Assembly: GCF_005490785.1 (NCBI RefSeq)
Contig: NZ_CP027295.1
Span: forward strand, 868,001-932,000
Length of the DNA: 64,000 nucleotides
Source of the DNA: Brachybacterium sp. SGAir0954
Lineage (GTDB): Bacteria; Actinomycetota; Actinomycetes; Actinomycetales; Dermabacteraceae
Direction of reading: 5' to 3'
How positions within the stretch are numbered: the stretch's first letter is position 1; every line of letters begins with the position of its first letter. The notes under the pieces were generated by a model that was not told the DNA's origin, did not search any database, and saw only the letters and a program-made list of their open reading frames with translations. Position numbers and translations under genes: made by a program. Below are positions 1 to 64,000 of the stretch, in pieces.

Positions 1-1134
1 CCGGACCTCGACCCCGATCTGGCCGCCTCCTGCTGGAAGGCGATGACGACCTCCGGATCGACGGGCCGGCCCAAGATCGTCCGGGCGAGCGCCCCGGCGC
101 TGCTCGACCCGGAGCGGGCGGTCGCCCCGTACCTGCCCCGTGACCAGGTGCAGCTCGTCGCCGGGCCGCTCACCCACCCGGCGCCCTTCACCTATGCCTT
201 CCGCGGTCTGCTCACCGGTCACCGGCTCGTGCTGCTGCCGCGCTTCACCCCGGAGGCCTGGCTCGACGCCGTCGAGGAGCACCGCGTCACCTGGGCGATG
301 GTGGTGCCGACGATGCTCCACCGCCTCCTGCGACTGCCGCCCTCCCGGCGCTCGCCCGCGAGGCTCGCGAGCCTGCGCACCCTGCTGCATATCGGCGCGC
401 CCTGCGCGGTGCCGCTCAAGCGGGAGGTCATCGACTGGCTGGGCCCCGAGCGGGTCCTCGAGGTGTACGCGGGCAGCGAGTCCAACGGGATCGTCATGAT
501 CGACGGCGCGGACTGGCTCGCGCATCCCGGGAGCGTGGGCAGGCCGCTGCCGGGCACCTCCGCGCGGATCGTCGACGCCGAGGGCCGCGCGCTGCCGCCC
601 GGCCGCACGGGTCTCGTGCAGATGCGCCGCGAGGGCGCCCCCGCCTCGCACTACCTCGGCGCCCCCTCCCGTCGCGACGCCGAGGGCTGGGACACCCTGG
701 GGGACCTGGGCCGCCTGGACGCCGCGGGCTACCTCCACCTCACGGACCGCGAGGACGACATGATCGACCGCGGCGGGGAGCTCATCGCCCCGGCCGCGAT
801 CGAGGCGGAGCTCGAACAGCACCCCGAGGTGCGCGGCGCCCTCGTGCTCGGACTGCCGGACGCGGAGTGGGGGCACCGGATCGCGGCCGTGCTCGACGTC
901 CCCGGGGTCGGGCCCGACGGGGAGGACGGGGACGCCGCGGAGGCCGTCGGCCGGCGGATCCTCGCCGGGGTGCGGCCCCGCCTCGGGCATCGCACCCCGC
1001 AGGAGGTGCTCGTCGTCGACCGCCTGCTGCGGGACGACGCCGGCAAGGCCCGCCGCCGGGCGTGGGTCACCGCCTTCGAGGAGGGCGGGCTCAGATCCCG
1101 CCGGCCGCCCGCGCCGCCGCCGAGACCTTCATGA
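1..1134 (+). CDS. Class I adenylate-forming (AMP-binding) enzyme, 5' end cut by window edge
   Basis: Acyl/aryl-CoA synthetase or AMP-ligase family: activates a carboxylate with ATP to an acyl-adenylate. The frame is open from base 1, and the P-loop TTSGSTGRPK, normally about 150-200 residues into the family, lies right at the window edge, so the N-terminal part is missing. Further on are YAGSESNG (in place of the usual YGxTE), GDLGRLDAAGYLHLTDR (the TGD-type hinge region) and a C-terminal lid domain ending near DDAGKARRRAW, where the catalytic lysine is expected. The substrate cannot be read. The last 44 bases overlap the 3' end of the convergent MarR gene. Confidence 0.85.
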   Translation, partial: PDLDPDLAASCWKAMTTSGSTGRPKIVRASAPALLDPERAVAPYLPRDQVQLVAGPLTHPAPFTYAFRGLLTGHRLVLLPRFTPEAWLDAVEEHRVTWAMVVPTMLHRLLRLPPSRRSPARLASLRTLLHIGAPCAVPLKREVIDWLGPERVLEVYAGSESNGIVMIDGADWLAHPGSVGRPLPGTSARIVDAEGRALPPGRTGLVQMRREGAPASHYLGAPSRRDAEGWDTLGDLGRLDAAGYLHLTDREDDMIDRGGELIAPAAIEAELEQHPEVRGALVLGLPDAEWGHRIAAVLDVPGVGPDGEDGDAAEAVGRRILAGVRPRLGHRTPQEVLVVDRLLRDDAGKARRRAWVTAFEEGGLRSRRPPAPPPRPS

Positions 1135-1546
1135 GACTGCGCTGCAGGGCCTGCAGCTCCTCCATGTCCATGCCGAGCCGCTCGAGCATCTGACCGGGGA
1201 CGGCCTCCGCCTCATGGCGCAGCGCGGCCCCGGCGGGGGTGAGCGCGATCGCGAGGACGCGCTCGTCCTTCTCGTCGCGCCGACGCTCCACGTATCCGAT
1301 CGCCTCGAGCCGCTTCACGAGCGGGGAGACCGTGCCCGGGTCCAGCTGGAGCCGTGCGCTGAGGGCCTTCACGGAGAGCGGGGCGTCCTCCCAGAGGGCG
1401 AGCATCACGAGGTACTGCGGATGCGTCAGCCCCAGCGGCTCGAGGACCGGGCGGTAGGCGGCGACGATGCTCCGCGAGGTGAGGGTCACGGCGAAGCAGA
1501 ACTGGGTCTCCAGCGCCAGAGGGTCCACGGGACCGGCTTCGCTCAC
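1091..1546 (-). CDS. MarR-family transcriptional regulator
   Basis: A 151-residue protein, normal for MarR. A winged helix-turn-helix lies at about residues 35-95, including LSVKALSARLQLDPGTVS (recognition helix) followed by the wing region with RRRDEKDERV, the usual DxRxxR-like segment. The GTG start is chosen because GAAGGAG sits five bases upstream; an earlier in-frame GTG would overlap that Shine-Dalgarno. It is divergent from poxB (178 bp between starts), so it could control poxB or itself, and its 3' end overlaps the AMP-binding enzyme gene. MarR proteins are dimeric DNA-binding repressors that usually respond to phenolic or oxidative ligands; the ligand here is unknown. Confidence 0.85.
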   Translation of the reverse strand: MSEAGPVDPLALETQFCFAVTLTSRSIVAAYRPVLEPLGLTHPQYLVMLALWEDAPLSVKALSARLQLDPGTVSPLVKRLEAIGYVERRRDEKDERVLAIALTPAGAALRHEAEAVPGQMLERLGMDMEELQALQRSLMKVSAAARAAGGI

Positions 1547-1723
1547 GTCCACTCCTTCACAGCAGTCCGGACGAGCATACCGATCCCGGCGGGCCCCGCG
1601 TGCCGGGGTCCCGTCGGCCCTCCCGGACCGAACCTGTGCGGCGCCCGTGCGCCGAGGACTAGGCTCGATCCCATCGCGGCCTGCAGGACGCGGGCCGCTC
1701 CGCCGTCGATCCCAGGAGAAACC

Positions 1724-3466
1724 ATGGCCCGCACCAGTCTTGCCCGCCTCCTCGTCACCCAGCTGCGCGACCTCGGCGTCGAGCGCATCTACGGGGTGGT
1801 CGGCGACTCGCTGAACCCCGTCGTCGACGCGATCCGCACCACCGAGGGCATCGAGTGGGTGCACGTGCGCAACGAGGAGGCCGCCGCCTTCGCCGCCGGC
1901 GCCGAGGCCCGCCTGACCGGGAAGCTCGCCGTGTGCGCCGGCTCGTGCGGCCCCGGCAACACGCACCTCGTCCAGGGGCTGTTCGACGCGCACCGCGACG
2001 GCGCCCCCGTGCTCGCCCTCGCCTCCCACATCCCCTCGGAGAAGATCGGCACCGGCTTCTTCCAGGAGACCCACCCGGAGATCCTGTTCCAGGAGTGCTC
2101 GTACTTCTGCGAGATGGTGAACTCCGGCCCGCACGGCGCGACGCTGCTGCACATCGCGATCCAGACCGCGATCGCGAAGCGCGGCGTCTCCGTGCTCGTG
2201 ATCCCCGGAGACGTCGCGGACCAGGAGGTCGACGGCCCGCTCACGAAGGACCTCGCCGTGGAGCTCGGCGCCGTGCAGCCGGCCGCGGGGCCCGTCGGCC
2301 GGCTCGCCGAGATGATCGACGAGGCCCGCTCCGTGATGCTCTTCGCAGGGGCCGGCGTGGAGGGCGCCCGCGAGGAGGTGCTCGCGCTCGCCGAGGCGAC
2401 GAAGGCACCGGTGGGACACGCGTTCGGCGGCAAGCAGTGGATCCAGTACGAGAACCCGTACGACGTCGGCATGAGCGGGCTGCTGGGCTACGGCGCCTGC
2501 TACGACGCGATGCACGAGGCGGATCTGGTGATCCTGCTCGGCACCGACTTCCCCTACAGCGAGTTCCTCCCGCAGAACGAGAAGGCGAGGATCGTCCAGA
2601 TCGACGCGGACGCCTCCCGCCTGGGCCGCCGCGTGCCGCTCGACCTCGCGCTGCACGGCGACGTCGCGCTCACCCTGCAGGCCGTCCTGCCGCTGCTGCA
2701 GGGGAGGAAGGACGCGAAGTTCCTGCAGAAGATGCTCAAGGCGCACCACAAGGCGCTGCAGGGCGTCGTCGCCGCGTACACGAAGAACGTCGAGCGGATG
2801 ACGCCGATCCATCCCGAGTTCGTCGCGGCGACCCTCGACGACCTCGCCGCGGAGGACGCCGTGTTCACCGTGGACACGGGCATGTGCAACGTGTGGGGCG
2901 CCCGCTACATCACCCCCAACGGGAAGCGCCGCCTGTTCGGCTCCTGGCACCACGGCACGATGGCGAACGCGCTGCCGCAGGCGATCGGCGCCTCGAAGGC
3001 GTTCCCCGGCCGGCAGGTCATCTCGATGAGCGGCGACGGCGGCCTCGGGATGCTCATGGGCGAGCTGCTCACCGTGAAGCTGCACCAGCTGGACACGAAG
3101 ATCGTCGTCTTCAACAACTCGAGCCTCGGCATGGTCAAGCTCGAGATGCTCGTCGAGGGCCTGCCGGACTACGGCACCGACCATGAGGGCGTCGACTTCG
3201 CGGCGATCGCGGCGGGCGCCGGCATCACCTCGGTGCGGATCACCGACCCGAAGAAGCTGCGCAAGGAGATGCAGAAGGCGCTCGCCACCCCGGGCCCCGT
3301 GCTCATCGACGTGGTCACGGACCCGGCGGCGCTGTCGATGCCGCCGAAGATCAGCCCGCAGCAGATCCGCGGGTTCGCGACGGCGTCGACGAAGATCGTG
3401 CTCGCGGGCGGCGTGGGCAAGATGCTCGACATGGCCTCCGCGAACCTGCGCAACATGCCGCGCTGA
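1724..3466 (+). CDS. poxB: Pyruvate oxidase/dehydrogenase (quinone), TPP- and FAD-dependent
   Basis: 580 residues, full length for PoxB-type enzymes, which convert pyruvate to acetate and CO2, passing electrons to quinone (PoxB) or oxygen (Pox). The N-terminus ERIYGVVGDSLNPVVDAIR is typical. The TPP-activating glutamate is E51 in HVRNEEAAAF. The central FAD/DHAP-like domain follows, and the TPP/Mg motif begins at about residue 437 with GDGGLGM and ends with NNSSLGMVK. AGGAGA lies five bases before the ATG. It stands alone; a MarR gene lies divergently upstream. PoxB and close POX or acetolactate-synthase relatives are hard to separate by eye, but the N-terminal wording favours PoxB. Confidence 0.88.
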   Translation: MARTSLARLLVTQLRDLGVERIYGVVGDSLNPVVDAIRTTEGIEWVHVRNEEAAAFAAGAEARLTGKLAVCAGSCGPGNTHLVQGLFDAHRDGAPVLALASHIPSEKIGTGFFQETHPEILFQECSYFCEMVNSGPHGATLLHIAIQTAIAKRGVSVLVIPGDVADQEVDGPLTKDLAVELGAVQPAAGPVGRLAEMIDEARSVMLFAGAGVEGAREEVLALAEATKAPVGHAFGGKQWIQYENPYDVGMSGLLGYGACYDAMHEADLVILLGTDFPYSEFLPQNEKARIVQIDADASRLGRRVPLDLALHGDVALTLQAVLPLLQGRKDAKFLQKMLKAHHKALQGVVAAYTKNVERMTPIHPEFVAATLDDLAAEDAVFTVDTGMCNVWGARYITPNGKRRLFGSWHHGTMANALPQAIGASKAFPGRQVISMSGDGGLGMLMGELLTVKLHQLDTKIVVFNNSSLGMVKLEMLVEGLPDYGTDHEGVDFAAIAAGAGITSVRITDPKKLRKEMQKALATPGPVLIDVVTDPAALSMPPKISPQQIRGFATASTKIVLAGGVGKMLDMASANLRNMPR

Positions 3467-3498
3467 GGCGCGGACCCGGGAACGGGGAGGGAACTGAC

Positions 3499-4536
3499 AT
3501 GGAGCTCATCCACCCGCGCGATCTCGCGCTCTGGCGGGAGCGCAGAGACCTGCGCGGGCAGACGGGGCGGCGTCTCCGTCGACTGCGCGGGGGCGCCGCC
3601 GACGAGCAGGTGCCCCTCGCGGAGTTGGCGTCGATCCCGGGGGATGATTCCGGGACGAGGTCGACGCTGGTCGTGCTCGAGGACCTGGACGACCGCGCGA
3701 TGGGCGCCCTCCTCGCGCCGCTCCCGTATCTGCGCGGCACGGTGCACTGCGTCGTGGTCGGTGCGCAGAGCGTGCCGACGGAGCTCGCCTCGCTGCCCCG
3801 TTCCCCGGTCCAGGGCCTCGAGGGCCTGCTCGAGGCCACGGGTGCGGGTGCCGTGCTCACCGCAGGCGGAGCCGGCCCGTGGACGCGGGGCCTCCACGAG
3901 GAGGTGATCGGGCGCGGGGTGGCGACATTCGTCCTGCAGACGGGGCAGGTCACCCCCTTCTCGCCCCCTCTCCCGGAGGAGACCACCGTGGTGGCGTGGA
4001 CCGATGCGGATGCCGCGCTGCTGCGCTCGGGACGGCACGACGTCGACACCATGGTCATCGGGTCGCAGCGGCTCTGGGAGCTGTCCCATGATCCCGTCAC
4101 CGAGCTGCAGGACGGACCTCCCGTGCTGCTGGCTCGCCTCGCGGATGACCTCCTTCCCCGCCATCTCGCCACGAGGGCAGCCGCGAGCGCGATGCGCCAC
4201 GGGCAGTTTCGGCTGCGGCCGGACATCGGCGATACCGATCCGATCTCGCGGGCCTCCTACGAGCTCTGGCGCCGACGGGGCGCGGAGCTCGTCGAGCCGG
4301 GGGCGGAGCTCCCGGCCGTGCCTCTCGTCGGCGTGCGTCAGGAGGAGCTGCTGGAGGCCGCGGTCCGAGGAGTCCCGGTGCGGGTGCACGCACCCGGCGC
4401 TCCGGCATGGCTGCAGGACCTGTGGGACCGGACCGGCATGCGACGATACGGAAGCTCCGGTCCGTCGCGGCCGCCGGCCCCGCCCGCCGAGGAGCCGGCG
4501 ACAGTGCTCGCGGAGACCCTCGACGGGGTGCGATGA
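3499..4536 (+). CDS. Unknown protein, possibly polysaccharide/teichoic-acid glycosyltransferase-like
   Basis: 345 residues; function not recognised with certainty. No signal peptide or membrane helix is visible. The central stretch (about residues 115-205) with TFVLQTGQVTPFSPPLP, then AWTDADAALLRSGRHDVDT and VIGSQRLWE, resembles the donor-binding half of GT-B folds seen in CDP-glycerol or polysialyl-type transferases of actinobacteria; this is a from-memory resemblance. The C-terminal 45 residues are Pro/Ala-rich. GGGAGGG precedes the ATG by eight bases. It sits 58 bp before manA on the same strand, which would suit a role in mannose-containing envelope glycans. Alternative: an unrelated conserved hypothetical. 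Confidence 0.6.
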   Translation: MELIHPRDLALWRERRDLRGQTGRRLRRLRGGAADEQVPLAELASIPGDDSGTRSTLVVLEDLDDRAMGALLAPLPYLRGTVHCVVVGAQSVPTELASLPRSPVQGLEGLLEATGAGAVLTAGGAGPWTRGLHEEVIGRGVATFVLQTGQVTPFSPPLPEETTVVAWTDADAALLRSGRHDVDTMVIGSQRLWELSHDPVTELQDGPPVLLARLADDLLPRHLATRAAASAMRHGQFRLRPDIGDTDPISRASYELWRRRGAELVEPGAELPAVPLVGVRQEELLEAAVRGVPVRVHAPGAPAWLQDLWDRTGMRRYGSSGPSRPPAPPAEEPATVLAETLDGVR

Positions 4537-4594
4537 ACGGGACGTTCCGGAACCGGCGTGATGCACGGGCCGAGGAGAGGGGATCGGAGCACCG

Positions 4595-5803
4595 ATGAGG
4601 CCGCTGCATGCGCATCCGCAGCATTACGCGTGGGGGTCCGCCGAGGAGCTGCCGCGCTTCCTCGGGAGGGATCCTGACGGCAGAGCGTGGGCGGAGCTCT
4701 GGTACGGGGCCCATCCCAGCGCCCCGTCGATCCTCGATGCCGCGGGGCCGCTGGACGCCGCGGTGACGGGGGACCCCCGGGGCATGCTCGGGGACGACGT
4801 GGTGAACGCCTTCGGCAGCCGCCTCCCGTACCTGCTCAAGCTCATCGCTCCCGAGCGCCCGCTCTCCCTGCAGGTCCACCCCTCACGCTCGCATGCGGCG
4901 GAGTCGTTCGCCGCCGAGAACGCCGCCGGGCTCCCGCTCGACTCACCCCATCGCAACTACCGGGACGACAACCACAAGCCAGAGATGGTCCTCGCGCTGA
5001 CGAAGTTCGAGGCGGTCTGCGGCTTCCGTGCGCCGCGCCGTGCCGCCCAGATCCTCGCGGGCCTGGACACCGATCTCTCCGATCGTCTCCACACCCTGCT
5101 GGTGGAGAACCTCAGTGCTCACGGGATGCGTGCCGCCTTCCGCACCCTGGTCTCGCCGTCCCTCCGGCCGGATGCCGCGGCCGTCGCCGAGGTCGTCGCA
5201 GCCTGCGAAGCCCGGGTCGCCGCCGGGGCCTCGCCCTCACCGCGGATCGACCGGACGGTGGTGCGCCTCCACGAGCATTTCCCCGGAGACCCGGGTGTCG
5301 TGGCCAACCTGCTGCTGAATCCCGTGACCCTGCAGCCGGGGGAGGCGATGTACGTCCCCGAGGGCGCGATCCACGCCTACCTCTCGGGATTCGGCGTCGA
5401 GGTGATGGCGGCGAGCGACAACGTGCTCCGGGCAGGCCTGACCGCGAAGCGGGTGGACGTCGAGGAGATGCTGCAGTGCGTGAGCGTGCAGGCCGCGCCG
5501 CCGCAACGGGTCGCTCCGGAGCGTCTGACCCCGAGCACGGTCGCCTATTTCGCGCCGATCGATGATTTTCAGCTCTCGGTCACGACGCTCGACGGGGGAG
5601 GGGACGTCGCCGACCCGGTCGCCCGGTACCTCGTGCCCGGCTCAGGACCGAGGATCCTGCTCTGCCTCGACGGCGAGCTGACCGTGAGCGCGGGCGGGAG
5701 CACGCTGCGTCTGCCCGCCGGCCGGGCGGTGTTCGTCGCCGCCGAGGACGGGGACCTGCACGTGGCAGGGCAAGGGCGAGTGATCCAGGCGTCGGTCCCG
5801 TAG
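4595..5803 (+). CDS. manA: Mannose-6-phosphate isomerase, class I
   Basis: 402 residues, normal length. Interconverts fructose-6-phosphate and mannose-6-phosphate, feeding GDP-mannose and cell-envelope glycans. Zinc ligands are readable: Q93 and H95 in SLQVHPSRSHA, E130 in NHKPEM, and H260 in GAIHAYLSGFGVEVM. The following SDNVLRAGLTAKRVD carries the conserved active-site arginine. The C-terminal 80 residues form the usual second cupin-like domain. A GGAG precedes the ATG by six bases. It lies downstream of the 345-residue unknown on the same strand and ends 9 bp from the convergent MauE-thioredoxin gene. Confidence 0.93.
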   Translation: MRPLHAHPQHYAWGSAEELPRFLGRDPDGRAWAELWYGAHPSAPSILDAAGPLDAAVTGDPRGMLGDDVVNAFGSRLPYLLKLIAPERPLSLQVHPSRSHAAESFAAENAAGLPLDSPHRNYRDDNHKPEMVLALTKFEAVCGFRAPRRAAQILAGLDTDLSDRLHTLLVENLSAHGMRAAFRTLVSPSLRPDAAAVAEVVAACEARVAAGASPSPRIDRTVVRLHEHFPGDPGVVANLLLNPVTLQPGEAMYVPEGAIHAYLSGFGVEVMAASDNVLRAGLTAKRVDVEEMLQCVSVQAAPPQRVAPERLTPSTVAYFAPIDDFQLSVTTLDGGGDVADPVARYLVPGSGPRILLCLDGELTVSAGGSTLRLPAGRAVFVAAEDGDLHVAGQGRVIQASVP

Positions 5804-5812
5804 CCGGCCCGA

Positions 5813-6859
5813 TCAGGCGGGGGTCGTGCTCTGCAGCTCCCCTGCCTCCTGAGCGGCGGTCACCTGGTCGAGGATCTCCTCGACGAGTTCGATGACCTGC
5901 TCACCCCCGGTCACGGGACCCCCGGCGAGCTGTCCATCCGCGCCCAAGAGCACTGCGGCGGGGGCGCCCCGGCTGCCGAGCTGCTCGCGGGCGGTGAACT
6001 GCGGGTCATACAGGGCGTGCTCCGCGACCCGGGCCTGCGTGCGCGGGGTGAGCCTGTCCTGAGGGGTGCGGAACACGGCGAGGACCTGCATGAACGGATC
6101 GAGCTTCTCGATCCAGGTCGGCATACGGTCCAGTACGCGCTCGCAGGGACCACAGCCCTCGGTCGCGAAGACGAGCAGCGCCGCTCGCTGGGAGGTGAGT
6201 TGGCGCAGGGTGACGAGGTCTCCGTCGGGACGCTGGAGCACCGCCGCCGGGATGGCGACACGCTCGTAATCGAGGAGATCGTCCTCCCCGTCCAGCTCGG
6301 CGTCGGCCGCCGTCGGCTCCGCTTCCGATCCGGGCTCCGCCGCACGCTCGACCCCGCCCAGCACGAGCACCACGAGCGCCATCGCCACCACGAGCACCAC
6401 CACGAGCGTGAGCAGCGACAGCGGCGCGCGCACGAGCGCATCGGCGATCTGGCCGCGCGCGGCGGCGGAGATCGTCACGAGCGCGAGGAAGGTGAGCAGC
6501 ATGTTCCGCGCGAGCGTCGCCTTCGAGACCGTGGGGGAGGCGAGCGAGCCGAAGCACGAGCACTCCACCTTCTCCTCGAAGGTCAGCGCCCGCGCGATGA
6601 TCACGAGGTACGCCGCCATCAGCAGCGTCGCGAGCACGGCGAGCACCACCTGCAGCGGCACGAGCGGCACCCACAGCAGCAGCGCGAGCACGATCTCCGC
6701 GCCCGGCAGCACGGCCGCGACGAGGTGGTGCGCGCGGCGCGCGGGAAGGCGCAGCGAGGTCATGGCGTCCTGCGTGCCGCGGCGCTCGCCGAGCTTCGCG
6801 ATGCCGGACACCAGCAGGATGATCGACAGCAGGATCGGCGCTGCCACCAGGATGCTCAT
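5813..6859 (-). CDS. MauE/DoxX-like membrane domain fused to thioredoxin-like domain
   Basis: 348 residues. Residues 1-165 hold about five hydrophobic segments of the MauE (methylamine utilisation) type with the pair C100-x-C102 in VECSCFG, a hallmark of that family. An acidic linker (about 172-198) leads to a thioredoxin/TlpA-like domain with CGPC at residues 236-239. MauE proteins are thought to support disulfide formation in exported proteins; here a membrane redox domain and its thioredoxin partner are one chain, so an envelope thiol-disulfide relay is the likely role (inference). Start at ATG with GAAGGG nearby; an upstream in-frame ATG lacks a ribosome site. No methylamine dehydrogenase genes are near. 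Confidence 0.8.
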   Translation of the reverse strand: MSILVAAPILLSIILLVSGIAKLGERRGTQDAMTSLRLPARRAHHLVAAVLPGAEIVLALLLWVPLVPLQVVLAVLATLLMAAYLVIIARALTFEEKVECSCFGSLASPTVSKATLARNMLLTFLALVTISAAARGQIADALVRAPLSLLTLVVVLVVAMALVVLVLGGVERAAEPGSEAEPTAADAELDGEDDLLDYERVAIPAAVLQRPDGDLVTLRQLTSQRAALLVFATEGCGPCERVLDRMPTWIEKLDPFMQVLAVFRTPQDRLTPRTQARVAEHALYDPQFTAREQLGSRGAPAAVLLGADGQLAGGPVTGGEQVIELVEEILDQVTAAQEAGELQSTTPA

Positions 6860-7053
6860 CGGGTTCCCTTCGTCGGCGACCCCGCCCATTATCGTCGTCC
6901 CGATGAGCCCGGGACTCCCGGGCCGCTCGCGCACCTGACCTCCGTGTGAGGACGGGGAGCCGGGCCGCCCGGAGCGAGCATCCTGGTGACGGCGGCGAGG
7001 GCCGACTCGGCGGCGCCACGGGCGGGTTGCCCGCCGTGACGGGCGTGACCTGT

Positions 7054-7059
7054 CATATT
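7054..7059 (+). promoter_or_regulatory. Candidate -10 box of a leaderless promoter (sensor kinase)
   Basis: CATATT lies seven bases before the ATG of the sensor kinase, which has no Shine-Dalgarno. Four of six positions match TATAAT. The -35 is unclear. Confidence 0.35.
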
Positions 7060-7066
7060 CAGGCCC

Positions 7067-8737
7067 ATGAGCGGCGAGAGAGACGATGCAGGGTGGCTGG
7101 GGCGGTTCGCCTCGGCGAGCGGAGGCGTCGCGGCGAAGCAGTGCTTCTTCACCGGGTTCGTCCTGGCGATGAGCCTGCTGCTCGCCGTGTCCGCATCCTC
7201 GTTGGTCTTCTCGGGGCCGTATCTCGCGGCTGCGGCGGCGCTCGTGCTGATGACCGTCCTCACGGGCGTCGTGCGCTGGGCGAGCATCCCGCACGGGTGG
7301 ATCGCGGTCGTGCCCCTGTTCGACATCGCGGCGGCGGGCCTCATGCGCGATGTGTTCCGCGCCGATGCCGCTGCGGTGGCGCTGTTCGCGTTCCTGCCGG
7401 CGCTGTGGCTCGCCTACGCCTTCGGCCAGCGCGGGAACCTGATGGCCACTGCCGCGGTCACCCTCGCGATCTCCCTGCCGACGGTGGTGCGCGCCTTCCC
7501 GGACATCGACTCCGTGGTGATCACCCGATCCCTGCTGGTGCCCATGGTGGTGGCGCAGATGGGATTCATGGTGGCCCTGGCACGCTCGCGGACCCTCGCG
7601 GAGCGCGCGCGCACGCGAGCGCTGCTGGGTGAGAAGGAAGAGCTGCTCTCAGCGGCGGTGACGCAGGAGCGTCTGATGGAGAACATCATCGACACGATCG
7701 ACATGGGCATTCTCGTGCTGGACCGGAACGGTCGGGTGGCGATGATCAACCGTGCTCACCAGGAGCTGTCACGCTACGCCTCGCCGCCCGGGCAGGAGAC
7801 CCCCCGTGAAGCGGATTTGCTGATGCGGTTTCCGAACACGGCGATCCCGGTGCCCGAGGATCAGCGCCCCATCGCACGGGCAGCGGACTGCGAGACGTTC
7901 AGCAACTACGTCGTCGGATTCGGACCCACCCGGGGGCGGGGGCGCAAGGTGTCGACCTCAGCTCGGCAGATCATCGACGTCGACGGCCAGCGGGACGGCG
8001 CGGTCATCGTGTTCGCCGACGTGACCCCGTACTTCGATACCGCGCGGCGACAGCAGCGATTCGTCGCGGCCGTCTCCCACGAGCTGCGGACGCCGCTCAC
8101 GTCGATCCTCGGCTACCTCGACCTCGTCATGGATGGCGGCCGGGTGCCCGCGGAGGATCTCGCCCATCTGGAGGTGGTCTCCCGCAATGCGGAGCAGCTG
8201 CTGACCATCGTCGAGGACCTCCTGGCGACGCAGTCCGTCCAGGACAGCGGCATCGAGATCTCCCGGACGTCCGTCGACCTCTCCCAGCTGACGCGGCGGG
8301 CGGTGGAGTCGATGCGCCATGAGGCTCAGGCCAAGCAGCTGAACGTCGCCGAGTCCATCGACGACACACCGGAGGTCTCCGTCGACCCGTCACGGATGAC
8401 CCAGGCGATCACCAATCTGCTCTCCAACGCGGTGAAGTACACCCCGGAGCGGGGAGGGATCACGGTCAGCGTCCGCGAGCACCACGGCGCGGTCGAGATC
8501 CGTGTGTCCGACACGGGCATCGGCATGAGCCCTGAGGAGCAGACGAACCTCTTCACGCAGTACTACCGCACGCCCACTGCCCGACAGCACCACATACCGG
8601 GTCACGGCCTCGGCCTGTCGATCACGAAGCTGATCGTCCTCGCCCACGAGGGGCAGATCAGCGTGCGATCCACGGAAGGCGCCGGCTCGACCTTCACCAT
8701 CCGCATCCCGCAGCTCCGTCGCAGCTCAGTCTCCTGA
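7067..8737 (+). CDS. Membrane sensor histidine kinase (PAS-HisKA-HATPase), orphan
   Basis: 556 residues. Five or six membrane helices fill residues 25-172, then a coiled linker (175-200), a PAS-like domain (about 205-320), HisKA with phospho-acceptor H338 in AAVSHELRTPLTSILGY, and a HATPase_c domain with the N box (ITNLLSNAVKYTP), G1 (DTGIGM) and G2 (GHGLGLS). It therefore should autophosphorylate and signal to a response regulator, but no regulator gene is adjacent, so the partner is elsewhere. No Shine-Dalgarno precedes the ATG; CATATT lies seven bases upstream, compatible with a leaderless transcript. The signal sensed cannot be inferred. Confidence 0.9.
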   Translation: MSGERDDAGWLGRFASASGGVAAKQCFFTGFVLAMSLLLAVSASSLVFSGPYLAAAAALVLMTVLTGVVRWASIPHGWIAVVPLFDIAAAGLMRDVFRADAAAVALFAFLPALWLAYAFGQRGNLMATAAVTLAISLPTVVRAFPDIDSVVITRSLLVPMVVAQMGFMVALARSRTLAERARTRALLGEKEELLSAAVTQERLMENIIDTIDMGILVLDRNGRVAMINRAHQELSRYASPPGQETPREADLLMRFPNTAIPVPEDQRPIARAADCETFSNYVVGFGPTRGRGRKVSTSARQIIDVDGQRDGAVIVFADVTPYFDTARRQQRFVAAVSHELRTPLTSILGYLDLVMDGGRVPAEDLAHLEVVSRNAEQLLTIVEDLLATQSVQDSGIEISRTSVDLSQLTRRAVESMRHEAQAKQLNVAESIDDTPEVSVDPSRMTQAITNLLSNAVKYTPERGGITVSVREHHGAVEIRVSDTGIGMSPEEQTNLFTQYYRTPTARQHHIPGHGLGLSITKLIVLAHEGQISVRSTEGAGSTFTIRIPQLRRSSVS

Positions 8738-8834
8738 CGGACGGGGGACGAGCGTGGTGTCGCGTCGTCCTCCCGCCTCCGCCCGTGCCCCCGCGGAGTC
8801 GATCGGAGTCGGGGACGTCATGACCCGCACCACC

Positions 8835-8840
8835 TACGCT
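8835..8840 (+). promoter_or_regulatory. Candidate -10 box of a leaderless promoter (aldehyde dehydrogenase)
   Basis: TACGCT is followed by exactly six bases (GGTGGC) and the ATG. This TAnnnT hexamer plus spacing puts the transcription start at the start codon. It also helps to choose this ATG over two earlier in-frame ATG/GTG codons. Confidence 0.5.
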
Positions 8841-8846
8841 GGTGGC

Positions 8847-10235
8847 ATGACGACCTCCCGCATCACGGCCGACGTCGCCGCCCTCCGCGCCTCCGCCGAC
8901 CAGGGCCTCGCCCGTCCCGTCGCCGCTCGCGTCACCGAGCTCGAGGCGCTGCGCCGCGGCATCCGCACCCGCCGCCGCGACCTGCAGCGGGCCCTCGCTG
9001 CGGACCTCGGCAAGTCGGCGACGGAATCGTCGGTCACGGAGATCGGCCCCGTGCTCGCGGAGATCCAGACCGCCGTGAAGAACCTGCGCTCCTGGACCCG
9101 CCCCGAGCGCTTCTCCCCGGGGACCCTGCTCGCCCCCTCCCGCGGCAGCATCGTGCGCGAGCCGCTCGGGACGGCGCTGATCATCGCGCCCTGGAACTAC
9201 CCCGTGAACCTCACCCTGTCCCCGCTGGTCGCGGCGATCGCGGGCGGCAACACGGTGCTGCTGAAGCCCTCCGAGCTGGCCCCCGCCACCTCCCGCGTCA
9301 TCCGCAGCCTCATCGAGGAGCACCTCGACCCGGCGTGGGTGCGCGTGGTCGAGGGCGCGGTCGAGGAGACCACCCACCTGCTCGCCGAGCGCTTCGACAT
9401 CATCTTCTACACGGGCAACGCGAGCGTGGGCCGGATCGTCGCGCGCGCCGCCGCCGAGCACCTCACCCCGACCGTGCTCGAGCTCGGCGGGAAGTCCCCG
9501 GTGTTCGTCGACGAGGGCACCGACCTCGCGACCGCGGCCCGCCGGATCGTGTGGGGCAAGTTCACCAACGCCGGCCAGACCTGCGTCGCCCCCGACTACC
9601 TCATGGCGACCCCCGCGACCCTCGAGGCGCTGGTCCCCGAGCTGCGGGAGGCGGTGCGGGAGATGTACGGCCGCAACCCCATGCGCAGCGCGGACTACGG
9701 GCGCATCGTCTCCGAGCGGCACTTCGACCGCCTGCGCTCCCTCGTCGACGACGACCTCGCTGTCGTGGGCGGCACCGCCGGCGCGGACCGCCGCCAGCGC
9801 TACCTCGCCCCCACGATCCTCGCGGGTGCGAGCTGGGATCACCCGGTGATGGCGGAGGAGATCTTCGGCCCGATCCTGCCGCTGCTGCCCGTCGAGGGCC
9901 CCGCCGAGGCGATCGCCCGCATCAACGCCGGCGAGAAGCCGCTGACAGCGTACGTGTTCAGCCCCTCCCACGAGGTCGAGGAGCGCTTCGCCGAGCAGAC
10001 CTCCTCCGGCTCCCTCGCCCTGGGCCTCACCCTCGCGCACCTCGGCACCACGGCGATGCCCTTCGGCGGGGTGGGGGAGTCCGGCCACGGCGCGTACCAC
10101 GGGAGGGCCGGCTTCGAGGCGTTCACGCACGCCAAGCCGATCGTCCGCAAGCCGCTGCGCCCGGACACCCTGCGCACGATCTACCCGCCCTACCGGGCAC
10201 CCCGCCGCCGGATCCTGGGTCGCCTCTTCCGCTGA
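8847..10235 (+). CDS. NAD(P)-dependent aldehyde dehydrogenase (class 3-like)
   Basis: 462 residues, the length of class 3 (ALDH3) enzymes, shorter than the roughly 500-residue ALDH1/2 types. Oxidises an aldehyde to the acid. Motifs: APWNYPVNLTLSPLVAAIAG with KPSE (cofactor binding), FYTGNASVGR, LELGGKSP (general-base glutamate), and the catalytic cysteine in GQTCVAPDY, followed by EEIFGPILP and PFGGVGESG. The last 35 residues are Arg/Pro-rich (RRRILGRLFR), reminiscent of C-terminal tails in ALDH3 proteins. The start is chosen from the leaderless -10 box six bases upstream. The substrate is unknown. Its 3' end faces the M48 protease gene across a shared hairpin. Confidence 0.9.
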   Translation: MTTSRITADVAALRASADQGLARPVAARVTELEALRRGIRTRRRDLQRALAADLGKSATESSVTEIGPVLAEIQTAVKNLRSWTRPERFSPGTLLAPSRGSIVREPLGTALIIAPWNYPVNLTLSPLVAAIAGGNTVLLKPSELAPATSRVIRSLIEEHLDPAWVRVVEGAVEETTHLLAERFDIIFYTGNASVGRIVARAAAEHLTPTVLELGGKSPVFVDEGTDLATAARRIVWGKFTNAGQTCVAPDYLMATPATLEALVPELREAVREMYGRNPMRSADYGRIVSERHFDRLRSLVDDDLAVVGGTAGADRRQRYLAPTILAGASWDHPVMAEEIFGPILPLLPVEGPAEAIARINAGEKPLTAYVFSPSHEVEERFAEQTSSGSLALGLTLAHLGTTAMPFGGVGESGHGAYHGRAGFEAFTHAKPIVRKPLRPDTLRTIYPPYRAPRRRILGRLFR

Positions 10236-10265
10236 CGCCCCGCCCGGCACCGCTCCTCACACGGG

Positions 10266-10299
10266 CGGCCCCGCCCCTGCCGATGCAGGGACGGGGCCG
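10266..10299. terminator. Bidirectional hairpin terminator between convergent genes
   Basis: An inverted repeat with arms CGGCCCCG-c-CCCTGC and GCAGGG-a-CGGGGCCG around a 4-base loop: a 14-bp stem with one internal mismatch. It lies between the aldehyde dehydrogenase (stop at 10235) and the convergent M48 protease (stop at 10329), 30 bases from each. There is no T tract, as is common in high-GC actinobacteria. Confidence 0.65.
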
Positions 10300-10328
10300 T
10301 CGTGCCGGGCCCGTTCCGGGGCCGGTGC

Positions 10329-12029
10329 TCAGCCGCCGTAGGGCGCCGGGCCCGAGGGCGCCGACGAGCCGGGGCCCTGGCCGTACGGGTCCTCACCGTG
10401 CTGCGGGCCCTGGGCGTACGGGTCCGACGGGCGCGCCTGGCCGTAGGGGTCGCCGCCCTGGCCGTACGGGTCCGCGGTCTCGCCGGGACGGGAGATCCGG
10501 GTGGCGCCGTACATCGAGTCGTCCTCCGGGGCCGCCGGGGCCGACGACTGGCCGTACCCGCCGGCCGGGGCCGCACCGTAGCCGCCGGTGGGAGCCTGGC
10601 CGTTCGACGGGCCGCCGAAGGGACCGCCCGTCGGACCACCGGCAGGACCGCCCGTCGGACCACCCTGCCCGGTCGGGGGCGCCGTCGGCCCCGCAGGACC
10701 GGACGGGCCCTCCGGCGCGATCGAGCCCACCCGGCGGGCGAGCAGCGGCGCCGCCTGCTGCATCTGCCGCATCGAGGGACGCGCGGAGTAGTCGCCGCCC
10801 ACGAAGCGGCCCCACTGGTCCCCGCTGCCCGCGGGACGGACGGCATCCGCCTGGGCCAGCATGCCGAGCGCCTCCGACGGCGTCGGGTAGGGACCGGAGA
10901 AGGTCGAGCCCGCGGGCAGCGGACCCTCGAACAGGCGCTTCCCGGGCCGGATGAACATGCGGCCGGGCGCGGAGCGGTCACGCAGGGCGTGCGCGCGCCA
11001 GGTGTTCACCGGGTGCGTGGACTGCCACTGGGTCAGGTGCACCCAGAAGCCCTTCTCGCTCGCGGCGCGATCCGCGAGCTCGTGCACGTTGACCTCGGCG
11101 TTGAGGTACTTGCCGCCGGCGAGCACGCCCATCACGCCCCACGAGCCCTCGGGCGTGTGGAGGTAGCCGTAGTTGTCCGCGGTGTACTCCTGCGAGCGGG
11201 ACAGCGCCATGCCCACGAAGGGGATCTGGTAGGCGAGCTGCGTGAACAGCAGGCGGAAGTAGGAGACGTGGCCGGCGGCCAGGTGGCCCACCTCGTGGCC
11301 GATGATGAAGCGCAGCGCCTCCGGGTCGCGCACCGTGCCGCCCACCTCGAACAGGTCCGAGTAGACGACGACCGTGCGGCGGAACCCGTGGCCGGAGGCG
11401 AAGGCGTTGATCGTGCCGTTGCCGGCGAGCACGTACGCATCCGGCACGCGCCGCAGGCCGAACTCCTCCGCGGCCTGAGCGACCATCCGGTACCCCTCGG
11501 GGAACTGGGTGGGGGACATGCGCACGCCGAACACGCGCATCTGGGCGTAGATCAGGGCGCGCTGGATCCACAGCAGCAGCGGCAGCGACAGCACGATCGC
11601 GGCGATCTGGACCACGAGCGGGTTGAAGCCGAGGGACTCCCAGTCGTCACCGCGGGCGGCGAGCCAGATCGTGATGATGCCGATGGAGATCAGCGCGAGG
11701 ACGGTGAGCACCGAGATCACGGCCGCGATGACCACCATCGGGATCTCCCACGGGTGGCGCATGCCGCGCCGGCCCATGACCCCATGGGTCGTCGCGCCGT
11801 TGACGAGGTTCGGTGCGTCGGTGCGACCGCCCTGCGGGCCCGTCGGACCGCCCGGACCGAGGGGACCGCCGGGGCCCGCGGGCCCACCGGGACCGGACGG
11901 GCTGCCGGGGCCGCCGGGACCGTAGGGGCCGGAGGGCGCACCGGGGGAGCCGGCGGCGGGACCCTGCCCGTAGGGCGTGGGGACGGCGGGCCGATCCCAC
12001 TGGGGGCCGGAGGACGGCGGGACGCTCAT
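10329..12029 (-). CDS. M48-family membrane zinc metalloprotease with Pro/Gly-rich ends
   Basis: 566 residues. The zinc motif HEVGH is at 245-249, with the third ligand E281 in [12 protein letters not shown]. Two hydrophobic segments (about 97-125 and 137-157) anchor it in the membrane. Residues 1-75 are a Pro/Gly-rich, collagen-like low-complexity stretch, and the C-terminal 150 residues are again Pro/Gly/Tyr/Gln-rich with repeated DPYGQG units. HtpX-type M48 proteases degrade misfolded membrane proteins, but the length and disordered tails are unusual, so the physiological role is open. GAAGGAG sits five bases before the ATG. A single-gene unit that converges on the aldehyde dehydrogenase. 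Confidence 0.88.
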
Positions 12030-12199
12030 GACTGCTCCTTCGAACGTGGACGGCTCGACGGTACCGCCGCGAGGTGCATGCTCACAGAGCGCTGTGGACG
12101 GTCCCGACCTGCGGACGGACCTCGTCGACCTTCGACGCGATCGGGTCCGACGCACGGGGGACCCGGCGAGGGGCCTGCCGCGACCGACGCCGCCCGGCC

Positions 12200-12205
12200 T
12201 ATGCT
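12200..12205 (+). promoter_or_regulatory. Candidate -10 box of a leaderless promoter (DHA2 exporter)
   Basis: TATGCT, then six bases (TCTGTG), then a GTG start codon. No Shine-Dalgarno is present. The hexamer matches TAnnnT and the spacing equals that of the aldehyde dehydrogenase promoter. Confidence 0.5.
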
Positions 12206-12211
12206 TCTGTG

Positions 12212-13642
12212 GTGATACCCGATCCCAGCGCACCGACCCCTCCGGTGCGCCGCAAGGCCCTGCTCGCCGTCCTCATCGCCCCGCTGTTCATGGCCCTCGT
12301 GGCGATGAGCGTCATCAACGTCGCGCTCACCGCGATCGGGACGAGCTTCGAGGCGGACAGCGGCGCACTGCAGTGGGTCATCTCCGGCTACGCCCTCGCC
12401 TTCGCGGTGCTGCTCGTGCCCGCGGGCCGCCTCGGCGACGCGACCGGCCGCCGCCGGATCTTCATCGCGGGCGTCGCGATCTTCACCGTGGGCTCCCTGC
12501 TCAGCGGGCTCGCGCCGAGCATCGAGGTGCTCAACGTGTCCCGCATCCTGCAGGGCATCGGCTCGGGACTGCTGAACCCGCAGACGGTCGCGCTGATCCA
12601 GAAGCACTTCCGCGGCCACGACCGCGCCCGCGCCTTCGCGCTGCTGGGCACCGCCGTCGCCGTCGCCACCGCGTTCGGCCCCGTGCTGGGCGGCGCGCTC
12701 ATCCAGCTGCTGGGGAACGACACCGGCTGGCGCTGGATGTTCTTCATCAACCTGCCGATCGGCGTCGCCGGGATCATCGGCGCATTCCTCATCATCCCGG
12801 GCGACTCGGTGCGCTCGAAGCGGCTGCCGGACCTCGACCCCGTGGGCACCGCGCTGCTGACCCTCGCGATCCTCGGCGTCATGTTCCCGTTCCTCGAGCG
12901 CGGCGCGAGCGCCCTCGTGTGGCTGACCTTCCCCGTCGGGCTCGTGGTGCTGGGCCTGTGGTGGGCGTGGGAGCACCGCTACCGCTCCCAGGGCCGGCCG
13001 CCGATGGTGGACCCGGCGATCTTCTCGAGCCGCCCGTTCCGCAACGGCATCCTCATCGTCTCCATCTACTTCCTGGGCGCCACGAGCGTGTGGATCATCG
13101 TGCCGCTCTACCTGCAGATGCACCTGCACCACACGGCCTTCGAAGCGTCGCTGCTGGGCCTGCCCTCGTCGATCGCCGCCGCGATCAGCTCCCAGGTCGC
13201 CGGCCGACGCGTGCTCGCCATGGGCCGGCGGCTCGTGATCATCGGCTTCGCCGTCGCCTTCTGCGGCCTGCTCGGCACCGCGCTCGCCGTGGGCCCCGTC
13301 GAATGGGGCTGGCTGCCGTTCTGGTTCCTCGCCGTGCCGCTCACCCTCATGGGCGTCAGCCAGGGCATGACGATCTCGCCGAACCAGACACTCACCCTCA
13401 ACGCCGTGGACCCCCGCTACGGCGGCGTCGCCGGCGGCATCCTGCAGCTGGGCCAGCGCGTGGGCGCCGCGATCGGCACCGCGATGATCCCCGGCATCCT
13501 CTTCTCCCTCACCGAGTCCGGGACCTCGTGGCTCGAGGCGTTCATCATGGTCGCCGTGATCATCATGGTGCTCACGCTCGCCGCGATGGGGGTCAGCATC
13601 ATCGACCGCAACCGCGAGAAGTCCGCCCCCGGAGCGCTGTGA
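12212..13642 (+). CDS. MFS multidrug-type exporter, DHA2 (14-TM) family
   Basis: 476 residues with about 14 hydrophobic helices, the DHA2 (EmrB/QacA-like) layout. After helix 1 ([11 protein letters not shown]) come the motif A loop [27 protein letters not shown], and motif [11 protein letters not shown] followed by [13 protein letters not shown], a very typical DHA2 string. It should exchange protons for small toxic compounds; the substrate is unknown. The GTG start at 12212 (a second GTG directly precedes it) fits a leaderless transcript. Divergent from the M48 protease gene with 182 bp between starts. No local regulator. Confidence 0.9.
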
Positions 13643-13793
13643 GGGCGCGGCGGCGGCCGGGGACGCAGGGGCCGACGGGGACCGGGGGGCATCGCCGGGT
13701 CATCTCGCTGGGCTGGGCTGGGCCGACGCCGACGGGGCTGATGGGGTCGACGCAGCTGGCGGAGCCGGCTGCGCCGATGCGTCCGACGGCCCC

Positions 13794-14930
13794 GTGGCGG
13801 GGCATGCGCGGAGCGGAGCCGCGGCCGACCGCGGGGACTCGGCTCCCACGCCCGCGCGCCGACGCCGCGCCGTGCGGGTCTGGGGCGGCGTCGCCCTGGT
13901 CCTCGCCCTGGTCATCGCGATCCCGCTCGTGCTGATGAACCCGCGCACCCCCGAGCGGGCCGCCCGCGAGTACCTCGACGCGCTCGTCGCCGGGGACGCC
14001 GGCGTGCTGAAGGAGCATCTCGCGGCGACGCCGGACGCGAGCCCCGTCGGCCTCGTCGACGCCGTGCTGCAGGGCGCGCAGCGTCGGGTGACCGGGTACG
14101 ACCTCGAGGGCGTGAGCATCTCGGGGGACACCGCGACCGTCACCAGCACCGTGACCTGGTCCGACGGCGCGAAGCCGGGCACCCTCGCCCTCGCCGCGCA
14201 TGCCGAGGGCGCCGGCCCGCTCCTGGCGCGGTCCTGGGTGCTGGACCCCGTCGCGCTGCAGTCCGTCTCCGTGGGCGTCCCGCTGGGGGCGGACCACCTG
14301 GAGATCGGCGGCGTGGAGGTGCCGCTGCCCGAGGACGCGGAGCAGGCGCGCTCGGACGCCGCCGCGGCGGTGCCCGACGGTGCCGCGCCGGAGGCGGTGG
14401 CGCTGCTGAGCGGCACCGGGGTCGTCGCCACGCTCCAGCTGCCGGCCGGCAGCTACGACCTCGCCGCCGCCAGCCGCAACGGCCTCGTCCGAGGAGTGCC
14501 GGAGACGCTCAGGGCGGACCTGCCCGGTGCGCGGACGCCGTCCCGCTCACCGGTGATGCTCACGATGGAGCTCACCGCGGACGGTGAGGAGGCGGCCACG
14601 CAGGAGGCGACCGACCTGATCACCCAGTGCGCACGGAGCACCACCGCGGCGCCGGAGGGATGCCCCTTCGCCGCGACGGGCTCGGACGCCTCCGAGCCGG
14701 GCACCTGGGAGATCCTCACCGCGCCTCCGGGACTCCTGACCACGTTCGACGGCGTGGACAGCTGGCTCGTGGGGGCGACGGATGCGGGGGAGGCGCGCTT
14801 CACCCCGGACGCGACCGGCTCGCCCGCGCAGACTGTGCGCTTCCTCCCGAGCGTGCGGATGGTGCTCACGCCGGGCGGCGAGCTCACAGCGTCGGTCGAC
14901 GCCGAGGCGGCGATCTGCGTCGATGCTTAA
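13794..14930 (+). CDS. Membrane-anchored extracytoplasmic protein of unknown function
   Basis: 378 residues from a GTG. A basic stretch (PARRRRAVRVW) precedes one membrane helix (about residues 28-46), so the bulk is outside the cell. ERAAREYLDALVAGD after the helix resembles NTF2-like/DUF4878 domains found in actinobacterial lipoproteins and membrane proteins (weak resemblance). Later there are two cysteines in CARSTTAAPEGC and one near the C-terminus. The frame stays open upstream to the end of the MFS gene and reads Asp/Gly/Ala-rich, so the true start could lie earlier; no clear ribosome site marks the GTG. It follows the exporter on the same strand by 151 bp. Confidence 0.6.
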   Translation: MAGHARSGAAADRGDSAPTPARRRRAVRVWGGVALVLALVIAIPLVLMNPRTPERAAREYLDALVAGDAGVLKEHLAATPDASPVGLVDAVLQGAQRRVTGYDLEGVSISGDTATVTSTVTWSDGAKPGTLALAAHAEGAGPLLARSWVLDPVALQSVSVGVPLGADHLEIGGVEVPLPEDAEQARSDAAAAVPDGAAPEAVALLSGTGVVATLQLPAGSYDLAAASRNGLVRGVPETLRADLPGARTPSRSPVMLTMELTADGEEAATQEATDLITQCARSTTAAPEGCPFAATGSDASEPGTWEILTAPPGLLTTFDGVDSWLVGATDAGEARFTPDATGSPAQTVRFLPSVRMVLTPGGELTASVDAEAAICVDA

Positions 14931-15085
14931 CCGGTGAGCTGACGGTATCCATGGAGGACGCCGAGGACCCGACGGTGCTCGTCTGCGGCTGAGCACCCGG
15001 CCGGGAGCCCGCGCGGGCGGGCGCGGAGAATGACACCGCTGTGATTCGCGGAAATGGTGCCGCGCCGCGCATTATCGGTAAAAGT

Positions 15086-15113
15086 TTGGCAAAGCGTGGA
15101 TTCGGAATAGGTC
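15086..15113 (+). promoter_or_regulatory. Candidate promoter of the Rpf-like gene
   Basis: TTGGCA (15086-15091), a 16-base spacer and TAGGTC (15108-15113), inside an unusually AT-rich stretch (15040-15110) of this GC-rich window. Transcription from here would give a leader of about 140 bases holding the hairpin at 15139-15180. Confidence 0.45.
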
Positions 15114-15138
15114 ACCAGGCCTGGCCCCCGGGGTGGGC

Positions 15139-15180
15139 GACCTGCACGCTTGACGGGAGCACGCCGCAGGCGTGCAGGTC
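15139..15180 (+). promoter_or_regulatory. Leader hairpin upstream of the Rpf-like gene
   Basis: Perfect 11-bp arms GACCTGCACGC (15139-15149) and GCGTGCAGGTC (15170-15180) around a 20-base loop, between the candidate promoter and the start codon. A cis-acting RNA structure or attenuator is possible. The 331-base gap before the gene (14931-15261) otherwise holds only the promoter and a pyrimidine-rich stretch (15215-15255) before the GAGGAG ribosome site. The conserved core of the ydaO/c-di-AMP riboswitch, which often precedes rpf genes in actinobacteria, was looked for and not found. Confidence 0.5.
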
Positions 15181-15198
15181 ATGAGCCCGCGCACCTGA

Positions 15199-16035
<837 letters not shown>

Positions 16036-16063
16036 CCCGGAGCGGCCCCGCGCCGCAGGCCAG

Positions 16064-16096
16064 GACGCGCCGGTCCCCCTCGGGGGCCGGCGCGTC
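16064..16096 (+). terminator. Strong hairpin terminator after the Rpf-like gene
   Basis: Arms GACGCGCCGG-t-CCCCC and GGGGG-CCGGCGCGTC around a two-base loop: 15 bp with a single bulged T, starting 28 bases after the stop codon. No T tract. Confidence 0.7.
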
Positions 16097-16215
16097 GTGC
16101 TGTCCGGGCCCGTCACCAGCGGGTTCATGGAGGAGCTCGCACGTCACACGACGACGCACCGCGCCACCTTCGGCACAGGCCGTCACATTCCTTCCCCCGG
16201 GCCCCGCGCGCCTCG

Positions 16216-16221
16216 TAGGTT
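16216..16221 (+). promoter_or_regulatory. Candidate -10 box of a leaderless promoter (metF)
   Basis: TAGGTT lies seven bases before the metF ATG, which has no Shine-Dalgarno. A leaderless mRNA leaves no room for a SAM or cobalamin riboswitch before metF-metE. Confidence 0.45.
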
Positions 16222-16228
16222 CGCCGCC

Positions 16229-17170
16229 ATGTCCGCCACCTCGACGCTGCCCGACCGTGCCCCGGCCGCTCCCGCACGCCGCCGCCCCGCCCTCAGCTAC
16301 GAGCTGTTCCCGGCGCGCAGCGACGTGTCCTTCGAGCGCCTGCGCACCACGATCGCGGCCCTCGAGCAGACCGCCCCCGACTACGTCTCCGTGACCTCGA
16401 AGACCGGTCAGGGCAACCTCGACCGCGTGCTCGAGGTGACCGAGCACCTCCTCGACGCGACCACCCTGCGCCCCCTCGTCCACCTCACCTCGATCGGCTC
16501 CACCCGCGCCGAGCTCGCCGCGATCGTCGGTGCGCTCCTGGACCGCGGCGTGCGCGGCGTGCTCGCCCTGCGCGGCGACCAGCCCGAGGGGCATCGGCTG
16601 GACGACGACGAGGTCCCCTTCGCCCGCCCCCTCGTCGAGCTGATCCGCGCCGTCGAGCGGGAGCGCACGGCCGCCCTCGCCGGCGGCCGCCTCAGCGTGG
16701 GCGTCGCCGCCTACCCGCACCGCCACCCCGAGTCGCCCACCGCCCAGCACGATCTCGAGGTGCTCATGGCGAAGGAGCGCGCCGGCGCGGACTTCGCGAT
16801 CACGCAGGTCTTCTTCGACCCCAGTGCCTACGAGACCTTCGTCGAGCGCGCCCGCACCGCGGGCATCGGCCTGCCGATCGTCCCCGGCTTCGTGCCCGCC
16901 ACGAACCCGCGCCGGCTCGCCCGGCTCGCCGAGCTCTCCGGGGTGCAGGCGCCCCGCGAGCTGCTCCACTCCCTCGAGAACGCCCGGGACGACGCCGAGC
17001 GCCACCGCATCGGCGTGGCGCACACGGCGGGTCTCGCGGCGCGCGTGCTCGACGCCGGCGCCCCCGGCCTCCACCTGTTCACCTTCAACCGGCATGTCGA
17101 GGCCCTCGACGTGCTCGACGCCCTCGACCTGGACCGCTGGTCCGCACCCACCGCAGGAGATCTCCGATGA
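16229..17170 (+). CDS. metF: Methylenetetrahydrofolate reductase
   Basis: 313 residues, normal for bacterial MetF. Reduces 5,10-methylene-THF to 5-methyl-THF with an FAD cofactor, supplying the methyl donor for the next gene. LSYELFPAR near the N-terminus has the catalytic glutamate (E25). Other family strings: DYVSVTSKTGQGN, HLTSIGSTRAE, GVLALRGDQP, VGVAAYPHRHPES, GADFAITQVFFD, PIVPGFVPATNP and, near the end, LHLFTFNRHVEAL. The start is chosen from the leaderless -10 box; an upstream in-frame ATG has no support. The stop overlaps the metE start (ATGA), so the two are translationally coupled. Confidence 0.94.
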   Translation: MSATSTLPDRAPAAPARRRPALSYELFPARSDVSFERLRTTIAALEQTAPDYVSVTSKTGQGNLDRVLEVTEHLLDATTLRPLVHLTSIGSTRAELAAIVGALLDRGVRGVLALRGDQPEGHRLDDDEVPFARPLVELIRAVERERTAALAGGRLSVGVAAYPHRHPESPTAQHDLEVLMAKERAGADFAITQVFFDPSAYETFVERARTAGIGLPIVPGFVPATNPRRLARLAELSGVQAPRELLHSLENARDDAERHRIGVAHTAGLAARVLDAGAPGLHLFTFNRHVEALDVLDALDLDRWSAPTAGDLR

Positions 17171-19500
17171 CCCCCACCGCCCCCGCCCTCCCCGCAGCCC
17201 TGCCGATCGGCTACCCGCGCATCGGCCCCGACCGCGAGCTGAAGAAGGCCGAGGAGGCCTACTGGGCCGGCCGGATCGACGCGGACGGCTTCGCCGAGGC
17301 CACCCGCACCCTGCGTCGCGCGACCCGCGCCCGCCTCGCCGAGCTGGGCCTCGCCGGCGCCTCCGCCGCACCCGAGTCGTTCTCCCTCTACGACCAGGTC
17401 CTCGACGCCGCCGTCGCGACCGGCATCGTCCCCACCCGCCTCGCCGGCGTGCTCGGCGCGGACGGCACCGTCGGCACCGACGGCTACTTCGAGCTCGCCC
17501 GCGGCACCGCCGAGCAGGGCCCCCTCGAGATGACCAAGTGGTTCGATACGAACTACCACCACCTCGTTCCCGAGATCGGCCCGGACACCGACCTCCACGT
17601 CGCGTCCACGCAGGTCGTCGACCTGTTCCGCGAGAGCCTCGAGGACGGCGAGGGCACCCGTCCGGCGCTCGTGGGCCCGCTGACCCTCCTGCTCCTGTCC
17701 AAGCCGGCCGACGACGCCCCCGAGGGCTTCGACCCCCTGGACCGCCTCGACGAGCTCGTCGCCGTCTACGCCCAGCTGCTCTCCGCCCTCCGTGAGGCCG
17801 GCGCCCCCTGGGTCCAGATCGAGGAGCCGGTACTCGCCGCTGACCAGCGCCTCGACGCCGCCCAGCTCGCCGAGGCCCTGCAGCGCTCCGTCGGCCGTCT
17901 CGCCGCCTCCGAGGACCGCCCCGCGATCCTCCTGGCCACCCCCTACGGCGGCATCGGCGACCTGCTCGCCGCCGCCCTCGCCACGGGCGTGGAGGCCGTG
18001 CACCTCGACCTCACCCGCGGTGACCTGCCGAGCGTCGCCCAGCTCACCGGCGTGGGCACCACCCGGATCGTCGCGGGCCTCGTCGAGGGCCGCACCGTGT
18101 GGCGCACCGAGCTGCCCACCGCCGCCGCGCGCCTCGCCGAGCTGCGCTCCCGCATCACCGAGGCCGGCGGCGACGGCGAGAACGTCTCCGTCTCCTCCTC
18201 CGTGTCCCTCCAGCACGTGCCGCACACCCTCGACCGGGAGACCTCCCTCCCCGCCGAGCTCGTCGCGACCCTCGCCTTCGCCGACGAGAAGATCGCCGAG
18301 ATCGTCGAGCTCGCCGCCGGCCAGGTCGCCCCGGGCTCCGTGGACGGCCCCCGCTCCGTGCCGCGCACCTTCGCAGGCGTCCGCGACGAGGCCGTGCGCG
18401 AGCGCGCCGCCGCCGTGACCGACGCGGACTCCACCCGCACCGACCACGAGGTGCGCGAGGAGGCACAGCGCCAGGCCCTCGGCCTCCCGGACCTGCCCAC
18501 CACCACCATCGGCTCCTTCCCGCAGGTCACGGAGGTGCGCCGCGCCCGCGCCGCCCACCGCCGCGGCACGCTCGACGCCGCCGGCTACGAGCAGGCGATG
18601 AAGGACGAGATCGCCCGCGTCATCACGCTGCAGGAGGAGCTCGGCCTGGACGTCCTCGTCCACGGCGAGCCCGAGCGCAACGACATGGTGCAGTACTTCG
18701 CCGAGAACCTCGACGGCTTCGCGGTCACCGAGCACGGCTGGGTGCAGTCCTACGGCTCCCGCTGCACGCGCCCGTCGATCCTCTTCGGCGACGTGTCCCG
18801 GCCCGCGCCGATCACCGTCCCCTGGGCCACCTACGCCCAGTCGCTCACCCCGCACCCCGTCAAGGGCATGCTCACCGGCCCGGTGACGATCCTCGCCTGG
18901 TCCTTCGTGCGCGACGACCAGCCGCTCGGCGAGACCGCCGACCAGGTGGGCCTCGCCCTGCGCGACGAGGTCGCCGACCTCGAGGCCGCCGGGATCCGCA
19001 TCATCCAGGTCGACGAGCCGGCGCTGCGCGAGCTGCTCCCGCTGCGCCGCGCGGACCACGCCGCCTACCTCGACTGGTCGGTGCGCTCGTTCCGCCTCGC
19101 CACCTCCGGCGTCGAGGACACCACGCAGATCCACACGCACCTGTGCTACTCCGAGTTCAACGTGGTCGTCGACGCGATCAACGCCCTGGACGCGGACGTC
19201 ACCTCCATCGAGTCCGCCCGCTCCCGCGGCGAGATCCTCGAGGCCGTGGACCCGGACGCCTTCCCCCGCGGCATCGGCCCGGGCGTATGGGACATCCACT
19301 CCCCGCGCGTGCCCACCACCGAGGAGATCGTGGACCAGCTGCGCCGCGCCCGCGCCGTGGTCGGTGCCCGCCGGCTCTGGGTGAACCCCGACTGCGGCCT
19401 CAAGACCCGCGCCTACGCGGAGACCGAGGCCAGCCTGCGCAACCTCGTCGCCGCCGCCCGCGCGACCCGCGAGGACGCGGAGGTCCCCGCCGCCGTCTGA
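17167..19500 (+). CDS. metE: Cobalamin-independent methionine synthase
   Basis: 777 residues, full length. Transfers the methyl group of 5-methyl-THF-polyglutamate to homocysteine, the last step of methionine synthesis, without B12. The N-terminal domain starts with the typical IGYPRIGPDRELKKAEEAYW. The C-terminal catalytic domain has TTTIGSFPQVTEVRRAR and the zinc ligands H658 and C660 in IHTHLCYSEF, plus C743 in NPDCGLKTR. It starts inside the metF stop codon. An isolated two-gene methionine unit; no riboswitch is visible upstream. The gene ends 77 bases before the first 60-bp palindrome. Confidence 0.96.
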   Translation: MTPTAPALPAALPIGYPRIGPDRELKKAEEAYWAGRIDADGFAEATRTLRRATRARLAELGLAGASAAPESFSLYDQVLDAAVATGIVPTRLAGVLGADGTVGTDGYFELARGTAEQGPLEMTKWFDTNYHHLVPEIGPDTDLHVASTQVVDLFRESLEDGEGTRPALVGPLTLLLLSKPADDAPEGFDPLDRLDELVAVYAQLLSALREAGAPWVQIEEPVLAADQRLDAAQLAEALQRSVGRLAASEDRPAILLATPYGGIGDLLAAALATGVEAVHLDLTRGDLPSVAQLTGVGTTRIVAGLVEGRTVWRTELPTAAARLAELRSRITEAGGDGENVSVSSSVSLQHVPHTLDRETSLPAELVATLAFADEKIAEIVELAAGQVAPGSVDGPRSVPRTFAGVRDEAVRERAAAVTDADSTRTDHEVREEAQRQALGLPDLPTTTIGSFPQVTEVRRARAAHRRGTLDAAGYEQAMKDEIARVITLQEELGLDVLVHGEPERNDMVQYFAENLDGFAVTEHGWVQSYGSRCTRPSILFGDVSRPAPITVPWATYAQSLTPHPVKGMLTGPVTILAWSFVRDDQPLGETADQVGLALRDEVADLEAAGIRIIQVDEPALRELLPLRRADHAAYLDWSVRSFRLATSGVEDTTQIHTHLCYSEFNVVVDAINALDADVTSIESARSRGEILEAVDPDAFPRGIGPGVWDIHSPRVPTTEEIVDQLRRARAVVGARRLWVNPDCGLKTRAYAETEASLRNLVAAARATREDAEVPAAV

Positions 19501-19577
19501 CCGCCCGGGCCGGGGCCCGGCTCCGGTCCGCCCCGGCCGCCGTCGGCCCGGCCCACGGCCCCGGCCCTCGTCGGCCT

Positions 19578-19637
19578 ACGGGACGTCATCGCGCAGGTCC
19601 CGCCGTTTCGGGGCCGATCTGCGCGGTGACGTCCCGT
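19578..19637. repeat. 60-bp palindromic element, copy 1
   Basis: Left arm 19578-19598 (ACGGGACGTCATCGCGCAGG plus T), 18-base centre, right arm 19617-19637. Arms match at 19 of 21 positions; in RNA both mismatches become G-U pairs, giving a 21-bp stem. The centre has a further small CCCG/CGGG pairing. Copy 2 (20740-20799) is 52/60 identical and exactly the same length. This copy lies just after metE and also encodes the last ~16 residues of the DUF559-type gene. It could act as a terminator, but the pairing of copies around one gene suggests a repeat family. Confidence 0.85.
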
Positions 19638-20590
19638 CCTCCTGCGGCACCCCGGCCCGGGTGCCCGGCGCGCGGATCCGTCAGTCCGGCGGCGGGGCAT
19701 CGCCGGTGGTCGCCGTGTCGGAGCACGGTGCGCAGCATGACCTCGGTCTCCGCCCACTCGAGGAACACCTGCTTCCACGTGAGCCGAGTGACCACGTAGC
19801 CGCGCGAACGCAGCGCGAGGTCCCGGGCCCGGTCGCGCTCGTAGACGTCCTCGGAGTCGTGGAACTCGCGGCTGTCGCACTCGATGATCCAGGACTCTCC
19901 CACCAGCAGGTCCACCCGCCCCACGCCGGGCACCACAACCTGGCTCCGCACCGGGATCCGCTGCGCCTCGCACCACCAGCGCACCCGAGTCTCCGTGCCC
20001 GAGCCCGCGTCGTGACGGATCCGAGCCAGGGTGCGGCGCGGGGTGTGCGGGAGGCCGGCGACGATCCGGCGCGCGTCATGGAGGGTGAGGCGGCGTCGCT
20101 CGATCGCGGACTCGAACAGGATCGCCGCCTCCACCGAGGGCAGGCACCTCGCGGCGTGATCGAGGACCAGGGGCAGGCTCGGCACCGGATCGGTTCCCGG
20201 CCAGGCGCGGGCGGCGGGCCCGTGGAACAGCAGCGGCATCTGCTTCTCCTGGAGCTTCGGCACGGGCTGGCCCTGGCGCCGGCGAAGGGGTATCGCCGTC
20301 GCGGCCGGCGGCGCCGCGTCGGGCAGGCGGGTGCCCCGTCCCATCCGCGGGCGGAACACGTGCACCGACTCGAGCCGAGGGGGCACCCAGAGACCGTGCA
20401 GCGAGGCGGCGTCGAGACAGGTGGGGCGCACGCCCATTGTCAGCAGGGCGACGAGATCCGCCGGGGCGCCGTCCTCGATGACCCAGGGTCCGATCCTGTG
20501 CGCGGTGCCCCCGTCGAGGGCGGCGGCGAGGTGCTTCGCGTGGTCCCCCGGCTGGACGGCGCGGTGATGGGTGACGCCGGTGATCTGCAT
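19586..20590 (-). CDS. DUF559/Vsr-like PD-(D/E)XK-fold protein with AbiEi-like N-terminus
   Basis: 334 residues. The C-terminal third looks like the DUF559 endonuclease-like domain: E200 in GTETRVRWWC, D227 in GRVDLLV, E237-C-D239 in WIIECDSREFH, and DRARDLALRSRGY then TRLTWKQV. These are the usual acidic positions of a PD-(D/E)XK-type site, although the EXK lysine is replaced (ECD). The N-terminal part (TMGVRPTCLDAASLHGLWVP) resembles the AbiEi-type antitoxin region common in actinobacterial members. Function unproven: nuclease, mobile-element or defence component. The last ~16 residues are encoded by the 60-bp palindrome, so the C-terminus may have been replaced on insertion. No ribosome site is obvious at the ATG. 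Confidence 0.75.
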   Translation of the reverse strand: MQITGVTHHRAVQPGDHAKHLAAALDGGTAHRIGPWVIEDGAPADLVALLTMGVRPTCLDAASLHGLWVPPRLESVHVFRPRMGRGTRLPDAAPPAATAIPLRRRQGQPVPKLQEKQMPLLFHGPAARAWPGTDPVPSLPLVLDHAARCLPSVEAAILFESAIERRRLTLHDARRIVAGLPHTPRRTLARIRHDAGSGTETRVRWWCEAQRIPVRSQVVVPGVGRVDLLVGESWIIECDSREFHDSEDVYERDRARDLALRSRGYVVTRLTWKQVFLEWAETEVMLRTVLRHGDHRRCPAAGLTDPRAGHPGRGAAGGRDVTAQIGPETAGPAR

Positions 20591-20739
20591 GGGGTGAGGG
20601 GATCACCGGGCGCCCTGGCGCGTCCGGGTGGGTGATGAAGATGTGGACGGCGACCGGCTGGGGAGGGACGACGCGTGGCCACCGGCGCCTCGGCATCTCG
20701 TGCCCCTCGGCTGACTCCGCCGCCATCAGTCACGAGCGC

Positions 20740-20799
20740 ACGGGACGTCATCGCGCAGGTGCCCCCGATTCGGGCCACATCTGCGCGAAGACGTCCCGT
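20740..20799. repeat. 60-bp palindromic element, copy 2
   Basis: Left arm 20740-20760 is identical to copy 1. The centre is 18 bases (12 of 18 shared with copy 1). The right arm 20779-20799 differs from copy 1 at two positions (AA for GT). It lies 149 bp upstream of the DUF559-type gene and 65 bp before the alarmone synthetase start, inside the 274-base gap between these divergent genes. Outside the 60 bases the two copies share no flanking sequence, so the borders are sharp. Confidence 0.85.
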
Positions 20800-20864
20800 G
20801 CCCGACCACGGCGACGTCGGGGTGGGGGCCTAGGGTGGGCGCAGACGCACAGGGGGAGGACCGC

Positions 20865-22442
20865 ATGGCACGACGGACGAACGGCGGCTCGGCAGGCAAC
20901 CGCGACACGGCCGGCAATGGCGGCGCGGCAGGCAACGGTGGCGCCACCGCCACCGCCACCGGCACCGGCAACCGCGAGGCGGCAGGCAACGGCGGCGCCA
21001 CCGGCAACGGCGGCGCCGCCGCAGGCGACACGGCTGCCAAGGCCGTGGCGCCCGTCGACGCCTCGCTCTGGGAGTGGCTGCCGCAGGCGGCGCACGAGGT
21101 CGAGGAGGGGCTGCGGGGGCTGCTCTCCGAGGCGTCGATCAACGCCCATGACGTGACGGCGCGCGCCAAGCGCTACGAGTCCTTCGTCGAGAAGTGCCGC
21201 CAGAAGGGCTACACGGAGCCGCTGCGGCAGGTGACGGACACGGTCGCAGTGCGGCTGATCATGTACTCGGCGACGGATCGCGAGCGGGCGTCGGAGCTTG
21301 TCAGGGAGCAGTTCGAGCTCGCGGAGGATCTCGACACGAGCGAGCGTGACACGGCCTCGCCCGCGCGCCGCGGCTACGACTCGACGCACCTCGTGGCGGT
21401 CGCGGAGCGGGAGGACGCCGAGCATCCGGTCGCGCCGCGCGGGTCGAGCCTCGACCGCTACTTCCGCACCTTCGGCGGCCTCGAGATCCAGATCCGCACG
21501 GTCGCCGCGCACGCCTGGGCGGAGTTCGAGCACGCCCGCCGCTACAAGGGCGAGGGCTACAAGGCCGTCGGCGACCTGGACCGGCTCACGATCGACCAGC
21601 TCTTCGGGGCGGCGGCGGATGCCCGGCACGCGCTCGACGAGATCTTCGTGGCGATCGACCGGGTGCTCGCGAACCCCGCCGGCTCCGCCGCGGCCGATCA
21701 TGCCGATGCCGCGGAGGACGGCGCGGAGGAGGAGACGACGGCGCCGGAGGTCGAGCTGCTCGACGTCGAGGCGCTCACCGCGTACCTCGCGCGCCGCTTC
21801 CCGGAGGACTCCGAGGGCTCGGAGCGGGGCGTCGCCTTCGCCCTCGAGCTCGTGCAGGCCTGCGGGCTGCGCACGGTGCGGGGCCTGGACGCGGAGCTCT
21901 CCGCGATCGACGGCGCGGAGGTGCGCCGGCTGATGGACACGTCGACGACCGTCACGCGCGTGCGCCGCCTGGACGACGAGCTGCTCGCGGTGCTCGGCGA
22001 GGAGTACATCGAGCGCACGGCGAGCATCGGCAACAGCTCACGGCGCGGTGACCAGCTGCGATGGCGGTACGACCGTCTGCGCGGCAAGGTCACGGTGCGC
22101 CGTCGGACGGTCACGTACCAGCTCTTCGGGGCCGATGTCCCCGCCGATCTCACGGGTCACGCGATCCCCGCGGTGCGGGCGGTGCGGGAGGTCGCCCGGA
22201 TCGTCGCGACGGTCGAGGGCTCCGCGCAGGTGGTGCGCGACGGGGCGATCAGCCGCCTCGAGGACCTCCCGCTCGAGGCCCGCGCGCGCCCCGTGCGCCT
22301 GGCCGACGGCACCACGCTCTGGGTCGCGACGGCGCTGGGCCGACGGGCCGCGGAGCGCCTGCTCGAGGACCTCCTCGACGGTGCCGAGCGCACCGACGTG
22401 CGGGTGCTGCGCAACGGCGAGCCGCTGGCCACGGGCGGCTGA
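20865..22442 (+). CDS. Stand-alone (p)ppGpp synthetase (RelA/SpoT synthetase domain) with long C-terminal extension
   Basis: 525 residues. Residues 5-55 are a low-complexity Gly/Asn/Ala repeat (AGNGGA-type units). The synthetase domain spans about 90-270: ARAKRYESFVEK (100-110, ATP-binding R-x-K-xxx-S-xxx-K), metal ligand D125 in VTDTVAVRL, GYDSTH (170-175), EIQIRT (207-212) and HAWAEFEH (216-223) with the catalytic glutamate. No HD hydrolase domain is present, so it resembles a small alarmone synthetase, but these are usually 200-260 residues; residues 270-525 are an extra, unrecognised acidic region. It should make (p)ppGpp from ATP and GTP/GDP. GGGGGAGGA precedes the ATG. Divergent from the DUF559-type gene. 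Confidence 0.85.
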   Translation: MARRTNGGSAGNRDTAGNGGAAGNGGATATATGTGNREAAGNGGATGNGGAAAGDTAAKAVAPVDASLWEWLPQAAHEVEEGLRGLLSEASINAHDVTARAKRYESFVEKCRQKGYTEPLRQVTDTVAVRLIMYSATDRERASELVREQFELAEDLDTSERDTASPARRGYDSTHLVAVAEREDAEHPVAPRGSSLDRYFRTFGGLEIQIRTVAAHAWAEFEHARRYKGEGYKAVGDLDRLTIDQLFGAAADARHALDEIFVAIDRVLANPAGSAAADHADAAEDGAEEETTAPEVELLDVEALTAYLARRFPEDSEGSERGVAFALELVQACGLRTVRGLDAELSAIDGAEVRRLMDTSTTVTRVRRLDDELLAVLGEEYIERTASIGNSSRRGDQLRWRYDRLRGKVTVRRRTVTYQLFGADVPADLTGHAIPAVRAVREVARIVATVEGSAQVVRDGAISRLEDLPLEARARPVRLADGTTLWVATALGRRAAERLLEDLLDGAERTDVRVLRNGEPLATGG

Positions 22443-22544
22443 GCGGCGGCGGGACGCCCGACGGCGACGGGTCTCGCCCGCCGGCGGCCCGGATCGCCGT
22501 GAGGCGGACGTCGGACACGGCCCGTCGGCGCCGGCGCGCCGTGG

Positions 22545-22550
22545 CAGGCT
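22545..22550 (+). promoter_or_regulatory. Candidate -10 box of a leaderless promoter (PHP phosphatase)
   Basis: CAGGCT, six bases (CGTGCC), then the ATG, with no Shine-Dalgarno. Same spacing as the other leaderless candidates; the first base departs from TAnnnT. Confidence 0.35.
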
Positions 22551-22556
22551 CGTGCC

Positions 22557-23408
22557 ATGAGCCTCCCCGCCGACAGCCACGTGCACAGCGAGTTCTCCTG
22601 GGACACCGGCGGGCCCGGCTCCGCCGCCGCCGGGACGATGGAGGCGAGCTGCGCCCGCGCGGTGCGGATCGGCCTGCCGGCGCTGTTCTTCACCGAGCAC
22701 CTCGACCTCGAGGACGCCTGGTTCAGCGACGACGAGGACTTCGACGAGCACGAGAAGCACCTGCTCGGGGCCGACGGGATCGTCGCCGTCCCGCGCTTCG
22801 ACGTGGACGGCTACCTCGAGAGCGTGGAGCGCTGCCGGGCGGCGTTCCCCGAGCTGCGGATCGGCACGGGCCTCGAGTTCGGCCAGCCGCACCTGCGCAC
22901 CGCAGCGGCGCGGCAGCAGCTGGACCTGGGCCTGTTCGACCGGATCATCGGCTCCCTGCACACGCTCGAGCACGAGGGCCGGCGGGCGGAACCGAACACC
23001 CTGTTCCGCCGCCTGCCCCCGGAGGAGGTGCTGCGCCGCTACCTCGCGGAGGTGCCCGCGCTGGTCGCCGGGGACGAGCCCTTCGAGGTCGTCACCCACC
23101 TCGACTACGCGCTGCGCTATTGGCCGGAGGAGGAGCACGGCCCGGTGGACCCGCGCCGCGTCGAGGGGGAGATCCGGGCGGCGATGCGGGCGATCGCGGG
23201 CAGCGGCCGCGCGCTCGAGATGAACACGCGCCGCCTGTGGCCGTGGATGCCGCAGTGGTGGAGCGAGGAGGGCGGGCGCGCCGTGAGCTTCGGCAGCGAC
23301 GCGCACGTGCCCGCGGCGCTGGCCCACGGCTTCCCGGAGGCGGCCGCGATGGTGGAGTCCTTCGGCTTCCGGCCGGGCCGGGACCCCCGGGAGCTGTGGC
23401 GCCGCTGA
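22557..23408 (+). CDS. PHP-domain phosphoesterase, histidinol-phosphatase (HisJ)-like
   Basis: 283 residues. The N-terminal DSHVHSEFSWD has the metal-binding H8-x-H10, followed by FFTEHLDLED, GLEFGQPHL, IGSLHTLE and VTHLDYALRY, then SFGSDAHVP near the end; together these are the PHP metal-site motifs in order. HisJ-type members dephosphorylate histidinol phosphate in histidine synthesis, but PHP proteins also include other phosphatases, and no his genes are adjacent. The start is set by the candidate leaderless -10 box. It ends 10 bp before the convergent SDR gene. Confidence 0.82.
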   Translation: MSLPADSHVHSEFSWDTGGPGSAAAGTMEASCARAVRIGLPALFFTEHLDLEDAWFSDDEDFDEHEKHLLGADGIVAVPRFDVDGYLESVERCRAAFPELRIGTGLEFGQPHLRTAAARQQLDLGLFDRIIGSLHTLEHEGRRAEPNTLFRRLPPEEVLRRYLAEVPALVAGDEPFEVVTHLDYALRYWPEEEHGPVDPRRVEGEIRAAMRAIAGSGRALEMNTRRLWPWMPQWWSEEGGRAVSFGSDAHVPAALAHGFPEAAAMVESFGFRPGRDPRELWRR

Positions 23409-23418
23409 GCCCGCGGGC

Positions 23419-24030
23419 TCAGACGTCGAGCACGCGGCCCGTCTCGACGCCCTCGACGGCGCGCACGTAGGTCGCGGCGACGTCGGCCGCGGGGACGGGC
23501 AGGAAGCCGGGGAAGCTCGGGTGGTAGCCCTCCGCCTCGGCGAGCACGTTCGGGCTGACCGCGTTGATGCGCGCGCCGCCGGGGAGGGTCGCCGCGTGCG
23601 CGCGCACGAACCCCTCGACCGCGCCGTTCGCGACGGAGGCCGCGGCGCCCGTGGGGACGGGGGAGTGGGAGAGGATCCCGCTGGTCAGCGTGAAGGAGCC
23701 GCGCTCGGCGAGCAGCGGGGCGCCGTGGACGACGAGCGCGATCTGCCCGAGCGCCTTGTCGAGCAGGCCGGCGCGGTAGTCCTCGACGGTGAGCTCCGCG
23801 GCGGGCTTGAAGGGCACCTTGCCGGTCGCGGCGACGACGGCGTGGAGGGGCCCGGCGGTGGTGACGCGGCGCAGGAGGTCCGCGACGGAGGCCTCGTCGG
23901 TCAGGTCGACCTGCTCGCCGGTGGAGCGGGAGGCGCGCACGACCTCGTGGCCGCGCTGCTCGAGGAGGTCGGCGACGGCGCCGCCGATCAGGCCGCTCGC
24001 GCCGACGACGAGAACTCGCTGGGTGGTCAT
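23419..24030 (-). CDS. Short-chain dehydrogenase-like protein lacking the catalytic YxxxK
   Basis: 203 residues. The N-terminal nucleotide motif VVGASGLIGGAV is clear, the acidic VDLTDEAS follows, and LTSGILSHSPV matches the catalytic-serine region. Where YxxxK is expected the protein reads GAAASVANGAVEGF, with neither Tyr nor Lys. This is known for the Lin1944-like SDR subgroup (cd11731), which keeps the NAD(P) fold but lacks the active-site residues; its function is undetermined. GGAG lies seven bases before the ATG. A lone gene between convergent HisJ-like and the esterase. Confidence 0.82.
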   Translation of the reverse strand: MTTQRVLVVGASGLIGGAVADLLEQRGHEVVRASRSTGEQVDLTDEASVADLLRRVTTAGPLHAVVAATGKVPFKPAAELTVEDYRAGLLDKALGQIALVVHGAPLLAERGSFTLTSGILSHSPVPTGAAASVANGAVEGFVRAHAATLPGGARINAVSPNVLAEAEGYHPSFPGFLPVPAADVAATYVRAVEGVETGRVLDV

Positions 24031-24115
24031 GCGGGGGCTCCGTTCGCTGAGGTGATGGCCCGGGATCGGGCCGTGCCCCGAGCATGCACCGCCCGCCTGG
24101 GCACCGTGCCCGGGT

Positions 24116-25336
24116 TCAGCGGCCGAGCTCGGCGGCGAGGTCGTGGAGCAGCGCCGGCTGCCACCAGGCCCAGTCGTGGCCGCCGCTGTGCAGGTCGAGG
24201 GTGACCTCGGCGCCGCTTCCGTCGAGGGCGTCGGCGAGCGCGCGGGCGTCGGCGGCCATGGACCCCTCGAAGCGGCCGGCGTGCAGCCGCAGACGCAGCG
24301 GGGCGTAGCCGGCGGCCTCCCGCAGCGGGCCGACGAGTGCGCCGCGCGGGTAGCGCCACAGGGAGACGGACTGCGCGATCGCGATGCCGATCGTGCCGGG
24401 GGCGCGGGCGGCGGTGAACAGGGCGGTGAGGCCGCCGTAGCTGGCCCCGGTGATGATCGTGCGGGCGGGATCGTCGGTCAGGGCGAGGCGGCGGCCGCCT
24501 GGCGCGGTCAGGCCCGCGGCGCGGAGTCGCGGGACGAGGTCCTCGGGGATCCAGCGGGCCTGCCCGCCGGGTACCCCGAGCACGTCGCCGCGATGCTCAC
24601 CGGCGTCGACGAAGAGGGCGACCAGGGGCGGCAGGACGCCCGCCTCGACGCCGCGGCGCAGCCGCTCCGGGGTGCCCAGCTGCTCCACGTGCTCGGCGCC
24701 GTCGGTGACGACGAGCAGCGGCAGCGGCGCGGGCCCCGCCTCCTCCGGGACCCACCAGCGCACGCGGGGAGCGTCCGGACCGAGCGGCAGCTCGTGCACC
24801 TCGGCAGGGGTCTCGGCGTCGTCGCGGCCGGCGCGGAAGAGGCCGTCGAAGGGGAGGGAGAGCACGGAGCGCTCGGCGCCGCCGCGGGCCGCGCCGTGGC
24901 GGTGCGCGCACAGGGCGTCGGGGTGCACGGGCGCGCCGGGCGCCTTGAGCCCCGCCTCCCACCAGGGCGGATCGCTGGGCCCGTCGTGCTCGACGAAGCC
25001 GTAGCTCGTGCGCCAGTCCGCGGGCGCCTCGAGCACGATCTCCCACCAGCCGTCCCCGGCGGGCACGAGGTCGAGGGCGTCGGCCGGCTGCGGCCGCCAC
25101 CAGCCGGAGGCGTGGAGGGCGACGGCGCGGGCCCGGGGCGCCCGGTGCCGCAGGCGCAGCAGCACGCCGTCCGCGCCGCGGGAGAGGACCTCGGGGGCGC
25201 TGCCGGTCGCGGGGGCGGGCGGCAGGGTGCGCGGGTCGCGGCGGCGCACCGGGAGCGGGTCCTCCATCGCGGGCGGGTGCGGGAGCGGATCCCAGCGCGC
25301 GGGGTCGAGCAGGTCGGTGAGCTGATCGGCGGGCAC
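24116..25336 (-). CDS. Enterochelin esterase (Fes/IroE-type) alpha/beta hydrolase
   Basis: 406 residues, the length of Fes. Residues 1-165 form the N-terminal beta-sandwich (SYGFVEHDGPSDPPWWEAGLK is typical region wording) and the rest an esterase-D-like alpha/beta hydrolase: nucleophile serine in ITGASYGGLTALFTAA and a late histidine in SGGHDWAWWQPAL. Fes enzymes act in the cytoplasm and hydrolyse ferric catecholate siderophores to release iron. The GTG start is chosen because GAAGGAG lies five bases before it. A DtxR/IdeR-like iron box lies 78 bases upstream, supporting iron-repressed expression. No siderophore uptake genes are in the window. Confidence 0.87.
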   Translation of the reverse strand: MPADQLTDLLDPARWDPLPHPPAMEDPLPVRRRDPRTLPPAPATGSAPEVLSRGADGVLLRLRHRAPRARAVALHASGWWRPQPADALDLVPAGDGWWEIVLEAPADWRTSYGFVEHDGPSDPPWWEAGLKAPGAPVHPDALCAHRHGAARGGAERSVLSLPFDGLFRAGRDDAETPAEVHELPLGPDAPRVRWWVPEEAGPAPLPLLVVTDGAEHVEQLGTPERLRRGVEAGVLPPLVALFVDAGEHRGDVLGVPGGQARWIPEDLVPRLRAAGLTAPGGRRLALTDDPARTIITGASYGGLTALFTAARAPGTIGIAIAQSVSLWRYPRGALVGPLREAAGYAPLRLRLHAGRFEGSMAADARALADALDGSGAEVTLDLHSGGHDWAWWQPALLHDLAAELGR

Positions 25337-25413
25337 GGGGACTCCTTCGCGGGGGCGGGACACAGGGACGTCGGCCGACGGGGACGCCGTGTCGGCCGCC
25401 GTCGCATGCCGCT

Positions 25414-25433
25414 AAGTAAGGGTCACCTTACTT
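25414..25433 (-). promoter_or_regulatory. DtxR/IdeR-like iron box
   Basis: Perfect palindrome AAGTAAGG-GTCA-CCTTACTT upstream of the esterase gene. It resembles actinobacterial DtxR/IdeR/DmdR operators (19-bp A/T-flanked GG..CC inverted repeats). It is also one of the few AT-rich spots here. Expected role: repression of the esterase gene when Fe2+ is plentiful. Confidence 0.75.
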
Positions 25434-25504
25434 GTGGGGGTCGGCCCGACACATCGCCGTCCGCCGGTCGAGAGGACCGGCGCGGTGGCGCCCTCAGGCC
25501 CCCG

Positions 25505-26893
25505 TCAGGCCCCCGTGCGCATCCAGGTGTCTCCGCGCGTGCGCAGGCCCAGCGTGATCGCGCGCGCGATCATGTACAGCAGGTTCGTCGCGACCCACAG
25601 CAGCGCCGTGCCGAGCGGGCCGGTCGGGGCGACGACGCCCACCGCGATCGCGCCCGGCATGACCGCGGCCGCTGCGACGATCCCCGCCCGCGCGAGGTAG
25701 GGGGCGTCCCCGGCGCCCATGAGGATCCCGTCGAGCACGAACACGTACCCGGCGATCGGCTGGGCGACCACGAGCACCCACAGCGCCGCTCGCAGGTTCT
25801 CCTGCACGAGCGGATCCGGGCTGAACACCCCGGGCACGGCGTAGCTCGCCGCGAGCAGCACGAGCCCCACCGCGACCCCGCCGCCCACTCCCCAGCGGGT
25901 CAGGCGGCTCGTCACCGCGTGCACGGTTCTCGTGTCCGCCGCGCCGAGGTAGCGGCCGGTGAGCGCCTGCCCTGCGATGGCGAGGGCGTCCAGCGCGAGG
26001 GAGAGCAGCATGAACACGGTGGTCGCGAGCTGGTGCGCGGCGAGCTGCACATCGCCCAGCCGCGCCGCGACGACGACCGTCACGATCGTCACCACGCGCA
26101 GGCTGAGGGTGCGCAGGAGCATCGGCACCGACTCCCGGCCCGTGCTCATCACCCCGTGGAGGTCCGGCCGCAGGCTCACCCCCGCACCCCGCGCGTAGCG
26201 GCGCACCGCCGCGAGCAGCACGAGCGCCATGAGCCACTGCGCGATGACGGTGCCGATCGCGCTGCCCGCGATCCCGAGCTGCAGGCCGAGGATCAGCAGC
26301 GCGTTCAGCGGCACGTTGAGGATCGCGCCGCCCACGGCGACGACGAGCGGCAGCCGCGCGTCCTGCATGCCCCGCACCAGGCCCGTCGTCGCCTGCACGG
26401 CGAGCATCGCCGGCAGGCCGAAGGCGGAGATCCGCAGGTAGATCACGGCCTGCGCGGTGACCTCTGGGCTCGCACCGAACAGGGCGAGCAGCCACGGCCC
26501 GGCAACCGCGAGCAGGAGCGCGCACACCGTCCCGATGAGCAGCGCGAGCCAGGAGGCGTCCACCCCGCGGGAGATCGCCTCCCGGCGGCGGCCCGCCCCG
26601 ATCGCCCGGGCCACGGCGGCCGTCGTCGAGTAGGCGAGGAAGATCGACAGCCCCACGACCGTCATCAGCACCGTCGAGGCGATGCCGAGGCCGGCGAGCG
26701 CCGTCGTCGAGACCCGGGCGACGAACGCGGAGTCCGCCATGACGAACAGCGGCTCGGCGACGAGCGCGCCGAGGCTCGGCACGGCCAGGCGCAGGATGTC
26801 GCGGTCCACCGCGCGGCGCGCGGCACGGGGATCGCCCGGCGAGGGGGTGGGGGACGGGGAAGCGGGGGAGGAGGGGGAGGGGGGTGGCGCCAC
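25505..26893 (-). CDS. MATE-family efflux protein (DinF-like)
   Basis: 462 residues with 12 hydrophobic segments in two homologous halves (for example FVMADSAFVARVSTTALAGL and, in the second half, VQLAAHQLATTVFMLLSL). These strings are typical of DinF-branch MATE exporters, which use Na+ or H+ gradients to expel organic cations or, for DinF, possibly oxidants and bile salts. The N-terminal 22 residues are Pro/Ser-rich. The GTG at 26893 is preceded by six bases and CACAAT, a leaderless arrangement. It is divergent from the RND exporter; the two face away from a 181-base control region. Confidence 0.9.
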   Translation of the reverse strand: MAPPPSPSSPASPSPTPSPGDPRAARRAVDRDILRLAVPSLGALVAEPLFVMADSAFVARVSTTALAGLGIASTVLMTVVGLSIFLAYSTTAAVARAIGAGRRREAISRGVDASWLALLIGTVCALLLAVAGPWLLALFGASPEVTAQAVIYLRISAFGLPAMLAVQATTGLVRGMQDARLPLVVAVGGAILNVPLNALLILGLQLGIAGSAIGTVIAQWLMALVLLAAVRRYARGAGVSLRPDLHGVMSTGRESVPMLLRTLSLRVVTIVTVVVAARLGDVQLAAHQLATTVFMLLSLALDALAIAGQALTGRYLGAADTRTVHAVTSRLTRWGVGGGVAVGLVLLAASYAVPGVFSPDPLVQENLRAALWVLVVAQPIAGYVFVLDGILMGAGDAPYLARAGIVAAAAVMPGAIAVGVVAPTGPLGTALLWVATNLLYMIARAITLGLRTRGDTWMRTGA

Positions 26894-26899
26894 CCGTCC

Positions 26900-26905
26900 A
26901 TTGTG
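26900..26905 (-). promoter_or_regulatory. Candidate -10 box of a leaderless promoter (MATE)
   Basis: On the minus strand CACAAT, six bases (GGACGG), then the GTG start codon. Four of six positions match TATAAT; no Shine-Dalgarno. Confidence 0.4.
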
Positions 26906-27074
26906 GCGGCTCCCCGGAACGTCACAGCGGATCGTGACCGAACCCCTACCGACGTCGGATACGGCGGCGCATCGGGCTGTGGAACAGTACCCGGCGGGGG
27001 CCTCCGGAGCCGTGACCCCCGGTCGCGGCCGTGCGGTCGCGTCGCCGCCGTCGGCCGCAGTCCCAGGGAGCGCC

Positions 27075-30000
27075 ATGCATCGTCTCGCCCACCTCAGCCT
27101 GAACAACCGGGCCTTCATCGCGCTCGTGTGCATCGCGGTCTCGATCGTCGGTGTGTTCGCCATGTCGACGATGCGCCAGGAGCTCATCCCCTCGGTCTCG
27201 CTGCCGCAGATCCAGATCGTCACGACCTCCCAGGGCTCCACCTCGGAGCAGATCGAGGAGCGGATCTCCTCCCCGATCGAGCAGGCCGTGAGCGGCATCG
27301 AGAACGTCGAGTCGACCTCCTCGACCTCGCAGGCGAACACCTCGATGGTCACCCTCGAGCTCACCTACGGCACGGACGTCTCCCGCTCCGCGAACCAGGT
27401 CGACGCCGCGCTGACCCGCATCGAGGACCAGCTGCCCGACGGCACGGACCCGCAGGTCATCGCCGGCGGCTCGGGCGACATCCCTGCCGTGGTCCTCTCC
27501 GTCTCCTCGGACCTCGACCCCTCCGAGCTCGCCGACCGCCTCGACTCCCAGGTCGTCAAGGAGCTCGAGCGCGTGGACGGCGTCTCCTCCGTCGCCGTGA
27601 TCGGCGCCCCCGAGGAGATCGTGCGCATCACCCCGGACGAGGACGAGCTCACCGCCAAGGGCCTCACCGACAACGACATCAAGACCGCCCTGGACGACAG
27701 CGGCCTCTCCGCCCCCGGCGGCACCGTCACCGACTCCGACCGCAGCCTCGACGTGGTGCTCGGGAAGTCCATGAGCTCCCTGAAGGACCTCGAGTCCATG
27801 GTGCTCATGCCGGCGGACTCTTCCGACACGACCTCGCAGACGCCCGGCCAGACCCCCGAGGTCACGACCCTCGGCGACGTCGCGAAGGTCGAGCGCACCA
27901 CCCAGGACGCCACCTCGATCTCCCGCACCGACGGCCGCGAGTCGCTCGTCCTCATGGTCACCGCGACCGCCGACGGCAACGTCGTCGACGTCTCGAAGGG
28001 CGTCGAGGACACGATGGCGGACCTCCTCCCCGGCGTGGGCGGCAGCGCGAAGAGCGACGTCGTCTTCGACCAGGCGCCGTTCATCCAGGAGTCGATCGTC
28101 GCGCTCGCCGAGGAGGGCGCGCTGGGCCTGCTCATGGCCATCGGCGTGATCCTGCTGTTCCTGCGCCGCGTGCGGCCGACGGTCGTCACCGCGATCTCGA
28201 TCCCGACGTCGCTGCTCATCGCGTTCATCGGCATGCTGGTCTCCGGCTACACGCTGAACATGCTGACCCTCGCGGCGCTCACGATCTCCATCGGCCGCGT
28301 CGTCGACGACTCGATCGTCGTCATCGAGAACATCACCCGCCACCTCTCCTACGGCAAGCCGCGACGCCGGGCGATCCTCGACGGCGTGCGGGAGGTCGCG
28401 GGCGCGGTGACCGCCTCGACGCTCGCCACGGTCGTCGTCTACCTGCCGATCGCGCTCGTCGCCGGCATGGCCGGGGAGCTGTTCCGGCCCTTCGCGCTGA
28501 CCGTCGCGATCGCGATGCTCTCCTCGCTGCTGGTGTCGCTGACGATCGTCCCGGTGCTCGCCTACTGGTTCCTGCGGGCGCCCAAGGCGGCCGCCGCCAT
28601 CACCGACCCCGACGATCCCGCCCAGCAGGCGAAGGTCCGCGAGGACGCCGAGGCGAAGGAGGAGAAGGGCTGGCTGCACCGCCTCTACGCCCCGGTCCTC
28701 CACCTCACCCTCGACTCGCTGCCGCGGCGCCTGGGCACGGTCGCCGTCGCGATCCTCGTGCTGATCGGCTCCGGCTTCCTCGTCCCGCTGATGACGGTCA
28801 ACTTCCTCGGCGACACGGGGCAGAACATCGCCTCGATCACCCAGACCCTCCCCGCCGGCACGAGCCTCGAGCAGTCCTCGGACAAGGCCACGGACGCCGA
28901 GAAGGCGCTCATGGACGTCGACGGCGTCGAGACCGTGCAGACCACCATCGGCGGTGGCGGCGCGCAGGCCGGCCTCGGCGGCGGCGCGGGTGGCGAGAAC
29001 ACGATCAGCTACTCGATCACCACGGCGACCGACGTCGAGGACCAGCAGGCGCTCACCGAGAAGCTCGTGGACACGCTGAAGGACCTGCCCGATCCGGGCG
29101 AGGTCGAGTCCTCCGACGTCGGCTCCGCGACCGGCTCCTCCACCGTGGACATCGAGATCACCGGCCCCACCGCCGAGGACCGCAAGAAGGCGAACGACGC
29201 GATCCTCGCCGAGCTCGACCCGCTGCCCTCGGGCGTCACCGACGTCTCGAGCGACCTCGAGGGCGACGAGCCCACCGCGGTCGTCACCGTGGACCGCACG
29301 GCCGCCGCGGAGAAGGGCCTCACCGAGAACGCCGTGATCGGCATGGTCGCCGCGCAGCTCTACCCGGGCTCGATCGGCACCATCGCCCTGGACGACTCCG
29401 ACCTCGACATCTACGTCGAGCAGGGGGAGAAGGTCGACACCCTCACCCAGCTGCAGGACCTCGAGCTCGCCCCGGGCCTGCCGCTCACGGACGTCGCCGA
29501 GGTCTCCGAGCAGGACTCGCGCCCGTCGATCTCCACCAAGGACGGCGTGGAGACCGTGACGATCTCCCTGACCCCCGCCGGGGACGACGTCGGCACCGTC
29601 TCCGAGGCCGCGAACGCCGCGATCGACGCGGCGGACCTGCCCGAGGGCACGGAGGCCACCCTGGGCGGCACCTCCGCGGACATCAACGAGACCTTCGGGC
29701 AGCTGGGCCTCGCGATGGCCGCCGCGATCCTGCTCGTGTACGTGCTGCTGGTGTGGATCTTCAAGTCCCTCATCCAGCCGCTCGTGCTGCTCGTCTCGAT
29801 CCCCTTCGCCGCGGTGGGCGCGTTCGGCCTGCTCGTCATCACGGGCGTGCCGCTGGGCCTGCCCTCGATGATCGGCCTGCTCATGCTCGTGGGCATCGTC
29901 GTCACCAACGCGATCGTGCTCATCGACCTCGTCAACCAGTACCGGCGTGACGGCATGGGCCTGGACGAGGCGCTGCACCTGGGCGCCTCGAAGCGACTGC

Positions 30001-30572
30001 GGCCGATCCTCATGACCGCCGCCGCGACGATCTTCGCGCTCATCCCGATGGGCCTGGGCCTCACCGGCAACGGCGGCTTCATCGCCCAGCCGCTCGCGGT
30101 GGTCGTGATCGGCGGCCTCGTCTCCTCGACCCTGCTGACCCTGGTCATCGTCCCCGTGCTCTACCGCATGGTGGAGGGCCCGGGGGAGCGTCGCCGCCTG
30201 CGCCGCGAGGCCCGGGAGACGGAGCAGCGGGCGCAGCGCGACGCGGCCGACGCCGAGCGCCGGGAGCGTCACCGCGGCGAGAGCGCGACGACCGGCGAGG
30301 GCGTCGACGCGGTGCCGACCGCCCCGGCCCCCGCCTCGAGCGGCACGGTCTCGTCGGGCACGGCTTCGTCGGCCTCGGCGGGGACCGTCGCGGCGGGATC
30401 TGCTCCCGCTTCGGCCACGGCCCACGGTCGTCGTGCGGCGAAGCCCGCGACGGGCACCCCGGTCGTCGGGCGCCCGTCGGTCCCGACCTCAGGTGCCGAG
30501 CGCGGCCGACGCGCGAGCCTCAAGGAGCGCGGCGGCATCGTCGGCATCCTCCGGCGCCGCTTCCGCCGCTGA
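27075..30572 (+). CDS. RND-family efflux transporter (AcrB/SwrC-like)
   Basis: 1165 residues with the RND plan: helix 1 at about 12-32, a large extracytoplasmic loop, helices 2-6 beginning near residue 350, a second loop, and helices 8-12 near 880-1035. Typical strings are FLRRVRPTVVTAISIPTS, GRVVDDSIVVIENITRHL (motif with helix-4 aspartates) and LMLVGIVVTNAIVLIDLV. In Gram-positives such single-component RNDs (SwrC, MmpL-like HAE relatives) export surfactants or lipophilic compounds without an outer membrane. No membrane-fusion partner is adjacent. The C-terminal 130 residues are charged and Ala/Ser/Thr-rich, unusual for the family. AGGGAG lies four bases before the ATG. A perfect hairpin follows the gene. 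Confidence 0.93.
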   Translation: MHRLAHLSLNNRAFIALVCIAVSIVGVFAMSTMRQELIPSVSLPQIQIVTTSQGSTSEQIEERISSPIEQAVSGIENVESTSSTSQANTSMVTLELTYGTDVSRSANQVDAALTRIEDQLPDGTDPQVIAGGSGDIPAVVLSVSSDLDPSELADRLDSQVVKELERVDGVSSVAVIGAPEEIVRITPDEDELTAKGLTDNDIKTALDDSGLSAPGGTVTDSDRSLDVVLGKSMSSLKDLESMVLMPADSSDTTSQTPGQTPEVTTLGDVAKVERTTQDATSISRTDGRESLVLMVTATADGNVVDVSKGVEDTMADLLPGVGGSAKSDVVFDQAPFIQESIVALAEEGALGLLMAIGVILLFLRRVRPTVVTAISIPTSLLIAFIGMLVSGYTLNMLTLAALTISIGRVVDDSIVVIENITRHLSYGKPRRRAILDGVREVAGAVTASTLATVVVYLPIALVAGMAGELFRPFALTVAIAMLSSLLVSLTIVPVLAYWFLRAPKAAAAITDPDDPAQQAKVREDAEAKEEKGWLHRLYAPVLHLTLDSLPRRLGTVAVAILVLIGSGFLVPLMTVNFLGDTGQNIASITQTLPAGTSLEQSSDKATDAEKALMDVDGVETVQTTIGGGGAQAGLGGGAGGENTISYSITTATDVEDQQALTEKLVDTLKDLPDPGEVESSDVGSATGSSTVDIEITGPTAEDRKKANDAILAELDPLPSGVTDVSSDLEGDEPTAVVTVDRTAAAEKGLTENAVIGMVAAQLYPGSIGTIALDDSDLDIYVEQGEKVDTLTQLQDLELAPGLPLTDVAEVSEQDSRPSISTKDGVETVTISLTPAGDDVGTVSEAANAAIDAADLPEGTEATLGGTSADINETFGQLGLAMAAAILLVYVLLVWIFKSLIQPLVLLVSIPFAAVGAFGLLVITGVPLGLPSMIGLLMLVGIVVTNAIVLIDLVNQYRRDGMGLDEALHLGASKRLRPILMTAAATIFALIPMGLGLTGNGGFIAQPLAVVVIGGLVSSTLLTLVIVPVLYRMVEGPGERRRLRREARETEQRAQRDAADAERRERHRGESATTGEGVDAVPTAPAPASSGTVSSGTASSASAGTVAAGSAPASATAHGRRAAKPATGTPVVGRPSVPTSGAERGRRASLKERGGIVGILRRRFRR

Positions 30573-30603
30573 GCCGGCCGCAGCTACGGGAGCGAGCGAA
30601 AGA

Positions 30604-30655
30604 ATGGGCACCTCAGGGAGCATGTCCTGCGCGACATGCTCCCTGAGGTGCCCAT
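30604..30655. repeat. Perfect 23-bp-stem hairpin between convergent genes
   Basis: Left arm 30604-30626 (ATGGGCACCTCAGGGAGCAT plus GTC) and right arm 30633-30655 are exact reverse complements around a 6-base loop CTGCGC. It lies 31 bases after the RND stop and 114 bases before the convergent MFS stop, so it can terminate both. Perfect 23-bp complementarity is more than a terminator needs and looks like a member of a palindromic repeat family. No T tract. Confidence 0.8.
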
Positions 30656-30662
30656 CGTCTGT

Positions 30663-30698
30663 GCCGTGCCAATAGTTCGCGCCGTGCCCATGGTTCGC
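30663..30698. repeat. Tandem 18-bp direct repeat
   Basis: GCCGTGCCAATAGTTCGC followed directly by GCCGTGCCCATGGTTCGC (16 of 18 identical), immediately after the 23-bp-stem hairpin. GCCGTGCC recurs once more at 30710-30717. Noncoding; function unknown. Confidence 0.7.
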
Positions 30699-30769
30699 GG
30701 CGGGCCATGCCGTGCCGGACCGTGCTGGCGCCTACCCCGCGCTGCACCGCACCCGGGAACCCCGCCGGG

Positions 30770-32128
30770 TCAGTCCTCGAGGGCGCGCCCCCGCTGCTCG
30801 GGCAGCGTGAAGGCCGCGAGCGCCGCGACGCCGAAGGTCGCCGCGAACACCGCGAAGGCGAGCACCGTGCTCCCCGCGACCACGAGCACCGGGACCAGGA
30901 AGGGCGCGACGAGCGAGGCGATCCGGCCGAACCCGGCGGCGGCGCCCGTCCCCGTGCCGCGCACCGCGGTGGGGTAGAGCTCCGGGCCGATCGCGTACAG
31001 CGCGCCCCAGGCGCCGAGGTTGAAGAAGCTCAGCAGGCAGCCCGCGACGATGATCGCCGTCTCGGAGCCGGCCGAGCCGTAGGCGACCGCCGCGATGGCG
31101 GAGCCGGCGAGGAAGATCGTCAGCGTCCAGCGCCGGCCCAGGCGCTCGATGAGCCAGGCGGAGACCGCATAGCCGGGGATCTGCGCGAGCGTGATGATCA
31201 GCGTGAACGTGAAGGACTTCGTGAGGTCGAAGCCGCGCTCCACCAGCAGCGTCGGGATCCAGATGAAGGCGCCGTAGTAGGAGAGGTTGATGCAGAACCA
31301 CACCGTCCACAGCGCGGCGGTGCGCCCGCGCAGGCCACGGCTCCAGATGCTCTCGTGCCGCGGGGCGGGGGCCTCCGCTCCGGCGCTCCAGGTGTCCTCC
31401 TCGGTGGGGTGGTCGGCGTCGGTGAACCCGGCGGACTCCTCGAACTGCCGCACCACCTGCTCCGCCTCCGCATGCCGGCCGCGGCCCTCGAGGAAGCGCA
31501 CCGACTCGGGCATGCCCACGCGGATCACGAGCGAGTAGAGCGCCGGGACCATGCCGATCGCAAGCGCCCAGCGCCAGCCGGAGGGGCCGCTCGCCGCGAC
31601 GAGCGTGCCGATGAGCGCGGCGAGGATCCAGCCGATCGCCCAAAACGCCTCGAGCCACACGATGACGCGGCCGCGGATCCGGCGGGGCGCGAACTCGGAG
31701 ACGAGGGTCGAGGCGACGGGCAGCTCCGCGCCGAGGCCCAGGCCCACGATGAAACGCAGGGCGATGAGCACGGCGAGACCGCCCGCGAGGGCGGAGGCGC
31801 CGGTCGCGATGCCGTAGACCAGGAGGGTGAGCGCGAAGACGCTGCGCCGGCCGATCCTGTCCGCGAGCAGCCCGCCGACGGTCGCGCCGATCGCCATGCC
31901 CGCGAAGCCCGCGGAGGCGATGAGCGACCCGTCGGCCTTGTCGATGCCCCAGTGCACGGTGAGCGCGGCGATGACGAAGGACACGAGGCCGACGTCCATC
32001 GCGTCGAGCGCCCAGCCGATCCCCGACGCGCCGAGCAGGCGGCCGTGGCGGCGGGTGAAGGGAAGGCGGTCGAGGCGCTCGGCCCGGGTGAGGGGCGCGG
32101 CGCTCGAGGCGGCGGAGGTCGGGGACAT
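30770..32128 (-). CDS. MFS transporter, sugar/organic-acid family (AAHS/NiaP-like)
   Basis: 452 residues with 12 hydrophobic helices. Family signs: GWALDAMDVGLVSFVIAAL in helix 1, motif A GLLADRIGRRSVF, RFIVGLGLGAELPVAS, the mid-loop repeat LIERLGRRWTL, and PELYPTAVRGTGTG near helix 11. This pattern fits proton symporters for aromatic acids, niacin (NiaP) or sugars; the exact substrate cannot be set. Two adjacent ATGs are possible starts; the second is used as it is six bases from GGAG. It converges on the RND gene and is followed upstream by the Nudix gene on the same strand (102 bp). Confidence 0.85.
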   Translation of the reverse strand: MSPTSAASSAAPLTRAERLDRLPFTRRHGRLLGASGIGWALDAMDVGLVSFVIAALTVHWGIDKADGSLIASAGFAGMAIGATVGGLLADRIGRRSVFALTLLVYGIATGASALAGGLAVLIALRFIVGLGLGAELPVASTLVSEFAPRRIRGRVIVWLEAFWAIGWILAALIGTLVAASGPSGWRWALAIGMVPALYSLVIRVGMPESVRFLEGRGRHAEAEQVVRQFEESAGFTDADHPTEEDTWSAGAEAPAPRHESIWSRGLRGRTAALWTVWFCINLSYYGAFIWIPTLLVERGFDLTKSFTFTLIITLAQIPGYAVSAWLIERLGRRWTLTIFLAGSAIAAVAYGSAGSETAIIVAGCLLSFFNLGAWGALYAIGPELYPTAVRGTGTGAAAGFGRIASLVAPFLVPVLVVAGSTVLAFAVFAATFGVAALAAFTLPEQRGRALED

Positions 32129-32230
32129 CATCGGCTCCGGAGGAGGGGAGGGGTGAGGACGGGGAAGGACGAGCGCCATGATCCCGCATCGCCGGAACCC
32201 GCGCGCACCCCGGTCATGGGGCGGGGCGGC

Positions 32231-32722
32231 TCAGCCGACGGGCGGGGAGAGGAGATCGACCTCCGCCTCGCCGCGCAGCACGGCGAGGGCGCGCTCGGCG
32301 CGGGCGGCGCCCCACGGGGAGAGCAGATGCGCCTCGGACTCCTCGACGAGGCGCCAGTCGTCGAGCTCCGCCTCCTGGGGGACGATCCGCGCCTCGAGCT
32401 CCGCGGCGGGCATCACCCCGGCGTCGAACACGAAGTGCACGCCCATCGGGGCGCCCGCGGCGGCGCGCGAGGGCACCCAGTTCAGGGCGAGCAGGCGGCC
32501 GATCTCGACGTCGAGGCCCAGCTCCTCCTGCACCTCGCGGCGGGCGCAGCCGCGAGGGTCCTCGCCCGGGTCGACGCCGCCGCCGGGCAGCAGCCAGTGG
32601 TCGCGGTAGTTCGGCTTCTCGATGACGAAGCGGCCGCGCTCGTCGCGCAGGATCACCGCGGCGGAGGTGATGACCTTGGGCAGGGTCGCGAAGTAGGCGG
32701 GATCGGGCAGCAGTCGCGGCAT
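32231..32722 (-). CDS. Nudix hydrolase
   Basis: 163 residues. The Nudix box is complete at residues 48-70: G, five residues, E54, seven residues, R62-E63-V-Q-E66-E67-L-G-L. It cleaves nucleoside diphosphates linked to another moiety; the sequence PNYRDHWLLPGGGVDPGED suggests a housecleaning or ADP-ribose type, but the substrate cannot be set. The ATG has no Shine-Dalgarno; CACGAT lies six bases upstream (leaderless pattern). Divergent from the WXG100 cassette, 116 bp between starts. Confidence 0.92.
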   Translation of the reverse strand: MPRLLPDPAYFATLPKVITSAAVILRDERGRFVIEKPNYRDHWLLPGGGVDPGEDPRGCARREVQEELGLDVEIGRLLALNWVPSRAAAGAPMGVHFVFDAGVMPAAELEARIVPQEAELDDWRLVEESEAHLLSPWGAARAERALAVLRGEAEVDLLSPPVG

Positions 32723-32728
32723 GCGCCC

Positions 32729-32734
32729 ATCGTG
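32729..32734 (-). promoter_or_regulatory. Candidate -10 box of a leaderless promoter (Nudix)
   Basis: On the minus strand CACGAT, six bases (GGGCGC), then the ATG. Same geometry as the MATE and aldehyde dehydrogenase starts. Confidence 0.4.
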
Positions 32735-32838
32735 TCACCCGCGCGGGGAGTTCTCCCCATGGTCCGGGCGGGCGCGCTCGCCGTAGGGTGCGTGCAGGCC
32801 GCGGGACTCCCCGCGGACCATGACGGCGGGGGAGAGAC

Positions 32839-33774
32839 ATGGCGGGCTTCTACGGGGCGGACACGGACGCGCTGCGCGACGTGGCGGGGGTGTTCGAGGA
32901 CCGCAGCAGGCGCCTGGCGGAGCTGCGGGACCAGCTCGACGCCGCCGTGCTGCGGGAGGACATCTGGCAGGGCGGGGACGCCGATGCCTTCCGCGACCGA
33001 TGGACGGGCGTGAGCGCGCAGTTCGGCGAGACCTCCGAGGGCGTGGGGCGGCGCCGCGGCGAGCTCGAGGAGCAGGCCGAGCAGCAGGACGAGGCATCCG
33101 GCGAGGACGGCGGCGGTGGCTTCCTCGACACGATCGGCGACCTCTTCGACTCCGTGAAGGGCGGCCTGAACGATCTGCGCAAGGCGATCTCCACGATCGG
33201 GAAGGGCGTCAAGGCGTTCCAGCTCTTCCGGGATCTCGCGAAGCTCGGCGAGGCCGGCTATGAGGGGCTGAAGGGGCTGGTCAACCAGCAGTTCATCGAC
33301 GAGCTGGTGGACCGGACCCGGGCTCCCTCAGGCAAGATCATGGACTTCCTGCATGGCAAGGGCTGGACCCGGGTCGCCGACGTCGCCGAGGGGATCCTGG
33401 ACTCCGGGGTCGTCAAGGGGGCCGGCAAGGTGCTCGGCAAGGCGCTGCCGGTGCTCGACATCGGCATGGGCATCCACCAGATGGTCACCGCGGAGGACGG
33501 CTGGGATGTGGCCGCGGGCGGGCTCAGCACGCTCAGCGGCGGCCTGCTGCTCGCGGCGCCCTTCACCGGCCCGGCGGCGCCGATCGTCGCGGGGGTGGGG
33601 CTCGTGGCCGGCGGCATCTCGCTCGGCATCGACGCGGGCAAGGCGATCGTCGAGAACTGGGACACCATCAGCGACACCGCGGGCAAGGCGTGGGACGCGA
33701 CGACCGACGCCGTGGGCGACGCGGTCGAGGGCGTCGGCGACTTCATCTCCGATCCCATCGGATCGATCTTCTGA
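32839..33774 (+). CDS. WXG100-type N-terminal domain protein with hydrophobic Gly-rich C-terminus, candidate type VII secretion substrate
   Basis: 311 residues. The N-terminal ~95 residues fit the helical hairpin of WXG100/ESX proteins: helix with ALRDVAGVFEDRSRRL, W43-Q-G45 at the turn (DIWQGGDADAFRDRW), then an acidic helix. No signal peptide. Residues 205-270 form a long hydrophobic, Gly/Ala-rich stretch (GGLLLAAPFTGPAAPIVAG, GVGLVAGGISLGIDAGKAI) with glycine-zipper spacing, reminiscent of membrane-acting T7SS effectors such as TspA; this comparison is inference. GGGGGAGAG precedes the ATG. First of three tightly spaced genes (54 bp, then 2 bp). No ESX core genes are in the window. Confidence 0.7.
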   Translation: MAGFYGADTDALRDVAGVFEDRSRRLAELRDQLDAAVLREDIWQGGDADAFRDRWTGVSAQFGETSEGVGRRRGELEEQAEQQDEASGEDGGGGFLDTIGDLFDSVKGGLNDLRKAISTIGKGVKAFQLFRDLAKLGEAGYEGLKGLVNQQFIDELVDRTRAPSGKIMDFLHGKGWTRVADVAEGILDSGVVKGAGKVLGKALPVLDIGMGIHQMVTAEDGWDVAAGGLSTLSGGLLLAAPFTGPAAPIVAGVGLVAGGISLGIDAGKAIVENWDTISDTAGKAWDATTDAVGDAVEGVGDFISDPIGSIF

Positions 33775-33828
33775 CATCCTGAGCGCGGACCGCCCGACGC
33801 TCGAGCCCCACCATCGCGAGGACTCCCC

Positions 33829-34704
33829 ATGACCGAGACGACCACCGCCCCCGGGCCCGACCAGGGCTTCCCCTACGGCGTGGGCCGCAGCTCCGGCCCG
33901 GACGCGCCCATCGAGTACAGCCGTTACGACGTCGCGAGCGCGCTCGCCGTCCTGGAGCGCTCCCAGGAGGCGGAGGAGCCGCAGGAGATCGTGTCCCTCA
34001 GCGACGAGCAGCTGCTGGGCCTCGACGGTCACCTGCGCACCCAGCCGGTCGCCCTCCCGTGGGCGGAGGAGCACGAGGAGCAGCGTGCCCTGCTCGCGAC
34101 CGCGGGCGTGCGCAGCCTGCTCGCCGCGGGGACCGTCGCCGTCGGGGAGGACGAGAGAACCGGGGAGCGGCGCTGGCTCGTGGAGCCGGCGATCGACGGG
34201 GTGCTCGTCCTGCGCCGCACCGCGCGGCTGATCGCCTCCGCGGAGACGCAGGTGCGCAGCGAGGAGGCGGGTCTCCAGACGCATCGCCTGTACTACTTCG
34301 TGCACCCCGAGGGCGTGCTCGAGGAGGAGGTCACCGGCTCCGGCCTGCACCACTTCCGCTCCCTGCGCCAGGAGGCGGTGCCCGCCCGGATCGCGCACCT
34401 CGTGGACCAGGACCAGGTGGCCTCCGGCCCCACCGAGCCGGTCGTGCTGCAGGACGCGGACCTCCGCGAGGGGGCGTCGATGGCGCAGCGTCTGGCCGAC
34501 GCCCGCGCGATCACGATCCTCTCCTCCCTCTCCACCCGCTCCGACGCCGTGAAGCAGCTGATGCTGTACGCGACGAGCAGCGAGCTGCTCGCCCAGCAGG
34601 TCGACGACCCCGAGGCGGAGGCCCCGGAGATCACGGTCAAGGGCCTCTCCCGCGAGGAGCTGCTCGGCCTCGCCGCCTGGCTCGTCGAGGCGGAGGAGGG
34701 CTGA
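33829..34704 (+). CDS. Unknown soluble protein in the WXG100 cassette
   Basis: 291 residues, not recognised. Acidic, no signal peptide or membrane helix. An opening Pro/Gly-rich stretch is followed by helical segments (IEYSRYDVASALAVLERSQEA cut here for length) and a beta-rich middle (RRWLVEPAIDGVLVLRRTARL, HRLYYFVHPEGVLEEEV). Size and position behind a WXG100-type gene are those of EspG-like ESX chaperones or immunity-type proteins, but the sequence does not prove either. It lies 54 bp after the WXG100 gene and 2 bp before the membrane-protein gene. Confidence 0.6.
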   Translation: MTETTTAPGPDQGFPYGVGRSSGPDAPIEYSRYDVASALAVLERSQEAEEPQEIVSLSDEQLLGLDGHLRTQPVALPWAEEHEEQRALLATAGVRSLLAAGTVAVGEDERTGERRWLVEPAIDGVLVLRRTARLIASAETQVRSEEAGLQTHRLYYFVHPEGVLEEEVTGSGLHHFRSLRQEAVPARIAHLVDQDQVASGPTEPVVLQDADLREGASMAQRLADARAITILSSLSTRSDAVKQLMLYATSSELLAQQVDDPEAEAPEITVKGLSREELLGLAAWLVEAEEG

Positions 34705-34706
34705 GC

Positions 34707-35396
34707 GTGGGGAAGGCCGCCCGACTGGCCCGCCGTCACGGTCTGGGTCGACCCCTGCGCACCTATCGGCAGTCCTTCCCGCTGTGGTGGCACCTGCTGT
34801 GGATCGCGATGGCGCTGGTCATCCTCGTCTCGGTGGGGGTGAACCAGAACCTCGACGTGCTGACGAAGGCGTGGGGCGCGGCGATCCCGCTGCTCGTGGG
34901 GCTGGTGCTGTGGTGGCTGCTGACGGACGTGCGGCTGGTGCTGTGCGAGGGAGGCGTCGTCATCGGCCGCTTCTTCCCGCTGCTGTCCCCGTCGGTGATC
35001 CCGTACGGGGCGATCGAGCCGCGCGGGGTCACGTGCGTGAGCGACGTCGGCCGCTTCTCGAAGGTCTCGGGCCGCGAGTTCGGCTCGACCCTGTTCTACT
35101 TCCCGCAGTCGCGCCGCGGGCTGCTGTTCGACGGCCCGCCCGCGAAGGCCGTGCGCCGTCGCAGCGGTGCGCTCGCGTCGATGTTCGACTCCCCGCCGGA
35201 CACGGTGCGCGGTGGGAAGCTGTGGGCCTTCGCCTACCGCGGCCGGCCGGAGGACCTGCTGGCCGTGATGCACCGGGGCATGGTGGGCGCCGGCGTGCCC
35301 TTCGCGGAGGCGCTGCCCGGCGCGGCGCTGCCCGAGCGCGGCGTGGGCGCGACCCGGGACGAGGCGCGCGCCCGGATCAACGGCTTCGCACCCTGA
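34707..35396 (+). CDS. Two-helix membrane protein of the WXG100 cassette, function unknown
   Basis: 229 residues from a GTG two bases after the previous stop; GGAGGAGGG in the preceding gene end serves as ribosome site. Basic N-terminus, then two membrane helices (about 24-45 and 51-70: LLWIAMALVILVSVGVNQ and AAIPLLVGLVLWWLLTDVRL), then a cytosolic beta-rich domain that could be PH-like. Not recognised. As third gene of the cassette it could be an immunity or membrane partner for the first gene product (inference). Its last 20 bases overlap the convergent pxpBC gene. Confidence 0.65.
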   Translation: MGKAARLARRHGLGRPLRTYRQSFPLWWHLLWIAMALVILVSVGVNQNLDVLTKAWGAAIPLLVGLVLWWLLTDVRLVLCEGGVVIGRFFPLLSPSVIPYGAIEPRGVTCVSDVGRFSKVSGREFGSTLFYFPQSRRGLLFDGPPAKAVRRRSGALASMFDSPPDTVRGGKLWAFAYRGRPEDLLAVMHRGMVGAGVPFAEALPGAALPERGVGATRDEARARINGFAP

Positions 35397-37383
35397 GCGG
35401 ATCCACCGCGACGAGGCGCAGCCGCGTGCCCGGCGCGGCCTGGGCGAGCTGATCGAGCCCGGCCCGGGTGACCACACCGATCACGGGGTAGCCGCCGGTC
35501 GTGGGATGGTCCGGCCCGAACACGACGGGCAGGCCCGAGGGCGGGACCTGCACGGCACCCGGGAGCATCGCCTCGCTGGGCAGGGTCGCGGCGCCCTCGG
35601 GGACGGGCAGCGGTGGCCCGTCCAGGCGCACGCCCACCCGGTCCGAGTCGCTGCGCACCCTCCAGGTCGTGGTGCGGAGCGCCCTCACGGCGGCCTCGCC
35701 GAGCAGCACGTCCCGGGGGCCGAGGACGACGGGCACCTCGAGCGGCGGGCGGGGTGCCGGGGCGGGGTCGGCAGCAGGGTCGTCGCTGTCGCTGTCGTCA
35801 TCGTGCTCGGTCCCGGATGCGGGGCCGACGGCGGAGTCGGCGTCGGGCCCGGCGACGGGTCCCGGGCCCTGCGCCGGCACGGCGTCGAGGCCGTGCTCGG
35901 GGCTGATCCCCAGCTGATCGCCTGCGCCGAGCGGCGCCGGTCCGAGCCCGGAGAGCGTGTCCCGGGAGAGCGAGCCGAGCACGGGTCCCTGCACACCGCC
36001 GCCGTCCGCGTCGCGACCCTGCGCGCCGTCGTCCTGCCCGATGCCCCCGGCGCCGACCACCCCCGTGATCCCGCCGCGCACGGCGAGCACGATCCGCAGG
36101 CCCGAGGCGGCGGGACCGATCGTGAGCTCGTCCCCGGCGTCCAGCGCGAACGCACGCCCGCCCGAGACGCCCGCCGGGACCTCGCGGTCCTCCTCGTCCG
36201 GGTCGCCGCGCAGGATCGTCACCGGTGCCGGCGCCCCCGCGAGGGCGATCACGAGCGGGGCGGACGCCCGCAGCCGCAGCGGCCCCAGCAGCCCTTCGAG
36301 CGCCGCGGCGTGCGGAGGGTTGCCGACGGCGAGGTTCGCGCTGACGAGCGCTCCCCGGTCGAAGGCCCCGGAGCTGCTCACGCCGATCGAGGCGCGGCCG
36401 GGTCGTCCTGCGTCCTCGACGAGCAGCAGCGGCCCGGGCGCGAGCACCTCGAGCGACCGGCCGGCCGCGACCGGAAGCACACCGGTTCGGCCCGCAGATC
36501 TCTCGCGCGCGGCCTCCCGGCCACTCACGCCCCGGCTCCCGGGGTCGCCCGCCTCCGGTCTCCGCGGAGCGGCGCGGAGGGCGGCGAGGCGCTCGCGGGC
36601 GGCGGCCGCCTCCCGCCGGGCGAGCTCGAGCGCGGAGGCGGCGCCGCTCGTCGCCGCCGCACCCACCGGGGTGCCGGCGAGGCCGCGGGGGCGCGCACCT
36701 GCCGGCGCCGCCGCCGATCCCGCGAGCAGGCGGTCGCGCCGGGCCCGGAAGCGCACGCGCGTGCCCGGCGCGAGCAGGGCGGGCGGTGTGCGCTCGGGGT
36801 CGAAGAGCGTCACGTCGGCGCGGCCCACGAGCTGCCAGCCGCCGGGGGAGGAGCGCGGGTAGACGCCGCAGTAGCCGGCCGCGAGCGCGACAGAGCCGGG
36901 CGGGACGGCCGTGCGCGGGGAGGAGCGGCGCGGCACCTGCCAGCGCGGGCCCTCGCCCTCCGCCTGCGGCACGAGGTAGGAGAAGCCGGGCGCGAAGCCG
37001 CCGAAGGCCGCCGTCCACAGGGTCCCCGTGTGCGCCGTGACCAGGGCGGGGACCTCGAGTCCCAGCAGCGCGGCGGTCTCGGCGAGGTCCTCCCCGTCGT
37101 AGACCACGGGGATCTCGACCTCCTGCGCCGCCGCGTCCTCGGCGGGGGCGGGAGGGAGGTGCTCGAGGAGCGCCGCGAGGGTGCGCGCGTCGGCGCCGCT
37201 CGTGCCGCGCAGCAGCAGGGTGCGCTCGGCGGGGACGAGGTCCGCGAGCGCGGCGGGGGCGAGGGCGCGCACCGCGCTCGCGGCCCCGAGCACGTCGGCG
37301 GTGTCCGGGTAGACGGCGAGCACGGCGGCCTCCCCGGCGGGGCGGAGATCCTGCGGCGGCGGGAGATGCTCCCCGGGGCTCAC
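35377..37383 (-). CDS. pxpBC: 5-oxoprolinase subunits B and C fused (PxpB-PxpC)
   Basis: 668 residues. Residues 1-215 match PxpB (KipI-like, cyclophilin-like): FGGFAPGFSYLVP, PRRSSPRTAVPPGSVALAAG, GWQLVGRADVTLFD. After a Arg/Ala-rich linker the PxpC (KipA-like) half begins near residue 290: VLAPGPLLLVEDAGRPG, SGAFDRGALVSANLAVGN, and near the end LPVVFGPDHPTTGGYPVIG. With PxpA it hydrolyses ATP to open 5-oxoproline to glutamate. PxpB/PxpC are usually separate genes; the frame here is continuous, so it is a real fusion. An acidic low-complexity insert (about residues 465-550) splits the PxpC half after VRGGITG. GTG start overlaps the pxpA stop (GTGA). Confidence 0.9.
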   Translation of the reverse strand: MSPGEHLPPPQDLRPAGEAAVLAVYPDTADVLGAASAVRALAPAALADLVPAERTLLLRGTSGADARTLAALLEHLPPAPAEDAAAQEVEIPVVYDGEDLAETAALLGLEVPALVTAHTGTLWTAAFGGFAPGFSYLVPQAEGEGPRWQVPRRSSPRTAVPPGSVALAAGYCGVYPRSSPGGWQLVGRADVTLFDPERTPPALLAPGTRVRFRARRDRLLAGSAAAPAGARPRGLAGTPVGAAATSGAASALELARREAAAARERLAALRAAPRRPEAGDPGSRGVSGREAARERSAGRTGVLPVAAGRSLEVLAPGPLLLVEDAGRPGRASIGVSSSGAFDRGALVSANLAVGNPPHAAALEGLLGPLRLRASAPLVIALAGAPAPVTILRGDPDEEDREVPAGVSGGRAFALDAGDELTIGPAASGLRIVLAVRGGITGVVGAGGIGQDDGAQGRDADGGGVQGPVLGSLSRDTLSGLGPAPLGAGDQLGISPEHGLDAVPAQGPGPVAGPDADSAVGPASGTEHDDDSDSDDPAADPAPAPRPPLEVPVVLGPRDVLLGEAAVRALRTTTWRVRSDSDRVGVRLDGPPLPVPEGAATLPSEAMLPGAVQVPPSGLPVVFGPDHPTTGGYPVIGVVTRAGLDQLAQAAPGTRLRLVAVDPLRVRSR

Positions 37384-38138
37384 AGCGCCGCCCGGATCGT
37401 CATGCCCTCCGCCTCGAGCCGCTCGCGCACCGCGCGGGCCAGGGTCACCGCGCCCGGTGTGTCCCCGTGCAGGCAGAGGGTGCGCACGGGCAGGTCGATC
37501 ACGGTGCCGTCCGTCGTGCGCACCTGCCCGTCGCGGGCGAGGGAGAGCGCCTGGGCGGTGACCTCCTCCGCGGTGGAGAGCACGGCGCCCGCCTCGCGGC
37601 GCGGGGTGAGCGTGCCCGCCGGGGTGTAGGTGCGGTCCGCGAAGCCCTCGAGCAGCACGGGCAGGCCGGCGCGCTCGGCGAGGGCGGCGACCACGGACCC
37701 GGGGGCGGCGAGCAGCGCCGGCTCCCCGCCGAGCTCCTGCAGCGCCGTGACCACCGCCGCGGCCTGCGCCTCGTGGTGGGCGATCGCGTTGTAGAGCGCG
37801 CCGTGGGGCTTCACCCCGCGCACACGGGTGCCGGTGGCCGCTGCGAGCGCCTGCAGGGCGCCGGTCTGCGCGAGGATCTGGTCGGTGAGCTCCGCGGGGG
37901 CGATGTCGAGGAAGCGCCGGCCGAAGCCCTGCAGGTCCGGGTAGGCCACGTGGGCGGTGACGGCGACCTCCCGGACGGCCGCCGCCCTCAGCGCGGCGCG
38001 CATGGTCGTGGGGTCCCCGGCGTGGCCGCCGCAGGCGACGTTCGCGGTGGTGACGACGTCGAGCAGCGCCTCGTCGTCGCCGAGGCGCCAGTCGCCGTAG
38101 CCCTCGCCGAGGTCCGCGTTCAGGTCGATCGTGCTCAC
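37380..38138 (-). CDS. pxpA: 5-oxoprolinase subunit A (LamB/YcsF family)
   Basis: 252 residues, normal for PxpA. Starts STIDLNADLGEGYGDW, then VTTANVACGGHAGDP, VTAHVAYPDLQGFGRR, RGVKPHGALYN, GFADRTYTPAGTLTPR and, near the end, RTLCLHGDTPGA: the complete family signature. It catalyses, with PxpB/C, ATP-dependent cleavage of 5-oxoproline, a damage product of glutamine. The GTG start overlaps the sirtuin stop and the stop overlaps the pxpBC start, both as GTGA, so translation of the three is coupled. GAGGAG lies eight bases before the GTG. Confidence 0.95.
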   Translation of the reverse strand: MSTIDLNADLGEGYGDWRLGDDEALLDVVTTANVACGGHAGDPTTMRAALRAAAVREVAVTAHVAYPDLQGFGRRFLDIAPAELTDQILAQTGALQALAAATGTRVRGVKPHGALYNAIAHHEAQAAAVVTALQELGGEPALLAAPGSVVAALAERAGLPVLLEGFADRTYTPAGTLTPRREAGAVLSTAEEVTAQALSLARDGQVRTTDGTVIDLPVRTLCLHGDTPGAVTLARAVRERLEAEGMTIRAAL

Positions 38139-39196
38139 GCTCGGGTCTCCTCGGTGCTGCGTCGGGGGTGGTGATCGGGGGTGGGGCCGACGGCGGGTCC
38201 GGAGGGGGCGACGTCGGGCCCGAGCCGCTCCGCCCAGGTGCCGAGCACGTCCTCGATCCGGCCGTGCAGGCGCACCGTCGCGAGAGGGTCCCCTCGGGTG
38301 GGGCCGTCGTTGAGGATGACGACCCCCTGGCCTGCGCGGTGGGCGGCGCGCACGAACCGCAGCCCGGACTGCACGGTGAGGCTCGAGCCGAGCACCAGCA
38401 GGGACCGCGCGGCGGCGAGCGCAGCGAAGGCCGCCTGCACGGTCTCGGGGCGGGCCGCCTCGCCGAAGAACACGACGTCGGGCTTGAGGATCCCGCCGCA
38501 CAGCGGGCACGGCGGGTAGCGGAAGCTGCTCGTGCGGTCCACCTCGGCGTCCCCGTCGGGCGCCTGCGCGGCATCCGCCGCGAGCTCCTCGATCCGGGCG
38601 GCGAGCTCGGGGTTCATGGCGAGCATCCGGGAGTGGAGCGCGGAGCGGGAGCTCAGCGCGCCGCAGCTGAGGCAGCGCACCCGGTCGAGGCGTCCGTGCA
38701 GGTCGATGACGGGATCGGAGCCGGCGCGGCCGTGCAGGCCGTCCACGTTCTGGGTGATGACCGCGCTCTGCGGCAGCGGGCCGGCGCCGAGCCGCGCGAG
38801 CAGCAGATGGCCGCGGTTGGGGCGGGCCCGGCCGAACTGCGTCCAGCCGACGGTGGAGCGCGCCCAGTAGCGGCGCCGCGAGAGGTCCGAGCCGGCGAAC
38901 TCCTGGAAGGTCATGGGGGAGCGGGGCACGGCGTGACGGCCGCGGTAATCCGGCAGGCCCGAGGCGGTGGACATGCCCGCCCCGGTGAGCACGGCGACCG
39001 GGCCCTCGCGCAACAGGTCGAGCGCCGCCCCGAGCTCGTCGGGCCCGCTGATGCGGCCGTACTCGGCGCTGTCCACGGGGCCCCAGGCGGGCGTGCGCGG
39101 CAGCGACCGGGCGGGCGCCGGCGTCGCCGCGGTGGAGAACCAGCGGCCGACGTCCGCCGCGGGCCCGGCACGGTGGCCGTCGGCGGGGATGCTCAT
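38135..39196 (-). CDS. Sirtuin (SIR2) NAD-dependent protein deacylase
   Basis: 353 residues, longer than the usual 240-300 because of an N-terminal extension (about 50) and a Pro/Gly-rich C-terminal tail. NAD-binding TGAGMSTASGLPDYRG at 71-86, TQNVDGLH at 148-155, catalytic H167 in IDLHGRLDRVRC, zinc cysteines C175-x-x-C178 and a second CPLC pair near 245, then LGSSLTVQSG. It removes acyl groups from lysines using NAD+. It is the second gene of a dedA-sirtuin-pxpA-pxpBC chain, each junction a 4-base ATGA/GTGA overlap; GGAGGG abuts the ATG inside the dedA end. Confidence 0.93.
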   Translation of the reverse strand: MSIPADGHRAGPAADVGRWFSTAATPAPARSLPRTPAWGPVDSAEYGRISGPDELGAALDLLREGPVAVLTGAGMSTASGLPDYRGRHAVPRSPMTFQEFAGSDLSRRRYWARSTVGWTQFGRARPNRGHLLLARLGAGPLPQSAVITQNVDGLHGRAGSDPVIDLHGRLDRVRCLSCGALSSRSALHSRMLAMNPELAARIEELAADAAQAPDGDAEVDRTSSFRYPPCPLCGGILKPDVVFFGEAARPETVQAAFAALAAARSLLVLGSSLTVQSGLRFVRAAHRAGQGVVILNDGPTRGDPLATVRLHGRIEDVLGTWAERLGPDVAPSGPAVGPTPDHHPRRSTEETRA

Positions 39197-39825
39197 CCCT
39201 CCAGCGTAGGCGGGCCGTCCTTGCGGCGGCGCGATCGCAGGCGCTGGGTGAGCAGGCCCAGCAGCGCGAGGATCCCGATGCCGGCCACGATCGAGGAGTA
39301 GGTCCGCACGAATGCCTCGAGGGTCTCCCCGCCCGCGGTGCCGAAGAGGTAGCCGGCGACGACGAAGACGGCGTTCCAGATCCCCGAGCCGAGTCCCGTG
39401 GCCAGGGCGAACAGCGCCACGGGCATGCGCTCGATGCCGGCGGGGAGCGAGATGAAGGTGCGCACCATCGGCACGAAGCGGGCGAGGGCGACGGCGGGGA
39501 AGCCGTGGCGGTCGAAGAACCGCACCGCCATGTCGACGTCCTTGTCCTCGAGCAGCGGGAGGCGCCGCACGAGCCGCCGCGTCCGCTCGAGGCCCAGGGT
39601 GCGGCCCACGGCGTAGACGCCGAGCCCGCCGAGGACGGAGCCGGCGGTGGTCCACGCGATCGGCACGAGCACGTGCTGGCCGTCGGCCGCGGCGCTCACG
39701 CCGGCGAAGGGGAGCAGCACCTCGCCGGGGACCGGTGGGAAGAGGGCCTCGGCGGCGATGACGAGCGCGATCCCGGGACCGCCGAGGAGCTCCATGAGGT
39801 GGATGGCGAATCCGGCGATGTCCAT
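39193..39825 (-). CDS. DedA-family membrane protein
   Basis: 210 residues, normal for DedA/SNARE-associated proteins. Family strings: EALFPPVPGEVLLPFAG near the N-terminus, a hydrophobic helix pair, then FFDRHGFPAVALARFVPMVRTFISLPAG, the re-entrant signature with conserved arginines, and GSGIWNAVFVVAGYLFG. DedA proteins flip or recycle lipid carriers such as undecaprenyl phosphate or phospholipids. First gene of the coupled operon; its stop overlaps the sirtuin start. GGAGGGGGAG directly precedes the ATG. Promoter not clear in the 366-base divergent gap. Confidence 0.92.
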   Translation of the reverse strand: MDIAGFAIHLMELLGGPGIALVIAAEALFPPVPGEVLLPFAGVSAAADGQHVLVPIAWTTAGSVLGGLGVYAVGRTLGLERTRRLVRRLPLLEDKDVDMAVRFFDRHGFPAVALARFVPMVRTFISLPAGIERMPVALFALATGLGSGIWNAVFVVAGYLFGTAGGETLEAFVRTYSSIVAGIGILALLGLLTQRLRSRRRKDGPPTLEG

Positions 39826-39983
39826 GGCTCCCCCTCCGTGCTCGACCGCCCTGCCCGTGCCGGGCCCCGCCCGGGCCGTGCGCGGCGAGGCTAGCGCCCG
39901 CGCATGGCGAGGGGGTGAACGGGCGGCGTCCGCCGCGGAGGTCACGACCCGGCGTCGATCCGGCGCCGCTGCCGTGGACGGCA

Positions 39984-40016
39984 TTGACATCCACGGCGGT
40001 TAGCGCTTTCCTATGT
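39984..40016 (+). promoter_or_regulatory. Promoter with overlapping LacI-type operator (sugar importer operon)
   Basis: A perfect -35 TTGACA at 39984-39989. TAGCGCTT (40001-40008), with the palindrome AGCGCT, lies between it and candidate -10 sequences TTTCCT (17-base spacer) or CTATGT. TAGCGCTT recurs before the second binding-protein gene. The 366-base gap (39826-40191) also holds the 40079 operator and the ribosome site AAGGAGA; nothing else is seen. Confidence 0.55.
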
Positions 40017-40078
40017 GTGCCGCACCACAGGGTGCCCCCTCGTCGTCGAGGGATCACCCGCGCACTGCAACACGCGAA

Positions 40079-40090
40079 TGAAACCTTTCA
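40079..40090 (+). promoter_or_regulatory. Candidate operator TGAAACCTTTCA
   Basis: Near-palindrome with arms TGAAA/TTTCA, in the leader of the importer operon. It shares the half-site TGAAAC with sites at 50374, 53943 and 54031. Confidence 0.45.
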
Positions 40091-40191
40091 GAAACAGGCG
40101 TGCGCCGATCGCAGCAGACCGGCGCCCCACCACCGCCCGCCCACGCTTCAGCAGCAGGGCAGCACCCGCCCACAGGATCAAAGGAGATCTG

Positions 40192-41505
40192 ATGCTCACC
40201 CGACGCACCGCCCTCACCCTGGGCCTCGCCGTCCCCGGCCTCGCCGGCCTCGTCGCATGCGGCCCGAACGCGACCTCCGGCGGTGGCTCCGGCGGCAGCG
40301 ACGGCGGCTCCGCCGATTCCGGCAGCTTCCGCCTCGCCTGGTGGGGCAACCCCACCCGCAACGAGAACACCACGAACGCCATCGCCGCCTACAAGGAGGA
40401 GAAGCCCGACGTCACGATCTCCCCGGAGCCCGGCGAGTGGAGCGGCTACTGGGACAAGCTCGCCACCCAGACCGCCGGCGGCGACTTCCCCGACGTCGTC
40501 CAGATGGACGAGAAGTACCTCGCCGAGTACGCGGGCCGCGGCGCCCTCCTCGACCTCGCCGGCGCGGGGCTGGACACCTCGAAGTTCGTGGACGGCTCGG
40601 TCGAGGTCGGCGAGGTGAAGGACGTGGGCCTCGCCGCGATCAACGCGGGGCTGAACGCCTTCACCGTGCTCGTGAACCCGGACGTCTTCGAGGCGGCCGG
40701 GGTGGACGTCCCGGACGACACCACGTGGACCTGGGACGAGATGATCGAGACCGCCGCGCGGATCACCGAGGCCACCGAGGACGGCACCTACGGCATGACC
40801 CAGATGGGCACCGTGCAGGGGCTCTTCCAGCTCTGGGTGCGCCAGGCCGGCCAGGACCAGTACGAGGACGGAAAGGCCGGCTTCGACGCGGCCGCCGCCA
40901 CGAGCTGGTTCGAGTGGGCCAAGAAGATCCAGGACTCGAAGGCCGGCCCCGGCGCGGACGCCTCCGTAGAGGACTCCACCGCCGCCATGGACCAGTCCCT
41001 CTTCGGCACCGGCAAGATCGCCATGACCGTCGCCTGGTCCAACCAGGTCGTCGCCAACGACGCGCTGCACGACGGGAAGCTCACGGTGCTGCGGCCGCCG
41101 TCGACCGCCGGCTCCGCCGCCGAGGCGCAGCTCTGGTACAAGGCGTCGATGTACTGGGCCGTCTCCGCGAAGAGCGCGAACTCCGCGGCCGCCGTCGCCT
41201 TCGTCGACTACCTCGTGAACTCCCCGGACGCCGGGAAGATCCTCTCCGTGGAGCGCGGCGTGCCCGGCAACCTCGAGGTCCGTGAGGCGATCACCCCGGA
41301 CCTCGACGAGTCCAGCAAGAAGGCCGTGGACTTCCTCGACGCGATCGAGAAGGAGCTGGGCGACGCCCCCGAGATCACCCCGCAGGGCGGCGGCCAGTTC
41401 GAGGACATCCTCACCCGCGCCGGGCAGGACATGCTCTTCGGCACGATCACTCCCGCCGACGCCGGCCAGCGCCTGCTGGACGAGCTGAACTCCGCCCTGT
41501 CCTGA
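40192..41505 (+). CDS. ABC transporter solute-binding lipoprotein, carbohydrate family 1
   Basis: 437 residues. N-terminal MLTRRTALTLGLAVPGLAG then lipobox LVAC with C23 as lipid anchor, followed by a Gly/Ser linker. The rest is an MalE-like type 1 sugar-binding fold: FRLAWWGNP, SGYWDKLATQ, FPDVVQMDEKYLAEYA, DDTTWTWDEM. It captures an oligosaccharide outside the membrane for the two permeases downstream. AAGGAGA is five bases before the ATG. A 17-bp hairpin separates it from the permeases. A close paralogue lies at 54097; shared strings are CGPNA, WWGN, YWDKLATQ and DDTTWTWD. Confidence 0.93.
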   Translation: MLTRRTALTLGLAVPGLAGLVACGPNATSGGGSGGSDGGSADSGSFRLAWWGNPTRNENTTNAIAAYKEEKPDVTISPEPGEWSGYWDKLATQTAGGDFPDVVQMDEKYLAEYAGRGALLDLAGAGLDTSKFVDGSVEVGEVKDVGLAAINAGLNAFTVLVNPDVFEAAGVDVPDDTTWTWDEMIETAARITEATEDGTYGMTQMGTVQGLFQLWVRQAGQDQYEDGKAGFDAAAATSWFEWAKKIQDSKAGPGADASVEDSTAAMDQSLFGTGKIAMTVAWSNQVVANDALHDGKLTVLRPPSTAGSAAEAQLWYKASMYWAVSAKSANSAAAVAFVDYLVNSPDAGKILSVERGVPGNLEVREAITPDLDESSKKAVDFLDAIEKELGDAPEITPQGGGQFEDILTRAGQDMLFGTITPADAGQRLLDELNSALS

Positions 41506-41512
41506 CCGACCC

Positions 41513-41549
41513 GGCCGGGCTGCGGGGCGACGCGCCCCGCAGCCCGGCC
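41513..41549 (+). terminator. 17-bp perfect hairpin between binding protein and permease
   Basis: Arms GGCCGGGCTGCGGGGCG (41513-41529) and its exact complement (41533-41549) around a 3-base loop, eight bases after the binding-protein stop. Within an operon this usually causes partial termination or 3'-end protection, giving more binding protein than permease. Confidence 0.7.
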
Positions 41550-41569
41550 CCACAGAAGGGAGACACCCG

Positions 41570-42508
41570 ATGAGCGCTGTCGGAGAGCTCACCCAGATCG
41601 TGTCCCGCCGCAAGAAGGGCGGGGTGCGCGAGAAGCACCCGGACAACAAGATCTCGCTCGTGTTCATGGCCCCGTGGCTGATCGGCCTGCTGGGCATCAC
41701 GATCATCCCGATGATCGCGAGCTTCGCGCTCTCGTTCACGGACTACAGCCTGCTGGCCCCGCCCGAGTTCGTGGGCCTCGCGAACTTCCGCGAGATGCTG
41801 GGCGACACCCGCCTGCACCACTCGCTCGTGGTCACCTTCACCTACGTGATCGTGGGGACGCCGCTGCAGCTCATCGCCGCGCTGCTGCTCGCCGTGGTGC
41901 TCAACCAGGGAATGAAGGGCCTGTCCTTCTACCGCTCGGTGTTCTACCTGCCCTCGCTCATGGGCGGCTCCGTCGCGATCTCGATCCTGTGGCGTCAGAT
42001 GTTCGGCGCCGACGGCCTCGTGAACCGCTTCCTCGGGATGCTCGGATTCACCGACCTGCCCGGCTGGGTGTCCAATCCGGACACGGCGCTGTGGACGATC
42101 ATCCTGCTGCACGTGTGGACCTTCGGCTCGCCGATGATCATCTTCCTCGCGGGCCTGCGGCAGATCCCGCAGATGTACTACGAGGCCGCGAGCGTGGACG
42201 GCGCCTCGAAGGTGTCGCAGTTCTTCCGGATCACGATCCCGCTGCTCACGCCGATCATCTTCTTCAACCTCGTGCTGCAGGTGATCAACGCGTTCCAGAC
42301 CTTCACCCAGGCCTTCGTGGTCTCGGGTGGGACGGGCGGGCCGTCGGACTCGACGCTCTTCTACACGCTGTACCTGTACCAGAAGGGCTTCACCCAGTTC
42401 GACATGGGCTACGCCTCCGCGATGGCCTGGCTGCTGCTGGTCATCGTCGCGATCTTCACCGCGATCAACTTCTTCGTCTCCAAGTTCTGGGTGCATTACG
42501 ATGACTGA
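41570..42508 (+). CDS. ABC transporter permease, sugar (MalF-like)
   Basis: 312 residues with six hydrophobic helices, starting with LVFMAPWLIGLLGITIIPMIAS typical of MalF/UgpA-type permeases. The EAA loop YYEAASVDGASKVSQFFRI, which docks on the ATPase, is at about residues 202-220. GAAGGGAG precedes the ATG. Its stop overlaps the start of the second permease by 8 bp. The pair forms the channel for the binding protein upstream. No ATPase gene is present, so a shared MsiK-like ATPase encoded elsewhere is expected, as is usual for actinobacterial sugar importers. Confidence 0.94.
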   Translation: MSAVGELTQIVSRRKKGGVREKHPDNKISLVFMAPWLIGLLGITIIPMIASFALSFTDYSLLAPPEFVGLANFREMLGDTRLHHSLVVTFTYVIVGTPLQLIAALLLAVVLNQGMKGLSFYRSVFYLPSLMGGSVAISILWRQMFGADGLVNRFLGMLGFTDLPGWVSNPDTALWTIILLHVWTFGSPMIIFLAGLRQIPQMYYEAASVDGASKVSQFFRITIPLLTPIIFFNLVLQVINAFQTFTQAFVVSGGTGGPSDSTLFYTLYLYQKGFTQFDMGYASAMAWLLLVIVAIFTAINFFVSKFWVHYDD

Positions 42509-43424
42509 CCTCTCCACCGCCGCCCCCGAGATCCCGGGCCGCCCGGCGACCCCCGCCCCCACCGCTCCCCGCCGCAAGGCCGCCGGCGGCAGCGCCGGCC
42601 GCAGCGGCCGCGCCGTGCTCAAGCACGCGGCGATGATCGTCGCGAGCATCATCATGATCTACCCGCTGCTGTGGATGGTCGTCTCCTCCCTGCGCCCCAA
42701 CGAGGAGATCTTCCGCAACGCGAGCCTGTGGCCGCTGTCCTTCGACATCGACAACTACGTGCGTGGATGGACGGCGCAGTCCTTCGACTTCGGCCACTAC
42801 ATCCTGAACTCGACGCTGCTCGTGGTGGGCTGCGTGATCGGCAACCTGTTCGCCTGCACGCTCACCGCCTACGCCTTCGCGCGGCTCAGGTTCTGGGGCC
42901 GGAACATCGCCTTCGCGGTCATGCTCATGACCCTCATGCTGCCGATCCACGTCGTGATCGTGCCGCAGTACATCATGTTCTCCCAGACCGGCTGGGTGAA
43001 CACGATGCTGCCGCTCATCCTGCCGAAGTTCCTCGCCACGGACGCGTTCTTCATCTTCCTCATGGTGCAGTTCATCCGCGGCATCCCGCGGGAGCTCGAC
43101 GAGGCCGCCCGCATCGACGGCTGCGGCCACCTGCGGATCTTCTTCCGCATCGTGCTGCCGCTCATGACGCCGGCCCTCGCGACCACCACGATCTTCACCT
43201 TCATGTGGACCTGGAACGACTTCTTCGGCTCGCTCATCTACCTGACGACGCCGGACCACTTCACGGTGCCCCTCGCGCTGAAGTCCTATCTCGACAGCCA
43301 GGGCTCCTCCGACTGGGGCGCCATGTTCGCCATGTCGATCGTGTCCCTCGTGCCGCTGTTCCTGGTGTTCCTGTTCGGCCAGAAGTTCCTGGTGCGAGGC
43401 TTCGCCACGACCGGCATCAAATGA
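42501..43424 (+). CDS. ABC transporter permease, sugar (MalG-like)
   Basis: 307 residues. A Pro/Ala-rich cytosolic N-terminus (about 35) precedes six helices; IIMIYPLLWMVVSSLRPNEE is characteristic of MalG/UgpE-type permeases. The EAA loop ELDEAARIDGCGHLRIFFRI sits at about residues 197-216. It overlaps the previous permease gene by 8 bp. Its stop overlaps a possible upstream ATG of the next gene (ATGA). Confidence 0.94.
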   Translation: MTDLSTAAPEIPGRPATPAPTAPRRKAAGGSAGRSGRAVLKHAAMIVASIIMIYPLLWMVVSSLRPNEEIFRNASLWPLSFDIDNYVRGWTAQSFDFGHYILNSTLLVVGCVIGNLFACTLTAYAFARLRFWGRNIAFAVMLMTLMLPIHVVIVPQYIMFSQTGWVNTMLPLILPKFLATDAFFIFLMVQFIRGIPRELDEAARIDGCGHLRIFFRIVLPLMTPALATTTIFTFMWTWNDFFGSLIYLTTPDHFTVPLALKSYLDSQGSSDWGAMFAMSIVSLVPLFLVFLFGQKFLVRGFATTGIK

Positions 43425-43489
43425 CACCGTCCTCCACCGCCCCGTCCGCCACCCCGCACCCCCGCCCCGCGACCCAGGGAAGAAGCCCC

Positions 43490-44851
43490 ATGCGTACCCG
43501 CTACGCCCTCATCGGATCCGGCCATCGCGCCCAGATGTACCTCGACGCGATCGCCGGCCCCCATGCTGACGTCGCCGAGCTGGTCGCCCTGCTCGACGTG
43601 AACCCCGCCCGGCGCGAGTTCCACCGTGACCGCGTCCCCGCCTTCGCCGATGTGCGCCTCGCGGGGCCGGACGAGCTCGAGCAGGTCATCACCGATCTCG
43701 CGGTGGACCGCGTGATCGTCACGAGCGTGGACCGCCTCCACGCCGAGCACGTGGTGCGGGCCCTCGACGCCGGGGCCGACGTCGTCGTCGAGAAGCCCCT
43801 GACGATCGACGCCCCCTCGGCCCGCGCGATCCAGGAGGCGATCGACCGCACCGGCCGCAGCGTGGTCGTCACCTTCAACTACCGCTACAGCCCCCGCAAC
43901 ACGGCGCTCAAGCAGGTCATCGCCTCGGGCGAGATCGGCGACGTGGTCTCCGTGGTCTTCGAGTGGGTGCTGGACACGCAGCACGGCGCGGACTACTTCC
44001 GTCGCTGGCACCGCGACAAGACCAACAGCGGCGGCCTGTTCATCCACAAGGCGGCGCATCACTTCGACCTCGTCAACTGGTGGATCGCCGACGTCCCCGC
44101 GCGGGTCTACGCCCGCGGCGGGCTGCGCTTCTACGGGGCCGACGCGGCCGCCGAGCGCGGCCAGGCCGCCCTCCCCGAGCGCGGCACCCACGACGGCCCG
44201 CACGACCCCTTCGAGCTGGACCTCCGCTCCGACGAGCGGCTCGAGGCCCTGTACCTCGAGGCCGAGAAGCACGACGGCTACCAGCGCGACCGCTCCGTGT
44301 TCGACCAGGGCATCACCGCCGAGGACAACCTCACCGCGATCGTCGACTACGCGGGCGGGCCCGTCCTCACCTACGCCCTGAACGCGCACAGCCCCTGGGA
44401 GGGCTACCGGGTCGCGGTCAACGGCACCCGCGGCCGCGCCGAGCTCGAGGTCGTCGAGCGGGCCGAGGTCGTCGCGAAGGACGAGGACGGCCGTGCCCAC
44501 GTCGACCCGAGCGCCGTCGCCGTCACCACGGAGGACTCCGGCGTGCGCGAGCGCGGCGAGCGCCTCGTCGTCCAGCACCACTTCGCACCCGCCCGCGAGG
44601 TCGAGATCCCCGAGGGCGTGGGCGGCCACGGCGGCGGCGACGCCCTGCTCCTGCGGGACGTGTTCGTCGGCCCCACCGAGGAGGAGGCCGGCGGCCTGGG
44701 CCGGCCCTCCGACCACACCGACGGCCTGCGCGCGATCAGCGTGGGGATCTGCGGCAACGAGTCCCTCGCGACCGGCGCCCCGGTGGACGTCGCCGCGTTC
44801 CTGGGCCTCGACCTCTCGCGCGAGCCCGCCCCGGCAGGAGCGGCACGATGA
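43490..44851 (+). CDS. Gfo/Idh/MocA-family oxidoreductase
   Basis: 453 residues. Rossmann start RTRYALIGSGHRAQMYLD, the EKPL motif (VVVEKPLTID) that carries the catalytic lysine, and NYRYSPRNTALKQVI. A C-terminal alpha/beta domain follows with HKAAHHFDLVNWW. These enzymes use NAD(P) to oxidise or epimerise sugars and inositols. Its place in the importer operon suggests that it processes the imported sugar or uronate. An in-frame ATG at 43421 overlaps the permease stop and would add a 23-residue Pro/Thr-rich stretch; the 43490 start gives a normal N-terminus and has AGGGAAGAAG upstream. Confidence 0.87.
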   Translation: MRTRYALIGSGHRAQMYLDAIAGPHADVAELVALLDVNPARREFHRDRVPAFADVRLAGPDELEQVITDLAVDRVIVTSVDRLHAEHVVRALDAGADVVVEKPLTIDAPSARAIQEAIDRTGRSVVVTFNYRYSPRNTALKQVIASGEIGDVVSVVFEWVLDTQHGADYFRRWHRDKTNSGGLFIHKAAHHFDLVNWWIADVPARVYARGGLRFYGADAAAERGQAALPERGTHDGPHDPFELDLRSDERLEALYLEAEKHDGYQRDRSVFDQGITAEDNLTAIVDYAGGPVLTYALNAHSPWEGYRVAVNGTRGRAELEVVERAEVVAKDEDGRAHVDPSAVAVTTEDSGVRERGERLVVQHHFAPAREVEIPEGVGGHGGGDALLLRDVFVGPTEEEAGGLGRPSDHTDGLRAISVGICGNESLATGAPVDVAAFLGLDLSREPAPAGAAR

Positions 44852-46080
44852 GCGTCCGCACGGCCGGCGCGCCCGTCACGACCGAGGAGGGGACGGCCGG
44901 GGCGGCGCCCGTGCGGGTCGCTCTCGTCGGCACCCGCGGTTTCGGCGCCCACCACCTGGTGAACCTCGACCGCCTCGTGGGGGAGGGGCTCGCGGAGCTC
45001 GTGGGCGTCGTCGACGTCGCCGAGCCGCCCGCGGAGCTCGCCGCCATCCACCACCCCACGCTCGGCGGCCTGCTCGCGGCGCTCGGCGAGGAGCGGCGCC
45101 CCGAGGTCGTCATCATCGCGACCCCGATCGACACGCACGTGCCGCTCGCCCTCGAGGCGCTCGCCGCCGGCAGCCACGTCTACCTCGAGAAGCCGCCCGT
45201 CCCCGCGCTCACGGACCTCGGGATGCTCGCGGAGGCGGCCGACGCCGCGCACCGCACGATCCAGGTGGGCTTCCAGGCCCGCGGCGGCGCCGGCATCGAC
45301 GAGCTCCGCGAGATCGTCCGCGCCGCGACGCTGGGGAAGGTCACCGCGGTGCGCGCCTACGGCGCCTGGGTGCGCGACCGCGCCTACTACCACCGCTCCC
45401 GCTGGGCCGGCCGGCGCCGCCTCGACGGCCGGCGTGTGGCCGACGGCGTCGCCACCAACCCCCTCGCCCACTCCGTGCACGCGGCCCTCGCGATCGCGGG
45501 GCTGCGCCGGATCGAGGACGTGGCCGGCGTGACCACCGAGCTGCGCCGCGCCCACGACATCGAGGCCGACGACACGACCTTCCTGCGGGTCGCCCCCGCC
45601 GGCGACGGCCCGCCCGTCCTCGCCGCGCTCACGACCGTCGCCCCCGACTCCTCGGACCCGTGGGTCGAGGTGCTCGCCGAGAAGGGCCGCGTGCGGCTCT
45701 GGTACACGGCGGACCGCTCCGAGCGGGTCGACGCGGCGGGCACCGTGACCCGCAGCGAGTACGCCCGCACGGATCTCGTGCAGAACCTGCTCGCGCACGT
45801 GCGGGACCGCTCGGTGGCGCTCATCAGCCCGCTCGAGGACTCCGGCGCGTTCTCCGCGGTGCTCGAGGCGATCCAGTCCGTCCCCGATCCGCTGCCCATC
45901 GAGGCGGGCGTGACCTGGGAGGGCGAGGGGGAGGCCGCGCACCCCGTCGTCGACGACATCGAGGCGGTGCTGCTGCGCTCCCTCGACGAGGGCCGTCCCT
46001 TCAGCGAGCTCGACGGGGACGGGGCGGTGCCCTGGGCCCGCGCCGACGCCGTCAGCAGCTGGACCCCGCCCTCCGCCTGA
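44848..46080 (+). CDS. Gfo/Idh/MocA-family oxidoreductase (second)
   Basis: 410 residues. Start VRVALVGTRGFGAHHLVNLDRL (Rossmann region, shortened form GTRGFG), VIIATPIDTHVPLALEAL, and the lysine motif VYLEKPPVPALTDL. TIQVGFQARGGAGIDELRE follows. It differs strongly from its upstream neighbour, so it probably performs another step, for example paired oxidation and re-reduction in a sugar 3-oxo route (inference). ATGA overlap with the upstream gene; 50 bp before the GH106-like gene. Confidence 0.87.
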   Translation: MSVRTAGAPVTTEEGTAGAAPVRVALVGTRGFGAHHLVNLDRLVGEGLAELVGVVDVAEPPAELAAIHHPTLGGLLAALGEERRPEVVIIATPIDTHVPLALEALAAGSHVYLEKPPVPALTDLGMLAEAADAAHRTIQVGFQARGGAGIDELREIVRAATLGKVTAVRAYGAWVRDRAYYHRSRWAGRRRLDGRRVADGVATNPLAHSVHAALAIAGLRRIEDVAGVTTELRRAHDIEADDTTFLRVAPAGDGPPVLAALTTVAPDSSDPWVEVLAEKGRVRLWYTADRSERVDAAGTVTRSEYARTDLVQNLLAHVRDRSVALISPLEDSGAFSAVLEAIQSVPDPLPIEAGVTWEGEGEAAHPVVDDIEAVLLRSLDEGRPFSELDGDGAVPWARADAVSSWTPPSA

Positions 46081-46130
46081 GGGCGGCCCTCCCCGCCAGC
46101 ACGTCCCCGCCCCGCCGATCCTGGAGATCC

Positions 46131-48794
46131 ATGACCACCGCACAGGTGCTCGCCGACCTCGCCCGCCCCGATCCCGCCGCCCGGCCGATGATGCGCTGGT
46201 GGTGGTTCGGACCCGACGTGGACCGCGGGGAGCTCGAGCGGGAGCTCGACGCGATGGCCGCGGCGGGGATCGGCGGGGTGGAGATCGCGCTCGTCTACCC
46301 GCTGCGCCCGGGCGCCCCGGACTACCTCTCCCCGGAGGTGCAGGGCCACCTCCGGTTCGCCGCGGAGGCCGCCCGGGCGCGCGGCCTGCGCTGCGACGTG
46401 ACGCTCGGCAGCGGATGGTCCTACGGCGGGGCGCACGTGGGCCCCGAGCACGCCTCGCGGCGGATCCGCTGGGAGCGCCGCGACCGGGGCCCGCAGCCCC
46501 TCGCCGTGGACCTCACCCCGCGCTGGCCGGAGGGCGAGCTCATCGCCGTGCACCTCGGCGACGGCCTGCCGCCCTCGGCCTGGCAGCGGATCGAGGTCCC
46601 GGACGAGGGTCCGCTCGTCCTCCCCGCCGGGCGCGGCCCGCGCACCGTGCTGCTCGCGTGGTCCGAGGTGACCGGGCAGCAGGTCAAGCGCGCCGCGGCC
46701 GGCAGCGAGGGGCCCGTCGTGGACCACCTGAGCGCACAGGCCGTGCGCCACCACCTCGACGTGGTGGGCGGCGCGATCCTCGAGGCGGTGCCCGCTGAGC
46801 TCCTCGGCTCCGTGTTCAGCGACAGCCTCGAGGTGTACGAGGCCGGATGGACCGCCGGCCTGCCCGCGCACTTCGCGGAGCGCCGCGGCTACGACCTGCT
46901 GGAGCGCCTCCCGCTGCTGCACGTGGGCGGCGAGGGCGCGGAGCAGCTGCGCGAGGACTACGGCCTGACCCTCTCCGAGCTCGTCGCGGAGGGCTTCATG
47001 GCGACCTGCCGGGACTGGGCGGAGGAGCACGGCACCCGGTTCCGCCTGCAGGGCTACGGGGAGCCGCCGATCACGCTCTCCGCCCAGCGCGGCGTGCACC
47101 TCATCGAGGGCGAGGGTGCCGGCTGGACGGGGATGACGCAGACCCGCTGGGCGTCCTCCGCGGCGCACCTCGACGGCCGCGACGTGGTCTCGAGCGAGGT
47201 GTGGACCTGGGTGCACTCGCCCTCCTTCCGCGCCGCACCGTTGGACCTCCTCGGCGAGGCGCACGAGCACCTGCTGCTCGGCATCACCCACCTCGTGGGT
47301 CACGGCTGGCCCTACACCGCGCCGGACGCCGCGGGGCTCGGCTGGACGTTCTACGCCGCCGGCGCGCTGGACGACCGCAACGCCTGGTGGCCCGCGATGC
47401 CGGAGCTCATGGCGCACCTGACGCGCCTCAGCGCCGTGCTGCGCCGCGGGGAGCCAGGGGCCGACGTCGCCCTCTACCTCCCCTACGGCGACGTGCGCGC
47501 CGCCCACGGCGCCGGCCACGACCTGTGGCGCGCCTGCCGCGACCACGTGGGGCCGGCGATCCCCGAGACGATCCGCCGCGCGGGCTACGACCTCGACCTC
47601 GTCGACGACGACGCGCTCGCCGGCGAGCAGGGGAGCGCCGGGCTCGACCCGGCCGCCTATCCGATCGTGGTGCTCCCGCACGTGACCCGCCTGCCCGCCG
47701 CGACCGCCGCCTGGCTGGACCGGGTGCGCGAGGCGGGCGGCCACGTGATCGCCGTGGGCGGCGCCGCACATCCGACCGTCACTTCGCCGGCCGGTGCACG
47801 GATGACCACCGCGGCTCCGTCCGCGGAGTCGTCTCCCGGCTCCGCTCCGATCACGGAGGACGGGTTCGAGGCCGCGCTGCGATCGGTGATGCCGCCGCCG
47901 CTCACGCTCACCGGCTCCGGCGGCGAGGTGGGCGTGCTGCGCCGGCGGCTGGCCGACGGCGACCTGTTCCTGCTCGCGAACACCGGCCCGCAGCTGCGCA
48001 CGATCGAGCTCGCGGTGCGCGAGCCGCGCGCCGCCCTGCTGCTCGTGGACCCGGATACGGGGGAGCGCCGCGCGCTCCCCACTACTGGCGGGACACACGA
48101 GCTGCACCCCTACCAGGCGCTCCTGCTCCTCGCGACCGACGACCCGGACCTCGCCGTGACCGGCGCCGACGCCACGACGGAGCCCGCGGAGCCCGCCGGA
48201 ACCGCAGAGCCCGCCGGGACCACGAAGTCCGACGAGGCTGCGGAGCCCGCCGGGACGGAGCTTCCGCTCGACGGGCCCTGGACCCTCCACGCGCCGGGGC
48301 AGGACCCGCGACCCGTCACGCTGCCGCACCTGATCCCGGGGGAGGATGCCGCGGCGCTGCCCTGGCTCTCCTACGAGTGCACCGTCACCCTCGACGCGGA
48401 GCAGGCCCGCGGGCCACTCGTGCTGGACCTCGGCGCGGGCACGGTGCTCCCGGCGGACGGTGCCGGCAGCGGCTACCGGGCCCTGCTCGCCCCGCCCGTG
48501 CGGGAGATCGCCACGGTGAGCGTGGACGGGGAGGGGGCCGGCCTGCTGTGGCGCGCGCCGTTCCGCCTGGACCTCACCGGCCGCCTCCGGGAGGGGACGA
48601 GCACCCTTCGGCTCGAGGTGCGCGGCACCACCGCCCCTGCGGCAGCGGATCCGGTGAACGCGCAGGCCGCGGCGCAGGAGATCACCTCCGCGCACGAGGC
48701 CTACGGGGAGCGTTTCCAGCAGCAGGAGCTGCCGCGCATGCTCGACGGGGTCGCCCTCGGCCTCGGCGCTGTGCCGGTCCTCCGCCGCGGCTGA
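46131..48794 (+). CDS. GH106-like alpha-L-rhamnosidase
   Basis: 887 residues. The opening PMMRWWWFGPDVDRGELERE, with AMAAAGIGGVEIALVYPL, is the typical start of GH106-related glycosidases. Later come FSDSLEVYEAGWT, FRLQGYGEPP, VSSEVWTWVHSP and THLVGHGWPYT, which hold several Glu/Asp candidates for the catalytic site. A C-terminal beta-sandwich (from about residue 705) follows a Thr/Glu/Pro-rich spacer with repeated EPAGT units. No signal peptide, so it acts on imported oligosaccharides in the cytoplasm. GGAG lies four bases before the ATG. Last gene of the importer operon; converges on uxaC. Confidence 0.8.
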   Translation: MTTAQVLADLARPDPAARPMMRWWWFGPDVDRGELERELDAMAAAGIGGVEIALVYPLRPGAPDYLSPEVQGHLRFAAEAARARGLRCDVTLGSGWSYGGAHVGPEHASRRIRWERRDRGPQPLAVDLTPRWPEGELIAVHLGDGLPPSAWQRIEVPDEGPLVLPAGRGPRTVLLAWSEVTGQQVKRAAAGSEGPVVDHLSAQAVRHHLDVVGGAILEAVPAELLGSVFSDSLEVYEAGWTAGLPAHFAERRGYDLLERLPLLHVGGEGAEQLREDYGLTLSELVAEGFMATCRDWAEEHGTRFRLQGYGEPPITLSAQRGVHLIEGEGAGWTGMTQTRWASSAAHLDGRDVVSSEVWTWVHSPSFRAAPLDLLGEAHEHLLLGITHLVGHGWPYTAPDAAGLGWTFYAAGALDDRNAWWPAMPELMAHLTRLSAVLRRGEPGADVALYLPYGDVRAAHGAGHDLWRACRDHVGPAIPETIRRAGYDLDLVDDDALAGEQGSAGLDPAAYPIVVLPHVTRLPAATAAWLDRVREAGGHVIAVGGAAHPTVTSPAGARMTTAAPSAESSPGSAPITEDGFEAALRSVMPPPLTLTGSGGEVGVLRRRLADGDLFLLANTGPQLRTIELAVREPRAALLLVDPDTGERRALPTTGGTHELHPYQALLLLATDDPDLAVTGADATTEPAEPAGTAEPAGTTKSDEAAEPAGTELPLDGPWTLHAPGQDPRPVTLPHLIPGEDAAALPWLSYECTVTLDAEQARGPLVLDLGAGTVLPADGAGSGYRALLAPPVREIATVSVDGEGAGLLWRAPFRLDLTGRLREGTSTLRLEVRGTTAPAAADPVNAQAAAQEITSAHEAYGERFQQQELPRMLDGVALGLGAVPVLRRG

Positions 48795-48804
48795 CCGCGC
48801 CCCC

Positions 48805-50232
48805 TCAGCGGGCGAGGGGCGGGTAGGCCGCGCGGGGGATCGTGGTGACGAGGTCGATCGCGGTCTGCGTGGCCTCGTCCTCCTCGAGGCGGTGCTCGGC
48901 GACGAGGCGGGCGAGGTAGCCGGCGTCGATGCGGCGGGCGAGGTCGTGGCGCGCGGGGATCGAGGCGAAGGCGCGGGTGTCGTCCACGAAGCCGGAGGAG
49001 TTGTAGAAGCCCGCGGTCTCGGTCGCGGCCTCGCGGAAGCGGCGCATGCCGTCGGGTGAGTCCAGGAACCACCAGGGCGCGCCGTAGCGCACCGAGGGGT
49101 AGGCCCCGGCGAGCGGCGCGATCTCGCGGGAGAAGACGGTCTCGTCCACCGTGAAGAGCACGAGGTGGAAGCGCGGGTCGTGGCCGAACCGCTCGAGCAG
49201 GGGGCGCAGCGATCGCGTGTACTCGGTCGCGACGGGGATGTCGTAGCCCTTGTCGCGGCCGTGGCGCGCGAGGATCCCGCTCGCGTGGTCGCGCAGCACA
49301 CCCGGGTGCAGCTGCATGACGAGGCCGTCCTCGCAGCTCATCGCCGCCATCTGCAGCAGCATGTGCGCCTCGAAGGCGGCGGCCTCCTCCGGCGTGGGCA
49401 CGGTGCCGGCGAGGGCGGAGGCCACGAGCGACGCGGCGGCGGCCTCGTCCATCGGTGCGGCGGCGGCGCTGAGGTGGCCGTGGTCGGTGGCGCGCGCCCC
49501 GGCGGCGACGAACCGTCGCCGCTGGATGCGCAGCGCGTCGAGGAGGCCGGCGAGGTCGCTGATCTCCTTGCCCGCCGCGGCGCCGAGGGCCTCGACCTCC
49601 TGCGCCCAGCCGTCGCGGCCGATCATGAGCGCGGCGTCGGGGCGGAAGGTCGGGACGACCCGCTCGCCGAGGCCCTGCTCGGCGAGGGAGGCGTGGTGGG
49701 AGAGGTCCGAGGAGGCCGGGTCGGTCGTCGAGATGATCTCGATGCCGAAGCGGTCCAGCAGCTGCTGGGGCCGGAAGGTGGGATCGGCGACGGTCTCGGC
49801 GATGCGGTCGTAGAGGCGGTCGGCGGAGTCGGCCGACGGCGCCTCGTCGACCCCGAACACCTCGACGAGCTCGTGCTCGAGCCAGTAGCGGGACGGGGTG
49901 CCGCGGTAGAGGTGCCAGTTCTCGCAGAAGCGGCGCCAGATGGTGCGGGAGTCGGTCTCGACCGCGCCGCCGTCCGTGCGCGGAACGCCGAGGTCCGCGA
50001 GGTCGATCCCCTGGGAGGCGAGCATGCGGGTCACGTAGTGGTCGGGGACGATGAGCAGCTGGGCCGGGTCCGCGAAGGGCGTGTCACGCGCGAAGGCCTC
50101 CGCCTCGACATGGCCGTGCATGCAGATCAGCGGCAGCGGGGCCGTCTGCTCGAGGATGCGCACGGCGATCGCGCGCACAGCGGGATCCGCGGGCAGGGCG
50201 CGGTGGGGGTGCAGGGTCAGCGGTCGTCCCAC
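48805..50232 (-). CDS. uxaC: Glucuronate isomerase
   Basis: 475 residues, normal length. Converts D-glucuronate to D-fructuronate or D-galacturonate to D-tagaturonate. Family strings: LICMHGHVEAEAFA (His-x-His-like metal site), RTIWRRFCENWHLYRGTPSR, EIISTTDPASSDL, VVPTFRPDA, MQLHPGVLRDH, FHLVLFTVDETVF and, near the end, DDTRAFASIPARHDL. The GTG start has GGAGGAG four bases before it. Divergent from the LacI gene, with two operator-like sites between, and convergent with the rhamnosidase operon. The next uronate-pathway enzymes (uxuA/uxuB) are not in the window. Confidence 0.94.
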   Translation of the reverse strand: MGRPLTLHPHRALPADPAVRAIAVRILEQTAPLPLICMHGHVEAEAFARDTPFADPAQLLIVPDHYVTRMLASQGIDLADLGVPRTDGGAVETDSRTIWRRFCENWHLYRGTPSRYWLEHELVEVFGVDEAPSADSADRLYDRIAETVADPTFRPQQLLDRFGIEIISTTDPASSDLSHHASLAEQGLGERVVPTFRPDAALMIGRDGWAQEVEALGAAAGKEISDLAGLLDALRIQRRRFVAAGARATDHGHLSAAAAPMDEAAAASLVASALAGTVPTPEEAAAFEAHMLLQMAAMSCEDGLVMQLHPGVLRDHASGILARHGRDKGYDIPVATEYTRSLRPLLERFGHDPRFHLVLFTVDETVFSREIAPLAGAYPSVRYGAPWWFLDSPDGMRRFREAATETAGFYNSSGFVDDTRAFASIPARHDLARRIDAGYLARLVAEHRLEEDEATQTAIDLVTTIPRAAYPPLAR

Positions 50233-50305
50233 GGGGCTCCTCCTCGAGCGTTCCGTGCTCCCGATCGGGGGAGCGGAGGGCGGGGGCCGATGCCGCCCGC
50301 CATGC

Positions 50306-50319
50306 TGCAAACGATTGCA
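50306..50319. promoter_or_regulatory. LacI-type operator TGCAAACGATTGCA
   Basis: Palindrome TGCAA-n-CG-n-TTGCA with the central CG usual for LacI-family operators, between uxaC and the divergent lacI-type gene. Best explained as a site for that regulator. Confidence 0.65.
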
Positions 50320-50373
50320 CGCGGACGCCTGCCCGGCAAGCGTTCTCCCTCCAGGTTTCCGGGTCAGCGGCGG

Positions 50374-50386
50374 TGAAACAGTTGCA
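50374..50386. promoter_or_regulatory. Candidate operator TGAAACAGTTGCA
   Basis: Odd-centred inverted repeat TGnAAC-A-GTTnCA in the same 278-base uxaC/lacI gap. It carries the TGAAAC half-site seen in the two binding-protein control regions. Confidence 0.45.
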
Positions 50387-50510
50387 TTCCTGGGGCCCCG
50401 CACCGCACGATGGGGCTCCGCCCGGTCCGCACCGGCGGCGACGAGGTCCCGCTGGACGGCGACCCGGCGGAGTCGGGACCCGGGACGACGGGCCCAGGAG
50501 AGGAGGCGCG

Positions 50511-51500
50511 GTGGGCATCACCCTGCGCGACGTGGCCGCCCGGGCGGACGTCTCGGTGGCGACCGCCTCCCGGGCGCTGCAGAAGCCCGCCATGGTCAGC
50601 ACCGCCACCCGCGAGCGGGTCCAGCAGGCCGTCGACGAGCTCGGCTACAGCCCCAACCGCAGCGCCCGCACGCTCATCACGGGCCGCACCGGCGTGCTCG
50701 GCGTCGTCGTCCCCGACCTCCTGAACCCCTTCTACCCCGCGCTGCTCAAGGGCGCCCAGGAGCGCGCCCGCCACCACGGCGTGCAGCTCCTGCTCGCCGA
50801 CGCCGAGGAGACCCCCGAGGGGGAGCTGCCGCTCGTGCGCACCCTCGCCCCGCAGGTCGACGGCATCCTGCTGTGCTCCCCGCGGATGGGCGCCAAGGAG
50901 CTCGACGCCGCCGCCCGGCTCACCCGGATCGCGCTGGTCAACCGCACCCACACCTATCTCGAGGCCGTCGCCCCGAACGCGCTGAGCGGCGTGCGCGGCG
51001 CCCTGCGGCACCTGCGCTCGCTCGAGCACCGGCGGATCGGGGTCGTCGGCGGTCCCGCCCGCAGCTGGTCCGAGGGACGCCGCCGTCGGACCATCGCCCG
51101 CGCGGCGGACGAGCTCGACGTCGAGGTCGTCGACGTCGGCCACTTCGCGCCCACCGTCGAGGGCGGGCGCGCCGCCGCGGAGAGCGTGCTCGTGCTCGAG
51201 CTGGGCGCGGTGCTCGTCTACAACGACGTCATGGCGATCGGACTGCTCGCCGCGCTGCGCGAGTCCGGGTTCCGCGTCCCGCAGGACATCAGCATCGTGG
51301 GCTGGGACGACATCGAGTCCGCCGCCGTCACGGACCCTCCGCTCAGCACCATCCGGGTGCCGCGGCGGGAGATGGGCGCGGCGGCGATCGACGCGCTCGT
51401 CGAGGACCCGGCCGCCCACCAGGACGGTCTCACCTGGCGCTTCGAATCCGCCTTCGTGGCCCGCGGCTCCACGGGCCGCGCCCGCCGGGCCGGGGACTGA
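50511..51500 (+). CDS. LacI-family transcriptional regulator
   Basis: 329 residues. N-terminal helix-turn-helix ITLRDVAARADVSVATASRAL, hinge region NRSARTLITGRTGVLGVVVPDLLNPFYP (cut strings), then a periplasmic-binding-type ligand domain with VVGGPARSWSEGRRR and IVGWDDIESAAVTDPPLSTI. Starts at GTG with AGGAGG four bases before it. It probably represses uxaC and itself through the sites at 50306 and 50374 and responds to a uronate or sugar (inference). Ends 33 bp before the convergent GH78 gene. Confidence 0.92.
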   Translation: MGITLRDVAARADVSVATASRALQKPAMVSTATRERVQQAVDELGYSPNRSARTLITGRTGVLGVVVPDLLNPFYPALLKGAQERARHHGVQLLLADAEETPEGELPLVRTLAPQVDGILLCSPRMGAKELDAAARLTRIALVNRTHTYLEAVAPNALSGVRGALRHLRSLEHRRIGVVGGPARSWSEGRRRRTIARAADELDVEVVDVGHFAPTVEGGRAAAESVLVLELGAVLVYNDVMAIGLLAALRESGFRVPQDISIVGWDDIESAAVTDPPLSTIRVPRREMGAAAIDALVEDPAAHQDGLTWRFESAFVARGSTGRARRAGD

Positions 51501-51533
51501 GACCCGGCGCCGATGGGCGCCCTCCCTACCTGC

Positions 51534-53870
51534 TCAGGCGAGCGTGACCCGCTCCCCGGTGCCGACGACCTGCTGCTCGGAGCCGTCCGGCAGCACGACC
51601 CGCGCCGGCACGCCCGCGGGTATCGTCGCCGCGAGGGAGAAGCCGCCCTCGGCCGCGGACCACTCGACCTCGATCCGGCCGTGGGCCGAGTCGTACGCGC
51701 CCGTCGCCCAGTCGATGCCCGGGCCCGGAGTGGGCTGCAGCAGCGCCTCCGCGTAGCCGGGGGCCGCCGGGCGGATGCCGAGGACGACCTGGTAGATCCA
51801 GTCCGCGACCGCGCCGAGGGCGTAGTGGTTGAAGCTCGTCATCTCGCCGGGGTTGATGGTGCCGTCCGGCAGCATCGAGTCCCAGCGCTCCCAGATCGTC
51901 GTCGCGCCCATCGAGACGGGGTACAGCCACGAGGGGCAGCCCTCCTCGAGCAGCAGGCGGAACGCGTCCTCCGTGTGGCCGGTCTCCGAGAGCGCCCAGG
52001 TGACGAAGGGGGTGCCCGCGAAGCCCGTGGAGACCTTGTACTCCGCGGCGCGGACCACCTCGACGAGGCGCGCGGCGGCCTTCTCCCGGGTGGCGGGATC
52101 GAGGAGGTCGAAGGCGATCGCGAGCGCGTAGACGGTCGCGCAGTCCGAGGTGATCGTGCCGTCCTCCTGCACGTATGCCTCGGTGAACGCCGCGAGGGTG
52201 CGGTCCGCGAGCTCCTGCCAGCGGCGGGCGCCGGCCTCCTCGCCGATCAGCGCGGCGGCCTCCGCGGCGAAGCGGGCCGAGCGCACGAGGCACGCGGTCG
52301 CGACGACGTACCTGTCCGCCTTCGCGGCGGCCGCGTCCTCCGGCGGGGCGTCCGGGTCCAGCCAGTCGCCGAACTGGAAGCCCTGGTCCCAGAGCCCGCT
52401 CGGGGACAGCGCCTTCTCCACGGACTCCAGATGCAGCACCATGCCGGGGTACTGGGCGCGCAGCTGGTCGAGATCGCCGTAGGCGGTCCAGAGCGCCTGC
52501 GCGACCCACACGGCGGCGTCGCCCCAGATGGCGGTCGCGCCCTTCCAGGCCTCCGCCGCCTCGACGTCGGCCTCCTTCGGGAAGGAGGCGAGCTTGAGCA
52601 GGTCCGGGATGACGAAGGGGACCCAGCCGTCGGGGTTCGCGGCGGTCTCCGCACGCAGGTCCAGCAGCCAGTTGTGCAGGAAGTCCTGGACGTCGAACTG
52701 GTAGGCGGCGGTCGCCGCGAAGGCCGCGATGTCCCCGGTCCAGCCCAGGCGCTCGTCGCGCTGCGGGCAGTCCGTGGGGACGGCGAGGAAGTTGCCGCGC
52801 TGGGACCAGATCGAGTTGCTGATCAGCTGGTTCACGCCCGCGTGGGAGGACTCGAACCAGCCGGTGCGGCGGAGGTCGGAGCCGACGACGACCGCCTCGA
52901 CGTCCTCCGGCGCGAGCTCCCCGGGCCAGCCGGTGATCTCCGCGTAGCGGAAGCCGTGGAAGGTGAGGGTGGGCTCGAAGGTCTCCCCGGCCGGGTCTCC
53001 CGCGAGGACGATCCGGTCCGTGGCCTCGGCGGCGCGCAGCGGGCGGGTGCCGAGCTCGTCGTGCTCGAGCACCTCCGCGTGGCGCAGGGTGATCTCGGTG
53101 CCCGCGGGCCCGGTGACCGTGAAGCGCAGCCAGCCCACCAGGTTCTGGCCGAAGTCCAGCAGCGTCCTCCCCGACGGCGAGGTCCAGATCTTCTCGGGCC
53201 GGCGGGACTCGTGGCGGACGATCAGCGGCGAGGCCTGCTCGATGAGGGTGCCGCGGTCGATCTGTGCGGTCTCGACGGGCCGGGGGTCGCCCGGGGTGAG
53301 GCGGCGGTCCTCGCGCTGGCCGTCGTAGAGGGTCGCGAAGGTGATGGGGGAGTCCGTCGCGGTCCACGAAGCGTCCGTGTCGATGCGCTGGACCGTGCCG
53401 TCCGCGAAGGTGATCTCGAGGGAGGCGAGCAGCGCCTGCTGGTCGCCGTAGTTCGCGTGGGCGTTCTCGAAGCCGAGGTCTCCGTTCCACCAGCCGCGGC
53501 CCAGGGTCACCGCGAGCTCCTGCTCAGTGCCGGGGCGCAGCAGCTCGGTGACGTCGAAGCGCTGGACCTGCAGGCGGGACTCGTAGACGGTCCAGCCCGG
53601 GTCGAGCACGGAGGAGCTCACGGGGCGGCCGTCGATCCGGGCCTCGTACACGCCGTGGGCGGTGGCGATCAGCTCGGCGCGCGCGATCGCGGGGGCGCCG
53701 GAGCCCGCGGCGTCGGCGCCGGCGGTGAAGCGGGTGGCGAGCACGGGGGTGCGGCCGTCGGTCCCGGCGGCGGTGATGGCGGTCGCCGTCTCGAGGGAGC
53801 GGGCGGCGGTGTCGGGACCCGCCGTGGTGGAGGGCGTCGCGGGGGTGGTCGCGGTGGGGGAGGTGGTCAC
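51534..53870 (-). CDS. GH78 alpha-L-rhamnosidase
   Basis: About 778 residues, within the GH78 range. N-terminal beta domains (RAELIATAHGVYEARIDG, VQRFDVTELLRPG, TLGRGWWNGDLGF) then the (alpha/alpha)6 catalytic barrel with the hallmark DCPQRDERLGWTGDIAAF, which includes acidic catalytic residues, and GATTIWERWDSMLPDG. A final beta domain ends near the C-terminus. No signal peptide: releases rhamnose inside the cell. The GTG start is supported by ACGAGGA five bases upstream; an ATG 15 bases earlier (53885) is in frame but has no ribosome site. Divergent from the second binding-protein gene. Confidence 0.92.
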   Translation of the reverse strand: MTTSPTATTPATPSTTAGPDTAARSLETATAITAAGTDGRTPVLATRFTAGADAAGSGAPAIARAELIATAHGVYEARIDGRPVSSSVLDPGWTVYESRLQVQRFDVTELLRPGTEQELAVTLGRGWWNGDLGFENAHANYGDQQALLASLEITFADGTVQRIDTDASWTATDSPITFATLYDGQREDRRLTPGDPRPVETAQIDRGTLIEQASPLIVRHESRRPEKIWTSPSGRTLLDFGQNLVGWLRFTVTGPAGTEITLRHAEVLEHDELGTRPLRAAEATDRIVLAGDPAGETFEPTLTFHGFRYAEITGWPGELAPEDVEAVVVGSDLRRTGWFESSHAGVNQLISNSIWSQRGNFLAVPTDCPQRDERLGWTGDIAAFAATAAYQFDVQDFLHNWLLDLRAETAANPDGWVPFVIPDLLKLASFPKEADVEAAEAWKGATAIWGDAAVWVAQALWTAYGDLDQLRAQYPGMVLHLESVEKALSPSGLWDQGFQFGDWLDPDAPPEDAAAAKADRYVVATACLVRSARFAAEAAALIGEEAGARRWQELADRTLAAFTEAYVQEDGTITSDCATVYALAIAFDLLDPATREKAAARLVEVVRAAEYKVSTGFAGTPFVTWALSETGHTEDAFRLLLEEGCPSWLYPVSMGATTIWERWDSMLPDGTINPGEMTSFNHYALGAVADWIYQVVLGIRPAAPGYAEALLQPTPGPGIDWATGAYDSAHGRIEVEWSAAEGGFSLAATIPAGVPARVVLPDGSEQQVVGTGERVTLA

Positions 53871-53942
53871 GTCGATCCTCGTCATCGGGTTCGGTGTTGC
53901 GGGTGAGGCGGGTGGGTCCGGTGCTGCGCGATCGAATCTAGA

Positions 53943-53954
53943 TGAAACGACTCA
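53943..53954. promoter_or_regulatory. Candidate LacI-type operator TGAAACGACTCA
   Basis: Ten of twelve positions fit the palindrome TGAAACGTTTCA with central CG. It lies between the divergent GH78 and binding-protein genes, nearer GH78. Confidence 0.5.
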
Positions 53955-54023
53955 ACGAATCCAGGGGTGATTTCGCCTGGTGATCCGCGCATCGCACCGG
54001 CCCAGGTGTCCACGGCAGCGGGA

Positions 54024-54059
54024 TAGCGCTTGCACGTTTCAAGCCCTGCGGCCTACGCT
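54024..54059 (+). promoter_or_regulatory. Promoter and operator of the second binding-protein gene
   Basis: TAGCGCTTGCA (54024-54034) repeats the TAGCGCTT of the first operon. The inverted repeat GCTTG-N7-CAAGC (54028-54044) covers a -35-like TTGCAC (54030-54035), and the minus strand reads TGAAACGTGCA at 54041-54031. A -10-like TACGCT is at 54054-54059 (18-base spacer). A repressor bound here would block the promoter. Confidence 0.55.
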
Positions 54060-54096
54060 CGCCGCGCAGTGACACCGATCGAAGGAGATCGCCCCC

Positions 54097-55392
54097 ATGC
54101 GCAGCCCCCGCGCTCCCCGCCGCAGCATCCTCACCGCCTCCCTGCTGCTGGGCGGTCTCGCCGCCTGCGGCCCCAACGCCCCCGGCGGCTCCGGCGCCTC
54201 CGACGCAGCCGCGCTCCGCTTCGCCTGGTGGGGCAATGCCAAGCGCGACGAGCTCACGAAGACCGCCCTCGAGACCTACGGCGCCGCCCACGACGGCGCC
54301 GCCGTGAGCCCCGAGACCACCGACTGGAGCAGCTACTGGGACAAGCTCGCCACCCAGGTCGCCGGCGGCGACGTGCCCGACGTGCTCCAGATGGACGAGG
54401 GCTACCTCGCCGAGTACAGCTCCCGCGGCATCCTCGCGGACCTCGGCGACAGCGGCCTCGCGACCGACGGCTTCGACCCCACCGCCCTGGACGCCGGGAC
54501 GGTCGAGGGCTCGCTCGTCGCCGTCAACGCCGGCATCAACGCCCCCGTGCTGCTCGCGAACCCCGCCGTCTTCGAGGCGGCCGGCGTGGACCTCCCCGAC
54601 GACACCACGTGGACCTGGGACGACCTCGTCGACATCGCCACCCGCATCACCGAGGGCACCGAGGAGGGGACCTACGGCGTCCAGCAGCTCGGCATCGCCG
54701 GTGACCCCACCTTCTCCGTGCACCTGCGCCAGCAGGGGGCGCAGAAGTTCGACGGCAACGCGCTCGGCTTCACCGAGGAGCACCTCCTGGCCTGGTTCGA
54801 GCTCGCCCTCCGCCTGCAGGACACGAAGGCCGCGCCGCCCGCGGACGTCGCCGTCGAGGAGGCCGGGCAGGCCGTCGACCAGACGCTCTTCGCGACCGGG
54901 AAGTGCGGCCTCCAGTCGCAGTGGTCCAACCAGGTCGTCACCTTCGACGCCTCGCTCGACGGCGCCGTGACGGTGCTGCGCATGCCCTCCCTCGCCGGCG
55001 CCGCCGACCAGGCCCAGCTCTGGTACAAGGCCTCCATGTACTTCGCCGTCTCCGCCCGCTCCGGACAGCAGGAGGCCGCCGTCGCCCTCGTGGACTGGCT
55101 GGTCAACAGCGAGGAGGCGGGGAGGATCCTGCTCGCCGAGCGGGGTGTCCCCGCGAACCTCGACGTGCGCGAGGCGATCCTCCCCGAGCTCACCGAGGCC
55201 GATCTCAAGGCCGCGGACTTCATCGAGGCGATCGCGGAGGAGCTCGGCGAGCAGCCCTCGATCACCCCGCCCGGTGGGAGCGCCGTCGGCGACGTCCTCC
55301 AGCGGGGCATGGAGGACGTGCTCTTCGGACGCGTCGAGGCGGCCGACGCCGCGAGCTCCGTGCTCCAGGAGGCGTCCGGCGCGCTCGGCTGA
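54097..55392 (+). CDS. Orphan ABC solute-binding lipoprotein, carbohydrate family 1
   Basis: 431 residues. Signal MRSPRAPRRSILTASLLLGG with lipobox LAAC (C24), then a short Gly/Ser linker and a type 1 sugar-binding fold: LRFAWWGNAKRDE, SSYWDKLATQ, VPDVLQMDEGYLAEYS, DDTTWTWDDL. It is a clear paralogue of the protein at 40192 but has no permease genes beside it; it may deliver a related ligand to the same permeases (inference). GAAGGAG precedes the ATG by ten bases. Followed on the same strand by a LacI gene. Confidence 0.92.
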   Translation: MRSPRAPRRSILTASLLLGGLAACGPNAPGGSGASDAAALRFAWWGNAKRDELTKTALETYGAAHDGAAVSPETTDWSSYWDKLATQVAGGDVPDVLQMDEGYLAEYSSRGILADLGDSGLATDGFDPTALDAGTVEGSLVAVNAGINAPVLLANPAVFEAAGVDLPDDTTWTWDDLVDIATRITEGTEEGTYGVQQLGIAGDPTFSVHLRQQGAQKFDGNALGFTEEHLLAWFELALRLQDTKAAPPADVAVEEAGQAVDQTLFATGKCGLQSQWSNQVVTFDASLDGAVTVLRMPSLAGAADQAQLWYKASMYFAVSARSGQQEAAVALVDWLVNSEEAGRILLAERGVPANLDVREAILPELTEADLKAADFIEAIAEELGEQPSITPPGGSAVGDVLQRGMEDVLFGRVEAADAASSVLQEASGALG

Positions 55393-55463
55393 GCGCGGGC
55401 CGCCGCACGATACAGTCACCGCAGGCGGGAAGCGGTCCCGACCGGCACGACGAGGGGAGAGGC

Positions 55464-56471
55464 ATGGCCTCCGGGCGCCTGGTGAGCATGAAGGACGTCG
55501 CGGCCGCGGCGAGGGTCTCCGTGGGCACCGTCTCCAACGTCCTCAACCGGCCCGACGTCGTCTCCCCGGACCGCCGCGAGCGGGTCGAGCAGGCGATCGC
55601 GGAGCTCGGCTACGTGCGCAACGACGCCGCCCGCCAGCTCAAGCTCGGCCGCTCCCGCACCGTCGGCGCGGTCGTCCTCGACTCCGGCAACCCCTTCTAC
55701 ACCCAGCTCGTGGGCGGGATCGAAGCCGCCGCGGAGGCCTCGGGCCTCGCCGTGATCTCCGGCAGCTCCGGCAACCGCGAACGGCGCGAGCGGCTCTACC
55801 TCCAGCTGTTCGAGGAGCAGCGGGCGCGCGGCATCCTGCTCGCCTCCACCGGCGGCACCACCGAGCTCATCGAGGCGATCCGCGGCCGCGGCACCCCCGT
55901 GGTGCTCGTGGAGCGGGAGACCGAGGGCGGCTCCTCCGTGAGCGTGGACGACGTCGCCGGGGGCGAGATCGCCGTGCGCCACCTCGCGGGCATCGGCCGC
56001 CGCCGGATCGGGGTCGTCGTCTCCCGTCAGGACCTCCGCCAGGTCGCGGACCGCCTGCGCGGCGCCCAGCGGGCCGCCGCCGAGGCCGGGGTGGAGGTCG
56101 AGGTGATCGAGGCGGAGGACCTCACCGTCCTCGCGGGCCGCACCGTCGGCGAGGCGATCGTCGCCCGCAGCGTCGCCGAGCGGCCCGACGCCGTGTTCTG
56201 CGTGAACGACCTGCTCGCCGTCGGCGTGCTCCAGGCCTTCGCGTTCCGCCACGAGATCGCCGTGCCGGAGCAGATCGCGATCGTCGGCTACGACGACATC
56301 GCCTTCGCCCGCTCCACCGTGGTGCCGCTGACCTCCGTCTCCCAGCCCGCGGAGCTCATGGGACGCACGGCCCTCGCGCTCCTCGAGGAGGAGATCGCCG
56401 AGGCGGACGCGCCGCGCCGCCACGTGAGCTTCCGGCCCTCGCTCGTGGAGCGGGAGTCGACGCGGGGCTGA
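55464..56471 (+). CDS. LacI-family transcriptional regulator (second)
   Basis: 335 residues. Helix-turn-helix at about 8-28 (SMKDVAAAARVSVGTVSNVL), hinge helix region with ELGYVRNDAARQLKLGRSRT, and ligand domain with GAVVLDSGNPFYTQLVGGIE and IVGYDDIAFARSTVVPLTSV near the end. GAGGGGAGA lies close before the ATG. It follows the orphan binding-protein gene by 71 bp, so it probably is co-transcribed and controls that promoter and possibly the importer operon through the shared half-sites. Confidence 0.92.
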   Translation: MASGRLVSMKDVAAAARVSVGTVSNVLNRPDVVSPDRRERVEQAIAELGYVRNDAARQLKLGRSRTVGAVVLDSGNPFYTQLVGGIEAAAEASGLAVISGSSGNRERRERLYLQLFEEQRARGILLASTGGTTELIEAIRGRGTPVVLVERETEGGSSVSVDDVAGGEIAVRHLAGIGRRRIGVVVSRQDLRQVADRLRGAQRAAAEAGVEVEVIEAEDLTVLAGRTVGEAIVARSVAERPDAVFCVNDLLAVGVLQAFAFRHEIAVPEQIAIVGYDDIAFARSTVVPLTSVSQPAELMGRTALALLEEEIAEADAPRRHVSFRPSLVERESTRG

Positions 56472-56613
56472 GGGACGCGGTCGTCCGTCGCGGTCATCGC
56501 GATGCTCGGCGCACGGAAGGTCAGTTCCGGGCCCCCGGTGAGTCCGGCAACGGATATGTCGGTGATCGTCCGATGTGCACGCGACGAGGAGGCCCCTCCC
56601 CGGCTGCGGCAGA

Positions 56614-56629
56614 CGAACCGGTCGGTTCG
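56614..56629. promoter_or_regulatory. Palindromic operator-like site upstream of katE
   Basis: CGAACCG-GT-CGGTTCG, perfect 7-bp arms, 109 bases before katE in the 266-base gap; its form recalls TetR-family operators. GGTCGGTTC from it recurs at 60870-60878 upstream of the KGG stress-protein gene. Nothing else is clear in the gap. Confidence 0.5.
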
Positions 56630-56737
56630 CGTGTTCCGGCTGTGGTCAGAGAGGGCACGACTTCTCCTCCGATGGGTGCCGCCGTACGGTGAGGGGCATC
56701 ACACGCGGTACGTCCGTCCCTGAGGAGGAAGCACGTC

Positions 56738-58957
56738 ATGGCATCCACCGAGCACGCACCCACACCAGCCCCCGGTCGCCCGAACAGCGAACCCCCGTCG
56801 CTCGAGGAACCGACGGAGCCCACCGCGCCGCTCTCTCCGAAGCCGGATCAGCAGGGCGTCCAGCCCCGAACGCCCACCGGCGCCGAACCCAGCCCGGACG
56901 AGGCCACCACCGCGCAGCAGGGCGAGTTCCTGACCACCTCGCAGGGCGCCCGACTGCGCGACACCGACCATTCGCTCAAGGCCGGCAGGCGTGGCCCCGT
57001 GCTGCTGCAGGACCATCACCTGCGCGAGAAGATCACCCACTTCGATCACGAGCGGATCCCGGAGCGAGTGGTCCACGCTCGCGGCGCGGCGGCGCACGGG
57101 GTGTTCGAGGGCTACGGCACCGCAGAGAGCGTCTGCCGGGCCGGATTCCTCGCGAAGGGCAAGCGCACCGAGGTGTTCACGCGGTTCTCGACCGTCGTGG
57201 GCTCCCGCGGCTCGATGGACACCGCGCGTGACACCCGCGGGTTCGCGACCAAGTTCTACACCGATGAGGGCACCTTCGACCTGGTCGGCAACAACATCCC
57301 GGTGTTCTTCATCCAGGACGGCATCAAGTTCCCCGATGTCGTGCACGCGGTGAAGCCGCACCCGGACCGGGAGATTCCACAGGCACAGAGCGCCCACGAC
57401 ACCTTCTGGGACTTCGTCTCCCTCCACACCGAGGCTCAGCATCACACGCTGTGGTCCATGGGTGACCGCGGCATCCCGCGCTCCTACCGGATGATGGAGG
57501 GGTTCGGGATCCACACCTTCCGGCTCTCGAACGCCGACGGGGAGACGTCGCTGGTGAAGTTCCATTGGAAACCGGCACTCGGCGTGCACTCGCTGACCTG
57601 GGAGGAAGCGCAGATCCTCGGCGGTGCGGACCCTGATTTCCACCGTCGGGACCTCGCCGATGCGATCGAGGCCGACGCCTATCCCAGCTGGGAGCTCGGC
57701 ATCCAGGTCTTCCCTGACAACGAGGAGCAGAGCTTCGAGGGCATCGATCTCCTGGACCCCACGAAGTTCGTCCCCGAGGAGCTCGCGCCGGTGCAACCCA
57801 TCGGACGGCTCACGCTGAACCGTAATCCCCGCAACTACTTCGCCGAGACCGAACAGGTCGCCTTCAACCCGGGCCATCTGGTGCCCGGGATCGACGTCAC
57901 GGATGACCCGCTGCTGCAGGTGCGCCTGTTCTCCTATGTCGACACCCAGCTGACCCGCCTGGGTGGGCCGAACTTCGCCCAGCTGCCGATCAACCGTGCC
58001 CATGCGCCGGTCAACGACATGCTGCGTGACGGCTACGGTCAGCAGGGCGACCACTCCGGTGTCGCGCCGTACCACCCGAACTCGCTGGACGGCGGGTGCC
58101 CGTTCATGGCGGGCGAGATGGATGGTGCCTTCGAGGACCTCCCGGTGCGGGTCCCCGAGGGGGTGAAGGAACGAGCGCTCTCGGCCACGTTCGAGGACCA
58201 CTTCAGCCAGGCACGTCTGTTCTGGCGCAGCATGACGCCGGTCGAGCAGGACCACATCGTCGACGCCTACTCCTTCGAGCTCGGCAAATGCTACGAGGCC
58301 ACGATCCGGGAGCGGCAGCTGCAGTCCCTGGCGAACATCGACGAGGACCTGTGCGCGAGGGTCGCCTCGGCACTCGGGATGCCCGCCCCCGCGTCGACGG
58401 TCCCGGTCGAGGAGGAGTCCGACGGCGCGGCGGACTCCAGTGCTCCGCTGTCCCAGCTGGGTGGTCGGTGGCCGACCGACGGGCGGGTGATCGGCATCGT
58501 GGTGGACCCCGATGGCGACAACTCCGCTCTGCTCGCGTTGCACCAAGCCATCGTGGCGGCCTCGATGACCCCGGTCGTGATCGCGCCGCGCGGCGGCGAG
58601 GTGGCGGGCGTGCCGGTCGGTCGGACGTTCGGCACCGCTGCCTCCGTGGAGTTCGACGCCCTGCTGCTGGCGGGCAATCCCCTCACGGCACCGGATTCAC
58701 GGCCCTCGGTCGATCCGAAGGCAGGAGCCCCCGGTGCCGGCGAGGTCGAGCCCCGCGTCGGCAAGCTGATCGACGAGTGCTGGCGCCATGCCAAGGCGAT
58801 CGGCGCCTGGGGTGAGGGGCGCGCGGCCCTGGAAGCCCGCTCGGCGCCCGGCGGGGCCGGGATCGTGCTCGGCGAGGACGGACAGGCCGTCCTCGGCGAG
58901 ATCCGGAACCTGCTGGAGAGCCATCGCGTCTGGGAACGGTTCCCGGCCAACGCCTGA
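56738..58957 (+). CDS. katE: Large-subunit monofunctional catalase (HPII/KatE type)
   Basis: 739 residues, the size of large-subunit catalases. Disordered Pro/Glu-rich N-terminus (about 60), then the catalase core: catalytic H113 in ERVVHARGAAAHG, N186 in LVGNNIPVFF, haem-ligand Y400 in RLFSYVDTQLTRLG. The C-terminal 150 residues are the extra flavodoxin/class I amidotransferase-like domain found only in this clade (GRVIGIVVDPDGDNSALLAL). It breaks down H2O2 in the cytoplasm, usually in stationary phase or general stress. GAGGAGGAAG precedes the ATG. Converges on the CDF gene across a 14-bp hairpin. Confidence 0.96.
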   Translation: MASTEHAPTPAPGRPNSEPPSLEEPTEPTAPLSPKPDQQGVQPRTPTGAEPSPDEATTAQQGEFLTTSQGARLRDTDHSLKAGRRGPVLLQDHHLREKITHFDHERIPERVVHARGAAAHGVFEGYGTAESVCRAGFLAKGKRTEVFTRFSTVVGSRGSMDTARDTRGFATKFYTDEGTFDLVGNNIPVFFIQDGIKFPDVVHAVKPHPDREIPQAQSAHDTFWDFVSLHTEAQHHTLWSMGDRGIPRSYRMMEGFGIHTFRLSNADGETSLVKFHWKPALGVHSLTWEEAQILGGADPDFHRRDLADAIEADAYPSWELGIQVFPDNEEQSFEGIDLLDPTKFVPEELAPVQPIGRLTLNRNPRNYFAETEQVAFNPGHLVPGIDVTDDPLLQVRLFSYVDTQLTRLGGPNFAQLPINRAHAPVNDMLRDGYGQQGDHSGVAPYHPNSLDGGCPFMAGEMDGAFEDLPVRVPEGVKERALSATFEDHFSQARLFWRSMTPVEQDHIVDAYSFELGKCYEATIRERQLQSLANIDEDLCARVASALGMPAPASTVPVEEESDGAADSSAPLSQLGGRWPTDGRVIGIVVDPDGDNSALLALHQAIVAASMTPVVIAPRGGEVAGVPVGRTFGTAASVEFDALLLAGNPLTAPDSRPSVDPKAGAPGAGEVEPRVGKLIDECWRHAKAIGAWGEGRAALEARSAPGGAGIVLGEDGQAVLGEIRNLLESHRVWERFPANA

Positions 58958-58981
58958 AAGGTGCCGGAACGGAGAGGTCGT

Positions 58982-59012
58982 GAGCTCGGCCGCCAGCCTG
59001 GCGGCCGAGCTC
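58982..59012. terminator. Bidirectional hairpin terminator katE/CDF
   Basis: Perfect 14-bp arms GAGCTCGGCCGCCA and TGGCGGCCGAGCTC with a 3-base loop, between the convergent stops at 58957 and 59034. Confidence 0.75.
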
Positions 59013-59033
59013 CCGCTGACCCCTGATCGCGTA

Positions 59034-60026
59034 TCAGTCCCGCGCCGGGATCTGGGGAATCGCCGGCACCGGCGCAATGACGACGTCGTGGAGTCTCCAG
59101 TCCAGGTCGAGCAACGCGGTGCGTAGCTGTACGAGCTGGTCGAGGGAAGGTGCCTTGCCGTGGCGAGGGACCACGAACATCTCGACGTGGAAGACGTGCC
59201 CTTCGTCGCGGACGCGACCGACGGCCTGGGCGACCCACGGGGTCGCCAGGGCGCGCGTCTCGACGTCGCGCGTGAGGGGATGCGGTTCCTTGTCGTCGAC
59301 GGTGCGGGCACGGGTGTCGGTGAGGCCGCCGATCGCCGCGCGCAGGTTCTTGAACCCGTCACGCAGGATGGAGATCGACACCACCAGGGCTGCTGCAGCG
59401 TCGAACCACCACAGTCCGAATCCGATGCCGAGGACGCCGACGATGGTGGCGATCGCCGTGGTCCAGTCCGCCTTGTTCATGTCCGCGTCGGCGAACAGGA
59501 CCTTGTCGTGGAGCTTCTCAGCGAGCGGCAGCTTCTTGCGACCCAGGATCACCGGCGCGATGCCGGAGAGCGCCATGACGATGATCATCGGCCACCCCGC
59601 CCACACGGCGTGCCCGAACAGTGCCATGGTCCCGATCGGCGGTTTCTCCACCTTGACCAGGCTCATGACGGAGTCGACCACGAGGAAGGTACCCATCGCC
59701 AGGAGCGCGAGGGCGGCGACCAGATGCGCGACGCCGATCGATCGGTGATGCCCGTACGGGTGGTCCCGGTCGGGAGCCTTGCGGAGCCGGCGTGCGGCGA
59801 TCAAGAACGCCAGGGGCGGAAGGAGCGTCAGCATGTCTTCTGCCCAAGCGGCTTTCATCGCTTGCGACTGACCCGTCACGAGACCGACGGCTGCGATCGT
59901 CACGACCATGACGCCGATCGTGATCCACTCCAGGCGGATCGCCTGGTGAAGGACCTGCTGGACGTCGTGGGGCAACGCGTCGTGCCCCGAGACGGCCGCC
60001 GTCTCGGACTGGACGGTGGGGCTCAT
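59034..60026 (-). CDS. Cation diffusion facilitator (CDF) metal exporter
   Basis: 330 residues. Six hydrophobic helices span about 30-230. Metal-site candidates are in AWAEDMLTLLPP and HPYGHHR in the first half and LFADADMNKADWTTA in the second; a cytosolic C-terminal domain follows with VGRVRDEGHVFHVEMFVVP. CDF proteins export Zn2+, Mn2+, Fe2+ or related cations in exchange for protons. The classic HxxxD pair is not plain, so the metal cannot be set. Its ATG overlaps the stop of the half-size binding lipoprotein gene (ATGA), so the two are coupled. Confidence 0.88.
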   Translation of the reverse strand: MSPTVQSETAAVSGHDALPHDVQQVLHQAIRLEWITIGVMVVTIAAVGLVTGQSQAMKAAWAEDMLTLLPPLAFLIAARRLRKAPDRDHPYGHHRSIGVAHLVAALALLAMGTFLVVDSVMSLVKVEKPPIGTMALFGHAVWAGWPMIIVMALSGIAPVILGRKKLPLAEKLHDKVLFADADMNKADWTTAIATIVGVLGIGFGLWWFDAAAALVVSISILRDGFKNLRAAIGGLTDTRARTVDDKEPHPLTRDVETRALATPWVAQAVGRVRDEGHVFHVEMFVVPRHGKAPSLDQLVQLRTALLDLDWRLHDVVIAPVPAIPQIPARD

Positions 60027-60517
60027 CGCTCGGCGTCCTGATCGTCGAGGAACGTCTCCAGGGAGACCATCAGGGCATTCTCGCCGGGCCGCACGCCCAT
60101 CACCATTTTCTCCGTTGTCCCGTCCTCCCCGCGGACGGTCGTGTACGGGCGGGTCAGCGCGACCTTGTCGGTCCACGGCGCCTTCGACGTCAACCCGCCG
60201 ATCATGATGTCCAGCTCGCCGTCCTTCATGCGGTCGGCGAGCACACTCTCCGAGCCCGGGACCCAGGTGATCTCCGCGTCGATGCTCTCGGCGTAGTCCG
60301 TCACCAGGTCTGCTTCGACACCGGTGACCGCACCATCCGGCGAGATCTCGGTCCAGGGTGGGTTGGTCGTCGCCCCGACAGAGATCGTCCCTCCGGTCGC
60401 GTGGGCCAGCGAGCCCTGGCTGTCGGCGGGAAACGGGCCGGAGCACCCGGACACCAGCAACGCCGCCGCGACCGATGCAGCAGCGGCCCGGACAATGTGA
60501 TGCGCGGAGACCAACAT
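60023..60517 (-). CDS. Half-size family 3 solute-binding lipoprotein
   Basis: 164 residues. Signal peptide with lipobox LVSGC (C25), then the first lobe of an amino-acid-type binding protein: TISVGATTNPPWTEIS, GVEADLVTDYAESIDAEITWV and DGELDIMIGGLTSKAPWTDKVALTRPY. Full-length family members have about 250 residues; the second lobe is missing here and the end MVSLETFLDDQDAER is soluble. The gene is intact and coupled to a cation exporter instead of an ABC permease, so this is probably a specialised form and not debris. Possible role: extracytoplasmic sensor or partner of the CDF protein (inference). Confidence 0.8.
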   Translation of the reverse strand: MLVSAHHIVRAAAASVAAALLVSGCSGPFPADSQGSLAHATGGTISVGATTNPPWTEISPDGAVTGVEADLVTDYAESIDAEITWVPGSESVLADRMKDGELDIMIGGLTSKAPWTDKVALTRPYTTVRGEDGTTEKMVMGVRPGENALMVSLETFLDDQDAER

Positions 60518-60895
60518 GGCGAATACCTCCGGTCAACGATGGTGGAGCCCACGACCTTAGCCCCGACTGCGCGCACGCTCGGCGCTCCCGGCACGTCGGG
60601 CCGGTCTGAGTAGACGTGCGGCTGCCGGTAGGAACCGGCGCACCGCAACGTTCAGCAGGCCGTTTCAGTCCGTCATCGTGAAGGTGTGCGCGGCGGGTCT
60701 CATCTGGTGCAGCGGCTTCTTCTCCTGCAGAACTGGTCGATGTGGCGTACTGGTGCCGATGCCGCGTCGTGCGATGCGGCAGCTCTCGACGACGTCTGCC
60801 CGGCGGTGAACGGGTCGCGTTCCCTTCCACTTGGTCATCAGCTTCAGTGTCCGCGACCCGCGTGCCTACGGTCGGTTCACGAGCAGATCGCTCCG

Positions 60896-60915
60896 CCGGT
60901 CGATTACTCGACCGG
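60896..60915 (+). promoter_or_regulatory. Hairpin/operator just before the KGG-protein ribosome site
   Basis: Perfect inverted repeat CCGGTCGA-TTAC-TCGACCGG directly upstream of GAAGGAAGG. Could be an operator or a leader stem near the ribosome site. The 420-base gap 60518-60937 also holds a possible -10 TACGGT at 60867-60872 overlapping GGTCGGTTC, and a small GCCGGT/ACCGGC stem at 60624-60639; no gene is seen in it. Confidence 0.5.
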
Positions 60916-60937
60916 CACCGAAGGAAGGATGTTCGTC

Positions 60938-61216
60938 ATGGCTGACAAGAACAATTCTGGACAGTTCGGAAACCGCAGCGACACCGAGGAGCAGGCCCAG
61001 AAGGGCGGCGAGGCCAGCACGGGAAGCTTCGGCGACACGAACGCGGCTGACCCGAGCGCGGCGGGGCAGAAGAGCTCCGGCAGCTTCGGAGAGGCGAACG
61101 CGGCTGACCCGAGCGAGGAGGGCCGTCAGGGCGGCCACGAGAGCTCCGGCAGCTTCGGTGACGCCAACTCGGCGGATCCGAGCGAGGCCGGCCGCAAGGG
61201 TGGCCAGAGCTCCTGA
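60938..61216 (+). CDS. KGG-repeat stress protein (GsiB-like)
   Basis: 92 residues, hydrophilic, without Cys or Trp. Four imperfect repeats of about 22 residues with the core SGSFGxANxADPSxxGxxGG; the last unit ends GRKGGQSS. This is the KGG/GsiB general-stress pattern (intrinsically disordered hydrophilins linked to desiccation and osmotic stress). The ATG at 60938 is chosen because GAAGGAAGG lies about nine bases upstream; an in-frame ATG at 60929 overlaps that site. Codon use is less GC-extreme (ACAATTCTGG near the start) than neighbours. Divergent from the half-size binding protein. Confidence 0.85.
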   Translation: MADKNNSGQFGNRSDTEEQAQKGGEASTGSFGDTNAADPSAAGQKSSGSFGEANAADPSEEGRQGGHESSGSFGDANSADPSEAGRKGGQSS

Positions 61217-61346
61217 GCCGCCACACCACATCGCCGCGGGGTGCAGGAGTGCCCCACCGGGCGCTCGTGCGTCCCGCGGCGTCGTGCGGTAGTGTGATGA
61301 GTGGTCCAGCCAGTGGCCGTCACGTCGTCGTGACCGGAGGCTCTCT

Positions 61347-61673
61347 GTGCCGCACAAAATATCCATCCTCGTTCATGCTGATGTCTCGCGAGAGGACATC
61401 ACCCTCGAAGTCTCCGGACACGTGTCGATCGAGACCATGCCGACCCTCGAGTGCCAGGTCCAGCGTGCTCGTGCCTTGGATCCCGCGGCCCCGGTCAGGG
61501 TCGACCTCTCAACAGCGCACCCCATCGACACGGATGTTTACGGGGCTCTCTACGCGCTGACCAAGTCCACGAGCACCGATCCCTTCGCTCATGGTGGCCG
61601 GGTCGAGATCGTGGGCGCGCCGTCCCTCTCGCTCCGCTCGTCCGGCGCCGCCTCGGGTGAGGTGGTCTCATGA
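61347..61673 (+). CDS. Small protein, possibly STAS-like
   Basis: 108 residues from a GTG with CGGAGG six bases upstream. Sequence pattern beta-alpha-beta: ITLEVSGHVSIETMPTLECQ, then PVRVDLSTAHPIDTDVYGAL, resembles a degenerate STAS/anti-anti-sigma fold, in which the VDLS...ID region would carry the phosphorylated serine. The match is weak. Its stop overlaps the TetR gene start (ATGA). Stress-gene neighbourhood fits a signalling role, but this is inference. Confidence 0.6.
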   Translation: MPHKISILVHADVSREDITLEVSGHVSIETMPTLECQVQRARALDPAAPVRVDLSTAHPIDTDVYGALYALTKSTSTDPFAHGGRVEIVGAPSLSLRSSGAASGEVVS

Positions 61674-62377
61674 GCGCCTCGACGATCCCGGCTCGAGATG
61701 GAGGAACAGGTCCTGATCTCCCGCCGACCGCGCCGCGGAAGGTCCGCCCCCGGCGGGACGTAGACGACTACGTCCGCATGGTCGCATCGAAGCGACGCGA
61801 GGTCATCCTCGAGGTGGCCTCGACGGCATTCGCCGAGCATGGCTACCACGGTGTGAGCATCAGGATGGTCGCCAAGCTGGCCGGTCTCTCCCACCCTGGG
61901 CTTCTTCACCACTTCCCCTCGAAAGCCGACCTCCTTGGTGCAGTGCTGGACCGTCTCGAGCACCAAGCGCAGGCCGTCCTCGACGACGCGACCATCTTTC
62001 GGCGTGGTCTTACCCGAACGGTCGATGAGCTCGTCGACCTCTACGATCCCGGGTCCGAGAGCATCCAGCTGCTCGCCATGCTCGACTGCGACGGCAGGAT
62101 GGAGGACTTCCCCGGCCGGGTGCGCAGCGCGCGACTACGGCGGGTCCACGAGTTCCTGGTCGAGCAGGCCCTAATACGTCTGGGAGAGCAGGGGTTGCTG
62201 CGCTCCGATCTGTGCCCGGCGTTCGCCGCGCGCACGTTCCTGTCCTTCGTCATGGGGTGCGCCACCAGAGAGCAGACGGTCCGCCTCATGCAGCAGGACG
62301 ACCACGCCGACGCGCCCCGCGACGATCTCCGCCGCGCTCTGCACCTGTTCCTCGTGACAGAAGACCCGGAGCAATGA
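61670..62377 (+). CDS. TetR-family transcriptional regulator
   Basis: 235 residues. After a Pro/Arg-rich start (about 40), the TetR N-terminal domain reads KRREVILEVASTAFAEHGYH, GVSIRMVAKLAGLSHPGLLHHF and PSKADLLGAVLD, complete and typical. The C-terminal ligand domain is unremarkable. Coupled to the small upstream gene through an ATGA overlap. The palindrome at 56614 upstream of katE has TetR-operator form, but linking the two is inference. Confidence 0.92.
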   Translation: MSASTIPARDGGTGPDLPPTAPRKVRPRRDVDDYVRMVASKRREVILEVASTAFAEHGYHGVSIRMVAKLAGLSHPGLLHHFPSKADLLGAVLDRLEHQAQAVLDDATIFRRGLTRTVDELVDLYDPGSESIQLLAMLDCDGRMEDFPGRVRSARLRRVHEFLVEQALIRLGEQGLLRSDLCPAFAARTFLSFVMGCATREQTVRLMQQDDHADAPRDDLRRALHLFLVTEDPEQ

Positions 62378-62482
62378 CCCGGCCAGCCTCGAATCGATGT
62401 GCCTCACGCGCAACCGCGACAGCGCCGCCCTTCGACGGGCCAGGCCGCCACGCGACCGGCAGGGCTCTCGACCCTGATCGGG

Positions 62483-62488
62483 CATCAT
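62483..62488 (+). promoter_or_regulatory. Candidate -10 box of a leaderless promoter (isochorismatase-like)
   Basis: CATCAT, six bases (CTCGTC), then the ATG, with no Shine-Dalgarno. Confidence 0.35.
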
Positions 62489-62494
62489 CTCGTC

Positions 62495-63127
62495 ATGGGC
62501 ATTGAGAAGACCACGGACGCGCTCCTCCTCGTCGACCTGCAGGAGGCCTTCTTCACGGACCCCACGCTGGATCGCGCGCGACCCGCCCTCGTGGACGCTG
62601 CGACGACGCTCATGGCGGCGGCGCGGCGCCTCGACATCCCCATCATCGTGGTCACGACCGAGCACAGCCGCGACCGATCCACCTGGACCCTCACCATGTT
62701 CGATGACGACAAGGGCTTCCTTTTCCACGGCGACCCGGGAACGAAGATCCTCCACGAGCTCGACACCACGGGTGCCACGCACCTCGAGAAGACCCGCGAC
62801 AGTGCGTGGTTCGGAACTGACCTGCTGCTGCGGGTCCGCAACCTCGGGATCCATCGGATAGTGCTAGCCGGCGTCTCCACCCACGCCTGCATCACCCAGA
62901 CAGCCCGCGACGCGTTCGCGAACAACGTCCGCACGACCGTCGTGACGGACGCCGTTGCCGACCACGACGAAGCGCACCAGGAGCCTGCTCTCTCCCTGCT
63001 CGCCGCGGACCGCCAGGCGCAGCTCGCGACCGTCGCGGAGGTCCTCGCCGCGTGGGACGCGCCCGCGCGCAGTGAGGACGACGACGCAAGAACGGTCAGC
63101 GCCCGTGGGCAGGCGGGCCGGGGCTGA
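62495..63127 (+). CDS. Isochorismatase-like cysteine hydrolase
   Basis: 210 residues. Catalytic triad of the family is in place: D14 in LLLVDLQEAFF, K99 in THLEKTRDSAW, C132 in LAGVSTHACITQTARDAF. The fold includes true isochorismatases, nicotinamidases and many amidohydrolases with a Cys nucleophile; HSRDRSTWTLTMFDDDKG is not diagnostic. Probably hydrolyses a small amide or ester. Lies 117 bp after the TetR gene on the same strand. C-terminal 25 residues are polar and disordered. The ATG is chosen from the leaderless pattern. Confidence 0.9.
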   Translation: MGIEKTTDALLLVDLQEAFFTDPTLDRARPALVDAATTLMAAARRLDIPIIVVTTEHSRDRSTWTLTMFDDDKGFLFHGDPGTKILHELDTTGATHLEKTRDSAWFGTDLLLRVRNLGIHRIVLAGVSTHACITQTARDAFANNVRTTVVTDAVADHDEAHQEPALSLLAADRQAQLATVAEVLAAWDAPARSEDDDARTVSARGQAGRG

Positions 63128-63187
63128 GCCCGAGCCCGGGCCGTGAGGCCGCACGACAGCGACCGCGCGCTCTCCGTGACGTGGGGG

Positions 63188-63910
63188 TCAGCGCGTGCGG
63201 TCGCTCGGGGTGGTGCGGGGGACTTCTCCGAGCTCGGTGACTTCCCGCGCGACGTCGTGAAGCTTGCGGTTCAGGTGGTTGCTCGCCGTACGCAGCAACT
63301 GGAATGCCTGCTCCTCGGTGAGCTTGTGCGCGCTCATGAGGATGCCGACGGCCGCACCGATCTGTCGACTCGTCGTCAGGGCGTCACCGAGGCTCTGCGC
63401 CCGGCGCTCGCTGTCCGCGTGCGACATCAGCGTCGTCGCGTGGATGGCGAACAGCGTTCCGGCGGCGATGGAGTCGTCGAAGGCCCCCCGGGTGGCCGAG
63501 TACATGTTCAGAGCCGTCGGCGCAGGTTCGTCGAGAAGATGGAACGAGAGCACGCTCTTGACCCGCCCGTCCGCGACGACGAGCGCCCGGAACTGCGGCC
63601 AGCGCTGGTCCTCGGTGAGATCCGTGCTCCACACAGGCTGGCGGGAACGCGCAGCGTCCAGGCAGGGGCCGTTCCCGGCCGCGTACTGCATCTGATCGAC
63701 CTCACTCGCTGTGGAGTCGGAAGCGCAGATCGTCCGCGGCGGCTTATCGTCCGGGCGCATCGTGATGCAGGCCCAGTCGCAGGCCGGGATCGAGGTCTTG
63801 GCCAGTTCCACCAGACGTTGTCGCGCGTCCACCGGTGAGCCACCCGCCAAGAGGAAACTGCTCAGGCTCCCGAAGCTCCGCGCGAGGTCCTGGTGCACAT
63901 CCGCAGTCAT
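63188..63910 (-). CDS. GAF-ANTAR domain regulator
   Basis: 240 residues. GAF sensor domain (about 25-155) with DWACITMRPDDKPP, AAGNGPCLDAARSRQPVW and WPQFRALVVADGRVKSVLSF. C-terminal ANTAR domain (about 165-230): SRQIGAAVGILMSAHKLTEE, QAFQLLRTASNHLNRKLHDV. ANTAR proteins bind paired hexaloop hairpins in nascent mRNA and prevent termination. AAGGGGA lies seven bases before the ATG. Its RNA targets are not seen in this window. The remaining 90 bases to the window end (63911-64000) hold its leader, with no other gene seen. Confidence 0.93.
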   Translation of the reverse strand: MTADVHQDLARSFGSLSSFLLAGGSPVDARQRLVELAKTSIPACDWACITMRPDDKPPRTICASDSTASEVDQMQYAAGNGPCLDAARSRQPVWSTDLTEDQRWPQFRALVVADGRVKSVLSFHLLDEPAPTALNMYSATRGAFDDSIAAGTLFAIHATTLMSHADSERRAQSLGDALTTSRQIGAAVGILMSAHKLTEEQAFQLLRTASNHLNRKLHDVAREVTELGEVPRTTPSDRTR

Positions 63911-64000
63911 GTCGATGTCCCCTTTCGAAGTACGCGGACTGTGTCGCGTTGTCGACCATCCGGTTGAGGCGTCTCGGCCTCCCGAACCAAGGCAGCTCAA

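Follow-up and report, generated by a model that had tools for sequence, protein, structure and literature searches.

Our analysis points to a partnership between an enzyme and a palindrome that resembles REP/RAYT systems, yet is distinct from them, and is apparently undescribed. About half of the members of a nuclease family are bracketed by palindromes whose sequence is specific to the gene, and where we followed such palindromes they were dispersed elsewhere as well. We lean slightly towards the view that gene and flanking palindromes belong together as a single element, in which the nuclease works with a cognate palindrome in a REP/RAYT-like way, with unrelated parts.

The locus lies in a 64-kb window, the whole stretch of DNA that was analysed (positions 868001-932000 of the 3,410,111-bp single-contig genome of a Brachybacterium, G000), between metE (Meth_synt_1/2) and a RelA_SpoT gene (both by Pfam). 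Its features, in window coordinates, are as follows:

19578..20799, no strand: whole palindrome-nuclease-palindrome unit, 1222 bp, missing at the equivalent place in the congener G002
19578..19637, no strand: palindrome 3' of the gene; its arms are A-type (ACGGGACGTC..CGCGCAG) and its centre resembles B-type elements; single-stranded DNA hairpin of -25.2 kcal/mol, z -5.4
20740..20799, no strand: palindrome 5' of the gene, likewise with A-type arms and with 52/60 identity to the other copy; single-stranded DNA hairpin of -30.2 kcal/mol, z -8.3
19586..20590, minus strand: nuclease gene, read as 334 aa; relatives stop near residue 300-315
20015..20590, minus strand: front half of the protein, residues 1-192, putatively AbiEi-antitoxin-like in its predicted model and the presumed palindrome binder; AlphaFold2 pLDDT 89.0 for this part alone
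19715..20008, minus strand: nuclease domain, residues 195-292, with a predicted Vsr-like/EDxHD-like fold

Both 60-bp palindromes reported in the earlier note were recovered at exactly these positions with 87% identity, and the 21-18-21 architecture described there was confirmed, with 21-bp arms pairing around an 18-nt centre in each copy. By eye, the terminal ACGGGAC and GTCCCGT are paired, and the sequences beyond the 60 bp of either copy show no relatedness. With three mismatches allowed, the 20-base arm was matched four times in the 64-kb window, against 0.07 expected, and 0/100 shuffles reached four. A search of Rfam with positions 19400-20900 returned no known RNA family up to E 1. We also noticed, at the start of the RelA/SpoT gene (20877-21049), an imperfect repeat with 18-bp spacing and abundant Gly, Asn and Ala codons.

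The protein is predicted, on the basis of its structural model, to be a fusion of a putatively AbiEi-antitoxin-like front half with a Vsr/EDxHD-like nuclease domain. The AlphaFold2 model of the whole protein (window protein with 21 relatives) had a pLDDT of 85.5 and a pTM of 0.82. Foldseek with the whole predicted protein returned nothing at E 0.001; its best match was the catalytic domain of I-Bth0305I (3r3p; prob 1.00, E 1.6e-3, TM 0.74 of target), followed by Rv2827c, with NGO0050 (3hrl, prob 1.00) at rank 8. For the front half alone the top three rows were 1zel (two chains) and 6y8q, the AbiEi-family antitoxins Rv2827c and AbiEi, with weak scores (prob 0.69-0.96, E 1.2e-3 to 1.3e-2, TM 0.23-0.38). 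Residues E200, E208, D227, E237, D239 and H244 were invariant in 27/27 proteins. The protein had earlier been called DUF559/Vsr-like: the Vsr-like part agrees with the predicted fold, but the best Pfam family was MTES_1575 (PF18741; 29.3 bits, E 9.4e-7, under the gathering cut-off of 38.2), and DUF559 (PF04480) reached only 14.1 bits, under its cut-off of 20.6. At E 0.01, MTES_1575 matched 22/22 family members and DUF559 11/22, and a search of the own genome for DUF559 at E 0.001 gave 0 matches. No match was obtained in a PDB sequence search with the protein, nor any entry naming it in NCBIfam and PADLOC. The last ~16 codons do fall within the 19578 element, as had been observed; this C-terminal tail is, however, probably read-through and not a functional part, because 26 aligned relatives end ~20-35 residues sooner.

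Copies in the own genome were collected by the arm pattern, by model R1 (alignment A1, 10 copies), and by genome and local searches. They number 17 at nine places and are often paired; the pair previously described indeed brackets one gene, the nuclease gene, but the repeat number is 17 in the whole genome and not two. The copies start at 256152, 256266, 264769, 264859, 405647, 405789, 718026, 718107, 718196, 718268, 796749, 859049, 887578, 888740, 1179970, 1462199 and 1462272 (the last picked up by local search alone, 31 bits), and 16 are 60 bp long and one 61 bp. Two arm types were distinguished, A (ACGGGACGTC-N-TCGCGCAG) and B (ACGGGAC-S-TCTTCGTACGGG), the latter in 7/17 copies. At five places A and B are neighbours, 12-81 bp apart, three places hold a single copy, and in the window pair 1.1 kb with the nuclease gene inside separates the two. 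Some pairs have a common centre (at 264 kb, at 405 kb and in the window), and no B-armed pair was found around a nuclease gene in the own genome. Model R1 gave one marginal match each in two of 23 congeners and no match in 14 further genomes of the order.

Some further peculiarities of the own-genome copies were noticed. The copy at G000:C1:859049-859108 (L013:4050-4109) is a hybrid: one of its arms is A-type and the other B-type, as though recombination at the centre had joined the two. At G000:C1:718026-718327 (L012:4027-4328) four copies form a row A-B-A-B with 72-89 bp spacing. All nine places (256-1462 kb) are in the half of the chromosome nearer to the origin, with dnaA at 631491 taken as origin; their maximum distance from it is 831 kb of 1705 (P 0.0015 vs random places).

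In relatives, searches with the same arms gave matches at about the backward-control rate in most genomes, and an end pattern and a covariance model were needed to find their palindromes. The end-only pattern ACGGGAC, 40-52 N, GTCCCGT was run on 38 genomes of the genus, with 0-2 matches per genome for the backwards pattern. It detected 58-60-bp palindromes with these ends and differing inner arms in G007, G009, G011, G038, G043 and G049, along with non-palindromic matches that apparently arose by chance; in G011 two such palindromes, separated by 1.1 kb, enclose a homologue of the window gene. The same-sequence search of other genomes proposed in the earlier note would have missed the gene-linked palindromes of congeners, since a different gene has a different palindrome. 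The window protein itself matched 35/38 genomes, 29 of them with E < 1e-60. Homologues at palindrome-bracketed loci have 31-58% identity with it, and the named relative loci belong to Brachybacterium (22/24) and Trueperella (2/24).

The bracketing was tested at 70 of 73 listed gene places, comprising 30 best-match loci and 40 further ones (second copies and distant paralogues). A matched pair was defined as palindromes of 48-73 bp with at least 15/20 arm pairs, one in each 600-bp flank, both at least 0.6 similar over 48 central positions. Such a pair was present at 33/70 nuclease loci (17/30 best-match and 16/40 further loci) and in 0/177 control intervals, for which the Fisher value of 9e-22 is only nominal, since the control intervals overlap and include coding DNA. 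The control intervals were 900 bp long and began every 300 bp; their sources were 21 random loci of congeners and all 16 fumC loci lacking the nuclease, 35/37 of which were long enough; four of the 177 had palindromes on both sides, with a top similarity of 0.48, and none passed. The test failed at 37/70 nuclease loci, and at nine of the 70 (L113, L115, L117, L118, L233, L236, L240, L257 and L258) neither flank had a palindrome even at the loosest threshold. In the nuclease protein tree the matched label was dispersed (33/63 rows, one added by hand). The nuclease-associated palindromic repeat system recalling REP/RAYT that had been suggested from the window alone is supported by this comparison: with 17 copies and bracketed homologous genes, the repeats are neither abundant without a link to the gene nor confined to this locus.

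The palindrome differs from gene to gene, also between paralogues of one genome. The upstream and downstream palindromes of one locus had a median similarity of 0.79 (n=20), and palindromes of different genomes 0.42 (n=261; 95th percentile 0.60). For paralogues within one genome, palindromes were 0.35-0.52 similar vs 0.65-1.00 within a locus in 7/7 genomes compared. Over 16 loci, palindrome similarity correlated with nuclease-domain similarity (r 0.43) and with winged-helix similarity (r 0.23; partial r -0.01); the winged-helix part was not supported as the determinant of specificity, as its correlation was gone once nuclease similarity was allowed for. Outside the genus, the Trueperella bernardiae homologue (31%) has an inverted ~77-bp palindromic repeat on both sides and two more copies close by, whereas no matched pair was found for three Tsukamurella plasmid homologues of one strain. 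The four T. bernardiae copies lie within 4 kb of L153 (2138-2214, 2302-2378, about 4670-4746 and 5871-6009). A viral-contig match to this repeat was discarded as chance; it lies inside a phage reading frame.

Dispersed copies in other genomes were sought with model R2, built from 14 palindromes of six genomes, with matches counted on both strands (about two per site). R2 matched in 24/38 genus genomes. The repeat number tracked with the gene, as the earlier note had proposed to examine: at least four matches were present in 19/29 genomes with an orthologue vs 1/9 without (P 0.007, kinship ignored), a comparison that favours the genomes that supplied the model. The palindrome closest to a dispersed copy was the one flanking the gene of its own genome in 21/28 cases (own genome 12/15, others 9/13; G007 0/3 and G013 0/1). 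By eye, the 13 fetched copies of G042, G044 and G016 were unlike the palindromes at their nuclease orthologue and thus of another type; therefore not every palindrome family has its nuclease adjoining. Five of six fetched G044 sites also hold a copy in G042 or G016, which makes these copies old and inherited. The palindromes of these three genomes (L273-L285) are often ~10 bp longer on each side (TGTCNNGG..CCNNGACA), and several are at places common to sister species.

Crude ORF calls at 17 dispersed places of five genomes put 12 between co-directional, four between convergent and one between divergent genes, and 14/17 were free of overlap with these ORFs. This intergenic position would be compatible with an AbiEi-like self-regulator. 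In that case the upstream palindrome would be its operator, the downstream one would act as a terminator, the dispersed copies would be a regulon or decoys, and the nuclease would serve phage defence. Repression of their own promoter by AbiEi antitoxins works through inverted repeats (PMC7319586), and PADLOC gave a weak AbiEi match in 1/22 members. However, the best upstream palindrome lies a median of 210 bp (97-370) before the start codon at 17 matched loci, a matching copy also stands 3' of the gene, which is not an operator layout, only the one dispersed place is between divergent genes, and the dispersed families differ among congeners. We therefore regard such a regulatory role as unlikely.

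Empty sites, which had been suggested as a check, were found at two places. In G002 the metE and RelA/SpoT genes are adjacent, 163 nt apart vs 1338 in the window, with neither nuclease nor palindrome between them. At a second place, next to fumC and with what we take to be a PhoH-like gene as the other neighbour, the nuclease was present in 14/30 fetched loci, and the place was empty in G039, G042 and G044. As each of the two sites is matched by an empty counterpart in other species, palindrome, gene and palindrome behave as a unit. Flank comparison assigned most of the 30 gene loci to a few conserved places, one of them common to 14-15 genomes, yet the palindromes differ among these; movement of the unit has therefore been rare, and the palindromes change without leaving their place. 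Inspection of nine places revealed no target-site duplication, and the empty intergenic sequences were too diverged for exact element boundaries. Of the mobile and defensive roles raised in the earlier note, amplification and empty sites favour mobility, and the nuclease would be the mobilising agent.

Filled and empty alleles at two places, together with a nuclease domain that in the predicted fold is closest to I-Bth0305I, could also suggest a homing endonuclease. It would cut the empty intergenic allele, repair would copy the unit in, and the palindromes would be ends protecting the filled allele. We consider this quite improbable, since the unit is intergenic and has no conserved target visible by eye, and homing alone leaves both the palindromes without a gene and their gene-specific sequence unexplained.

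The arms combine hairpin symmetry with changes on both sides. In alignment A5, 16/26 pairs had changed on both sides, with 42 such cells vs 17.6 in shuffled alignments and 4-8 in slid controls, and G-U in 15/364 cells. The signal was weaker in alignment A6 (own-genome copies), with 26 both-side cells vs 13.3 shuffled; pairs changed on both sides (7 vs 5.7) and pair types (13 vs 13.8), two of five measures, were not above shuffles. Folded as single-stranded DNA, six elements gave -25 to -35 kcal/mol (z -5 to -13). At five orthologous dispersed sites, five pairs were changed on both sides and still paired, two were changed on both sides otherwise and 35 on one side, and this symmetric change was not significant vs coincidence of any kind (P 0.19) and is given no weight here. 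Both-side changes would arise from selection on a symmetric site or cruciform, or equally from template-switch repair.

Palindromes also occur apart from the nuclease. Background ones with at least 16/20 arm pairs numbered nine in 60.6 kb of random congener loci and six in 68.1 kb of fumC loci without the nuclease, and lone near-perfect palindromes of 48-57 bp and other sequences stand directly downstream of metE, with no nuclease gene, in G017, G041 and G016 (L190, L191 and L198). Such observations would suit ordinary gene-end stem-loops (terminators), locally duplicated or kept perfect by template-switch repair and only incidentally linked to the nuclease, but the matched pairs at nuclease loci and not in control intervals, the gene-specific sequence and the failure to find a T-tailed terminator at the window unit (19400-21000) make this explanation very improbable.

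In the slightly favoured reading of a nuclease with its cognate palindrome, the AbiEi-like front half probably recognises the palindrome as two symmetric half-sites of ~21-26 bp, a size that the 23-bp repeats of AbiEi fit (PMC7319586), and the Vsr-like domain would nick or cut DNA at or near the palindrome. When the cut is repaired, palindromes could be copied to other intergenic places, singly or as closely spaced pairs lacking the gene; the copies of one genome would stay alike, and the whole unit would occasionally move. A nuclease gene tends to possess a palindrome family of its own, and inheritance of the nuclease is mostly vertical. A further-reaching account is put forward tentatively. 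AbiEi-Vsr fusion nucleases would each bind and cut their own palindrome of ~50-70 bp, spread it along the chromosome by cut-and-repair copying, keep its arms symmetric and re-specify it so quickly that sister species and sister paralogues end up with unrelated palindromes; this would be another class of bacterial self-spreading palindrome system, one without an HUH transposase.

REP palindromes are tied to one enzyme family, the RAYTs, and CGTC-type REPs are noted as being without a dedicated transposase (PMC3733652). If our reading is true, the spread and persistence of short palindromes in genomes would have a second, independent solution, in which the nuclease has a different fold and every gene its own palindrome family. 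The family would also offer a natural panel of enzyme-site pairs with shifting specificity for work on DNA recognition, and might give a function to actinobacterial proteins whose only annotation is 'AbiEi family antitoxin domain' or DUF559-like. Judged by titles and the starts of abstracts, the matches listed contained no earlier description of a nuclease-palindrome partnership, and the two listed papers with both DUF559 and palindromes gave no palindrome partner.

Among known systems, Pfam MTES_1575/DUF559 proteins are matched by members of the family, with the window protein under both cut-offs. EDxHD/Vsr-like homing endonucleases such as I-Bth0305I share the predicted fold of the catalytic domain and conserved acidic and histidine residues; unlike them, the unit is intergenic, shows no sign of an intron or intein, and has its own palindromes at its ends and elsewhere. 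The AbiE type IV toxin-antitoxin system may be similar in the front half, whose best, weakly scoring structural matches are AbiEi-family antitoxins. In AbiEi and Rv2827c the bound sites are paired inverted repeats of 23 bp, with 3 bp between them in AbiEi, and neither protein bound the other's repeats (PMC7319586). In contrast to AbiE, the Pfam neighbours at the window locus are Meth_synt and RelA_SpoT, with no AbiEii-type toxin, the protein has a C-terminal nuclease, and the palindromes flank both sides and are dispersed.

REPs occur in high copy numbers and are 20-40 bp long, whereas here about 17 copies were found and the palindromes measure about 50-70 bp. By eye, they have no unpaired GTAG/CGTC end tag; CGTC lies within the paired A arm. 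RAYT is a Y1 HUH tyrosine transposase, in place of which an AbiEi-like part and a Vsr/EDxHD-like nuclease are predicted here. A search for Y1_Tnp (PF01797) gave 0 matches in the own genome and was positive in 5/14 control genomes, and a RAYT/Y1 transposase was thus ruled out as the enzyme. As the Y1 transposase and the unpaired tag were tested and absent, the system is not REP/RAYT by membership. It is like REP/RAYT in that the palindromes on either side of a gene have further family members scattered over that genome. Moreover, PMC3733652 describes some REP families as species-specific, with copies often close together and mostly between co-directional or convergent genes, and the dispersed Brachybacterium palindromes are likewise mostly so placed. 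RAYTs are single-copy and vertically inherited (PMC8049555). By analogy, REP/RAYT would be the closest counterpart of the nuclease and its palindromes in way of working.
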